Notes under the pieces: generated by a model
What the model was told of the DNA's origin: nothing
The model's input: the letters and a program-made list of their open reading frames with translations, nothing else
The model's database searches: none
Source of the DNA: an uncultured Actinomycetes bacterium
Lineage (GTDB): Bacteria > Actinomycetota > Acidimicrobiia > Acidimicrobiales > Microtrichaceae
DNA length: 41,396 nucleotides
Direction: 5' to 3'
NCBI GenBank assembly: GCA_903873135.1
Contig: CAIQNH010000015.1
Location: 1-41,396 of the forward strand
Position numbers and translations under genes: made by a program
In this document: piece by piece, positions 1 through 41,396 of the stretch
Layout of the letters: every line of letters begins with the position of its first letter
Position numbering within the stretch: the first letter of the stretch is position 1

Positions 1-446
1 CCGTCGGCGAGCGCCTCGACGAGCGACGCCCACGCGTACACACCCAGGTGCCGACGCCAGAGGAGGCACAGCGCCTCGGTGAACGCCTCGTCGTGGGCCT
101 CCCGATCACCCAGCCCGCTGCGCGCCGCCACGTGGGCGAGCTCGTGGACGACGGTGACGGCGTCCCAGGAGCCACGACGCAGGAACACGACCGCCTCGCC
201 GGAGGCGGCCACGTGCGCTGCCGACCAGGTGGCCGAGCCCGATCGGGCCCGGACCTCCACGTCGACCGGCGCCCACGGGAAGCTGGACTGCCACCACGGG
301 TCGTCCACCACCTCGGCGACGAACACCCGGAGCTCGGCCAGCGTGGCGAACCGACGCCCGCCACCCGGGAGCGCTGCATCCTCGGCCCGCTGGACGGCGA
401 CCCCGGCCGGGTCCGCCTCCGGGCGGGCCCGCGCCCCGGAGCTCAC
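1..446 (-). CDS. Putative zinc metallohydrolase (TIGR04338-like), cut by window edge
   Basis: Reading the minus strand from a GTG at 446 gives about 148 codons without a stop up to base 1, so the carboxyl end lies outside the window. The translation contains V-V-H-E-L-A-H-V-A (histidine codons near 132-146), a clear HExxH zinc-binding motif, followed by an acidic helix (GLGDREAHDEAFTEAL) that could supply a third ligand. Size and context fit the small actinobacterial putative metallohydrolase family called TIGR04338, whose substrate is unknown to me. The GTG overlaps the stop of the upstream DUF2786 gene as GTGA, so the two are probably translationally coupled. The first 30 or so residues are rich in Ala, Pro and Arg and look unstructured. 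Confidence is high that this is a coding metalloprotein and lower for the exact family. Confidence 0.8.
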   Translation of the reverse strand, partial: MSSGARARPEADPAGVAVQRAEDAALPGGGRRFATLAELRVFVAEVVDDPWWQSSFPWAPVDVEVRARSGSATWSAAHVAASGEAVVFLRRGSWDAVTVVHELAHVAARSGLGDREAHDEAFTEALCLLWRRHLGVYAWASLVEALAD

Positions 447-1174
447 CCGCCCGGGCCGATCGCTCGCGTCCCGCCGAGCGGGCCCCGGGCGAGGGACGCC
501 TCCCGGCCGGCCCGACGACCGGCGTCGGCGCCGGAGCGCGACGATCCGGACGAGGCCCACGACGAGCGGACGTGGGGGAACCGTCGACGGAACTCCCCGG
601 CGACGTGCTGCTCGCGCTCGACCAGGACGAGCGCCACCGAGGACCCCGACCGGCCCGGGCCGCCCGACTCGGATCGGTCCCGACGGTCGGCCTCCAGTCG
701 GACGCGCACCGAGTCGGCGAACCCCACGATGAAGCTGCGTCGCCAGCCGGCGGACGCCGAGGCCGACAGACCCTCGGGGGCGCCCGCGAGCATGGCAGAG
801 GTGAGCTGCACGAGCAGGCTGGTCACCAGCGTCTCCACGCGGCTCAGGTCGCCGGGGAACCCGACGACCGACACCTGCTCCCGACCCGAGCCGCTGCGGG
901 AACCCAGCCGGACGGCCCGGCAACCCTGGGCCCGGGCCACCGCGTCGACCAGCAGCGCCTTCTGCGCCAGGTAGGGCGCCAGCAGTTCCAGCCGGAGCTC
1001 CGTCGGGTCCTCGGAGCGATCGACTGCCCACAGGAGCGCGTCGTCGATGGCGTACCGGGCGATGAGCTCGGAGGCCTTGGCCGTGAAGGCCTCGGCCTCG
1101 TCCGGGAACTCGCTCGCCTCGGCCTTGGCCAGGAGCGCACGGACCAGGCTGAGACGGTGGTCGTCGGGGTGCAC
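443..1174 (-). CDS. DUF2786 domain protein
   Basis: The amino end carries the helical DUF2786 signature (LVRALLAKAEAS, then DEAEAFTAKASELIARYAID). It is followed by an alpha/beta domain with several basic stretches (RRSFIVGFADSVRVRLEADR) and an Arg/Gly/Ser-rich tail that looks disordered. The function of DUF2786 is unknown. The frame is open from a GTG at 1198, but I prefer the GTG at 1174: a GAGGA ribosome-binding site sits 7 nt before it, and the protein then begins directly before the conserved helix. The stop overlaps the start of the downstream HELAH metallohydrolase by 4 nt (GTGA). From memory the two families are often neighbours in actinobacteria, which supports a shared role, but that role cannot be read from the sequence. 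Confidence 0.8.
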   Translation of the reverse strand: MHPDDHRLSLVRALLAKAEASEFPDEAEAFTAKASELIARYAIDDALLWAVDRSEDPTELRLELLAPYLAQKALLVDAVARAQGCRAVRLGSRSGSGREQVSVVGFPGDLSRVETLVTSLLVQLTSAMLAGAPEGLSASASAGWRRSFIVGFADSVRVRLEADRRDRSESGGPGRSGSSVALVLVEREQHVAGEFRRRFPHVRSSWASSGSSRSGADAGRRAGREASLARGPLGGTRAIGPGG

Positions 1175-1243
1175 GCCGACATCCTCGCACGGCCCCACTC
1201 CGCCGGCACCGGGCCCGTCGACCCGATCCGTCCGGGCGCGGAC

Positions 1244-2227
1244 TCAGTCGATCGCGTCGAACTCGGCGCGGAGCCGGGCCCGGAGGTCCGAGCGCTCCAG
1301 GTGCCGCCAGGCCCGCGCGCAGCGCCGGTGGGCACGGGCCGCGTCCCGGTGGAGTCGGTCGGCGATCGCCCCCGCCAGCAGCGCGGCGTCGCCACCGGCG
1401 GCGACCCCGAGCCGACCGACCAGCTCGGCCTGGACGTGGTGGTCCTGCAGTCGGCCGAGCACGTCCTGCAGCTCGGGCAGCTCGGCGCGGACCGAGTCGA
1501 AGGCCCCCGGCGGGTGGAGGGGCGCCAGCGCCCCGAGCACGTAGCGGAACTGCTTGAGGGCCTTGCGGAGGTCGTGCCAGTGCTCGAGATCGTCGCTGCG
1601 CCCCGCCAGACGGCCCGCCCGACGGAGCCGGCGCTCCGAGTCGAGGATCGCCCGCTGCGCCACCTCGCCGGCGGGGCGGAGCGCCGAGGGGGGCACCCGC
1701 TCGCCGAGCACGTGGACCCGGGCGGTCAGGTGCCAGAGCCGGAACAACTCGGCGTGGCGGTCCGAACCGATCCCGACGCGGAGCCGCTCGACGGCCAGGG
1801 CCCGCTCACGGCGGAACGACGCCTGCAGCCCGTCGGCTCCCGTCCGCAACGGAGGCTGCACCCGGTCGAGGAGACCGCCGAGGTCCTCGGCGAGCACGTC
1901 GAGGTCCCGGACCGGCGAGGTCAGGTCCGCCAACCAGCGGAGTTCGTCACGGAGGCGGGTCCGCTCCGGCTCGGGGAGGACGTCCCGAGCGACCCGCAGC
2001 AGGGACCGGGTGCGACGGATCGCCACCCGGAGGTCGTGCAGCTCCTCCGGGTCCTCGTCGGCCAGGACCCCGGGTTCGTGGACCCGACCGTCGACGAGGA
2101 ACCCCTCCAGGATCAGGGCGAGGACCCGACCCGCCGGCTGCGACCGGTCGGCGGGACCCAGGGTGACCGACGGCCCCCGTCCGGACGCCGGAGTGGAACC
2201 ACCGCCTGCTCCGTCGTCCGGTCCCAC
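1244..2227 (-). CDS. CHAD domain protein (probable polyphosphate binder)
   Basis: A 327-residue protein whose central and carboxyl parts form a CHAD domain. This helical bundle has conserved His/Arg/Lys motifs, visible as ELHDLRVAIRRTRSLLRV at about residues 60-80 and HWHDLRKALKQFRYVLG at about 215-232. Published work on CHAD proteins shows that this basic groove binds inorganic polyphosphate and targets proteins to polyphosphate granules. There is no CYTH (triphosphatase) domain, so it is probably a binder rather than an enzyme. The first 35 residues are Gly/Pro-rich and look flexible. The GTG start is preceded by GGGAGA at 8 nt. It lies 47 nt downstream of hppA on the same strand and may be cotranscribed. 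A ppk1 gene further along the window fits the same polyphosphate theme. Confidence 0.88.
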   Translation of the reverse strand: MGPDDGAGGGSTPASGRGPSVTLGPADRSQPAGRVLALILEGFLVDGRVHEPGVLADEDPEELHDLRVAIRRTRSLLRVARDVLPEPERTRLRDELRWLADLTSPVRDLDVLAEDLGGLLDRVQPPLRTGADGLQASFRRERALAVERLRVGIGSDRHAELFRLWHLTARVHVLGERVPPSALRPAGEVAQRAILDSERRLRRAGRLAGRSDDLEHWHDLRKALKQFRYVLGALAPLHPPGAFDSVRAELPELQDVLGRLQDHHVQAELVGRLGVAAGGDAALLAGAIADRLHRDAARAHRRCARAWRHLERSDLRARLRAEFDAID

Positions 2228-2274
2228 CGGGCCAGTCTCCCAGACGGTGGGGCCAGCCGTGACGGGACCGGGTC

Positions 2275-4629
2275 TCAGGCCTCGGCGACCGCGTCCACCT
2301 CGTCGTCACCGAACGACGTGGACTGCGACTTGGAGTAGATCACCGCGCCCAGCACGACGAGCGCTGCGGCACCAGCGATGCCGTACCGGACCATCCGGTC
2401 GCCCTCCAGCGAGATGATCGCCGGCAGCACCAGCAGCGCCACCAGGTTCATCACCTTGATCAGCGGGTTGATCGCCGGTCCGGCCGTGTCCTTGAAGGGG
2501 TCGCCCACGGTGTCGCCGATCACCACCGCCTTGTGGACGTCGGAACCCTTGCCACCGAGGTTGCCCTCCTCGATGTACTTCTTGCCGTTGTCCCAGGCGC
2601 CGCCGGCGTTGGACAGGAAGTTCGCCATGAGCGCACCGACGATGATCGTCGCCGCCAGGAATCCGCCGAGCGCGTACTTGCCCAGACCGAAGCCGACCAC
2701 GATCGGCATGAGCACCGCGAGGATCGCCGGCGTGGTGAGCTCGCGCAGCGCCGCTCCGGTGCAGATGTCGATGACGGGCCCGTAGTCCGGCTTCTCGGTG
2801 TAGTCCATGATCCCGGGCTTCTCCCGGAACTGCCGACGAACCTCCTGCACGACGGTGCCGGCGGTCCGACCGACCGCCAGGATCGCCAACGACGAGAAGA
2901 GGAACACGACCGTGCCGCCCAGGAGGGCGCCGGCGAAGGTCCTCGGGTCCGAGATGTTGATGGCGACCGAGTTGAAGGCGCCCTCGACGTCGAGCTCGGC
3001 GACGGCGGCACCGACACGGGTCACCCGGGTGGAGGCGATCGTCTCCCGGAACGACGCGAACAGGGCCACGGCGGCGATCACGGCCGAGCCGATCGCGAAC
3101 CCCTTGGTGACGGCCTTGGTGGTGTTCCCCACCGTGTCCAGACCGTCGAGGATGCGCTCGGTCTCGCCCTCGAGCTCGTCGGACATCTCGGCGATGCCCT
3201 GGGCGTTGTCGGCGATCGGACCGAAGGTGTCCTCGGCCACGACGATGCCGGTGGTCGAGAGCATGCCGATACCGGTCAGGGCGACCAGGTAGAACGCGAA
3301 CAACAGGTTGCCGCCGCCCATGACCAGCCCGACGAGGATCGCCACGGCGATCGCCACCACCGCCCACACGGCCGACTCGAGGCCGGAGGAGATGCCCGAC
3401 AGGACGACGGTGGCCGGACCGGTGCGACCCGACTCGGCGATGTCCTGGACCGGCTTGAACTGGCTGGAGGTGTAGTACTGCGTGATCCGGCTGGCCACCT
3501 GGCCCAGCACCACGCCCACCACGATCGCGGCGAACATGCGCAGACCCACCGCCGACACCTCGGCTCCGGACGGGTCGCCCACGTAGACGAACGCCACGAC
3601 GGCGGCACCGACGAGGGCGATGACCGAGGCCAGGTTGAGCCCGCGGTTGATGGGCTTGAGGGCGTCGGTCTCGCCGGCCCTGGCCCGCACGAAGTAGATC
3701 GACACGATCGAGGCGAGCAGGCCGACGGCCATCATCGCCAGCGGGAAGATGAGGCCCTTGGCCGCGTTCTCCTCGCCGATGCCGATGGCACGGAACGCGG
3801 TGACCCCCAGGATGATGTTGGCCACGAGCACCACGCCGAACGACTCGAAGAGGTCCGACGCCATGCCGGCGCAGTCGCCCACGTTGTCGCCGACGTTGTC
3901 GGCGATCGTCGCCGGGTTCCGGGGGTCGTCCTCCGGGATCCCGGCCTCGACCTTGCCCACCAGGTCGGCGCCGACGTCAGCGGCCTTGGTGAAGATGCCG
4001 CCACCGACGCGGAGGAACAACGCCAGGAGCGAACCACCGAACCCGAACCCGACGAGGATCGCCGACGCGGTGTTCTGGAAGATCATGACGATCGCCGTGG
4101 CGCCGAGGAGGCCGAGCCCGGCGGTGAACAGACCGATCGTGCCGCCCGCCTTGAACGCGACCTGCAGGGCGGCGTCCATGCTGCCCGACTTGGCGGCCGC
4201 CGCCGTCCGGACGTTGGCCCGCGTGGCGAGCCACATGCCCAGGAAACCGATGAAGCCGCTGAACAGCGCACCTGCGAGGAACGCGACCGTCCGGAAGATC
4301 CCGGACTGCACGCGGTCGAGGCCCTCCTGGTTGACGGGATTGAGCACCTCGGTGGACGTGATGAACACGACCACGGCCAGGGGGACGACGATGACGAGGA
4401 TCGTGCGGAACTGGCGCTTGATGTACGCCATGGCGCCCTCCTGCACGGCGCCGGCGATCTCGCCCATCTTCTCGGTGCCGGCGTCCTTGGACAGCACCGA
4501 CTGCATCATGACGTAGCCGATGATCAGCGCCACGACGGCCACGGCGGCGGCGAAGCACAGCCAGAACCACTCCTGGCCTCCCAACTGGAAGAGCTGGTAG
4601 CCGCCCTCGGCGGCGACGATCTGCGACAT
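2275..4629 (-). CDS. hppA: Membrane-bound proton-translocating pyrophosphatase
   Basis: A 784-residue integral membrane protein with about 16 hydrophobic segments, matching the M-PPase family in length and order. It hydrolyses cytoplasmic pyrophosphate and pumps H+ across the membrane. The active-site segment DVGADLVGKVE is followed by DNVGDNVGDCAGMASDLFES, both diagnostic. The position that separates K+-independent from K+-dependent enzymes reads GNTTKA with lysine at residue 505 (GNTTAA in K+-dependent members), so this is predicted to be a K+-independent proton pump. The ATG start has GAGGA 5 nt upstream. An untranslated leader of about 70 nt with two hairpins precedes it. It would recycle pyrophosphate from biosynthesis into proton-motive force. 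The carboxyl tail is acidic (DDEVDAVAEA). Confidence 0.97.
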   Translation of the reverse strand: MSQIVAAEGGYQLFQLGGQEWFWLCFAAAVAVVALIIGYVMMQSVLSKDAGTEKMGEIAGAVQEGAMAYIKRQFRTILVIVVPLAVVVFITSTEVLNPVNQEGLDRVQSGIFRTVAFLAGALFSGFIGFLGMWLATRANVRTAAAAKSGSMDAALQVAFKAGGTIGLFTAGLGLLGATAIVMIFQNTASAILVGFGFGGSLLALFLRVGGGIFTKAADVGADLVGKVEAGIPEDDPRNPATIADNVGDNVGDCAGMASDLFESFGVVLVANIILGVTAFRAIGIGEENAAKGLIFPLAMMAVGLLASIVSIYFVRARAGETDALKPINRGLNLASVIALVGAAVVAFVYVGDPSGAEVSAVGLRMFAAIVVGVVLGQVASRITQYYTSSQFKPVQDIAESGRTGPATVVLSGISSGLESAVWAVVAIAVAILVGLVMGGGNLLFAFYLVALTGIGMLSTTGIVVAEDTFGPIADNAQGIAEMSDELEGETERILDGLDTVGNTTKAVTKGFAIGSAVIAAVALFASFRETIASTRVTRVGAAVAELDVEGAFNSVAINISDPRTFAGALLGGTVVFLFSSLAILAVGRTAGTVVQEVRRQFREKPGIMDYTEKPDYGPVIDICTGAALRELTTPAILAVLMPIVVGFGLGKYALGGFLAATIIVGALMANFLSNAGGAWDNGKKYIEEGNLGGKGSDVHKAVVIGDTVGDPFKDTAGPAINPLIKVMNLVALLVLPAIISLEGDRMVRYGIAGAAALVVLGAVIYSKSQSTSFGDDEVDAVAEA

Positions 4630-4652
4630 CTCGATCCTCGAACCTCTCGACG

Positions 4653-4692
4653 CACCCGGTGTGCCGGGTGGGGGCGCGCCTCGTCGGCGCCC
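4653..4692 (-). promoter_or_regulatory. Two hairpins in the hppA leader
   Basis: Two adjacent perfect stems lie between the likely hppA promoter and its start codon. CACCCGG (4653-4659) pairs with CCGGGTG (4664-4670) around a 4-base loop. GGGCGC (4672-4677) pairs with GCGCCC (4687-4692) around a 9-base loop. No U-run follows either one, so they are not typical terminators. They may stabilise or regulate the leader, or simply reflect GC-rich sequence. Confidence 0.4.
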
Positions 4693-4704
4693 ACGGGTTC
4701 CGGT

Positions 4705-4734
4705 AGTTCAGTCCCGGCCGGGTGGCGGGGTCAA
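4705..4734 (-). promoter_or_regulatory. Candidate hppA promoter
   Basis: On the minus strand a TTGACC box (4734-4729) is followed after 18 nt by TGAACT (4710-4705). The -35 match is good and the -10 match is weak. It sits at the end of the upstream dedA gene and would give a leader of roughly 70 nt for hppA. Confidence 0.35.
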
Positions 4735-5408
4735 ACCGGCTCGGGCTGGTCCTCGTGGCCGCCCTTGCGACGGGCCCGGACGATCTCGACCACGATGGGG
4801 AGGGCGGAGACGCCCACCACGAGCAGGATGGCGATCTCGAAGTTGTCCTTGACCACGTCGATCCCGCCGAGGAAGTAGCCGAGGAGGGTGACCCCGACGC
4901 CCCACAGCAGGCCGCCGACGATGTTGTACCGGGTGAAGACCCCACGGTCCATGCGTCCCACGCCGGCCACGATCGGGCAGAAGGTTCGGACGATCGGCAC
5001 GAAGCGGGCCAGCACGATGGCCTTGGGGCCGTGCTTGTCGAAGAACGCCTGCGCCTTCTCGACGTGCTCGTGCTTGAACAGCCGGGAGTCCGGCCGTCGG
5101 AACAGCGCCGGGCCGACCCGGCTGCCGAACTGGTACCCCACCTGGTCGCCCGTCACGGCCGCCACGAAGATGCCGAGCACCAGCAACCAGATGTTGAACT
5201 GCACCTCGGGCAGCTTGGCGGCGAACGCCCCGCCGGCGAACATCCCGGCGGTGAACAGCAGGGAGTCACCGGGCAGGAAGAAGCCGATCAGCAGTCCGGA
5301 CTCGGCGAACACGATCGCGAAGATCAGCAGGTAGCCACCCCGGGAGATGAGGGTCTCGGGGTCGAGCACCCCGAGCGCAGCGAGGATCGAGCCGCTGGAC
5401 GACGTCAC
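4731..5408 (-). CDS. DedA family (VTT/SNARE-associated domain) membrane protein
   Basis: A 225-residue protein of the DedA superfamily. These membrane proteins are linked to lipid-carrier flipping and envelope homeostasis. The family landmarks are present: GLLIGFFLPGDSLL near residue 40 (re-entrant loop), the acidic/basic helix GDQVGYQFGSRVG, the FDKHGPKAIVLARFVPIVRT motif with its conserved arginines, and PIVAGVGRM. The carboxyl tail is basic and cytoplasmic (RARRKGG). It starts with GTG at 5408. A TAGCGT hexamer lies 8 nt upstream, so it probably has its own promoter rather than depending on the UPF0182 gene 72 nt upstream. The exact substrate cannot be told from sequence. Confidence 0.93.
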   Translation of the reverse strand: MTSSSGSILAALGVLDPETLISRGGYLLIFAIVFAESGLLIGFFLPGDSLLFTAGMFAGGAFAAKLPEVQFNIWLLVLGIFVAAVTGDQVGYQFGSRVGPALFRRPDSRLFKHEHVEKAQAFFDKHGPKAIVLARFVPIVRTFCPIVAGVGRMDRGVFTRYNIVGGLLWGVGVTLLGYFLGGIDVVKDNFEIAILLVVGVSALPIVVEIVRARRKGGHEDQPEPV

Positions 5409-5416
5409 GGAGCGAC

Positions 5417-5422
5417 ACGCTA
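5417..5422 (-). promoter_or_regulatory. -10 element TAGCGT before dedA
   Basis: TAGCGT on the minus strand lies 8 nt before the GTG start of the DedA gene. The transcript would have almost no leader. Confidence 0.4.
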
Positions 5423-5480
5423 GCCGTCACGCAGCGTCGGGTCGCGTCGACGACCTGCGCCGGCGAGCGGAAGCTGCGGA

Positions 5481-8447
5481 TCAGCCGGGCGGCACCGGCG
5501 TGGACCCACCGGCGACGAGCTGCTCGTTCGCCCGGCGCACCAGGTCCCGGGCCTCGTCGACCGCCTGCTCGTAGCCGGCGAGGTCACCGCCACGCAGCCG
5601 GTCCTCGGCCTGGGTGAACTTCTGGTCGGCCTCGGCGAGCAGCTCGGTCGGGGACCCGGAGAGCGGCGGGGGCGCGGATCCGTCGGGGACGGTGGTCGGC
5701 GTCGACGGGGCGGGTGCGGCACCACTGGAGCCGTCCGGGTCGTCGTCGAGGAGGTCCGCGACCGCCTGCTCGACGGTGTCACCGAATCCCACCTGGTCGC
5801 CCGAGGTGACCACGATCCGGGTGAGGGCGTACCGACCGCTCTGCTCCTCCTTGGCGTAGACCGGACGCAGGTACATCAGCGAGTCCCCGAACGGGAGGGT
5901 GAGCAGGTTGCCGAACTGCACCCGGGAACCCGACCGACCGACCAGGGACTGGTACTCCGACACCGGCTGGTAGGTGACCATCTTCTGGTTGGCACGGAGC
6001 GGACCGTCCACCCGGTTGTTCGGCTCGACCTCGCCGTCGGCCCGACGCTGGCTCATGACCACCTGGGTGAGCTGCCCGTAGTCCGCCGGATCGTTGGCGG
6101 CGATCATCACCGCCGTGAGGTTCCGGGCGCTGTCGTCGCTCGAGGCCAGCACGAACGGACGGGTGAGGACGAACTGCGGGTCCTGGTCCGGCTGCAGCTG
6201 CATCAGCTGGTAGTAGGGCTCGATCCGGTCCAGCTGGCTGGTCGGCTGGGTCGGGTCGAGCTCCTCGATGGTCGTCCCACCCGAGGTGTTGGGCGGCTGC
6301 TGGGCGATGTCCCAACGGTCGGAGTTGTTGAAGAACGTCGACGGGTCGCCCTGGTGGTACCGGCCCCACACCTGGGTCTGCGTCTTGAACAGCAGCTCGG
6401 GGTAGCGGAAGTGCGCCCGCAGCGACTCGGGGATGTCGGTGGCGAACATCCCGGGGAAGGCCCTGGCGTAGGCCCGGATCACGGGGTCCTCGGCGCCGTA
6501 GAGGGTGTCGCTCAGGTACAGGGTCACGTCGCCGTCGTAGGCGTCGACCACGGCCTTGACGCTGTTGCGCAGGTAGTTGAACGTGCCGCGCTGGGTCTCG
6601 GTGACCGCAGCGGCGTCGAGCGCCTCCGCGTACGGGTAGGCCGAGGACGCCGTGTAGCCGTCGATCACGTACTTCACCCGACCGTCGATGAACACCGGGT
6701 ACGGGTCCTCGTCGAGGGTCAGGAAGGGTGCGATCGTCCGCACCCGCTCCCGGATGTCACGGATGAAGATCACCTTCGACTCCGGGGTGAGGCTCCCGGA
6801 GATCAGGGGCTCGATCTCGCCGAAGCGCAGGGCGAACGCCGCCCGCCGCGGCACGCTCCCCACGCCCACCCCGGAGCGACCGGAGTACTTCGTCGTCAGC
6901 TGGTCCGACGTGAGCTCGGTCTGCTCGGTGCCGACGATGGCGTAGCCCTCCATGTCCTCCCCGTGGTAGAGCTCCGGCCGCTCGAGGGGTGGCACGCCGT
7001 CGTAGGTGGCCGGGATGCCCGAGACCAGGAACTCCGGCTCGCCGCGGCCGTTGGCCGTGTTCGACGGAGCGAGCGCGCCCGCGTAGCCGTGGGTGAAGAC
7101 CAGGTGCAGCTTCTCCCAGGAGGGCGACGAGATGCCCTGGGTGTTGAGCTCCCTGGTCGAGATGATGACGGGCTCCCGCACCGGCGGCTCCTCGCCCCGT
7201 TGGACCACGTAGCGGTCCACGTCCACGTCGCGGAACGAGTAGAACTCACGCCCGAACTCGAGGTCCTGGATGGTCGGACGCATGACGCTCGGGTCCAGCA
7301 CCCGGGCGTTGTCCAGGTTGACCTGCTGGCTCGCCACCTTCTCGGCGGTCAGGTCGGGCGAGTACACGAAGTCGACCTGGTCGACCTCGGCCAGTCCGAT
7401 GGCCTCCCGCGTGGCCTCGATGTTGCGTTCGATGTACGGACGCTCCTTGGCCAGCTCCGCGGGGCCCACCTGGAAGCGCTGCACGAACGAGGGGTACAGG
7501 CTCCCGGCGACGATCGACAGGAGCAGCCAGAGCGCCACGACGATCCCCGGGAGCACCCACCCCCGCCGCCAGATGTTGACGATCAGGACGATCGCCACGG
7601 CGATCGACACGAGCATCAGCATCTGGATGGCCGGCAACCGGGCGGTCAGGTCGGTGTAGCCGGCGCCGTCGAAGGACTGCCCCTGGACGGTGAGCAGTTC
7701 GAAGCGCTGGAGGTAGTAGTCGAGCGCCTTCACCAGGGCCGCCACCGCCAGGATGATCGAGAGGTGCGCCTTGGCGTTCGGCGTCACCCGCTCCCCCATG
7801 GCCTGCACCCGGATCGCACCGTTCAGGTAGTGGACGACGGCGACCACGATCGCCGTGACCAGCAGGAAGCCGAAGAGCCAGTCCACCACCTGGGTCAGGA
7901 ACGGCAGCTTGAACAGGTAGAAGCCCAGGTCGACCCCGAACTCCGGGTCGGGCTGGCCGACCGACCCGCCGAACCGGAACAGGAGCCACTGGGACCACTG
8001 GGCCGAGGCGCTGATCCCCGGGATGATCGCCACGAGCAGGGCCACCACGACCTCGACCAGTCGCTGCCGCCCGGAGACCAGCTCCCGGTAGCGGATCAGC
8101 ACCTCGTCGTCCTGGCCGGAGACCGGGAGGAACCGGGGAGCCAGTCGGTCGGCGACGACGAGGTTCAACCAGAGGATCGCGAAGAACACGATGGTCGCCC
8201 CGGCTCCCAGGGTGACCTTGGCCGAGAGCAGCTTCCGCCACACCGAGCCCAGGCCCAGCGAGTCGAACCACAGGATGTCGGTCCAGAAGGTGGCGATGGC
8301 CCGCAGCGACAGCGCCAGGACGACCAGTCCGACCAGGACGACGGCCAGGACGATCCGTCCTCGGTTCGGACGGTCCGTCCGGTCCTTGCGACCCGACCGA
8401 CCGGTCGCGCGGGGCGGGCGGTCGGGCTCGTCGCTCGGGTAGCGCAC
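5481..8447 (-). CDS. UPF0182 family large membrane protein
   Basis: About 988 residues from the chosen GTG at 8447. The order is a short basic cytoplasmic head, about seven transmembrane helices in the first third, then a large extracytoplasmic region of about 550 residues, and a Pro/Thr/Ser-rich and acidic tail ending in a short helical segment. Conserved UPF0182 stretches are visible (FWTDILWFDSLGLGSVWRK; GRSGVGVGSVPRRAAFALRF; YQLMQLQPDQDPQFVLTRPF). The family is widespread in actinobacteria and cyanobacteria and its function is not established. The frame is open further upstream to 8519, but that extension overlaps the preceding gene. The GTG used here lies 11 nt after that gene's stop, consistent with an operon with the DivIVA-like protein. 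Confidence 0.93.
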   Translation of the reverse strand: MRYPSDEPDRPPRATGRSGRKDRTDRPNRGRIVLAVVLVGLVVLALSLRAIATFWTDILWFDSLGLGSVWRKLLSAKVTLGAGATIVFFAILWLNLVVADRLAPRFLPVSGQDDEVLIRYRELVSGRQRLVEVVVALLVAIIPGISASAQWSQWLLFRFGGSVGQPDPEFGVDLGFYLFKLPFLTQVVDWLFGFLLVTAIVVAVVHYLNGAIRVQAMGERVTPNAKAHLSIILAVAALVKALDYYLQRFELLTVQGQSFDGAGYTDLTARLPAIQMLMLVSIAVAIVLIVNIWRRGWVLPGIVVALWLLLSIVAGSLYPSFVQRFQVGPAELAKERPYIERNIEATREAIGLAEVDQVDFVYSPDLTAEKVASQQVNLDNARVLDPSVMRPTIQDLEFGREFYSFRDVDVDRYVVQRGEEPPVREPVIISTRELNTQGISSPSWEKLHLVFTHGYAGALAPSNTANGRGEPEFLVSGIPATYDGVPPLERPELYHGEDMEGYAIVGTEQTELTSDQLTTKYSGRSGVGVGSVPRRAAFALRFGEIEPLISGSLTPESKVIFIRDIRERVRTIAPFLTLDEDPYPVFIDGRVKYVIDGYTASSAYPYAEALDAAAVTETQRGTFNYLRNSVKAVVDAYDGDVTLYLSDTLYGAEDPVIRAYARAFPGMFATDIPESLRAHFRYPELLFKTQTQVWGRYHQGDPSTFFNNSDRWDIAQQPPNTSGGTTIEELDPTQPTSQLDRIEPYYQLMQLQPDQDPQFVLTRPFVLASSDDSARNLTAVMIAANDPADYGQLTQVVMSQRRADGEVEPNNRVDGPLRANQKMVTYQPVSEYQSLVGRSGSRVQFGNLLTLPFGDSLMYLRPVYAKEEQSGRYALTRIVVTSGDQVGFGDTVEQAVADLLDDDPDGSSGAAPAPSTPTTVPDGSAPPPLSGSPTELLAEADQKFTQAEDRLRGGDLAGYEQAVDEARDLVRRANEQLVAGGSTPVPPG

Positions 8448-8457
8448 GGCGCTGAGG

Positions 8458-10617
8458 TTACCGAGGGTTCGGCACGAGGATGCATCGGCACCCGGCGTGC
8501 GCCGGGGGCAGCGTGTCACCCGTGGGGAACGGATCGCCCACGATCACCGGTCCGGCGAGCGCGTTGTCCTCGGCGTCGGAGCACGGCAACCCGCCGTGGT
8601 CGACGAGCCAGCACCAGCTCGTCCCCGGTGCCGCCGAGGCGGCCAGGCCCACGGCGAACCCGGCGGCCGCCAGGTCACCCGCGGCGCCCTCGGTCTGGCC
8701 CGAGCGCCACTCCCGGTAGGCACCTCGGACCTTGCTCTGGACCCCGGCCAGGTCGAGTCCGTCGGCGTCGGCCTCCTCGAGCACCCGGGCCAGGTGGGCC
8801 CGACGGCGACCGAGCAGCTCGGCCACGAGCGCGTGCAGTCGGCCCTCGGGGCGCACCTCGGCGTCGAGGGCCTCGGCGGGGTCGGCCGTCGGGTCGGCTC
8901 CCGACTCGCCCGACCAGAACGTGGCTCCGGCGCGAGCGGCCGAGCGCAGGTCCGGGAGCAGGTGCTCCAGGTAGCGGTCCACGTCGTCGTCCTCCCCGAG
9001 CAACGAGTCCAACGAGGGGACCGTGCGCCGGGCCCGACGGAGCTGGTCGAGCACCTCGTTCTGCTCGTCGGACACGGCCCGCTTGAGCGACCGGGCGAGC
9101 GACTCGCCGATCGGCTCGAGGAGCGCGTCGCGACGGTCGAGCGGACCACCGTTGCCCTCGGCGTCGTCGTCACCGGCGTCGTCGTCACCGGCGTCGTCGT
9201 CGACGGGAGCGACCTCGGACTCGGAGCCCTCGGCGTCGTCGCCGTCGTCGTCCTCCGTCGTGGCAGCCCGGACGCGCTCGAACAGGTCGTGGACGGTGGC
9301 ACCGTCCTCCGACTCCCCGTCGGACTCCGGAGCGGTCGGCAGCTCGACCACCTCGGCCACTGCGTCGTCGGCCGGACCGGCGACCCCGTCACCGACCTCG
9401 GGGGCGTCGTCGTCGGAGGCGTCCCCGGTGTCGGCGTCCGCACCGCCGACGTGACCGAGGATGCGCTCGTCGAGCACCACCTCCTCGCGGGTCATCTCCG
9501 TCTCGACGACCACCTCGAGCGTCGCCGCCCCGGGCTCGGCGCCGGGCTCGGCGTCGTCGGCCGCCGCCCCGGCTCCACCGGGTTCCCCGGGAGAGGTCCC
9601 GGCCGCGTCGCCCTCCGGCTCGTCGGCGTCGTCCCCGCCGGGTGCGATCGCCGGAACACCCAGCTCGGGCACCGGTCGCAGCTCCGCCGCTGCTCGCGCC
9701 ACGTAGTCGTCCACGTCGACGGTCACGTCGGCCTCGAACTCGTCGTCGCCGCCGGCCAGGTCGTCGACCGTCACGTCGAGCGTGCTGCCGACCTCTCGGA
9801 TGGCGGTCACGATCCGGTCGCGCTCGGCCCGGGCGACCTCGATGCGACGCAGCGCCTCCTGGTGCCGCCCGGCCAGGCTGCGCAGCACCTGCTCGCGGTA
9901 CTCCTGGGCCTCGGCGACCATCGCCCGGCCCTCCTCGACCGCTCGTTCCACCTCGGCCGCGGCGGTCTCGCGCGCCTCCGCCCGGATGCGCTCGGCCTCG
10001 GCGAACGCCGCGTCGCGCTCCAGTTCGGCCGTCTCGCGGATGGCCGACGCAGCCGCGTCCGCCTCGGTGGTGCGTTCGCCCAGGATCCGCTCCGCCTCGT
10101 CGAGGAGCTCACCCCGCCGTGACACCGCTGCGGCCCGGGTCGACTCGGAGAACTCGTCGGCCTCACGCCGCAGGTCGGCCGCCGCCAGCGTGGCCTCGGT
10201 GCGGAGACGCTCCGCCTCCGCCCGCGCCGACTCGAGTTCCTCCGTCGCCGCCCGACGCGACTCGTCGGCCGCGGCGTCGGCCTCCTCCACCACCTGGGCG
10301 GCGGAACGCGTCGCCTCGTCGCGGATCGACGCTGCGGCCTCACGCGCCACCGCGATGATGCGGGCCGTCTCCTCGCCGAGCGCAGCGGTGATCCGGGCCT
10401 CGTCGATCTCGAGCGCGTCGTCGAGCTCGGCGGACAACGAGGTCACCCGTTCCCACAGCCGGCGATCCCGCTCCTGCCAGGAGCGGAGCGCGTCGGCGGC
10501 CCGGCCCAGGAGGGTGGTGACCTCCACCGGGTCGTAGCCCCGCTTGGTCCTGGAGAAGTCGGCGGAGGTGAGCTGCTCAGGACCCAGATCGGGAGGGTCC
10601 GGGATCGGGTCGACCAT
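8458..10617 (-). CDS. DivIVA-domain coiled-coil protein with a phage Mu F-like carboxyl domain
   Basis: A 719-residue chimera. Residues about 18-45 (DFSRTKRGYDPVEVTTLLG) match the DivIVA amino-terminal domain, which recognises curved membrane in cell-pole and division proteins. Residues about 45-285 are a long Ala/Glu/Arg coiled coil. Residues about 290-520 are acidic and disordered, with a DDDAG repeat. Residues about 600-719 resemble the end of SPP1 gp7/Mu F-type head-morphogenesis proteins: a helical stretch, then W668-C669 and D673, C679, and finally P-P-A-H-A-G-C-R-C at 704-712. That last motif is the hallmark PPxHxxCRC of the family. The usual CxxC before it is reduced to one Cys. The start codon ATG lies 6 nt behind TAGCAT. 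It is followed 11 nt later by UPF0182 and preceded by an S16 protease. It is probably a polar or septal scaffold; the role of the phage-like domain is unknown. Confidence 0.9.
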   Translation of the reverse strand: MVDPIPDPPDLGPEQLTSADFSRTKRGYDPVEVTTLLGRAADALRSWQERDRRLWERVTSLSAELDDALEIDEARITAALGEETARIIAVAREAAASIRDEATRSAAQVVEEADAAADESRRAATEELESARAEAERLRTEATLAAADLRREADEFSESTRAAAVSRRGELLDEAERILGERTTEADAAASAIRETAELERDAAFAEAERIRAEARETAAAEVERAVEEGRAMVAEAQEYREQVLRSLAGRHQEALRRIEVARAERDRIVTAIREVGSTLDVTVDDLAGGDDEFEADVTVDVDDYVARAAAELRPVPELGVPAIAPGGDDADEPEGDAAGTSPGEPGGAGAAADDAEPGAEPGAATLEVVVETEMTREEVVLDERILGHVGGADADTGDASDDDAPEVGDGVAGPADDAVAEVVELPTAPESDGESEDGATVHDLFERVRAATTEDDDGDDAEGSESEVAPVDDDAGDDDAGDDDAEGNGGPLDRRDALLEPIGESLARSLKRAVSDEQNEVLDQLRRARRTVPSLDSLLGEDDDVDRYLEHLLPDLRSAARAGATFWSGESGADPTADPAEALDAEVRPEGRLHALVAELLGRRRAHLARVLEEADADGLDLAGVQSKVRGAYREWRSGQTEGAAGDLAAAGFAVGLAASAAPGTSWCWLVDHGGLPCSDAEDNALAGPVIVGDPFPTGDTLPPAHAGCRCILVPNPR
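9163..9207. repeat. 15-bp tandem repeat (three units) coding DDDAG
   Basis: Units start at 9163, 9178 and 9193; the first two are identical (GTCGTCGTCACCGGC on the plus strand) and the third diverges in its last five bases. On the coding strand they encode an Asp-rich repeat in the acidic linker of the DivIVA-like protein. Such a tract is likely to vary in length between strains. Confidence 0.75.
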
Positions 10618-10623
10618 GGGGGG

Positions 10624-10629
10624 ATGCTA
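10624..10629 (-). promoter_or_regulatory. -10 element TAGCAT, leaderless start of the DivIVA-like gene
   Basis: TAGCAT on the minus strand, then six C residues, then the ATG at 10617. The spacing fits transcription starting at or next to the start codon. Confidence 0.55.
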
Positions 10630-10665
10630 CGGAACCGCCCAGCCCGAGCGGCGGACCCGTCCGGC

Positions 10666-11811
10666 TCACGCGTCCGGCGGTCGGACCCCTCCCGGGTGCA
10701 GGAACTCGACGGCCTCGTCCAGGGTCCGCACGGGGACCAGCTGCACGTCACCGGCCATCGCCTCGATCTCGGCCCGTTCCTCGGCCGGTGTCGCCGCCGG
10801 GTAGATGAAGACCTCCACCCCGGCCCGTTGGACCGCGGCCAGCTTCTGCGTGATCCCTCCGATCGCACCCACGGAGCCGTCGGTGAGGATCTCCCCGGTC
10901 ACGGCCACGTCGCGCCCCTCGGTCAGCGACGGTTCGACCATCCGGTCGATCACGGCCAGCGCCCAGGCCAGCCCGGCCGACGGACCGGTCACCTCACCCG
11001 AGTCGATCGAGACCTGCACCGGCGAGTCGATCCGGGGGTCGGCCACGTCGACGTTGACCCCGAGCACGGGACGCGAGGGGTCGTCCGGTGCTGCGCCGAG
11101 CACCACGGTCACGCTCCGACGCTCACCCGTCGGCGTCGTCAGGTCGACGGACACCGGGTCGCCCGGTCGACGGCCGGCCAGGGCCCCGGCGATGTCGTCG
11201 GGCAGGCGCACCTCGACCTGGTCGACCGCGGTGATCACGTCGCCGACACCGACGAGCCCCGCCGAGGGCGACGGGTCCGGGAGTCCGAGGACCCGGGCAC
11301 CCGATCCGGTCAGCGCCGCGGGGTAGCCCAGGTACTCGAGCGCGAGCTTGGTGGCCACCAGCTTGGACAGGTCCATCCGCTGCTGGTTGGCCTGCTTGCT
11401 CCCGTCCCGACCCTCGCGCCCGTAGACCTCCTCCTCGGTCCGCACCTCGATCGCGTCGTCGATCGCGCCGCGCAGCAGCAGGCCGAGCGTCGCCTGGTCG
11501 ATGTACACCGTGGTGAACATCACCTCACCCGGGTGCTCGAAGGTCGGTGCGCCGGAGATCTGGACCTTCGGCTCGGCGGGTCGCAACGAGCCGGGCTGGA
11601 GCAGGAAGTACGGGAGCGGGATCAGCAGGACGCCGGCGAGGAGCGCACCGACGACCACCAGCGACCCCACCCACCACCACAGGCGTCTCCGACGCCGGGG
11701 TCCGGGGGTCGGCGTGGCCTCGGCAGCGACGTCGTCGACGGTGTCGCCGACCGTCTCGTCCTCGGAGTCTCCCGGAGCGGGCGAGTCGTTCGTTACGCTG
11801 GGACCCGTCAT
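10666..11811 (-). CDS. Membrane-anchored PDZ and S16 (Lon-type) serine protease, YlbL family
   Basis: A 381-residue protein. Residues 1-43 are acidic then basic and cytoplasmic. One transmembrane helix spans about 45-65. A PDZ domain covers about 165-240 and an S16 Lon-type proteolytic domain covers about 265-375. The Ser-Lys dyad is visible: S278 in TGPSAGLAWAL and K323 in GGITQKLAAV. There is no ATPase domain, so it acts without ATP on extracytoplasmic or membrane substrates, as known for YlbL-type proteins. The ATG at 11811 overlaps the ATG of a divergent small gene in the palindrome CATG. The promoter would then have to lie inside that neighbour, so a downstream start is possible. The DivIVA-like gene follows 48 nt later. 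Confidence 0.9.
   Translation of the reverse strand: MTGPSVTNDSPAPGDSEDETVGDTVDDVAAEATPTPGPRRRRRLWWWVGSLVVVGALLAGVLLIPLPYFLLQPGSLRPAEPKVQISGAPTFEHPGEVMFTTVYIDQATLGLLLRGAIDDAIEVRTEEEVYGREGRDGSKQANQQRMDLSKLVATKLALEYLGYPAALTGSGARVLGLPDPSPSAGLVGVGDVITAVDQVEVRLPDDIAGALAGRRPGDPVSVDLTTPTGERRSVTVVLGAAPDDPSRPVLGVNVDVADPRIDSPVQVSIDSGEVTGPSAGLAWALAVIDRMVEPSLTEGRDVAVTGEILTDGSVGAIGGITQKLAAVQRAGVEVFIYPAATPAEERAEIEAMAGDVQLVPVRTLDEAVEFLHPGGVRPPDA
11794..11799 (+). promoter_or_regulatory. -10 element TACGCT before the small membrane protein
   Basis: TACGCT on the plus strand lies 10 nt before the ATG at 11810, giving a leader of only a few bases. The element lies inside the amino-terminal codons of the divergent S16 protease gene. 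Confidence 0.35.
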
Positions 11812-12106
11812 GCTCGCAGTGCTCGTCGGAGTGGTCGTGGTGCTCGTCGCCGCCGTGGCGGCGGGGATCGCCGTGTTCGGCAGGAACCCCGTGCCTCAGC
11901 CTGCCACGGGCGGGGGCGATCCCGACACCTCGCCTGTGGCTGCACCCAGACGAGGCGGGTCCGATCCGGACCGGAGCGTGGTGGTGCCGACCTCGGTGCG
12001 GGTGCGCTCCGCGGTGCTGCTCCTGGTCGCCTCGATCGCCCTGGCCGGGTTCATCGGCGTGGTCGGGAGCATCGTCGTCGTCGCGATCGGCCTCGTCATC
12101 GGCTGA
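11810..12106 (+). CDS. Small two-helix membrane protein
   Basis: A 98-residue protein. A strongly hydrophobic segment covers residues 1-23 (MLAVLVGVVVVLVAAVAAG) and ends with GRN. Then comes a polar Pro/Gly/Asp linker, and a second hydrophobic segment covers about 70-98 and runs to the end. I do not recognise a family. Codon use and the charged linker between clean hydrophobic blocks look like a real gene. Its ATG overlaps that of the divergent S16 protease by two bases. The first helix could serve as a signal anchor. A link to the protease is only suggested by the shared start region. Confidence 0.65.
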   Translation: MLAVLVGVVVVLVAAVAAGIAVFGRNPVPQPATGGGDPDTSPVAAPRRGGSDPDRSVVVPTSVRVRSAVLLLVASIALAGFIGVVGSIVVVAIGLVIG

Positions 12107-12148
12107 CCGGAGACCGCGCCGGCCGCCGGGCCGCTGCGATCCGCTGGG

Positions 12149-12682
12149 TCAGCGACCGAAGAGACCGCGACGAGCCGGCTTCTCCTCGGTTGCCGGCTGC
12201 TCGGGTGCCGGCGCGGGGGCCGGAGCAGGAGCAGGAGCAGGTGCGGGCGAGGTGAACGCCGGCTGGGAGGGAGCCGGCGCGGGGGCAGGTGCCGGAGCGG
12301 GGGCCGGAGCCGGAGCGGGGGCCGGAGCCGGAGCCGGGGCCGGAGCTGGCGCAGGAGCCGCCTGCGCCGGGGCCGGAGCGGGAGCCGGGGCCGGGGCCGG
12401 GGCGGGAGCCGGGGCGGGAGCAGGAGCCGGGGCGGGTGCCGGCGAAGAGGTGGCGGCCGCACCGGGGCGCGCGCTCGACGCTCCCGCGTTCAGGGCCTGC
12501 AGCTCGACCTTGTACACGGTGCGGACCTCGAACTTGATCTCCTCGAGGGCGAACATCCGCGCGTTGTCGATGCCCTGCTCGTTGCGGAGCTTCTCGACGA
12601 ACGAGACGGCCTCCTGCAACGAGTCGAACTGGTTGTATCCCGGGCTCCCGCCGGGGGTCTGAAAGATCACCATGTGCGACAC
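12149..12682 (-). CDS. Protein with small N-terminal domain and long Ala-Pro linker
   Basis: A 177-residue protein. Residues 1-66 form a compact predicted alpha/beta domain (SHMVIFQTPGG, then LQEAVSFVEKLRNEQGI and ARMFALEEIKFEVR). It is followed by about 90 residues of almost pure Ala-Pro, broken by two short interruptions (AQAAP and SQPAFTSP), and then a basic end (EEKPARRGLFGR). Alternating Ala-Pro tracts form stiff extended rods, as in TonB-like and lipoyl-domain linkers. I do not recognise a characterised family; from memory similar amino-terminal domains occur in Acidimicrobiia. The GTG start has GGAGG 5 nt upstream. No signal peptide is seen, so it is probably cytoplasmic, with the two ends held apart. 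Confidence 0.8.
   Translation of the reverse strand: MSHMVIFQTPGGSPGYNQFDSLQEAVSFVEKLRNEQGIDNARMFALEEIKFEVRTVYKVELQALNAGASSARPGAAATSSPAPAPAPAPAPAPAPAPAPAPAPAPAQAAPAPAPAPAPAPAPAPAPAPAPAPAPAPAPSQPAFTSPAPAPAPAPAPAPAPEQPATEEKPARRGLFGR
12195..12455. repeat. Low-complexity GCX-CCX tract coding (Ala-Pro)n
   Basis: The plus strand reads as imperfect repeats of GGAGCC/GGGGCC hexamers. On the minus strand these code for the Ala-Pro rod of the gene at 12149-12682. Synonymous codons vary between units, which argues for selection on the peptide rather than recent slippage. Confidence 0.7.
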
Positions 12683-12711
12683 GAGGTCCTCCTACCTGGG
12701 TCGGGTGCCAC

Positions 12712-12717
12712 AGTGTA
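12712..12717 (-). promoter_or_regulatory. -10 element TACACT for the Ala-Pro protein gene
   Basis: TACACT on the minus strand lies in the 60-bp gap between divergent genes. It would give a leader of about 23 nt containing the GGAGG ribosome-binding site. Confidence 0.35.
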
Positions 12718-12742
12718 GGGGTGTCCGCACGGTCCAGCGCCA

Positions 12743-13465
12743 ATGACTGACGCCCGAGGGGTCGCCGCTCGTCGGGCGCTCGTGGTGGTGGCCGGCCACG
12801 TCGGCGACCTCGAGGTCGTCCACGCCGCCCTGGGCGACCCGGCCCCGGAGGTACGCAGCTCCGCGCTCGCCGCAGCCGCTCGACTCGGCTCCCTCGACGC
12901 AGCGGCGCTCCGGTCCGGCCTCGAGGACCAGGACGCCGACGTCCGCGCCCGGGCCTGCCGGGTGGCGGCGGCACACGAGGGACGGCTCGGGGAGGCGCTC
13001 GACGCACTCGTGGACCGTCTCGACGACCTCCCCGTCGTCGCCGAGGTCGCCTGCTTCGCCTGTGGGGAGCGGTCGGACCTCGACGAGCGTGGGGTCCGCC
13101 GCCTCGTCGAGGTGTCGAGCGGCCACGAGGACGCTCTCGTCCGCGAGGCGGCGGTGGCCGCGCTCGGATCGCTGGCCGACCTGGGTGTGGTCGACCGTCT
13201 CGGACTCGCCGAGCCGGTCCGGGACGCCGTCGTGACCGCCGGCGGCGACGTGGCCGCCGTCCGTCGGCGGGTGGCCGTCGCCACGGCGGCCTTCGAGGGC
13301 GACGAGGTCGAGGCCCTGCTGGACCGACTGGTCGGCGACCGGGACCAGCAGGTCCGTCAGATCGCCGAGGACCTCCGGGCCATCGGGTCGCCGGACGACG
13401 GTGCCGCACCGGAGCAGCCGGTCACCTGGGTCGACCGTCGCACCGACGACGCTCCGCAGGACTGA
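12743..13465 (+). CDS. HEAT-repeat protein
   Basis: A 240-residue, all-helical protein of about six HEAT-type repeats. The repeated pattern is visible as ALGDPAPEVRSSALAAAARL, GLEDQDADVRARACRVAA, HEDALVREAAVAALGSL and VGDRDQQVRQIAEDLRAIG. HEAT arrays are protein-binding solenoids; no catalytic motif is seen. Two Cys (CFACGE) occur mid-protein. The gene is convergent with the liv operon and separated from it by a strong hairpin. It is divergent from the Ala-Pro protein gene, with a shared 60-bp promoter region. Binding partner unknown. Confidence 0.85.
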   Translation: MTDARGVAARRALVVVAGHVGDLEVVHAALGDPAPEVRSSALAAAARLGSLDAAALRSGLEDQDADVRARACRVAAAHEGRLGEALDALVDRLDDLPVVAEVACFACGERSDLDERGVRRLVEVSSGHEDALVREAAVAALGSLADLGVVDRLGLAEPVRDAVVTAGGDVAAVRRRVAVATAAFEGDEVEALLDRLVGDRDQQVRQIAEDLRAIGSPDDGAAPEQPVTWVDRRTDDAPQD

Positions 13466-13478
13466 GGCCCGGACGCGG

Positions 13479-13509
13479 CCGACCCCGCCCGGGGTACGGG
13501 CGGGGTCGG
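13479..13509. terminator. Bidirectional terminator-like hairpin
   Basis: A perfect 13-bp stem (13479-13491 with 13497-13509) closes a 5-base loop between the convergent ends of the HEAT-repeat gene and the livK-like gene. There is no T-run, as is common for terminators in very GC-rich actinobacteria. Confidence 0.6.
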
Positions 13510-13534
13510 ACCGGCGGACGGAGGGGGGACGGGC

Positions 13535-14899
13535 TCAGCCGCCGCCCTGCTCGGCGAGCTGGGCGCTGTAGTCGGTCAGCTCGCCCTGCGGGACCCACTT
13601 GCCCCCGGTGCGGGTCACGAACTGGAGCTGCTCGTAGCCGAACGGATCCTCGGCACCGTTGGTCGACCAGTCGATGCCCTCGAGGTTCATGCCGAAGCTG
13701 ACGCCGGACTGCGAGTACGCCGTGTTCATGACGGCGGCCCGGTCGAGCTGGGGCGACGCCTTCAGGAGCTGCACCAGGTAGGCGGCCAGGTTCCAGCCGG
13801 CGGCCACGTTCAGGTCGTCGAGATCCTCGGGCGTCAGGCCGTACTTGGCACCCTCGGTCTTGAACTCCTGGACGCTCGGCTGCGCAGCGCTGTCCGGGTC
13901 GGACGGGTCGTAGGTGGCCCGGGTGCTGATCGTCCCCTCGGCGGCGTCACCGGCGACGTCCATGAGGATCTTCGACGAGCAGGTCAGAGTCACGTAGGTG
14001 AGCGGGGCCCAGCCGGAGTCCTTGATCGACCGCAGGGCCGTGGGGCACGGCACCGACGTGACGCCGAGCAGCAGGGTGTCGGCGCCCGAGCTGGCGAGGC
14101 TGGTGACCTGACCCTGCGGGTTCGACTCCGAGCGGGGGTCGAACGTCTGCTCGCCGACCACGGTGATCTCCGTGCCGCCGATCGCCTGCTTGAAGGCGCT
14201 CACGTAGGACTCGCCGAAGGAGTCGTTCTGCGACAGGATCGCCACCTTCGCCTGCGGCTTGTTCTGCTTGAGGTAGTCGGCGAACGCCACCGACTCCAGG
14301 CCGTAGTTCGGCAGACCGTTGATGATCCACGGGTCGTTCGTCGGGTCGCCGAAGCCGGGGAAGCCGGTGGCCACCGCCAGGTTCGGGACGCACTGCTGCG
14401 TCTCGGCGAAGTACTGCTGGATCTGCTTGTTGTTCTCGGTGCCGACGTTGCCGAGCAGGGCGAACACCCCGTCGGTCTGGGTCAGCGTCTCGGCGTTCGC
14501 CCGCGAGCGCTCCGGCAGGTAGGCGTCGTCGAGCGAGATCAGCTCGAGCTGCTTGCCCTGCACTCCCCCGCCGGCGTTGGCGAACTGGAAGTACGCGTTG
14601 ATGCCGACCTTGACCTTCTCGAACACCTTGAACGTGCCCGACTGCGGCAGGGTGTTGCCGATCTTGATGGTCGGCCCGTCGGCACCGGTGGTGCCGGCGT
14701 AGTTGGGGCAGTCGGCAGCCGGGTCGACCACCTGGGTCGCTTCCGGCGCGGTCGTCGACGAACCCTCGCCGCCGGAGCCGCCGCCGGACTCGCTGCGACC
14801 GCCGCAGGCCACGGCCACCATGGCCACGGCGACGGCGAGCGCGGCGAGGAGCCACGGGGTCCGTCGCCTCGGTGCTCGCTGGGGTGGAACGGAACGCAT
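13535..14899 (-). CDS. Branched-chain amino-acid-type ABC substrate-binding lipoprotein
   Basis: A 454-residue type I periplasmic-binding (LivJ/LivK, Peripla_BP_6) protein. A basic start is followed by a hydrophobic signal and the lipobox VAVAC, with C32 as lipidated residue, then a Gly/Ser/Glu linker to about residue 55. The mature domain shows the family pattern (IKIGNTLPQSGTFKV, FALLGNVGTENN, VAILSQNDSFGESYVSAF). It would capture the ligand outside the membrane and hand it to LivHM. The class also binds amides, urea and aromatic acids, so the ligand is uncertain. A textbook AGGAGG lies 6 nt before the ATG, inside the end of livM, whose stop is 1 nt upstream. It is last in the operon, behind strong translation signals. 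Confidence 0.93.
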   Translation of the reverse strand: MRSVPPQRAPRRRTPWLLAALAVAVAMVAVACGGRSESGGGSGGEGSSTTAPEATQVVDPAADCPNYAGTTGADGPTIKIGNTLPQSGTFKVFEKVKVGINAYFQFANAGGGVQGKQLELISLDDAYLPERSRANAETLTQTDGVFALLGNVGTENNKQIQQYFAETQQCVPNLAVATGFPGFGDPTNDPWIINGLPNYGLESVAFADYLKQNKPQAKVAILSQNDSFGESYVSAFKQAIGGTEITVVGEQTFDPRSESNPQGQVTSLASSGADTLLLGVTSVPCPTALRSIKDSGWAPLTYVTLTCSSKILMDVAGDAAEGTISTRATYDPSDPDSAAQPSVQEFKTEGAKYGLTPEDLDDLNVAAGWNLAAYLVQLLKASPQLDRAAVMNTAYSQSGVSFGMNLEGIDWSTNGAEDPFGYEQLQFVTRTGGKWVPQGELTDYSAQLAEQGGG

Positions 14900-14900
14900 G

Positions 14901-16001
14901 TCATGCCTCCTGTAGGGGTGTGGGAACGTCGGGAGTCGGGTCGAGCGTGGAGTCGTCGGGTCCGGTCCCGGGCGAACGTGAGGCTAGCCAACGACGGCGC
15001 AGCGCGGCCTCTCCTCGGCGGTACAGGCCGACGATGCCGCCCGGCGCCACGAGCATCACCAGGATCAGCACCACGCCGAAGACGACCTGCGAGAAGCGCT
15101 GCTGCTCCGCAGGGATCACCTCGCGGAGGAGCACCACGATCGACGCGCCGACCAGCGGTCCGACGATGCTCGCGGCCCCGCCCAGGACGGCGGCGACGAG
15201 CAGCGTGATCGACAGCGTGATGGTGAACGACGTGGGCGACACCGCGTTGTTGAGCACGGCGAACATCCAGCCGCCGAGCGAGGCGATGCCGGCCGACACA
15301 CCGAAGGTGATCACCTTCGCCCGGTCGACACGGACCCCGGCGACCTCGGCGGCGGTCTCGTTGTCCCGGATGGCCACCAGACTGCGACCCACCCGGGACC
15401 GGGTGAGGTTGCGCACGAGCAGGAAGGCGACCAGCGCCAGGACCCCGAACACGTAGAAGCGCCACTGGTCGTCGGCGAGCCCCGTCCAGGCGGGCGCCCG
15501 GAACCCCGCCTGGGCCAGGAAGCGGCGCTGGCCGAGCTCCTCGAGCAGCGCCGCGTCGCCGTACCCGGGGCGGGGCAGCAGCTGCCGGCCGACGGTGCCG
15601 CCGGTGATGTCGCCCAGGCGCACCACGAGCTGCGGGAACAACACGGCCAGGCCCAGGGTCACGAGTGCCAGGTAGACGCCGGTGATCCGCAGCGCCGGCA
15701 GTCCCACGGCCACCCCGACCACGAACGCCCCCACCACGGCGGCCAGTCCGGCCAGGGCGAACGGCACTCCGTAGTCGACCGTCAGGATCATCGTGGTGTA
15801 GGCGCCGAAGCCCACGAACGCACCGTGGCCGAGCGAGATCTGGCCGTTGTAGCCGGTGACGAGCGCCAGTCCGAGGGCGGCGACGGCCACCCAGAGGATC
15901 TCGCTCATCCGGTTGACGAAGGTGTCGGCGACGAACTGCGGCAGCGCAGCGACCACCACGAGCAGCACGCCGAACACGGCCCAGCGCAGACGGGGGCTCA
16001 C
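14901..16001 (-). CDS. livM: Branched-chain amino-acid-type ABC permease LivM
   Basis: A 366-residue permease with about nine or ten hydrophobic helices. The LivM signature NGQISLGHGAFVGFGAYTT is near residue 55, and the cytoplasmic EAA-like loop SRVGRSLVAIRDNETAAEVAG is visible. The amino end is set by the GTG at 16001, which overlaps the livH stop as GTGA. The open frame continues upstream to 16739, but that part is out-of-frame livH sequence. The tail beyond about residue 330 is polar and probably cytoplasmic. It pairs with LivH to form the channel powered by LivG and LivF. Confidence 0.94.
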   Translation of the reverse strand: MSPRLRWAVFGVLLVVVAALPQFVADTFVNRMSEILWVAVAALGLALVTGYNGQISLGHGAFVGFGAYTTMILTVDYGVPFALAGLAAVVGAFVVGVAVGLPALRITGVYLALVTLGLAVLFPQLVVRLGDITGGTVGRQLLPRPGYGDAALLEELGQRRFLAQAGFRAPAWTGLADDQWRFYVFGVLALVAFLLVRNLTRSRVGRSLVAIRDNETAAEVAGVRVDRAKVITFGVSAGIASLGGWMFAVLNNAVSPTSFTITLSITLLVAAVLGGAASIVGPLVGASIVVLLREVIPAEQQRFSQVVFGVVLILVMLVAPGGIVGLYRRGEAALRRRWLASRSPGTGPDDSTLDPTPDVPTPLQEA

Positions 16002-16888
16002 GCCCGGGCCACCTGTGCCGAGCCGAACAGACCCTGCGGGCGGACCAGGAGGACCACGAGCACGAGCACGAACCCGGGCAGCAGTCGAAGGTCGGGTCCG
16101 ATCACGTCCACGTAGCCGACCACGAGCTCCGAGACGAGCCCGATGATCAGGCCGCCGACGACGGCGCCGAGCGGGCTGTCGAACCCACCGAGCGTCGCCG
16201 CAGCGAACGCGTAGATGAGGGCGACCTGCATCATGTTGGTGTCGACGCTCGCGTTCTGGGAGGCCGTGAAGGTGCCGGCGAGGGCACCGATCGCCGAGGC
16301 GAGCCCCCAGCCGATCATCAGCGTGGTCATGACCTTGACCCCGGCGAGTCCGGCCGACTCCTGGTTGGAGGTGACCGCACGGAGCGCCAGTCCGAGCTTC
16401 GTCCGCTGGAACAGCAGGCCGAACCCGATCACCAGCAGCGCCAGCACCCCGAGGAGACCCAGGACCTGGACGGAGATGCCGGCACCGAGCACCTCCACAC
16501 GCCCGTCGCCGAAGACTCGGGGCACCTTGGCGGGGTTGGCCCCCCAGATGATCCCGGCACCGTCGTTGAGGATCAGGAACAGGCCGATCGTCACGATCAC
16601 GATCGCCAGCGGGTTCCCCGCCGGCCCACCCAACCTCACGATGAGCAGGCGGTAGAGGAGCGCCCCGATCCCGAACCCCACGACCGCGGCCAGGATCGTC
16701 GCCGCCCACCACGGGACCCCGGCGTCGAGGAACGTCCACGCGATGAACGTGGTGAACATGGCCAGTTCGCCCTGGGCGAAGTTCAACAGGCCCGAGGCCC
16801 GGAAGATCACCACGATGGCCAAGGCCAGGATGGCGTAGATGACCCCCGCCTGGAGGCCGTCGAACACACGCTGGACGAACAACTGCAC
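15998..16888 (-). CDS. livH: Branched-chain amino-acid-type ABC permease LivH
   Basis: A 296-residue permease with the LivH landmarks: YAILALAIVVIFRASGLLNF, followed by AQGELAMFTTFIAW. There are about eight helices and the cytoplasmic loop RTKLGLALRAVTSNQESAGL that contacts the ATPases. It begins with GTG at 16888, 3 nt after the livF stop, and its own stop overlaps the livM start. It is the second half of the membrane channel of the importer. Confidence 0.94.
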   Translation of the reverse strand: MQLFVQRVFDGLQAGVIYAILALAIVVIFRASGLLNFAQGELAMFTTFIAWTFLDAGVPWWAATILAAVVGFGIGALLYRLLIVRLGGPAGNPLAIVIVTIGLFLILNDGAGIIWGANPAKVPRVFGDGRVEVLGAGISVQVLGLLGVLALLVIGFGLLFQRTKLGLALRAVTSNQESAGLAGVKVMTTLMIGWGLASAIGALAGTFTASQNASVDTNMMQVALIYAFAAATLGGFDSPLGAVVGGLIIGLVSELVVGYVDVIGPDLRLLPGFVLVLVVLLVRPQGLFGSAQVARA

Positions 16889-16891
16889 CGT

Positions 16892-17595
<704 letters not shown>

Positions 17596-17599
<4 letters not shown>

Positions 17600-18357
17600 G
17601 ACGGCGTCCCCAGGTAGGCGGCGATGACCGCCGGGTCCTCGGCCACCTCGGCCGGCTCGCCGTCGGCGATCTTGCGGCCGAACTCCATCACCACGACGTG
17701 CTCCGAGATGCTCATGACCATCCCCATGTGGTGCTCGACGAGCAGGACGGTCAGCTCGAACTCGTCACGGAGTCGCCGGATGGTGGCGCCGAGCTCGGCG
17801 ACCTCTCCGTGCGTCAGGCCGCTCGCCGGCTCGTCGAGCATGAGCAGACGAGGTCGGGCGGCGAGGGCCCGGGCCAGCTCGATGCGCTTGAGCGTGCCGT
17901 ACGGGAGGCCGGCAGCGGGTCGCTGCGCCACGGCCGCCAGACCCAGGTCCGACAGGAGCGCCATCGCGTCGGCCTCGGTGCGCCGCTCGGACGACCGCAC
18001 CGGCAGGCCCAGTGCACAGCCCCAGAACCCCCCGCTGGTCCGGGCGTGGGCCCCGATCATCACGTTCTCGAGCACCGTCAGACCGGGCACGAGCGCCAGG
18101 TTCTGGAAGGTGCGGGCGATGCCCATGCCGGCGATCGAGTGCGCCGGCAGGGAGAGCAGGTCGGTGCCGGCGAAGCGCAGCGAGCCCTCGTCCGGCTCGT
18201 AGAGCCGGCTCACCACGTTGAACAACGTGGTCTTGCCGGCACCGTTGGGGCCGATCAGGGCGCAGATCTCGTGCTCGGCGATGCCGAACGTGAGCCCGTC
18301 GAGCGCCACGACACCACCGAAGCGCACCCCGATTCCCTCGACCTCGAGCAGCGCCAC
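17596..18357 (-). CDS. livG: Branched-chain amino-acid-type ABC ATPase LivG
   Basis: A 253-residue ABC ATPase from the GTG at 18357, chosen because GGGAGG lies about 8 nt upstream and the protein then begins directly with the ABC fold (ALLEVEGIGVRFGG). Walker A is GPNGAGKTT. The LivG-specific GIARTFQNLALVPGLTVLEN is present. The signature region reads LPYGTLKRIELARALA, Walker B is LLMLDEPASGL, and the H-loop is VLLVEHHMGMV. It is the first gene of the liv operon. A -10 element lies 27 nt upstream in the 67-nt gap after mreB. Confidence 0.95.
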
Positions 18358-18383
18358 GACTGCGTCCTCCCGTCGACGGGGTG

Positions 18384-18389
18384 ACCCTA
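18384..18389 (-). promoter_or_regulatory. -10 element TAGGGT of the liv operon
   Basis: TAGGGT on the minus strand, 26 nt before the livG GTG, gives a short leader that includes the GGGAGG ribosome-binding site. No convincing -35 is seen. Confidence 0.4.
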
Positions 18390-18424
18390 GCGCCGGGGCT
18401 CCGGAGGCTGCCGGATCGACCGCC

Positions 18425-19429
18425 CTAGCGACGGCTGGACATGAACATGTCCCGCAGTTCCTCGTAGGACTCGATGACCCGACCCGCACCGAGCACGACC
18501 GACTCGAGCGGCTGTCGCACGAGCTGGACGGGCACCTCGGTCTCCCGCGCCAGTCGCAGGTCGAGCCCCTTCAGGAGCGAGCCGCCACCGACCAGGTGGA
18601 TGCCTCGTTCGATCAGGTCCTGCGCCAGCTCGGGCGGGGCCTCGGACACGCACGCCAGCACCGAGTCGATCATCGTGTTCACCGGGTCGGCGATCGCACC
18701 CCGCACCTCGTGGGCCGAGAGGATCACGGTCTTCGGCAGTCCGGACATGAGCTCCCGCCCGCGCACCTCGGCCCGCATCTCGTTCGGGGTCACGTGGGCC
18801 GAGCCGATCAGGATCTTGATCTCCTCGGCGGTCTGCTCGCCGATGGCGATCCCGTACTCGCGGCGGATGTAGGTGATGATCGCCGCGTCGATGTCGAACG
18901 ATCCGACGCGGACCGCCTTGAGGGCGACCACCCCGCCGAGCGAGATCAGGGCCGTCTCCGACGTACCACCGCCGATGTCGACGACCATGTTGGCAGCGGG
19001 CTCGTTGATCGGGAGCCCGGAGCCGATCGCCGCCGCCATGGGCTGCTCGATCAGCTGCGCCTCCACGGCCCCGGCCTTGCGGGCGGCCTCGGTCACGGCC
19101 CGCTTCTCCACCGCCGTGATGGCCGACGGCACGCAGATGACCACGCGGGGCCGGTTGAACCGGTTCACGCCCACCCGCTTGAGCAGCAGCCGGATCATCT
19201 CCTGGGTGACCTCGAAGTCGGTGATGGCCCCCTGGCGGAGCGGCCGGACGGCGACGATGTAGCTCGGCGTGCGGCCGATCATCTTCCAGGCCTCGCGACC
19301 CATGGCCAGGACCTCGTTGGTCCGGCTGTTGAGCGCGATCACCGAGGGCTCGTTCAGCACGATGCCCTCGCCACGTGCGTACACGAGCGTGTTGGCGGTG
19401 CCCAGGTCGATGGCCAGGTCGCGTGCCAC
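18425..19429 (-). CDS. mreB: Rod-shape actin homologue MreB
   Basis: A 334-residue bacterial actin. Phosphate-1 DLGTANTLVY, the segment PSYIVAVRPLRQGAITDF, phosphate-2 DIGGGTSETALISLGG and the adenosine motif GGGSLLKGLD are all present. It polymerises on the inner membrane face and guides peptidoglycan synthesis. The GTG start at 19429 shares one base with the stop of the preceding small membrane gene (TAGTG). No mreC, mreD, rodA or pbp2 gene lies nearby, unlike the usual mre cluster. It shares a compact transcription unit with moaE instead. Confidence 0.96.
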   Translation of the reverse strand: MARDLAIDLGTANTLVYARGEGIVLNEPSVIALNSRTNEVLAMGREAWKMIGRTPSYIVAVRPLRQGAITDFEVTQEMIRLLLKRVGVNRFNRPRVVICVPSAITAVEKRAVTEAARKAGAVEAQLIEQPMAAAIGSGLPINEPAANMVVDIGGGTSETALISLGGVVALKAVRVGSFDIDAAIITYIRREYGIAIGEQTAEEIKILIGSAHVTPNEMRAEVRGRELMSGLPKTVILSAHEVRGAIADPVNTMIDSVLACVSEAPPELAQDLIERGIHLVGGGSLLKGLDLRLARETEVPVQLVRQPLESVVLGAGRVIESYEELRDMFMSSRR

Positions 19430-19698
19430 TACGCACCCTCCGCCGGCGGTGGGTCGAGGGGCTCCGGTTCGTCGTCGGTCACGCCCGGCGAACCGTCGAC
19501 CGGCTGCACGCGGATGCCCACGTCGTCGGGACCGCCGGCGAGCTGGCTCTCGGCGTCCGGCGCGAGCGCGGCCATCTGACCGCTGAAGCGATCGATGCCG
19601 GACGTCGGCGAGGTCTCCGGCCGGTTGCGCCACCAGACGAACGTGACGGCGAGCGCCGCGATCACGGCGGGCACCACGAGGAAGAGCAGGTTGGTCAA
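19429..19698 (-). CDS. Small single-pass membrane protein between moaE and mreB
   Basis: About 89 residues from a TTG at 19698. That start has GGGGGA about 8 nt upstream and overlaps the moaE stop as TTGA, the same geometry used elsewhere in the window. A hydrophobic helix (NLLFLVVPAVIAALAVTFVWW) is followed by an acidic, Pro-rich cytoplasmic tail (EPEPLDPPPAEG). The family is not recognised. The frame is open up to 19788, but that part is moaE antisense-frame sequence. Its position directly before mreB, with overlapping stop/start, suggests equal expression with MreB; a membrane anchor or partner role is a guess. Confidence 0.7.
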   Translation of the reverse strand: MTNLLFLVVPAVIAALAVTFVWWRNRPETSPTSGIDRFSGQMAALAPDAESQLAGGPDDVGIRVQPVDGSPGVTDDEPEPLDPPPAEGA

Positions 19699-20237
19699 CG
19701 CCGTGTCCCCCCGGCTCCGAGCGCGGCCGCCCGTGACGGACCGTCGACGCAGTGACAGTCCGACGACCACGACTCGCCGCCGTCCCACCGCTCGAGCTTC
19801 CAGATCGGCGCGGTGGCCTTGACGGTGTCGATCACGAACGCCGTGGCGGGGAACGCCTCGTCACGGTGCGGCGACGAGACGGCGACCACCACCGCGTCCT
19901 CGCCGAGCAGCACCGAGCCGGTCCGGTGGTGGACGACCACGCGGTCCACGCTCGGCCACCGCCGACGGGCCTCGGCCACGACGCGGGCGAACTCGTCGAG
20001 CGCGTAGCGCTCGTAGGCCTCGTACACGAGCTCCCGGACGCCGATGCGACCGTGGGAACGGTCGCGGACCGTGCCGACGAAGGTCACGACGGCACCGGAC
20101 GACGGGCGCCGCACCCACCGCTCGGCGGCGGCGACGTCGAGGGCGACCGAGCGGACGGCGAGCCAGTCGCGGTCGTCGACCCGATCGTCCACACCGTCCA
20201 CCGCCACGGCGGGCGCCGTCTCGTCGCTGCGAAGCAC
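19695..20237 (-). CDS. moaE: Molybdopterin synthase catalytic subunit MoaE
   Basis: A 180-residue MoaE. After a variable amino end it shows GAVVTFVGTVRD, ELVYEAYERYA, VVHHRTGSVLLGEDAVVVAVSS, and VKATAPIWKLE with the two conserved lysines, followed by GGESW. With MoaD it inserts sulfur into precursor Z to make molybdopterin. No moaD or other molybdenum-cofactor gene lies in the window, so MoaD must be encoded elsewhere. The GTG start lies exactly 6 nt behind TAGGAT, a leaderless arrangement. It heads the moaE-small protein-mreB unit. Confidence 0.95.
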   Translation of the reverse strand: MLRSDETAPAVAVDGVDDRVDDRDWLAVRSVALDVAAAERWVRRPSSGAVVTFVGTVRDRSHGRIGVRELVYEAYERYALDEFARVVAEARRRWPSVDRVVVHHRTGSVLLGEDAVVVAVSSPHRDEAFPATAFVIDTVKATAPIWKLERWDGGESWSSDCHCVDGPSRAAALGAGGTRR

Positions 20238-20243
20238 GGCCCC

Positions 20244-20249
20244 ATCCTA
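20244..20249 (-). promoter_or_regulatory. -10 element TAGGAT, leaderless start of moaE-mreB unit
   Basis: TAGGAT on the minus strand, a 6-nt spacer, then the GTG of moaE at 20237. It would drive moaE, the small membrane gene and mreB. Confidence 0.55.
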
Positions 20250-20370
20250 GGGAGGACGGAGCCGACGACCCCATTGGTTCCGACCCGACACCGCCGTCCG
20301 CAGCCCTCGACTCCGCCGTCGACGGCACCGGTCGCGCAGCACCCGCGACCGCGGGACGTCACCCATTCGT

Positions 20371-20376
20371 TATCTT
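20371..20376 (+). promoter_or_regulatory. -10 element TATCTT, leaderless start
   Basis: TATCTT on the plus strand, a 6-nt spacer, then the GTG at 20383. It forms a divergent pair with the moaE promoter across a 145-bp intergenic region that contains nothing else I can identify. Confidence 0.55.
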
Positions 20377-20382
20377 CACGTC

Positions 20383-21306
20383 GTGGCACCTCCCGAGTGG
20401 AACGAACCGGGGGACCCACCATCCGACGACAGCGACGGCCCGCAGGGCCGTCCGGACGGACCCCGGGCGTGGGTCCACCCGAGCGAACTCGCCATGCAGT
20501 CCCGGGCCGAGGAGGACCGGGCCCGCCGTCGACGGATCCCCGCGCTCCTCGTCGCCGGACTCGGTGCCGCCGTGCTCGCCGCCGGCATCGCCATGGGTTG
20601 GGGCTGGGTTCCCACCCGGGAGGACCGGGCGGCCGACGACGCACCTCCGGCCGACGTGGTGCCCCTCGTCCTGGTCTCCGCCGGAGGGACGGCGACCCGC
20701 AGCGGGGTGGTGGTCGGACGTGACGGGCTGATCGTCACCCGTGCCACCGGCGTGGACCAGGCCACCGAGGTCTGGGTGCTGGCGACGGGCCGTGCACCCG
20801 TGCGCGCCGAGGTGGCTGGGGAGGACCCGAGCCTCGGGGTGGTCGTGCTGGACCCACCCGCAGAGGTCGGCCGACCGGCCGAGGCCACGGCGACACCCGA
20901 GGTCGGCGACGACGTGGTCGTCTTCACCGCCTCCGGTGCCGAGCAGGCACCGCTGCGGTGGTCGGCGAGCGTGTCGGCCACCGACGTGGAGGAACGGCTC
21001 ACCGACGGGACGGTGCGACGTCAACTGATCGTCCTCCGACCGACCGGGCCCGGCTCGTCCGGCGCTCCCGCCGCTGCCGACGCACCCGGGTCCACGACGG
21101 ATCCGGTGGACCGGACCAGCGGGCGCGACGGTGTCGTCTACGACGAGCGCGGGCGCTTCGTCGGTCTCGTCGTCTCGCAGCGGACCGGGTCGGGCGAGGT
21201 GGTCGTGGCTCGCAGCCGGGCGATCGAACCGGCGGTCGAGACGGTCCGCAGCGTCCCGAGCATCCCGGGGTCACGGCTGGCGGCGACGACCGAACCCGGC
21301 GGCTGA
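20383..21306 (+). CDS. Membrane-anchored trypsin-like protein with a degenerate active site
   Basis: A 307-residue protein. Residues 1-50 are acidic and cytoplasmic and include a short W-V-H-P-S-E-L motif. One transmembrane helix spans about 52-72, and an HtrA-like beta-barrel fold covers about 85-290. The three catalytic regions can be lined up with active HtrA proteases. The His site IVTNAHVV reads IVTRATGV (T122 instead of His). The Asp site reads PSLGVVV (S150 instead of Asp). The Ser site GNSGGP reads GSSGAP (S226 kept). It is therefore probably not a protease but an extracytoplasmic binding or sensing domain. The gene has its own leaderless promoter and is followed by the zincin-like gene on the same strand. 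Confidence 0.75.
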   Translation: MAPPEWNEPGDPPSDDSDGPQGRPDGPRAWVHPSELAMQSRAEEDRARRRRIPALLVAGLGAAVLAAGIAMGWGWVPTREDRAADDAPPADVVPLVLVSAGGTATRSGVVVGRDGLIVTRATGVDQATEVWVLATGRAPVRAEVAGEDPSLGVVVLDPPAEVGRPAEATATPEVGDDVVVFTASGAEQAPLRWSASVSATDVEERLTDGTVRRQLIVLRPTGPGSSGAPAAADAPGSTTDPVDRTSGRDGVVYDERGRFVGLVVSQRTGSGEVVVARSRAIEPAVETVRSVPSIPGSRLAATTEPGG

Positions 21307-21347
21307 GCACCGCTGCGGGCCGGGGCCCCGGCACGGCGACCACGACG

Positions 21348-21353
21348 TAGTCT
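21348..21353 (+). promoter_or_regulatory. -10 element TAGTCT, leaderless start
   Basis: TAGTCT on the plus strand, a 6-nt spacer, then the GTG at 21360. A 14-bp GC palindrome at 21319-21332 just upstream may end the preceding transcript. Confidence 0.5.
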
Positions 21354-21359
21354 CGGTCC

Positions 21360-22802
21360 GTGAGCCCCGACGACCCCAGCGACGCCGCCGACCCGGGCGA
21401 CGACGACCCGCAGGACGGGCCCGGAGCACCGTTCGGCATCCCCGGATTCGGCGCCGGCACGGGTGGCATCGGCGGCATGGGTGGCATGGGTGGCATCGGC
21501 GGCCTCGGCGACCTGGGGGGCGCGGGCGGCTTCGGGGACCTCGGCAACTTCCTGCAGGGGCTCAGCCAGATGCTGTCGGGGTCGGGCAGCGGAGGGTCCT
21601 GGGACGCCGCGGCCCAGCTCGCCGGCTCGATCGCCTCCAAGGGCGCCCCCGAGCCCAACGTCGATCCTGCGGACCGGATGGCGGTCGAGCAGCTCGCCCG
21701 GGTGGCCGAGCTGCAGGTGGCCGACGCCACCGGGCGGTCGAGTGACACACCCGTCCGGCTCGCTCCCCTCAACCGCTCGCAGTGGGCCAAGGCCTTCCTG
21801 CAGGACGAGCAGGACCTCCTCGAGCGGATCGCCGGGTCCATCGGCCAGGCGCTGCAGTCGCAGCTCGGTTCGATCGACGTCGACGAGCTCGACCCGGCGG
21901 GCACGCCGTTCGGCATGTCCCCCGACGCGCTCATCCGTCAGGTGATGGCCATGATGGGACCGATGCTGCTCGGCATGATGGCCGGGAGCACCGCCGGCCA
22001 CCTGGCCGCCCGGGCACTCAGCCACTACGAGCTGCCGCTCCCCCGTCGAGCCGACCAGCCGCTCTCCATGGTCCTGTCCAACGTGGACGAGTTCGCCGAG
22101 GAGTGGAGCCTGCCCGTCGACTCGATCCGCCTGTGGGTCTGCCTGTCCGACGTGGCCCACCACCAGGTCCTCACCCTCCCACACGTCCGCGACCACCTGA
22201 CGGCGCTGCTGCGGGAGTACGCGGAGGGCTTCGTCCACGACCCGGAGGTGCTCGACGAGCGCCTCCGCGAACTCGGCCTCGACGACGTGCTCACCAGCGG
22301 GGAGCCCGACCTGGCGGCCGTGCAGCAGCTCGCCGGCGACCCGGACCTGCTGCTCGGTGCCATGCAGTCGCCGGAGCAGCGACAGGTCATGGCCCGCATC
22401 CAGACCGTCGTCGCCGCCGTCGAGGGCTACGTGGACGTGGTGCTCGACACCGTCGGCGCCAAGATCCTCCCCGACTACCAGCGCGTGACCGAGGCCCTGC
22501 GCCGACGCCGGGTCGAGTTCGGCCCCGAGGCCCGGTTCGTGGAACGGATCTTCGGCCTCGAGTTGTCGCAGTCCACGTTCGACCGGGGCGCGGCGTTCGT
22601 CGAGGGGCTCGTGGACCGAGCCGGCACACCGGTGTTCGACCTGCTGTGGGCCGACGAGTCGTCGCTGCCGACCGAGGCGGAGCTCGACGCACCGGGGTTG
22701 TGGCTCGCCCGACTGGGCGTGGAGGTCGACGACGACGCGCTCGACGACACCGAGCTGGGTGACGTCGACGTCCCCGACACGCTGCCGCCCGACTGGACCT
22801 GA
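21360..22802 (+). CDS. Zincin-like (DUF2342) putative metallohydrolase
   Basis: A 480-residue protein. The first 70 residues are acidic and then a Gly/Met/Leu-rich tract (GGIGGMGGMGGIGGLGDLGG) that looks flexible. The rest matches the actinobacterial Zincin_2/DUF2342 family in layout: a helical core with GMSPDALIRQVMAMMGPMLLG and LVDRAGTPVFDLLW near the end. Where a zincin HExxH is expected, after the conserved RLWV, the sequence reads S263-D264-V-A-H267-H268. One metal-binding His is thus kept, but the first His and the Glu are replaced. It may be inactive or use another metal site. It ends 11 nt from the convergent MFS gene. Physiological role unknown. Confidence 0.8.
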   Translation: MSPDDPSDAADPGDDDPQDGPGAPFGIPGFGAGTGGIGGMGGMGGIGGLGDLGGAGGFGDLGNFLQGLSQMLSGSGSGGSWDAAAQLAGSIASKGAPEPNVDPADRMAVEQLARVAELQVADATGRSSDTPVRLAPLNRSQWAKAFLQDEQDLLERIAGSIGQALQSQLGSIDVDELDPAGTPFGMSPDALIRQVMAMMGPMLLGMMAGSTAGHLAARALSHYELPLPRRADQPLSMVLSNVDEFAEEWSLPVDSIRLWVCLSDVAHHQVLTLPHVRDHLTALLREYAEGFVHDPEVLDERLRELGLDDVLTSGEPDLAAVQQLAGDPDLLLGAMQSPEQRQVMARIQTVVAAVEGYVDVVLDTVGAKILPDYQRVTEALRRRRVEFGPEARFVERIFGLELSQSTFDRGAAFVEGLVDRAGTPVFDLLWADESSLPTEAELDAPGLWLARLGVEVDDDALDDTELGDVDVPDTLPPDWT

Positions 22803-22813
22803 CCCGACCGGAC

Positions 22814-24274
22814 TCAGTCCCGGTCCGGCCCACCGCCCTGGTCGCGTCGTCCCCGCCGCTGGGAACGTCGACTCGACACCGACCGGGCGACGTTGCCGCC
22901 GACCTCCCGGACCGTCGGGAGCCGCGGTGGCTGTTGGCCTCGTCGGACCGCCAGCATCCCGGCGAGGTACAGCGCACCGGCAGCCGTGGCCGCGACGGCC
23001 ACCAGCACCGACCCCAGCTGCGTCGGCAGGGGGACGAGGACCGGGATGAACGCTCCCAGGACCCAGGCCACCTGGAAGCGGGACTCGAACCGGGCGAAGA
23101 ACCGACCTCGGTTGGCGTCCGGTGCGTCACGTTGGACCACCGCGTCGAACGCCTGCTTGGCCGACGTCGCCGACACCGCGACCAGCAACGCCAGGGCGGA
23201 CTGGCCGAACAGACCGCCGAACACGACGCCGACCCCACCGGCGACCACGGCCAGGGCCACCGCGAACGCGAGCAGGTACTCCTCGGGGTAGCGCCGTCGC
23301 AGCAACGGCGAGACCGCCGCACCGAGCAGCCCACCGCCCACGCTGCACACCAGGATCACGCCGAAGTGCCACGCCGGGGGTCCGACCGGGGCGAGGATGT
23401 CCGAGGTCGTCACCGCCTCGTCCAGGTAGCGGCTCCCGGCCAGACGGCCGAGGGCGGTGCCGGTCGGGGGCGGGCCCGTGTCACCCCGCAGGGCGAAGGC
23501 GAGCAGGAACGTCACGAACCCGACGATCGCCCGGAGCATCCCCATGGCCGACGACGCGGTCAGCACCGCCGCGCTGCGGAGCTCGGCTCGTTCCTCCGAG
23601 TCGGGTGGCTCGGTGGCCACCGTCGTCCTGGGGACGTACGCGGTGGCGACCACGGCGGCGGTGAAGGCCACGGCGGCCAGGGCCATCACGTGGCCGGCCC
23701 CGATCAGCAGCATCAGCGCACCGGGGATGCCGGCGGCGAACCCACCGAGTCCCGAGAGCAGCTGGAGCTTGGAGTTGGCCTCGACGAGCTCCGCGTCCGA
23801 GCCGACGACGGTGGGCACCACCGCCGCCTTGGCCACCTGGTAGGTCTTGGCCAGCACCAGCATGAGGAAGGCCTCGGGGAACAGCAGCAGGCTGTCGTTG
23901 GCGACCGCCGAGACCATGAGCACCGCCAGCAGCGCCCGGCCGACGGCCGAGCCCACGAGCACGTACTGGTGGCCGCCCCGGGCGCGGTCCATGGCCGGCC
24001 CGATGAGGGGTCCGACCACGGCGAACGGCGCCATGGTGAACAGCAGGTACAGGGCGATCCGCCACCGGGCGCCCGACGGGTCGACGTCGAAGAACAGGGA
24101 CCCGGCCAGCGCCATGGCCACCAGTGCGTCACCGGCCACCGACAGCAGGTGGGCGACGGCCAGTCGGCCGAACGGGGTCCGGACGAGCGTGGCCAGACCC
24201 GCGCCGTCGACCGGGGTGGCGCGCGGGGTCCGGTGCTGCCGTCGGCTGGTCCGGCCGGTGCCCGGGTCGCTCAC
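22814..24274 (-). CDS. Major facilitator superfamily transporter
   Basis: A 486-residue protein with 11-12 hydrophobic segments. The MFS loop 2-3 pattern is GPLIGPAMDRARGG, and a related loop in the second half reads AAVSPLLRRRYPEEYLL. A longer extracytoplasmic loop (about residues 270-300) separates the two halves. The carboxyl end is strongly basic (SSRRSQRRGRRDQGG). Substrate unknown; the drug/macrolide-type MFS subfamily is a fair guess. The GTG start lies 6 nt behind TAGCAT, again leaderless. It is downstream of regX3 but has its own promoter. Confidence 0.88.
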   Translation of the reverse strand: MSDPGTGRTSRRQHRTPRATPVDGAGLATLVRTPFGRLAVAHLLSVAGDALVAMALAGSLFFDVDPSGARWRIALYLLFTMAPFAVVGPLIGPAMDRARGGHQYVLVGSAVGRALLAVLMVSAVANDSLLLFPEAFLMLVLAKTYQVAKAAVVPTVVGSDAELVEANSKLQLLSGLGGFAAGIPGALMLLIGAGHVMALAAVAFTAAVVATAYVPRTTVATEPPDSEERAELRSAAVLTASSAMGMLRAIVGFVTFLLAFALRGDTGPPPTGTALGRLAGSRYLDEAVTTSDILAPVGPPAWHFGVILVCSVGGGLLGAAVSPLLRRRYPEEYLLAFAVALAVVAGGVGVVFGGLFGQSALALLVAVSATSAKQAFDAVVQRDAPDANRGRFFARFESRFQVAWVLGAFIPVLVPLPTQLGSVLVAVAATAAGALYLAGMLAVRRGQQPPRLPTVREVGGNVARSVSSRRSQRRGRRDQGGGPDRD

Positions 24275-24280
24275 GGCGTC

Positions 24281-24286
24281 ATGCTA
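24281..24286 (-). promoter_or_regulatory. -10 element TAGCAT, leaderless start of MFS gene
   Basis: TAGCAT on the minus strand, a 6-nt spacer, then the GTG at 24274. Confidence 0.55.
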
Positions 24287-24325
24287 CGGGTCGGCCGCCG
24301 GACCGGTCGGGCCGCCGCAGGAGTC

Positions 24326-24342
24326 GCCGCCTCAGGGGCGGC
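24326..24342 (-). terminator. Hairpin over the regX3 stop codon
   Basis: GCCGCC (24326-24331) pairs with GGCGGC (24337-24342) around a 5-base loop that holds the TGA of regX3. It could end or slow transcription of the pst-regX3 operon before the MFS gene. The stem is short and has no U-run. Confidence 0.35.
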
Positions 24343-25039
24343 TGACGACGAACTTGTAGCCGAGACCCCGGATCGTCACGATGCGCTCCGGCCGGGACGG
24401 GTCGTCCTCGATCTTCGAGCGCAGCCGCTTGATGTGGACGTCGAGGGTCTTCGTGTCACCCACGTAGTCGCTGCCCCACACCCGGTCGATCAGGGTCGAT
24501 CTCGGCAGGACCCGGCCGGCGTTCTCCATGAGCAGCGACAGGAGCTCGAACTCCTTGAGCGGGAGACGGACCAACTCCCCGTGGACCCGCACCTCGTGAC
24601 TGTCGGTGTCGATCTCCACGCCGTCGTGACGGAGCACGTCGGTCGGCTCGACCGCCGACTCCCCCGCGCGCGGCTGGCGGCGGAGCACCGCCCGCATCCG
24701 GGCGACCAGCTCTCGGAGCCGGTACGGCTTGGTCACGTAGTCGTCGGCACCGACCTCCAGGCCGACGACGGTGTCGATCTCGGCCGTCTTGGCCGTCACC
24801 ATGATGATCGGCACGTCGCTGCGCTGACGCATCTCCCGGCACACGTCGAGCCCGGAGATGGTCGGCAGCATGACGTCGAGCAGGACCAGGTCGGGTTGCA
24901 CCTGGTCGAACCGGTCGAGGGCGTCGGCGCCGTCGCGGGCCACCTCCACGTCGAACCCCTCGCGCCGGAGCCCGACGGTGAGCGCCTCGATGAACGCCTC
25001 CTCGTCCTCGACCACCAGGACCGTGGGTGTGCTCGTCAC
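24332..25039 (-). CDS. regX3: Phosphate-responsive response regulator RegX3 (OmpR/PhoB type)
   Basis: A 235-residue OmpR-class regulator. The receiver domain spans 1-120, with acidic pocket E11-D12, phosphorylation site D55 (LVLLDVMLP), the MVTAK threonine region and the KPY lysine. A winged-helix DNA-binding domain spans about 135-232 (LKEFELLSLLMENAGRVLPR; TLDVHIKRLRSKIEDDP). Its place after pst, phoU and senX3 identifies it as the RegX3/PhoP-type controller of the phosphate regulon. The GTG start overlaps the senX3 stop as GTGA. It is the likely binder of the candidate PHO box upstream of pstS. Confidence 0.95.
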   Translation of the reverse strand: MTSTPTVLVVEDEEAFIEALTVGLRREGFDVEVARDGADALDRFDQVQPDLVLLDVMLPTISGLDVCREMRQRSDVPIIMVTAKTAEIDTVVGLEVGADDYVTKPYRLRELVARMRAVLRRQPRAGESAVEPTDVLRHDGVEIDTDSHEVRVHGELVRLPLKEFELLSLLMENAGRVLPRSTLIDRVWGSDYVGDTKTLDVHIKRLRSKIEDDPSRPERIVTIRGLGYKFVVSRP

Positions 25040-26355
25040 TGTTCGACCTCCGCCACTCGCCGGGCGACGCGACCTGCGCCCCCGTCCTCGACCCCGACCG
25101 CTCCGTCCGACCGGGCGTCGACCGACCCTCGGTCACCGGTGAACCCGTCCGCCGGGTCGGCCGTCCGGGGGGTGACCCGGCCCTCGGCCCGGGGGAGGAC
25201 CAGCGTGAACGTGCTCCCCACCCCCTCGGTGGACTCCGCCTGGATGTCGCCCCCGTGGTTGCTCGCCACGTGACGGACGATCGCCAGGCCCAGCCCGGTG
25301 CCGCCCGTCTCCCGGCTGCGCGCCCGGTCGACCCGGTAGAACCGCTCGAAGATGCGGTCGAGGTCCCTCCGGGGCACCCCGACGCCCTGGTCGCTCACGT
25401 ACAGCCGCACCACCCCGTCGTCGGGATCGTCGACGGCCTCCACGAGCACCTCGGTGCCGGGCGAGGAGTACTTCACCGCGTTGTCGAGCAGGTTGAACAC
25501 CGCGGAGACCAACTGACGCTGGTCACCGTCGACGGCGACGTCGGGCGGGACGTCCAGCCGCACGTCGATCCCCGCCTGCTCCGCAGCCGAGCCGATCCGG
25601 CCCTCCGCCTCGGCCACGACGGCGAGCACCGCCACCGACCCGAACTCGGCGTCGTCGCCGAACTCGATGCGGGAGAGCTCCAGGAGGTCGTCGACGGTGC
25701 GGCCGAGGCGGTCGGCCTCCACGATCATGCGGGAGGCCAGTCGCTCGACGATCTCCCGGTCCGGCTCGTCACGCAGGGTCTCGGCGAGCAGACCGAGCGC
25801 CCCGATCGGCGTCTTGAGCTCGTGGGAGATGTTGGCCACGAAGTCACGCCGGACGGTCTCGGTGCGGCGTTGCAGCGACCGGTCCTCCACCACGGCGATG
25901 GCCCCGTCGCCACCGCCCGGGTTGATCGGGCTCGCCGTGACCACGAACGACTCGGCCGGGGGCCCGAACAGCTCGACCGACCGCCGCCCGTGCCGTCCCG
26001 CAGCGGCCTCGGTGAGCAGCTCCTCGAGCGCAGCGGCCACCAGGACGTGTCCGTCCCGCGCCTCGGCCAGCGCGACCGCTGCCCGGTTCCGGTAGAGCTC
26101 GCTCTCCCCGTCCCAGATCACGACGCCGTGTTCGAGCCGGTCGACGGCCATCCGGAGCCGCACGAGCAGGGCGGCGTCGAGCGCATCCTCGACGGCGACG
26201 TCCTCGTCGTCCACCGTGACGGCGACGGCGGGGGCCACCTGCTCGGCCGGTCCGGCCGTACCGACCGACTCGTTCCGCCGGCGCTCGACCACGAGCGCGC
26301 CCAGGGCCGCCACGGCCACGGTCACGGCCACCACGGCGACGACCCAGGCGGTCAC
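25036..26355 (-). CDS. senX3: Sensor histidine kinase SenX3
   Basis: A 439-residue kinase. One amino-terminal membrane helix (3-23) is followed by a PAS-like region (about 60-160). The HisKA H-box DFVANISHELKTPIG carries H178 as the phospho-acceptor. The ATPase domain has the N-box NLLDNAVKYS, the G1 box DQGVGVP and the G2 box GGTGLGLAIV. There is no large periplasmic domain, as in mycobacterial SenX3, which is thought to sense phosphate through PhoU and Pst rather than directly. The last 50 residues are acidic and poorly structured. Both ends overlap neighbours as GTGA, so phoU, senX3 and regX3 form one translationally coupled block. Confidence 0.95.
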   Translation of the reverse strand: MTAWVVAVVAVTVAVAALGALVVERRRNESVGTAGPAEQVAPAVAVTVDDEDVAVEDALDAALLVRLRMAVDRLEHGVVIWDGESELYRNRAAVALAEARDGHVLVAAALEELLTEAAAGRHGRRSVELFGPPAESFVVTASPINPGGGDGAIAVVEDRSLQRRTETVRRDFVANISHELKTPIGALGLLAETLRDEPDREIVERLASRMIVEADRLGRTVDDLLELSRIEFGDDAEFGSVAVLAVVAEAEGRIGSAAEQAGIDVRLDVPPDVAVDGDQRQLVSAVFNLLDNAVKYSSPGTEVLVEAVDDPDDGVVRLYVSDQGVGVPRRDLDRIFERFYRVDRARSRETGGTGLGLAIVRHVASNHGGDIQAESTEGVGSTFTLVLPRAEGRVTPRTADPADGFTGDRGSVDARSDGAVGVEDGGAGRVARRVAEVEQ

Positions 26356-27137
26356 GACGGCGGCGACGGCGGGTCGTCGCCGTCGGTGCCCGCCGCCCCG
26401 TCGAGCAGGTCCTCGATCAGGTCGGCCGGCTTGATCTCCTCGGCCCCGACCCCGCGGAGCCGGTGCCGGGCCGAGCCGCTGTGTTCCGGCAGCCAGCCCG
26501 TCACCATGTACATGACCCGCTCGCCGATGTTGACGGCGTGGTCGCCGATGCGCTCGTAGTAGCGGCCGATCATGGCGAGCTGCACCGCTCCCTGCAGTCC
26601 GAGCTGCTCCTCGGAGTGCCGGGTGAAGATGGCCTCGACGTAGTTGACCTGGAGCTCGTCGAGCCGGTCGTCGATGTCGTCGAGCGCAGCGGCGAGCGAG
26701 GTGTCGGCGTCGACGTAGGAGTCGATCGCAGCTCGCACCAGGAACCCGGCCTCCACGCCCATCTGCTCGATCAGCCCCCGGAGCTGGGGGCCGAACTCCA
26801 CGTCGTAGATCCGGCGCGACGCCTTGCAGACGTTGACCATGAGGTCAGCCGATCGCTCGAGCTCGGAGATGAGCCGCAGGGTGGTCAGGACGAACCGCAG
26901 GTCACCGGCGATGGGTGCCTGCAGGGCCAGCAGCTGACAGCACCGCTCCTCGAGCCCGAGGCAGAAGTCGTCGATGACGTCGTCGCCGTCGATCAGGAGC
27001 TGGGCGGCGTGCAGGTCGCGGTCGAGGAGCGCGGCGGTCCCCCGACCGATCGTCTCGGAGACCATCGCCCCCAGTCGGATCAGGTCGGAGCGCAGGTTCT
27101 CGAGTTCCTCCTGGAACTCGCTCCGGAGTGAGTCCAC
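26352..27137 (-). CDS. phoU: Phosphate signalling protein PhoU
   Basis: A 261-residue PhoU with two three-helix repeats, each bearing the family acidic cluster: ADLMVNVCKASRRIYD after ERS in the first half, and YYERIGDHAVNIGERVMYMVTG in the second. It links Pst transport to the SenX3 kinase and represses the regulon when phosphate is plentiful. A carboxyl extension of about 40 residues (AEEIKPADLIEDLLDG, then an acidic Pro/Ser tail) goes beyond the typical length of about 220. It begins 22 nt after pstB. Confidence 0.95.
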   Translation of the reverse strand: MDSLRSEFQEELENLRSDLIRLGAMVSETIGRGTAALLDRDLHAAQLLIDGDDVIDDFCLGLEERCCQLLALQAPIAGDLRFVLTTLRLISELERSADLMVNVCKASRRIYDVEFGPQLRGLIEQMGVEAGFLVRAAIDSYVDADTSLAAALDDIDDRLDELQVNYVEAIFTRHSEEQLGLQGAVQLAMIGRYYERIGDHAVNIGERVMYMVTGWLPEHSGSARHRLRGVGAEEIKPADLIEDLLDGAAGTDGDDPPSPPS

Positions 27138-27159
27138 GGTCCGCCCCCTCGCCGCCGCG

Positions 27160-28077
27160 TCAGCCGAATCTGCCGGTGATGTACTGCTCGGTGCGCTCGT
27201 CCGACGGGTTGGAGAACACCTGCTCGGTCGTGTCGTACTCCACGAGCATGCCCGTGCGCCGGTCGCTCTCGGCGTCGATCTCGGTGGCGAAGAACGCCGT
27301 GCGGTCGCTCACCCGGGCCGCCTGCTGCATGTTGTGGGTCACGATCACGATCGTGTACTCGGTCTTGATCTCCCGCATGAGGTCCTCGATGCGTGCGGTG
27401 GCGATGGGGTCGAGCGCCGAGCACGGCTCGTCCATCAGCAGCACCTCCGGCTCGATGGCGATGGCCCGCGCGATGCACAGACGCTGCTGCTGGCCGCCCG
27501 ACATCCCCATGGCCGAGTCCTTGAGCCGGTCCTTCACCTCGTCCCACAGGGCCGCCTTGGTGAGCGACCGCTCGACGATCTCGTCGAGCTCGGACCGCTT
27601 CCGGATCCCACCGATGCGGGGGCCGTAGGCCACGTTGTCGTAGATCGACTTGGGGAACGGGTTGGGCTTCTGGAACACCATGCCGATCCGACGACGCACC
27701 TCGACCGGGTTGACCTTCGGGTCGTACAGGTCGATCCCGTGGTAGTCGATCGACCCCTCGACCACGGCCCCCGGGATCAGGTCGTTCATGCGGTTGAAGC
27801 ACCGGATGACCGTCGACTTGCCGCAGCCCGACGGTCCGATGAACGCGGTGATCTCGCTGCGTGCGATGTCCAGGTCCACGCCGCGGACGGCCCGGAACCC
27901 GGAGTAGAGCACCGACAGGCCGTGGGTGCGGAAGACCGTGTAGCGGTCGGCGGCCGGCGCGGTCGAGGCCGGCGGCACCTCCAGGTGGACCCCGGTGCCG
28001 GCGTCCCGAGGATCGCTCGGATCCCCGGTGGTGGGCGAACTCGCGTCCACTCGTCCCTCCAGCGTCGATTCGTCCAT
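27160..28077 (-). CDS. pstB: Phosphate ABC transporter ATPase PstB
   Basis: A 305-residue ATPase. A nonconserved head of about 45 residues is followed by the PstB domain, with Walker [10 protein letters not shown] (81-89), [17 protein letters not shown], the signature [16 protein letters not shown], Walker [14 protein letters not shown] and the H-loop [10 protein letters not shown]. The ATG at 28077 shares one base with the pstA stop (TGATG), which fixes the start, although the frame runs open further upstream. Confidence 0.96.
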
Positions 28078-29024
28078 CACGACCGCCTCTTCTCGAAGTG
28101 GTTCCGGGCAAGGATTGCAGCCGAGTTGGCCACCAACAACACGACCAGCAGCACCAGCGCCGACGCCGACGCCAGCGAGAGCCACTCCGTGGCCGGGCGC
28201 TTGGTCGCCACGTACACCAGCATCGGGAGGGCCGTGTAGTTCCCCTGGAGCTGGTCGAGGATGTTCCCGCCCGAGGCCGTGAGCAGCCCGGTGGCCGTCC
28301 CGATGATCAGCAGCGGCGCCGCCTCGCCCAGGGCCCGGGCGAAGCTGAGCACCGTGCCCGTGAGGATCCCGGGCGCGGCGTAGGGCAGCACCTGGGACCG
28401 GACCACCTCCCACTGGGTCGCCCCCAGCCCGTACCCCGCCTCCCGGAGCGGCTGGGGCACCGCCCGGATCGCCTCCGAGGCGGTGATCACCACGACCGGC
28501 AGCACCAGGATCGCCATGGTCAGACCGGCGCTCATGAGCGAGGAGCCGCCCGTCAGATCACCGAGGAGCCCCTTGAACACGAACAGTCCGAGGAGTCCGT
28601 AGACCACCGCCGGGACGCCGGCCAGGTTGCGCACCAGGACGTTGACCGACCGGGAGAACAGGTTGTCGGTGGCGTACTCCTCCAGGTACACCGCTGCGGC
28701 CACGCCCAGCGGGAACGAGATGATCGCCACGAACACCAGGATCCCGATGGAGCCGCGGATCCCCTGCGAGACCCCGAACCGGGCCGGACTCCCGGACAGC
28801 TTGCCGCTGAGGAAGTCGCCGATCCCCCGCTCCTGGATCACCGGGACCGCACCGTCGACCACGGAGTACAACAGCCACACGAGCACCGCGAGTGCCGTGA
28901 GGAGCGCGACCAGCAGCGCCGCCTGGAACGCCAGACCCCTGGCGTCGACCGATCGGCCCGACGCCACGCTCCGCGCCACCTCGGCGTCGATCGCCTCCTC
29001 CGGCGGGGTCAGGAGGGTGCTCAC
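28077..29024 (-). CDS. pstA: Phosphate ABC transporter permease PstA
   Basis: A 315-residue permease with six helices. The PstA landmarks are [28 protein letters not shown] and the EAA loop [20 protein letters not shown], followed by [14 protein letters not shown]. It starts with GTG, 33 nt after pstC, and overlaps pstB by one base. It forms the channel with PstC. Confidence 0.96.
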
Positions 29025-29057
29025 CGCCCCGCTCCGTCCACGTCGGTCGTCCCCACC

Positions 29058-29996
29058 TCAGTACTCCTGCCGGAACCGGCGGACGAACCGGTCGGCGACC
29101 AGGTTGAGCGCGAAGGTGATCAGGAACAGCAGGAAACCCACCAGGTAGAGGCTCTGCACGGCGTTGCCCACGCCGGTCACCTGGTCGGACCCGCTGGCCA
29201 GGTTGGCCATGGCCGCCGTCATGGTCAGACCGGACCTGGCCGGGTCCGCCTCGAACGCAGCACCCCCGGCGGCACCTCCGGCGAGGGTCACGACGAGCGT
29301 CTCCCCGATGGCCCGGGACACCGCCACGATGAAGGCCGCCACGATCCCGGACAGCGCAGCGGGCACGACCACGCGCAGCGTCGTGGTCACCCGGCGGGCA
29401 CCGAGCCCCGTGCTCGCCTCCCGGAGCGACGCCGGCACCGACGACAGCGCGTCCTCGGAGATGGACGCGACCAGCGGGATGATCAGCACGCCCACGCCCA
29501 CGCCGGCGGCGAGCAGGCTGCCCCGCTCGGCCGAGGTGAAGATCCGCTGGACCAGCTCGGGACTGATGAAGTTCAGCGTGAAGAACCCGATGATCACCGA
29601 CGGGATACCGGCCAGGATCTCGAGCGCAGGCTTGATCACCTTGCGCACACCCGGGCGTGCGTACTCGGACAGGTACACCGCCGATGCGAGACCGATCGGT
29701 CCCGCCACGCAGATGGCGATCGCCGTGATCCAGAGGGTCCCCACGAAGATGGTGGGGAGCCCGAACTTGCCCTCCCGGGGGAACCAGCCGTCCGCCAGCA
29801 GCGACGACAGGTCGACGTCGGCCAGGAACCGCGCCGCCTCGACGACGACGGTGGCCACGATCGCCACCGTGATCACGATGGCGCTCGATGCAGCGAGCAG
29901 GAAGATCCAGCGCATCCGCCGCTCGGTCGCCCGGCGGCGCCGGTCGCCGGCCAGGTCCGCCAGCGTCACCTCGGGGGTGCGGTCGGTCACGGTCAT
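29058..29996 (-). CDS. pstC: Phosphate ABC transporter permease PstC
   Basis: A 312-residue permease with six helices. Landmarks are LASAVYLSEYARPGVRK, LAGIPSVIIGFFTL, the EAA loop PASLREASTGLGARR and VSRAIGETLVVTLA. I take the ATG at 29996. An in-frame GTG at 30038 would add 14 residues, but it lies in the loop of a strong hairpin and has no ribosome-binding site. The ATG is preceded by GAGG-rich sequence. Confidence 0.95.
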   Translation of the reverse strand: MTVTDRTPEVTLADLAGDRRRRATERRMRWIFLLAASSAIVITVAIVATVVVEAARFLADVDLSSLLADGWFPREGKFGLPTIFVGTLWITAIAICVAGPIGLASAVYLSEYARPGVRKVIKPALEILAGIPSVIIGFFTLNFISPELVQRIFTSAERGSLLAAGVGVGVLIIPLVASISEDALSSVPASLREASTGLGARRVTTTLRVVVPAALSGIVAAFIVAVSRAIGETLVVTLAGGAAGGAAFEADPARSGLTMTAAMANLASGSDQVTGVGNAVQSLYLVGFLLFLITFALNLVADRFVRRFRQEY

Positions 29997-30018
29997 GCGG
30001 CCCTCAGCCTCGCGCGAC

Positions 30019-30061
30019 GGCGGGGTGCCCGGTGACACTCGTGGACACCCGGCACCCCGCC
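30019..30061 (-). terminator. Strong stem-loop between pstS and pstC
   Basis: Sixteen bases at 30019-30034 pair with 30046-30061, with a single mismatch, around an 11-base loop. It lies 27 nt after the pstS stop. It is probably a partial terminator or an mRNA-stabilising hairpin that lets pstS be expressed above pstCAB, as is usual for binding-protein genes in ABC operons. Confidence 0.55.
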
Positions 30062-30087
30062 CGCTGCGCGCTCGTCGATCCGGGCCG

Positions 30088-31131
30088 TCAGCCGGCCGCG
30101 GTCGTGGTGGTCTCGGCCGCCGAGCCGCCGCCGATCGCCGCGTTCCAGGCGGCGGTCGAGGCCTCGAGCTGGTCCGCCGGGAGCGGGACGTAGCCGGCCT
30201 CGGCCACGAACTGGTCGGCGTTGGCCAGGTAGTAGGTGACGAAGGCCTGCAGCGCCGGGGAGGCCTGGGCCTTGGCCTGGTTCACGTAGATGTAGAGGGT
30301 CCGGCTCAGCGGGTAGGAGCCGTCCGCCACCGTCTCGGCGGAGGGCGCCACGCACCCCTCGCCGCCGTCGACCTGGATCTCGCTGACCTCTGCCTGCTCG
30401 GCGAAGGCGAATCCGACCCACCCGAACGACGTCGGCGAGCTCTGGATGCCGCGGATGATCTCGTTGTCGTCGGCCAGACCACCGAAGGTGCGGGTCTCCT
30501 TGGGCGGGTCCTCACCGAGGCGCTCCTCGGTGATCTTCGACAGCGCCAGCTCGACGAACGAGTCGTAGGTGCCGGACTCCTGACCCGGGGCGAAGATCTT
30601 CAGCTCGGCGTCGGGCAGCTGGGAGGTGGCCCCGAACTGCGAGGCCTGGGCCCAGGTGGCCACCGAGTCCGACTCCGGCCCGACCAGGCCGTAGAGGTCC
30701 TCGAGGGTGAGGCAGGACACGGCGGTGTTGTCGACGTTGGTGACGACGGTCAGCGCGTCCGAGGCCACGGCCAGCTCGACGTACTCCACGCCGGCGGCCT
30801 TGCAGAGCTCGATCTCCTCGTCCTTGATCTTCCGGGAGGCGTCGGAGATGTCGGCCTCCCCGGCGCAGAACTTCTTGAACCCGTCACCGGTACCCGGACC
30901 CTCGACGGTGATGTCGACCCCCGGGTTCTCGGCGTTGAAGGACTCGCCGACCAGGGCGGTGATGGGCTCCACGGTGGACGAGCCGGTGGCGAAGATCGTG
31001 CCGGTGAGGTCGCCCCCGCCGGACTCCGAACCGGAGCCACCACCGGACTCCGAGTCACCGCCGCAGGCCACGGCCAACAGCGAGAGGGCGGCGGTCGCCA
31101 CCAGGGCGACGACGAGACGGGAACGTTGCAT
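30088..31131 (-). CDS. pstS: Phosphate-binding lipoprotein PstS
   Basis: A 347-residue solute-binding protein. The signal peptide ends in the lipobox LLAVAC with C23 lipidated, followed by a Gly/Ser/Glu linker. The mature domain shows the phosphate-loop residues ATGSSTVEP and ADISDASRKI, plus APGQESGTYDSF, all typical of PstS. It captures phosphate outside the membrane for PstCAB. The ATG is preceded by GGAG at about 8 nt. It is the first gene of the pst-phoU-senX3-regX3 operon, with a -10 element and a candidate PHO box upstream. Confidence 0.97.
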   Translation of the reverse strand: MQRSRLVVALVATAALSLLAVACGGDSESGGGSGSESGGGDLTGTIFATGSSTVEPITALVGESFNAENPGVDITVEGPGTGDGFKKFCAGEADISDASRKIKDEEIELCKAAGVEYVELAVASDALTVVTNVDNTAVSCLTLEDLYGLVGPESDSVATWAQASQFGATSQLPDAELKIFAPGQESGTYDSFVELALSKITEERLGEDPPKETRTFGGLADDNEIIRGIQSSPTSFGWVGFAFAEQAEVSEIQVDGGEGCVAPSAETVADGSYPLSRTLYIYVNQAKAQASPALQAFVTYYLANADQFVAEAGYVPLPADQLEASTAAWNAAIGGGSAAETTTTAAG

Positions 31132-31197
31132 GCGGAGACTCCTCGTTGGGCGTTGTGCTCGTTCGGACCGGTCGGCGCGGACCGCCGGTCGGGCCGG

Positions 31198-31203
31198 AAC
31201 CTA
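31198..31203 (-). promoter_or_regulatory. -10 element TAGGTT of the pst operon
   Basis: TAGGTT on the minus strand, about 66 nt before the pstS ATG, in a 171-bp intergenic region. The candidate PHO box ends about 31 nt upstream of it, where an activator would contact the polymerase. Confidence 0.45.
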
Positions 31204-31234
31204 GGGAGCACCCCTCAACGGACGGCGACGTCGA

Positions 31235-31252
31235 GGTGTCGCGCAGGTGAAC
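31235..31252 (-). promoter_or_regulatory. Candidate PHO box upstream of pstS
   Basis: On the minus strand GTTCACC (31252-31246) is followed exactly 11 nt on by CGACACC (31241-31235). The first is a perfect copy of the actinobacterial PhoP/RegX3 half-site and the second keeps the CACC end. Weaker 4-of-7 matches occur one period to either side. The 11-nt period is that of known PHO boxes. It is the likely RegX3 site. Confidence 0.55.
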
Positions 31253-31302
31253 GACGCGCGAATCATGGGTGACAGCGGGGTCCGGGGGCCGGAACACGCC
31301 CC

Positions 31303-31767
31303 TCAGTCGGCCTCGAGGGCCCCCGAGGTGACCAGCAGGTGAACGAGCTCCAGGTCGTCGTCGTAGGTGAGCGGGTCCGCCCCGGACAGCAGGTCCTCGA
31401 TCGCCGACCAGCGGGTCCGGTCCACCTCACCGTCGGAGCCCGCCCCCGAGGCCTCGCCGTCGCCGTCCACCGTCATGGCCCACCAGCGCACCCGCTTGCG
31501 GCGGGAGCGCCCCTTGCGGTCCACCACCTCGTAGCGCTGGCCGGAGCCCAGCTCGGGCCCGAGCCGGCACCGCAGACCCGTCTCCTCCCGGACCTCCCGC
31601 AACGCCGTGTCCCGGTCCCGCTCGTCGCCGTCACGCTTGCCCTTGGGGAAGCTCCAGTCGCCGTAGCGGGGCCGGTGCACCACCAGCAGCTCCACCCGAC
31701 CGCCGGAACGGCGCCAGACCAGACCGCCCGCAGCCCGGATCTCGGGGAGGTCGTCGTCCCGGCCCAC
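31303..31767 (-). CDS. Nudix hydrolase next to ppk1 (MutT1-like amino domain only)
   Basis: A 154-residue protein with a perfect Nudix box at residues 43-65 (GKRDGDERDRDTALREVREE followed by TGL; pattern Gx5Ex7REVREETGL). It hydrolyses a nucleoside diphosphate linked to another group. The start is the GTG at 31767, 7 nt after the ppk stop. In mycobacteria mutT1 is also next to ppk1, but MutT1 carries a second histidine-phosphatase domain that is missing here. RWWAMTVDGDGE in the second half fits the substrate-side sheet. Likely substrates are diadenosine polyphosphates or oxidised nucleotides; this is an inference from the neighbourhood. Confidence 0.88.
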   Translation of the reverse strand: MGRDDDLPEIRAAGGLVWRRSGGRVELLVVHRPRYGDWSFPKGKRDGDERDRDTALREVREETGLRCRLGPELGSGQRYEVVDRKGRSRRKRVRWWAMTVDGDGEASGAGSDGEVDRTRWSAIEDLLSGADPLTYDDDLELVHLLVTSGALEAD

Positions 31768-31774
31768 CGGTGGC

Positions 31775-33856
31775 TCAGCGGAGCTCGATCGTGGCCCGCT
31801 TGGCCGCCTGCTCCTGGAGCTCGACGTGGGTCTCCACGGTGCAGTGACGCTCCACCCGTTCCCAGCGGTCGCCGACGAGCTGCCAGGCGAGCGTGTCGTC
31901 GGCGAGCTCCACGGCGATGACCTCGTCCAACCGGGCCCGGAGGTCCGGGTCGTCGATCGGGACCACGGCCTCGACCCGGCGGTCGAGGTTGCGGGGCATG
32001 AGGTCGGCCGAGCCGATGTAGTGGCACTCGGCGCCCGGGCCCCGGCCGTTCGCGAACCGGTAGACACGCGAGTGCTCCAGGTACCGACCGAGCAGGCTCC
32101 GCACCGTGATGTGCTCCGAGAGGCCCGGCACCTGCGGACGCAGACAGCAGATGCCCCGGATGATCAGCTCCACCCGCACGCCGTCGGCCGACGCCGCGTA
32201 CAGCTCGTCGATCATGTCCGGGTCGACGAGGCTGTTCATCTTCATGACGATGTGCCCGGTCCCCGGCGCCGCCCGGCGCTCGTTGCGGATCAGGTCCACC
32301 AGCCCCGGCCGCAGCGCGTGGGGCGCCATGAGCAGCTTCTGGTACTCGACGTTGCGGGCGTAGCCGGTCAGGTAGTTGAACAGCTGCGACAGGTCGGCCC
32401 CGATCTCCGGCGACGCCGTCAGGAGTCCGAAGTCCTCGTAGAGCCGCGCCGTCTTGGGGTTGTAGTTGCCGGTCCCGACGTGGCAGTAGCGGACGACCCC
32501 CGAACCCTCCTCGCGGACGACGAGGCACGTCTTGGTGTGGGTCTTCAGTCCGACCAGCCCGTACACCACGTGGACGCCGGCGCGCTCCAGACGCCTGGCC
32601 CACTCGATGTTCCGCTCCTCGTCGAAGCGGGCCTTCAGCTCGACGAGCGCCACCACCTGCTTGCCCTGTTCGGCGGCCCGGATCAGCGACGCCACGATCG
32701 GGCTGTCGCCCGACGTCCGGTACAGCGTGAGCTTGATCGCGAGCACCTTCGGGTCAGCAGCGGCCTGACGGATGAACTCCTCGACGGAGGTGACGAAGCT
32801 GTCGTACGGGTGGTGGACGAGCAGGTCGGCCTCGGCGATGGCGGCGAAGATGTCGAGCCGCTCGCCCTCCTCGCTGACCAGCCGGCGCTGCGTCACCGGT
32901 GTGAACGGCGGGTACTGGAGCTCCGGCCGGTCCATCTCGGCCACCGAGAACAGCCCGCTCATGCCCACCGGTCCGGCGTGGGCCACCACGTCGGCCTCCT
33001 CGAGCTCGAGCTCCTCACGGATCAGTTCGAGGGCCTCGGCCGAGATGTCGTCCTCGACCTCGAGCCGGACCGCCTTGCCGAACCGGCGACGGCGCAGCTC
33101 GACCTCGATCGCGGCGAGCAGGTCCTCGGCCTCCTCCTCCTCGACGGTGAGGTCCGCGTTGCGCGTCACCCGGAACGCCACGTGGTCGACGACCTGCATC
33201 CCGGGGAACAGCCCGTCGAGGTGGGCGGCGATGACCTGCTCGAGCGGCACGAACCGCTCGCCGTCGGGCATCACCACGAACCGCGGCAGCAGCGGCGGCA
33301 CCTTGACCCTCGCGAAGCGGCGCTCGTCGGTGGACGGGTCCTGGACGATCACGCCCAGGTTCAGCGACAGCGACGAGATGTAGGGGAACGGGTGCCCGGG
33401 ATCGACCGCCAGTGGGGTGAGCACCGGGAAGATCCGCTGGTCGAACTCCTCGCGGAGCCACTCCCGGTCGTCGTCGTCGAGCTGGGCCCAGGTCGAGTAG
33501 ACGATCCCCTGGTCGGCCAGCGACGGCACCAGGTGGTTGAGGAACACCTCGTCGGCCCGGGCGGTCAGCTCTGCGGCCCGCGCCTGGACCTGGTCGAGCT
33601 GCTGGGCGGCCGAACGCCCGTCCGGGCTCCGACCCTTCACGCCCGCCGCCACCTGGTCCTTGAGGCCGGCCACCCGGACCTGGAAGAACTCGTCGAGGTT
33701 GGAGCTGAAGATGGCGAGGAACTTCACCCGCTCCAGGAGCGGGGTCTGCGGGTCCTCGGCGAGCGCCAGCACCCGGGCGTTGAACTCGAGCCAGGACAGC
33801 TCGCGGTTCAGGTAGTGATCCACACCGCCATCGGATGCTGGAGCCTCGTCCGCCAC
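31775..33856 (-). CDS. ppk: Polyphosphate kinase 1
   Basis: A 693-residue PPK1 of normal length. The amino domain (LSWLEFNARVLALAED; SSNLDEFFQVRVAGL) and the PLD-like catalytic halves are intact. H459 in HVGTGNYNPKTAR corresponds to the phosphorylated histidine of the E. coli enzyme, and H595 in RYLEHSRVYRF to the second essential one. LKARFDEERNIEWA and GLKTHTKTCLVVRE are also present. It makes polyphosphate from ATP reversibly. The GTG start is 6 nt behind TAGCCT (leaderless), so ppk and the downstream Nudix gene have their own promoter. It is divided from the pst operon by the 171-bp regulatory gap upstream of pstS. Confidence 0.97.
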   Translation of the reverse strand: MADEAPASDGGVDHYLNRELSWLEFNARVLALAEDPQTPLLERVKFLAIFSSNLDEFFQVRVAGLKDQVAAGVKGRSPDGRSAAQQLDQVQARAAELTARADEVFLNHLVPSLADQGIVYSTWAQLDDDDREWLREEFDQRIFPVLTPLAVDPGHPFPYISSLSLNLGVIVQDPSTDERRFARVKVPPLLPRFVVMPDGERFVPLEQVIAAHLDGLFPGMQVVDHVAFRVTRNADLTVEEEEAEDLLAAIEVELRRRRFGKAVRLEVEDDISAEALELIREELELEEADVVAHAGPVGMSGLFSVAEMDRPELQYPPFTPVTQRRLVSEEGERLDIFAAIAEADLLVHHPYDSFVTSVEEFIRQAAADPKVLAIKLTLYRTSGDSPIVASLIRAAEQGKQVVALVELKARFDEERNIEWARRLERAGVHVVYGLVGLKTHTKTCLVVREEGSGVVRYCHVGTGNYNPKTARLYEDFGLLTASPEIGADLSQLFNYLTGYARNVEYQKLLMAPHALRPGLVDLIRNERRAAPGTGHIVMKMNSLVDPDMIDELYAASADGVRVELIIRGICCLRPQVPGLSEHITVRSLLGRYLEHSRVYRFANGRGPGAECHYIGSADLMPRNLDRRVEAVVPIDDPDLRARLDEVIAVELADDTLAWQLVGDRWERVERHCTVETHVELQEQAAKRATIELR

Positions 33857-33862
33857 GGCGAC

Positions 33863-33868
33863 AGGCTA
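33863..33868 (-). promoter_or_regulatory. -10 element TAGCCT, leaderless start of ppk
   Basis: TAGCCT on the minus strand, a 6-nt spacer, then the GTG of ppk at 33856. Confidence 0.55.
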
Positions 33869-33884
33869 CCGGCCCGGGGCCGGG

Positions 33885-34190
33885 TCAGGAACGGCCGGCA
33901 GCCCCTGCGGACTCCTCGGCCTCCTCGTCGTAGCCGAGGTCCCAGACCAGCTCGATGCGCTCACGCTCGGCGTCACGGTTGACCCGCTCCCGGTTGCGGC
34001 GGAACTGGGGGTCGTGCACGGGGAGCAGCTGGAGGCGGGCGTTGACCCGCTTGCGGAACTCGTCGATCACGCGCTCGTCGCCGTCGGTCCAGGCCACGTC
34101 CCAGTGGGGGGCGACCGGACCCAGGTAGGTGATGGTCGAGAACGCGACCGGCGGCAACTGCTCCTCGTCGAGCTGTGGATCCTCAGGCAT
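33885..34190 (-). CDS. Small uncharacterised acidic protein
   Basis: A 101-residue protein without membrane segments. The central part (PVAFSTITYLGPVAPHWDVAW, then DEFRKRVNARLQLLPVHDP) looks like a folded alpha/beta domain. The end is acidic (YDEEAEESAG). I do not recognise the family. The ATG at 34190 lies 7 nt behind TAGGGT, so a leaderless start is preferred over a GTG three codons upstream. It precedes ppk by 28 nt, but ppk has its own -10 element in that gap. Confidence 0.7.
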   Translation of the reverse strand: MPEDPQLDEEQLPPVAFSTITYLGPVAPHWDVAWTDGDERVIDEFRKRVNARLQLLPVHDPQFRRNRERVNRDAERERIELVWDLGYDEEAEESAGAAGRS

Positions 34191-34197
34191 GGTGCGC

Positions 34198-34203
34198 ACC
34201 CTA
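34198..34203 (-). promoter_or_regulatory. -10 element TAGGGT, leaderless start
   Basis: TAGGGT on the minus strand, a 7-nt spacer, then the ATG at 34190. Confidence 0.5.
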
Positions 34204-34245
34204 CTCCGGTGCCGGGCCGGGCCCGGCAGCGAGCGTCGGGCGTGG

Positions 34246-34385
34246 CGGCTGCCGGTTCGTCGCTCGGCCGCCTCAGCGGCTGCCGGTTCGTCGCTCGGCC
34301 GCCTCAGCGGCTGCCGGTTCGTCGCTCGGCCGCCTCAGCGGCTGCCGTCACCTCGCTCGGCCGCCTCAGCGGCTGCCGAGTGTCG
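34246..34385. repeat. 31-bp tandem repeat running into the 3' end of htrA
   Basis: Three identical 31-bp units (34246-34276, 34277-34307, 34308-34338) are followed by a variant unit (34339-34369) and a 16-bp part unit (34370-34385). The variant and part units include the htrA stop and last codons, so the array looks like amplification of the gene end. Each unit holds a GCCGC-CTCA-GCGGC hairpin. The array may serve as a multi-hairpin terminator for htrA. It lies in the only sizeable gap between htrA and the small gene at 33885. Confidence 0.85.
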
Positions 34386-35748
34386 CCGTGCCGGTCTGCT
34401 CCTCACCCTGACGCTCCCACGTGATCTCGATGGTGTCGCCGGGCTGCATGGACCGGACCACCTGACCGACGTCGGCGGCGGACCTGATCCGACGCCCGTC
34501 GATCGCCACGATCACGTCGCCCTCCTGGAGGCCCGCCTGCTCGGCACCGCTCCCGGGTGACACCGTCTGGATGAACGCACCCGAGGTGGCGGTCACGCCG
34601 TAGCGCTCGGAGACAGCCGGGTTGATGTCGGTCACGCCGACGGTCTCCACGCCGAGCACCGGTCGGGCCGCAGCGGCCTCACGGCCGGCCGAGAGGTCCT
34701 CGACCAGGCTGCGGATCGAGTCGATCGACAGGGCGAAGCCGATGTTCTGGGCGTCGGCCAGGATGGCCGTGTTGATGCCGACCACCTGACCCGACGCGTT
34801 GATGAGGGGGCCGCCGCTGTTGCCGGGGTTGATGGCGGCGTCGGTCTGGATGAGGTTGTCGAGCGACGAACCGGACGGCGCCTGGATCGACCGACCGGTC
34901 GCCGAGACGATCCCGGTGGTCACGCTCGGCTCGTCGCCCAGGTTGAGGGCGTTGCCGATGGCGACCACCGTGTCGCCGACCTGCAGCTCCTCGGACGAAC
35001 CCAGCTCGGCGGGGGTCACCGGCGAGGTCAGCCCCTCGACCTTCACGACGGCGACGTCGTTCTCGGGAACGGCACCCAGGACCCTGGCCTCGGCCGTGCG
35101 TCCGTCGGCGAAGTCGACCTCGATCGTGGTGGCGCCCTCGATCACGTGGGCGTTGGTCAACACGACGCCGTCCTCGGTCAGCACCACACCCGATCCGGCT
35201 GCGTCGCCCTGGCGGGTGCCGGTGTGGATCGACACGACCGACGGCCCGACCTTGTCGAGCAACGTCTGGATGTCGAGCGGCTCACCGGCGATCGTCGCGT
35301 TCGGCCGGGACGGTGCCGCGACGCTCGACGCGGTCACCGAGGAGGTGCCCCGGTTCCACAGTGCGGCGGTGGTCAGGCCACCGGCCACGATCGCGCCGAC
35401 GAGGCCGCCCACGAGCGCCGCCTTGACGCCACCGCCTCGACGGTCACCACCACTCCGGCGACCGGCCGGGCCGGCCGACGGTCCACCCGCGGCCGGTGGA
35501 CCGGGGGGTGGGGCGACCGGCGGCACGGGCGGCGGGGCCGGCGGTGCCCAGCCGGGCGTCGGCATGGTCTGCGTCACGGGCGGGGCGGCAGGGCTCACCC
35601 AACCGGGCGCCACCGGCGCCGTGGGAGGTGCCGTCGGGGGCGCCGCCACGGGGGCCTGCGGCCGGGGCTGGACCGGCGGAGCCGTGGGGGGGAGCGGTGC
35701 CGGCTGGGCCAGGTACGGATCGGTGGGCTGCGGGTCGGGGTTCTGCAT
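34366..35748 (-). CDS. HtrA/DegP-type PDZ serine protease
   Basis: A 460-residue protein. The cytoplasmic head of about 105 residues is very rich in Pro and Ala. A transmembrane helix lies at about 109-131, a trypsin-like domain at about 160-345, and a PDZ domain at about 365-455 (GAFIQTVSPGSGAEQAGLQE, GDVIVAIDGRRI). The catalytic triad is complete: H201 in LTNAHVI, D231 in ENDVAVV and S311 in NPGNSGGP. It degrades or refolds damaged proteins outside the membrane. Proline-rich heads of this kind are common in actinobacterial HtrA proteins. The ATG lies 7 nt behind CATACT. It contrasts with the degenerate relative at 20383-21306. Confidence 0.96.
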   Translation of the reverse strand: MQNPDPQPTDPYLAQPAPLPPTAPPVQPRPQAPVAAPPTAPPTAPVAPGWVSPAAPPVTQTMPTPGWAPPAPPPVPPVAPPPGPPAAGGPSAGPAGRRSGGDRRGGGVKAALVGGLVGAIVAGGLTTAALWNRGTSSVTASSVAAPSRPNATIAGEPLDIQTLLDKVGPSVVSIHTGTRQGDAAGSGVVLTEDGVVLTNAHVIEGATTIEVDFADGRTAEARVLGAVPENDVAVVKVEGLTSPVTPAELGSSEELQVGDTVVAIGNALNLGDEPSVTTGIVSATGRSIQAPSGSSLDNLIQTDAAINPGNSGGPLINASGQVVGINTAILADAQNIGFALSIDSIRSLVEDLSAGREAAAARPVLGVETVGVTDINPAVSERYGVTATSGAFIQTVSPGSGAEQAGLQEGDVIVAIDGRRIRSAADVGQVVRSMQPGDTIEITWERQGEEQTGTATLGSR

Positions 35749-35755
35749 GGCTCGG

Positions 35756-35761
35756 AGTATG
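35756..35761 (-). promoter_or_regulatory. -10 element CATACT before htrA
   Basis: CATACT on the minus strand, a 7-nt spacer, then the ATG at 35748. It keeps the A at position 2 and the T at position 6. The 276-bp gap to the divergent whiB gene also holds a 7-bp inverted repeat (CTGAGAG/CTCTCAG, 35794-35818), a possible operator. Confidence 0.35.
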
Positions 35762-36012
35762 TGGTGCCGACGGGGTCGTCGTCAGCGCGTCGCCTGAGAG
35801 ACCGGGGGTGGCTCTCAGCTACGGTGAGTCTGCCACGGGCACCTGCGGACCGGACCCCCGACCCCGGACGTGACCCGGTGCGCCCCCGGACCACCTCGGC
35901 CGGTGCGCCGTCCGTCACACCCCACCGGGAGCACCCGCAGAACACGGGGCCGTGGACTGAGTCCGGGCACAGAGGCTCAGGATTCGAGGAACAAACCGTC
36001 ACTCCGGAGCGT

Positions 36013-36018
36013 CAGTAT
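36013..36018 (+). promoter_or_regulatory. -10-like element CAGTAT before the first whiB
   Basis: CAGTAT on the plus strand, a 6-nt spacer, then the ATG at 36025. The match is weak, but the spacing equals that of the other leaderless starts. Confidence 0.35.
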
Positions 36019-36024
36019 CTACGC

Positions 36025-36279
36025 ATGGAAACCGCAGCCGACACCCAGTGGATGGCCGAAGGCAACTGCGCCGAGAAGCCCCCGAGCCTCTTCTTCCCCT
36101 CCGACGGAGTGGGGGTCGAGGTCGCCAAGCGCGTGTGCGCCGACTGCCCGGTGCGCGAGCACTGCCTCGAGTACGCCCTCGAGAACCGCATCGACCACGG
36201 CGTCTGGGGTGGCACCTCGGAGCGTGAGCGTCGCCGGATCCTGAAGGCCCGGGGCGCCCAGCCGGTCGCCACCGTCTGA
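36025..36279 (+). CDS. WhiB-family iron-sulfur transcription factor
   Basis: An 84-residue Wbl protein. The four cluster-binding cysteines are C15, C38, C41 and C47 (CADCPVREHC), followed by the turn GVWGG (59-63) and the basic SERERRRILKAR that contacts DNA or sigma factor. It carries a [4Fe-4S] cluster sensitive to NO or O2 and regulates through the primary sigma factor. The ATG at 36025 gives a standard-length protein; the frame is open far upstream but is not coding there. WhiB1 or WhiB2 class is likely; I cannot assign it firmly. Confidence 0.93.
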   Translation: METAADTQWMAEGNCAEKPPSLFFPSDGVGVEVAKRVCADCPVREHCLEYALENRIDHGVWGGTSERERRRILKARGAQPVATV

Positions 36280-36341
36280 CCCACTCCCCCGGGTCGGACC
36301 GCGCACGTCCGTCGCGCGGTGCCCGACCCGACGCCCCCGAC

Positions 36342-36926
36342 GTGACCTCCTCAGAGCGCAGCGAACTGCGCCGTTCCCACCGTCGGGCCCGACGGGAGCT
36401 CCCCGACGACGAGCGGGCCGTCCTGGACGAGGCCGCCCGTGTCCGACTCCTCGAACTCCTCGGCGACCGACCTCCGGGCGTGGTGGCGCTGTCGCTGCCG
36501 ACCGACGGCGAGGTCGACGTGGCGGCCCTGGCGCCGACGCTCCGCTCGAGCGGCTGGACCGTGGTCCTGCCGGTTGTCGACCCGCACGATCGCGGCAACA
36601 TGCGGTTCTGCCGCTGGGACGACGGGACCCCGATGCGCCCCAACCGATTCGGGATCCTCGAGCCCGACGGCTCCGACCCGGTGGAGCCGGACTCGATCAC
36701 CGTGGTCGTGGTGCCGGCCGTCGCCGTGGACCGCAGCGGCGTCCGGCTCGGATTCGGGGGAGGCTTCTACGACCGGGCGCTCGAGCGGCGCGACGCCGGC
36801 ACGCTCCTGGTGGCGGTGGTGCACGACGTGCAGGTCGCCGACTCGCTCCCGGTCGGACCGCACGACGTCGGTGTCGACGTCGTCGTGACGCCGTCGACGA
36901 CCTTCCGGCCCGACGACGACGCCTGA
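36342..36926 (+). CDS. 5-formyltetrahydrofolate cyclo-ligase
   Basis: A 194-residue protein of the MTHFS/YgfA family. It converts 5-formyl-THF to 5,10-methenyl-THF using ATP. The basic amino end RRSHRRARRELP matches the family phosphate-binding start. VVPAVAVDRSGVRLGFGGGF followed by YDRAL is the diagnostic motif near residue 130. It starts with GTG at 36342, 62 nt after whiB on the same strand, and is convergent with the second whiB. A short GC hairpin (36933-36948) lies between the convergent ends and may help termination. Confidence 0.94.
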   Translation: MTSSERSELRRSHRRARRELPDDERAVLDEAARVRLLELLGDRPPGVVALSLPTDGEVDVAALAPTLRSSGWTVVLPVVDPHDRGNMRFCRWDDGTPMRPNRFGILEPDGSDPVEPDSITVVVVPAVAVDRSGVRLGFGGGFYDRALERRDAGTLLVAVVHDVQVADSLPVGPHDVGVDVVVTPSTTFRPDDDA

Positions 36927-36995
36927 TCGCATCGGCCGCGGTCGGCCGCTGCGGTGGGACTCACCGTGCCGGGCGCAGGGCGCGCCCGTCGGCGG

Positions 36996-37313
36996 TCAGG
37001 CCGTCTGGGACTGCTGGGCGGCGCGGGCGAGCGCACGGGCACGACGGATGCGCCGCCGTTCACGCTCGCTGAGGCCGCCCCAGATCCCGAACTTCTCACC
37101 GTTGGCGAGGGCGTACTCGAGGCACTCCTCCCGCACCACGCACCCCTGGCAGACCTGCTTGGCCTCCCGGGTGGACGCGCCACGCTCGGGGAAGAAGAGG
37201 TCCGGGTCCACGCCCAGACAGTTGGCGTAGAGCTGCCAGCTCTCGGACCCGCCCGGGTCGACGACCGGGTCCTCTGCTGCAGGATCGTTGGTCGGTTCGT
37301 GGACTGGAGCCAT
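36996..37313 (-). CDS. Second WhiB-family iron-sulfur transcription factor
   Basis: A 105-residue Wbl protein. Cysteines C32, C55, C58 and C64 (CQGCVVREEC), the turn GIWGG (76-80) and a basic LSERERRRIRRARALAR tail are present. It has no AT-hook, so it is not WhiB7; it resembles the WhiB2/WhmD class. The amino end is acidic and 20 residues longer than in the other copy. The ATG has GAGGGG 5-6 nt upstream. A leader of about 220 nt is predicted from the promoter at 37542-37571, as is common for whiB genes. Confidence 0.93.
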   Translation of the reverse strand: MAPVHEPTNDPAAEDPVVDPGGSESWQLYANCLGVDPDLFFPERGASTREAKQVCQGCVVREECLEYALANGEKFGIWGGLSERERRRIRRARALARAAQQSQTA

Positions 37314-37644
37314 GCGTTCCCCCTCGGGAGCGACCGGAGCGAGCGGGCCGTCGGCCTGCTCGACCGGCTGTTGTCAGCGGGTCCACCGCAGCAACTGCAA
37401 CGGGTGGCCACGAGCACCGACCGGGAACCCCCTCCAGGGTGTCGGTCGTTCCCAGCCGGCTGTCGCCCGGCCCGGGAACGACTGGCCACCGAGGCGTCCG
37501 GTCGAACTCGACCACCGTGTAATTACAACGATGTGTTCCGCAGACTAGAGGCACTCGTCGCGGGAATGCAACAAAAACCTCGCGCGGTCCTCGTCCGGCC
37601 GACCACGCTCAGTGAGACACAGCTCGCGCGTGGTGACCCGGCCG
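37314..37644. other. 331-bp gap upstream of whiB with a local AT-rich patch
   Basis: No gene is supported here. The part from about 37513 to 37580 is clearly less GC-rich than the rest of the window. It holds the whiB promoter and the perfect 10-bp palindrome TGTAATTACA (37518-37527), which lies just after the predicted transcription start and could be an operator. The remaining 200 bases look like an untranslated leader. Confidence 0.6.
37542..37571 (-). promoter_or_regulatory. whiB promoter TTGCAT-18-TAGTCT
   Basis: On the minus strand TTGCAT (37571-37566) and TAGTCT (37547-37542) are separated by 18 nt. It is the best two-box promoter in the window and predicts transcription from about 37535. 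Confidence 0.55.
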
Positions 37645-39648
37645 TCAACGCCGGCCGCGGAGCAGCTCACGTCGCTGCTCGATGAAGTCCACCAGGACGT
37701 AGTCACCGAGGGTGTCCGGGGTCGTGAAGAACGCCCGGCCCCGGTTGAACTCGGTCATCTGCTCGACGAACCGCTGGAGGCTCGGATCCGGGTCGAGCAT
37801 GAAGGTGTTGATGGTGATCCCGGCCCGGGTGCACCGGCCGACCTCGAGCATGGTGGCGTCGACCGTCTCCCGGATCGGCGGGTAGTGGAACTCGGGCTCG
37901 CCCCAGCGGTTGATGTGGGCGGTCGGCTCGCCGTCGGTGATCATCAGGATCTGCTTGGTGCCCGACTGCCCGCTGAGCAGCTGCCGGGCGAGCTGGAACC
38001 CGTGCTGCATGTTGGTGCCGTAGACGAAGTCCCAGGACGCCTCGGGCAGCTCGTCGACCGACAGGATCCGGGCGGTCTCGGAGAACGCCACGAGGCCCAG
38101 GTAGTCCCGCGGGTACTGCATGGAGATGAGGGTGTGCAGCGCCATGGCGACCTTCTTGGCCGGCAGGAAGTTGCCGCGCATGGGCATGGACAGCGAGAGG
38201 TCCAGCATGAGCACCGTCGAGGAGCGCACCACCTGCTCGGTCTGCTCGATCTCGAAGTCGTCGGGCTGCAGGCGGATCGGGGCCGTCTCGCCGCGGACCA
38301 CGGCGTTGCGGATCGTGCGGGTCAGGTCCAACTGGAACGGGTCACCCCACTCGTAGGGCTTGGACTCGAACGACCGCTCGTGGCCGAACCCGGACCGCTC
38401 CAGCTCGTGCGAGCCCATCCGGTCACGGTCGAGCTTGCGGAACAGCTCGGCGAGGGCGTTCTGGCCCAGCCGGCGGAGCCCCCGTGCGGTCAGCTCCAGA
38501 CGCCCGTCCCGGCGCTCCACGAACCCGGCGTCGGCGAGGCGTCTGGACGCCTCGGCCAGCCGGCGGAGTTGCTCGGCCGACTCGTTGCCGAGCAGGTCCC
38601 GGACCCGGTCGAGGTCGAGCTCGAGGAGGGCGCCGGGGTCGACCGCGCCGCGCAGGTCGGCCTCGAGCTGGTCGAGCTGGCCGAGCATCTCGCCGAGACC
38701 CTGGAGCTGCGGCATGCCGACTCCCTCCTGGCCCTGGAAGTCGTAGCGCTCGTCCCACGGGGCGTCCGGGAACATCTCCCGGAGGTTCGAGCCGAGCTGC
38801 TGGACCTGCCAGTTCAGGTCCACGTCCTCGAGGAGCTGCTCGGAGAGCTGACGGAGCTGGTCCCGCTGGGCCGGCGTCATCGAGTTGAGCATCGCCTGGG
38901 CCGCAGCCATCCGCTGTGCCATGACCTCGAGCAGCTCGTCGAGCGTCTGCGGGTTCTCCGGGAAGAAGTCGCCGTGCCGCTCCATGAAGGCGTCGAAGTC
39001 GGGCTCCTCCCCCGCCGCCCGCTGCTCGAGCATGGCGTTGAGGTCGGCGAGCATGTCCTTCATCCGGGCCATGTCCTCGGGCGTCATCTGCGACATGGCC
39101 CCGGTCATCTGCTCGAACGTCTGCTGGGCGAGCTGCTCCCGCAGGCGCTCGACGAGCTCCTCGAACCGCTGGGCGGCCTCCGCAGAGGTGAACTCGTACT
39201 GCTGGAGCCCGCTCACCTGGCCGGCCAGGTCCGGCGGGAGCATGTCGAGCTCCAGGTTGCGGTTGGCCGACGAGTCCCGGGCCAGCTCGGCGCGGCGGTC
39301 GTCGCCGGAGGACTCGGCCGCCTCGAGCTGGCGTTGGAGCTCGGCCCGCTCGTCGTCGACGACCTGCCGGAGTTCCTCGGCGATCTCGTCGTAGACCCCG
39401 CCGAGGTCGTACTGGTCGAGCAGCTGCTGACGCTCCTCGCGCAGCCGCTCCAGGAGGTCGCGGAGACCCCCGAGCCGTTCGCCGTCGGGACCGCGCAGGC
39501 CCCGCTGCATCAGCTCACGCAGCGCCGAGTTGACGTCACCGTGGTAGAGCAGGTCGTCGGAGAGCTCGTCGAGCAGGTCGAACTCGTCGAGGTCGAACCC
39601 GGTCTGGGTCCCGTCCCAGGGCGAGTAGCGGAAGCGGGGGCGGGCCAC
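37645..39648 (-). CDS. VWA-domain protein paired with a MoxR-like ATPase
   Basis: A 667-residue protein from the GTG at 39648, chosen because TACCAT lies 6 nt upstream. The first 330 residues are helical and Gln/Glu/Leu-rich with coiled-coil character (LRDLLERLREERQQLLDQYD). The last 200 form a von Willebrand A domain with an intact metal-binding MIDAS motif, D483-L-S485-L-S487 in MLDLSLSMPM, plus MITDGEP further on. Such proteins act with a MoxR/BchI-type AAA ATPase as a chelatase-like or chaperone machine; the partner gene lies just upstream. The substrate is unknown. Between the two genes lies a perfect 20-bp inverted repeat. Confidence 0.92.
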   Translation of the reverse strand: MARPRFRYSPWDGTQTGFDLDEFDLLDELSDDLLYHGDVNSALRELMQRGLRGPDGERLGGLRDLLERLREERQQLLDQYDLGGVYDEIAEELRQVVDDERAELQRQLEAAESSGDDRRAELARDSSANRNLELDMLPPDLAGQVSGLQQYEFTSAEAAQRFEELVERLREQLAQQTFEQMTGAMSQMTPEDMARMKDMLADLNAMLEQRAAGEEPDFDAFMERHGDFFPENPQTLDELLEVMAQRMAAAQAMLNSMTPAQRDQLRQLSEQLLEDVDLNWQVQQLGSNLREMFPDAPWDERYDFQGQEGVGMPQLQGLGEMLGQLDQLEADLRGAVDPGALLELDLDRVRDLLGNESAEQLRRLAEASRRLADAGFVERRDGRLELTARGLRRLGQNALAELFRKLDRDRMGSHELERSGFGHERSFESKPYEWGDPFQLDLTRTIRNAVVRGETAPIRLQPDDFEIEQTEQVVRSSTVLMLDLSLSMPMRGNFLPAKKVAMALHTLISMQYPRDYLGLVAFSETARILSVDELPEASWDFVYGTNMQHGFQLARQLLSGQSGTKQILMITDGEPTAHINRWGEPEFHYPPIRETVDATMLEVGRCTRAGITINTFMLDPDPSLQRFVEQMTEFNRGRAFFTTPDTLGDYVLVDFIEQRRELLRGRR

Positions 39649-39654
39649 GACGTG

Positions 39655-39660
39655 ATGGTA
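39655..39660 (-). promoter_or_regulatory. -10 element TACCAT, leaderless start of the VWA gene
   Basis: TACCAT on the minus strand, a 6-nt spacer, then the GTG at 39648. The inverted repeat at 39725-39774 lies 65 nt upstream. Confidence 0.55.
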
Positions 39661-39724
39661 CCGCCGGACCCGGACCGGCGGCCCCCGGCCACCCGACCCT
39701 CCCCTCCCCTCCCACCACCCCACC

Positions 39725-39774
39725 GCTCTGTGGTGCGAGCTACACGTGCATCCATGTAGCTCGCACCACAGAGC
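39725..39774. repeat. Perfect 20-bp inverted repeat with 10-base loop
   Basis: Bases 39725-39744 (GCTCTGTGGTGCGAGCTACA) are the exact reverse complement of 39755-39774, around a 10-base loop. It is less GC-rich than its surroundings and flanked by purine-rich G tracts. It lies between the MoxR-like gene (ends 39799) and the VWA gene (starts 39648), on the same strand. It may be a terminator, a REP/MITE-like element or an operator. Confidence 0.9.
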
Positions 39775-39798
39775 TGGGGGGGGAGGTGAGCTGGGGGG

Positions 39799-41232
39799 TC
39801 AGCCGCGGGAGCGGTACTGCGCCCGTCCGCCGACGGCGTCCTTGTTGAGCCGCTTGGACAGGTGCAGTCCCTCCAGGACGAACTCGACCGCCGAGGCCAC
39901 CGCTGCGGGCGACGCCTCGGCGCCGACCAGACCGACCACCGGCGCCCGGAGCCCCGGCAGGTCCTCGACCAACGACTGGTAGTCGGCGATGGCGACGTCC
40001 TCGCCGGCCTCAACCGGATCCCGGCCCTCGATCCCGGCCACCACGTCGGTCAACTGGTCCGGGTTCACCAGGTCACGGAACACCGTCAGCACCGCCGAGC
40101 GCACCAGGTGCTCGAGGATCTGGCCCTCACGCCCCTCCTCGACCGCCTCGATCTCGACCTTGCCCGCAGTGGCGGCGGGCAGGGCCTCGAGGTCGCACAC
40201 CCGGGGCGCCACGGTGGACTCCCCCGCCTGCAGTCCGCGACGGACGGCGTTGGCGACGAGGACCTCTTGGTTGGCCACCGACAGGCGGACCGACACACCC
40301 GACCGCTGCGAGATGTGAGGGCTCTGACGAGCCAGGTGCGACACGGTGGCGATGACCTCCGTCATGAACTCGGGCACCACCACGTCGACGCCGTCGACCT
40401 CGAACGGGTCGGCCTCCTGCTCGATGATGGCGACCTCGGTCTCCACCTCCAGCGGGTAGTGCGTCCGGACCTGCGAACCGAAGCGGTCCTTGAGCGGAGT
40501 GATCAGCCGACCCCGGTTCGTGTAGTCCTCCGGGTTGGCCGAGGCCACGAGCAGCAGGTCGAGCGGCAACTGGATCTTGAAGCCACGGATCTGGACGTCA
40601 CGCTCCTCGAGCACGTTCAACAGGCCGACCTGGATCCGCTCCGCGAGGTCGGGCAGCTCGTTGATCGCGAAGATGCCCCGGTTGGTCCGAGGCACCAGAC
40701 CGAAGTGGAGCGCCTGCTCGTCGGAGAGGTAGCGGCCCTCCACGATCTTCATGGGGTCCACCTCGCCGATCAGGTCCGCGATGGAGGTGTCGGGCGTGGC
40801 GAGCTTCTCGCCGAAGCGGGTCGAGCGGTGCACCCACGACACCGGTGTGGCGTCGCCTGACTCGGCCACCAGCCGACGAGCGTGGACCGACACCGGCGCG
40901 TACGGGTCGTCGTTGATCTCGGAGCCCTCGACGATCGGGATCCACTCGTCGAGCAGCTCGACGAGCCCACGGATCATCCGGGTCTTCGCCTGTCCACGCT
41001 CACCGAGGAAGATCACGTCGTGTCCGGCGAGCAGGGCGTTCTGCAGCTGGGGGACGACGGTGTCCTCGTAGCCGAGCACCTGGGGGAACAGCGGCTCACC
41101 GGCCCGGATGCGCGCCGTGGCGTTGCGACGGATCTCGTGCTTGACGGACTCCGACCGCCACCCCGACGCCCGGAGCTCGCCGAGCGTCGAGGGGAGGTCG
41201 GACGGGGGGTTCAGATCACTCGGTTCCGGCAT
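39799..41232 (-). CDS. MoxR/magnesium-chelatase-like AAA ATPase
   Basis: A 477-residue AAA+ ATPase. Walker A is GERGQAKT (77-84), with K83. The Walker B-like segment IFAINELPDL has Asn where Asp is usual, followed by the Glu. Sensor region LLLVASANPEDYTNRGRL and arginine finger region LKDRFGSQVRTHYPLE are present. The carboxyl third is helical. Family members remodel or insert metal into partner proteins together with a VWA protein; the VWA gene follows 150 nt downstream. The ATG lies 6 nt behind TAGCCT. Confidence 0.92.
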   Translation of the reverse strand: MPEPSDLNPPSDLPSTLGELRASGWRSESVKHEIRRNATARIRAGEPLFPQVLGYEDTVVPQLQNALLAGHDVIFLGERGQAKTRMIRGLVELLDEWIPIVEGSEINDDPYAPVSVHARRLVAESGDATPVSWVHRSTRFGEKLATPDTSIADLIGEVDPMKIVEGRYLSDEQALHFGLVPRTNRGIFAINELPDLAERIQVGLLNVLEERDVQIRGFKIQLPLDLLLVASANPEDYTNRGRLITPLKDRFGSQVRTHYPLEVETEVAIIEQEADPFEVDGVDVVVPEFMTEVIATVSHLARQSPHISQRSGVSVRLSVANQEVLVANAVRRGLQAGESTVAPRVCDLEALPAATAGKVEIEAVEEGREGQILEHLVRSAVLTVFRDLVNPDQLTDVVAGIEGRDPVEAGEDVAIADYQSLVEDLPGLRAPVVGLVGAEASPAAVASAVEFVLEGLHLSKRLNKDAVGGRAQYRSRG

Positions 41233-41365
41233 GCGGGGAGGCTACCCGGGCGCGGGGTGCCCCGGTCCCCGGCGGGGTCCACTCGCTGGCACGCGAGCGC
41301 ACCGGTCGACCCATCGGTCGCCCGAGCCGCTTGCTCATCGGTCGGTAGGGGGTGTTGTTCGCCAT
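41216..41365 (-). CDS. Possible 49-residue basic protein
   Basis: On the minus strand an ATG at 41365 has a strong GAGGAG about 7 nt upstream and opens a 49-codon frame (MANNTPYRPMSKRLGRPMGR and so on). It ends at 41216, overlapping the start of the MoxR-like gene by 17 nt. The first half is very basic. No family is recognised. The second half (TPPGTGAPRARVAS) overlaps the MoxR promoter and looks random, so this may be a short leader peptide, a decayed gene, or chance. Confidence 0.35.
   Translation of the reverse strand: MANNTPYRPMSKRLGRPMGRPVRSRASEWTPPGTGAPRARVASPHAGTE
41239..41244 (-). promoter_or_regulatory. -10 element TAGCCT, leaderless start of the MoxR-like gene
   Basis: TAGCCT on the minus strand, a 6-nt spacer, then the ATG at 41232. 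Confidence 0.55.
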
Positions 41366-41396
41366 GGTCAGCTCCTCGCTGGTGTGGTGGTGCCCG

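Follow-up and report, generated by a model that had tools for sequence, protein, structure and literature searches.

We analysed a 41,396-nucleotide stretch of DNA (hereafter, the window) and found that one of its minus-strand genes joins an amino-terminal DivIVA domain to a carboxy-terminal MuF domain, the latter related to proteins of phage heads. This DivIVA-MuF gene is a real, conserved domain fusion, and neither chance, an artefact nor a prophage remnant. The first-pass annotation of the window had proposed such a fusion, and the proposal is upheld by profile searches, profile-profile comparison, the predicted fold, synteny and phylogeny. As for the kind of phage protein, that annotation had named a Mu F/SPP1 gp7-like domain; the fusion itself stood, and the nearest phage relatives proved to be portal-MuF proteins (PHROG 2662) rather than the free-standing gp7. 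The features of the locus are as follows:

8458..10617, minus strand: DivIVA-MuF fusion gene, 719 aa, with an ATG start and zero internal stops
10189..10581, minus strand: DivIVA domain, residues 13-143 (PF05103 E 1.7e-8; 38 bits in the genome scan)
9718..10182, minus strand: long presumed coiled coil rich in Ala, Glu and Arg, residues 146-300 (composition; dN/dS 0.18 against the relative L031)
9268..9291, minus strand: linker motif HDLFERVR, residues 443-450, within a fast-evolving acidic linker (sequence-derived pattern)
8461..9144, minus strand: MuF-type domain, residues 492-719 (PHROG 2662, hhalign, AlphaFold model, Foldseek against BFVD)
8482..8613, minus strand: Cys/His cluster C669, C679, H707, C710 and C712, a presumed metal site (conservation in alignments A3 and A1)
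5481..8447, minus strand: UPF0182 membrane protein, the downstream neighbour (PF03699 E 1.2e-230)
10666..11811, minus strand: S16 (Lon-like) protease with PDZ (PF05362 4.2e-12, above cut-off; PDZ_2 5.6e-5, below cut-off)

Translation gave the 719 residues, strand and position reported at first reading, and the Met of a homologue from the same genus (L002, N-terminus MADPIPDPPDLGPEQL) matches the start of the fusion gene. The amino end, earlier called DivIVA, matched PF05103 over residues 13-143 when the whole protein was scanned with Pfam (35 bits, cut-off 28), while the DivI1A motif (TIGR03544) scored 26.6 bits in the genome scan, above its cut-off of 22, and 20.6 bits, slightly below it, in the whole-protein scan. 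The protein closes with WCWLVDHGGLPC...FPTGDTLPPAHAGCRC, and its C-terminal end in the translated window ORF reads WCWLVD..C..........PPAHAGCRC, which contains the W-C, D, C and PPAHAGCRC-type ending described before. The extent of the domain had to be revised, since it had been placed in the last 110 residues and covers approximately 228, about double, in the AlphaFold model (residues 492-719).

The homology of this domain to phage MuF proteins was evident at the level of profiles, even though the family suggested for the check, PF04233, gave no match to the window sequence at E<=5, neither with the whole protein nor with C-terminal pieces (an outcome that the first-pass annotation, taken literally, had counted against its claim), and TIGR01641 was weak on it (E 0.21, far below cut-off). 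PF04233 did match 8/41 relatives at E<=0.01 (best 7.6e-6), and a query with the C-terminal 230 residues matched PHROG 2662, a portal protein family whose profile has 717 positions, with E 7e-13, the alignment covering positions 491-708. When all 719 residues served as the query, PHROG 2662 was not listed, and only two weak head families were. PHROG 2662 also matched 33/41 relatives. When cellular and phage MuF profiles were compared by hhalign (81 cellular and 13 phage sequences), they aligned at 99.5%, E 7e-23, over 206 columns, whereas the controls, which were DivIVA-head, S16/PDZ, HEAT and UPF0182 alignments from the same loci plus 20 column shuffles, reached 1.2% at most. Because the phage set was selected by likeness to the query, it is the PHROG 2662 (33/41) and PF04233 (8/41) matches that provide the independent support.

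The phage sequences came from a scan of viral contigs that gave 15 loci, and the phage alignment (A4) holds 13 proteins; all seven that were scanned match PF04233, six of them at or above cut-off. In one phage, L071, the MuF gene lies after a Phage_portal gene. A tblastn search gave a weak match to a single phage record, Brevundimonas phage Strzyga (E 0.3), and a search of plasmids gave no match. The Strzyga protein is a PHROG 2662 portal (1e-105) with a Phage_portal match and a C-terminal Phage_Mu_F match below cut-off; therefore, the closest phage kin of the fusion are portals ending in MuF.

Structure prediction agreed with the profiles. Residues 480-719 were modelled by AlphaFold with pLDDT 93.9 and pTM 0.90; the first helix of the model starts at residue 492, and confidence in the fold stays high as far as the C-terminus. 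Foldseek against BFVD returned 64 matches at E<=0.001, with query TM up to 0.71 and alignments of about 250 columns, and most of the named entries among the 50 listed were portal proteins, minor capsid proteins or proteins of head morphogenesis. In the PDB, phmmer, a profile search, Foldseek and VIA-align of the MuF end found no MuF or phage relative, and the matches were mostly generic helical bundles with Z <=7.8. This missing PDB match carries little weight, since the model of a genuine phage MuF protein, L071 (pLDDT 69), used as a control, likewise found none.

The architecture is shared by the relatives. With locus models that were built from the DivIVA-MuF loci themselves, a single ORF holds both the DivIVA head and MuF in 121 of 127 loci; four are cut by the contig end and two (L185 and L189) are headless. 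A looser count that ignores where in the profile the match falls gives a DivIVA head in 123/127; we use the strict count because L185 and L189 match in the coil alone, with which Pfam agrees, and these two loci also rule out a DivIVA head in every relative. The independent Pfam model PF05103 scored above cut-off in many of the long ORFs and in 7/9 of the outside-class proteins scanned. A frameshift or assembly join between residues 520 and 600, which had been named as a possible source of error, is excluded by the 121/127 relatives with both parts in a single ORF.

The gene also keeps its place. As stated at first reading, it sits in a housekeeping position between the S16/PDZ protease and UPF0182, with no phage gene nearby: by Pfam, the six neighbouring proteins are S16/PDZ, UPF0182, HEAT, VTT, an H+-pyrophosphatase and one without a family, and phage families number zero. 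UPF0182, whose start is likely a GTG at 8447 as read from the sequence (the ORF of the tool extends to 8519), follows immediately and in the same orientation in 121/121 loci with enough flank, 116 by a distance rule and 5 as overlapping ORFs. The S16/PDZ gene lies directly upstream in 90/115 loci, and outside-class loci account for 12 of the 25 misses. Elsewhere in the window, a 177-aa ORF on the minus strand (12149-12682) has a conserved N-terminus and a long Ala-Pro repeat, with no Pfam family and with homologues in the same region of L032-L035, L058 and L059. At 34245-34378 there is a tandem array made up of 4.3 copies of a 31-bp unit (96% matches), which extends to the 3' end of the minus-strand ORF 34366-35748.

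Relatives were sought in other Acidimicrobiia, the class under study as given by the named relatives, and a profile of 41 rows (A1) matched in 296/395 class genomes, 225/268 good ones and 165/184 genera; more than one match was present in just 11 of the 296. A single-sequence search with the C-terminal 230 residues recovered relatives in 175/296 class genomes. Since 99/395 class genomes (43/268 good ones) had no profile match, the fusion is not universally needed in the class. Among the best 80 of 250 confirmed matches of a contig scan, relatives occurred in Acidimicrobiales, Ilumatobacteraceae and Microthrixaceae, and the named records included Aquihabitans sp. G128 (a complete genome by its title), Acidiferrimicrobium sp. 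IK and Aciditerrimonas ferrireducens MV1. In one genome (G013) the entire S16/PDZ, DivIVA-MuF and UPF0182 locus is present twice (L203 and L204).

A phylum-wide draw gave matches in 55/396 genomes, 18 of them outside the class, and 16 of these 18 were examined. Eleven loci (L186-L188 and L190-L197) encode the DivIVA head and MuF in a single ORF that neighbours UPF0182. Two loci from one outside-class family (L185:8220-9935 and L189:9495-11000) carry the coil and MuF beside UPF0182 without the DivIVA head, L199 is truncated by the contig end and L200 belongs to another family. In L198, likewise beside UPF0182, DivIVA and MuF are split between two frames that overlap, owing to a frameshift or an error of sequencing.

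Loci without the fusion point to its history. Around UPF0182 in 16 regions of other actinobacteria (L208-L223), neither the DivIVA nor the MuF model matched, and in five of them an S16/PDZ gene ends <=140 bases from UPF0182, which suggests that the fusion gene was inserted in an older pair. Within the class, we inspected 16 match-less genomes (14 from the profile search, and G005 and G011 from the single-sequence search); UPF0182 was missing in 4 and present in 12, where it adjoined a DivIVA gene without MuF in 3, an S16/PDZ gene in 8 and another gene in 1. Because UPF0182 and S16/PDZ occur as neighbours without the fusion, neither of them needs it. The three same-slot genes without MuF (L225:4560-5558, L227:4456-5619 and L228:280-1446) encode 333-389 aa, with a Pfam DivIVA score above cut-off in L225 only and below it in L227 and L228. 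Since DivIVA persists in this slot without MuF in these three relatives, MuF behaves as a module added to or dropped from the scaffold. These genes are also natural comparisons for the contribution of MuF.

In the DivIVA part, the composition fits a presumed C-terminal coiled coil of the DivIVA type. The linker that follows contains a DLFARIR-type pattern in 80/127 relatives and in 0/1742 other ORFs from the same loci. The pattern was derived from these very sequences, and the control ORFs run from stop to stop over 300 aa or more and include many that are not genes. A motif resembling this type is also readable in the MuF-less L225, L227 and L228. Lying between the coil and MuF, the motif of the fusion is a possible docking peptide. 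PF05103 matched in 91 class genomes, and 73 of these carry at least two matches, some of them possibly pieces of one gene, so the fusion is rarely an organism's sole DivIVA. A PF05103 genome scan and a query with a relative's canonical DivIVA found no second DivIVA in the window genome; two genomes of its genus carry one, and the idea that the fusion is the organism's sole DivIVA was dropped. One class family of approximately 1-Mb genomes (f29) accounts for 19 of the 20 PF05103-negative class genomes among those listed (of 28), and in two of its genomes that were checked S16/PDZ abuts UPF0182. The DivIVA-MuF protein is best explained as chromosomal and of the core type in Acidimicrobiia, occurring also in some other families of actinobacteria, and usually accompanied by a canonical DivIVA.

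Selection on the gene is uneven along its length. Against L031, from the same genus, dN/dS was 0.06 in DivIVA, 0.18 in the coil, 0.33 in the linker, 0.22 in the MuF helices and 0.11 in the Cys/His end, and against L032 the values were 0.09, 0.20, 0.63, 0.22 and 0.11, respectively; the more distant L033 gave a weaker signal (0.36-0.66). These ratios indicate that the fusion gene is under purifying selection. In the tree of the MuF domain, which is unrooted and has several long-branched rows, 46 cellular and 14 phage rows were split by a single branch (100/100), the pattern expected of one capture.

The C..C plus H..C.C cluster is a motif of the MuF superfamily, also present in A4. In the alignment A3, H707, C710 and C712 were each conserved in 81/81 sequences and C679 in 78/81; in the wider A1, the counts were 36/41 for H707, 41/41 for C710, 41/41 for C712 and 34/41 for C679. 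All four of these fixed ligands are present in 113/127, and exactly four Cys occur in the Cys/His stretch of 104/127. The window protein has Ala at position 682, where the second Cys usually stands, and Cys at 669 instead. This fourth Cys is at 669 in 29 and at 682 in 48 of the 81 sequences of A3 (both 0, neither 4), at 669 in 7 and at 682 in 29 of the 41 in A1 (both 1, neither 4), and at 669 in 31 and at 682 in 89 of the set of 127 (both 1, neither 6). When trees were used to pair the changes, the 4 pairs on the domain tree included 1.6 in which the two positions changed in opposite ways and about 0 in which they changed alike (median p 0.5); for the 8 pairs on the UPF0182 tree the numbers were 3.7 and 0, respectively (median p 0.125). 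With the tree allowed for, too few independent pairs remain for significance, and we rejected the relocation as proof of a metal site; it is a hint of one, and metal binding by the cluster is plausible. In L047, from the family of the window genome, the cluster is degenerate, with the C679 and H707 positions lost and CRC retained.

Other residues separate the two groups. The phage helix motif A.TE has an invariant T and an E conserved in >90% of A4, and the Thr-Glu pair is found in 12/14 phage rows versus 0/46 cellular rows. Its loss, while the Cys/His cluster was kept, argues for a changed function on a retained fold. The cellular rows share an almost invariant helix, KR..DEQN..LD.LR, that looks like an interaction face.

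Several known systems resemble the fusion in part. Phage portal-MuF proteins (PHROG 2662; for example, the portal of Brevundimonas phage vB_BpoS-Strzyga, L239) likewise carry a C-terminal MuF on another N-terminal part, and share with it the pattern W..C..C...FP.G...P..H..C.C; however, the fusion has DivIVA in place of the portal, has lost the T-E pair, has no phage family among its scanned neighbours, and bears the KR..DEQN..LD.LR helix, which none of the four phage sequences in alignment A5 shows. SPP1 gp7 and Mu gpF (PF04233, TIGR01641) have a homologous domain with the same kind of Cys/His ending, but they are stand-alone phage minor head proteins; we did not file the fusion with these because its gene has S16/PDZ and UPF0182 as neighbours, with no portal gene directly upstream, and because it lacks the T-E pair. 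DivIVA, Wag31 and GpsB share the N-terminal DivIVA domain followed by a long coil, whereas the fusion is larger, with an acidic linker and the MuF end, and is separate from the canonical-type DivIVA of its relatives. In the MuF polymorphic toxins, as presented in the retrieved text of PMC5576092 and PMC3482391, MuF is also within a multidomain protein, but is followed by an extension or toxin and accompanied by phage or prophage genes, while in the fusion it is C-terminal and chromosomal; no toxin family was found in the fusion protein. The MuF-less genes of L225, L227 and L228 have the DivIVA-like N-terminus, the same neighbours and a similar linker motif, and end after the linker.

That the gene might be a prophage remnant, a misassembly or a frameshift join, an idea to which the phage likeness alone would lend itself, is extremely improbable given the same architecture in 121/127 loci at the same locus, named isolates included, and zero phage families in the six neighbouring proteins. 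Convergence, with a zinc-ribbon-like end on a helical domain of separate origin, would agree with the failure of PF04233 on the window sequence, with the concentration of the strongest phage likeness in the last 60 residues and with the lack of a matching solved structure. This reading is very unlikely, since the alignment to PHROG 2662 in the full PHROG scan spans 218 profile positions, hhalign spans 206 columns and Foldseek about 250 columns with query TM up to 0.71, and the phage MuF model (pLDDT 69) is equally without a PDB match.

The remaining alternatives concern what the MuF end would do. It might bind DNA, with the fusion anchoring the chromosome to the pole or septum; SPP1 gp7 is called DNA-binding (Stiege et al., 2003, as cited in the retrieved text of PMC5576092 and PMC6316719), actinobacterial DivIVA is linked to ParA/ParB in the literature, as far as the retrieved excerpts go, and the basic residues K512, R513, R527 and R635 are near-invariant. 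Such a nucleoid tether is nonetheless unlikely: the domain is acidic (median net charge -12 over 81 sequences), an argument weakened by the acidity of the phage MuF rows themselves (median -7), and it matched no known DNA-binding fold. A decoy against phages, in which a polar MuF would compete for phage portal or ejection partners and block virion assembly or genome entry, draws on the binding of gp7 to the SPP1 portal and its help in starting infection (excerpts of PMC6316719), and on a mycobacteriophage protein that, according to the title of Ko and Hatfull (2018), inactivates Wag31/DivIVA to prevent superinfection. The fixed locus, mostly single copy and spread over the class, the low dN/dS at the Cys/His end and the loss of the phage T-E pair make this decoy quite improbable. 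It is also possible, if doubtful, that the family had a phage portal-MuF as its ancestor and exchanged the portal for the DivIVA coil; at the pole or septum, the MuF heads would then dock a ring-shaped machine of the cell, perhaps a DNA or protein translocase or UPF0182.

The reading that we prefer, with a little better than even confidence, is a single capture of a phage MuF by a polar or septal DivIVA scaffold, in which it would serve for docking and be stabilised by metal. It is the DivIVA domain that suggests such a scaffold role: as in the DivIVA family, this end would bind to membrane where it curves, at the pole or septum, while the coil would oligomerise. The MuF end, presumably held together by its Cys/His metal site, would hang from the scaffold as a docking module, like MuF on the portal part of phage portal-MuF proteins, and could recruit a cellular client replacing the phage partner. 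In SPP1, gp7 binds strongly to the portal and is carried into the procapsid, according to the retrieved text of PMC6316719. The first candidate clients would be the same-locus products, UPF0182 and the S16/PDZ protease. The latter resembles the class that includes B. subtilis DdcP/YlbL. In the excerpts of PMC11790237, DdcP/YlbL is described as degrading the division inhibitor YneA, which is context and not proof.

In the open-licence PMC literature, we found no description of a DivIVA-MuF fusion, and no paper that paired DivIVA with Acidimicrobiia, one of its genera or a neighbour gene. Candidate papers were set aside: within the text retrieved, PMC10884400 and PMC9430571 have DivIVA solely in a reference title on Wag31, PMC8836040 was matched through the word "muffling", and PMC2324017 has DivIVA and no MuF. 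A head-morphogenesis domain in a bacterial polarity scaffold, kept across most of a class, is thus undescribed as far as these searches show. Domesticated phage tails and capsids are familiar from gene transfer agents, tailocins and type VI secretion. The DivIVA-MuF protein suggests that bacteria took over a component of virus construction for use in their own cellular architecture. Moreover, because the function of the MuF domain is described as unknown even in phage Mu (retrieved text of PMC5576092), the cellular MuF offers a route to the role of this fold outside the virion. In the organisms that carry it, the DivIVA-MuF protein may be a lineage-specific part of Acidimicrobiia cell polarity.
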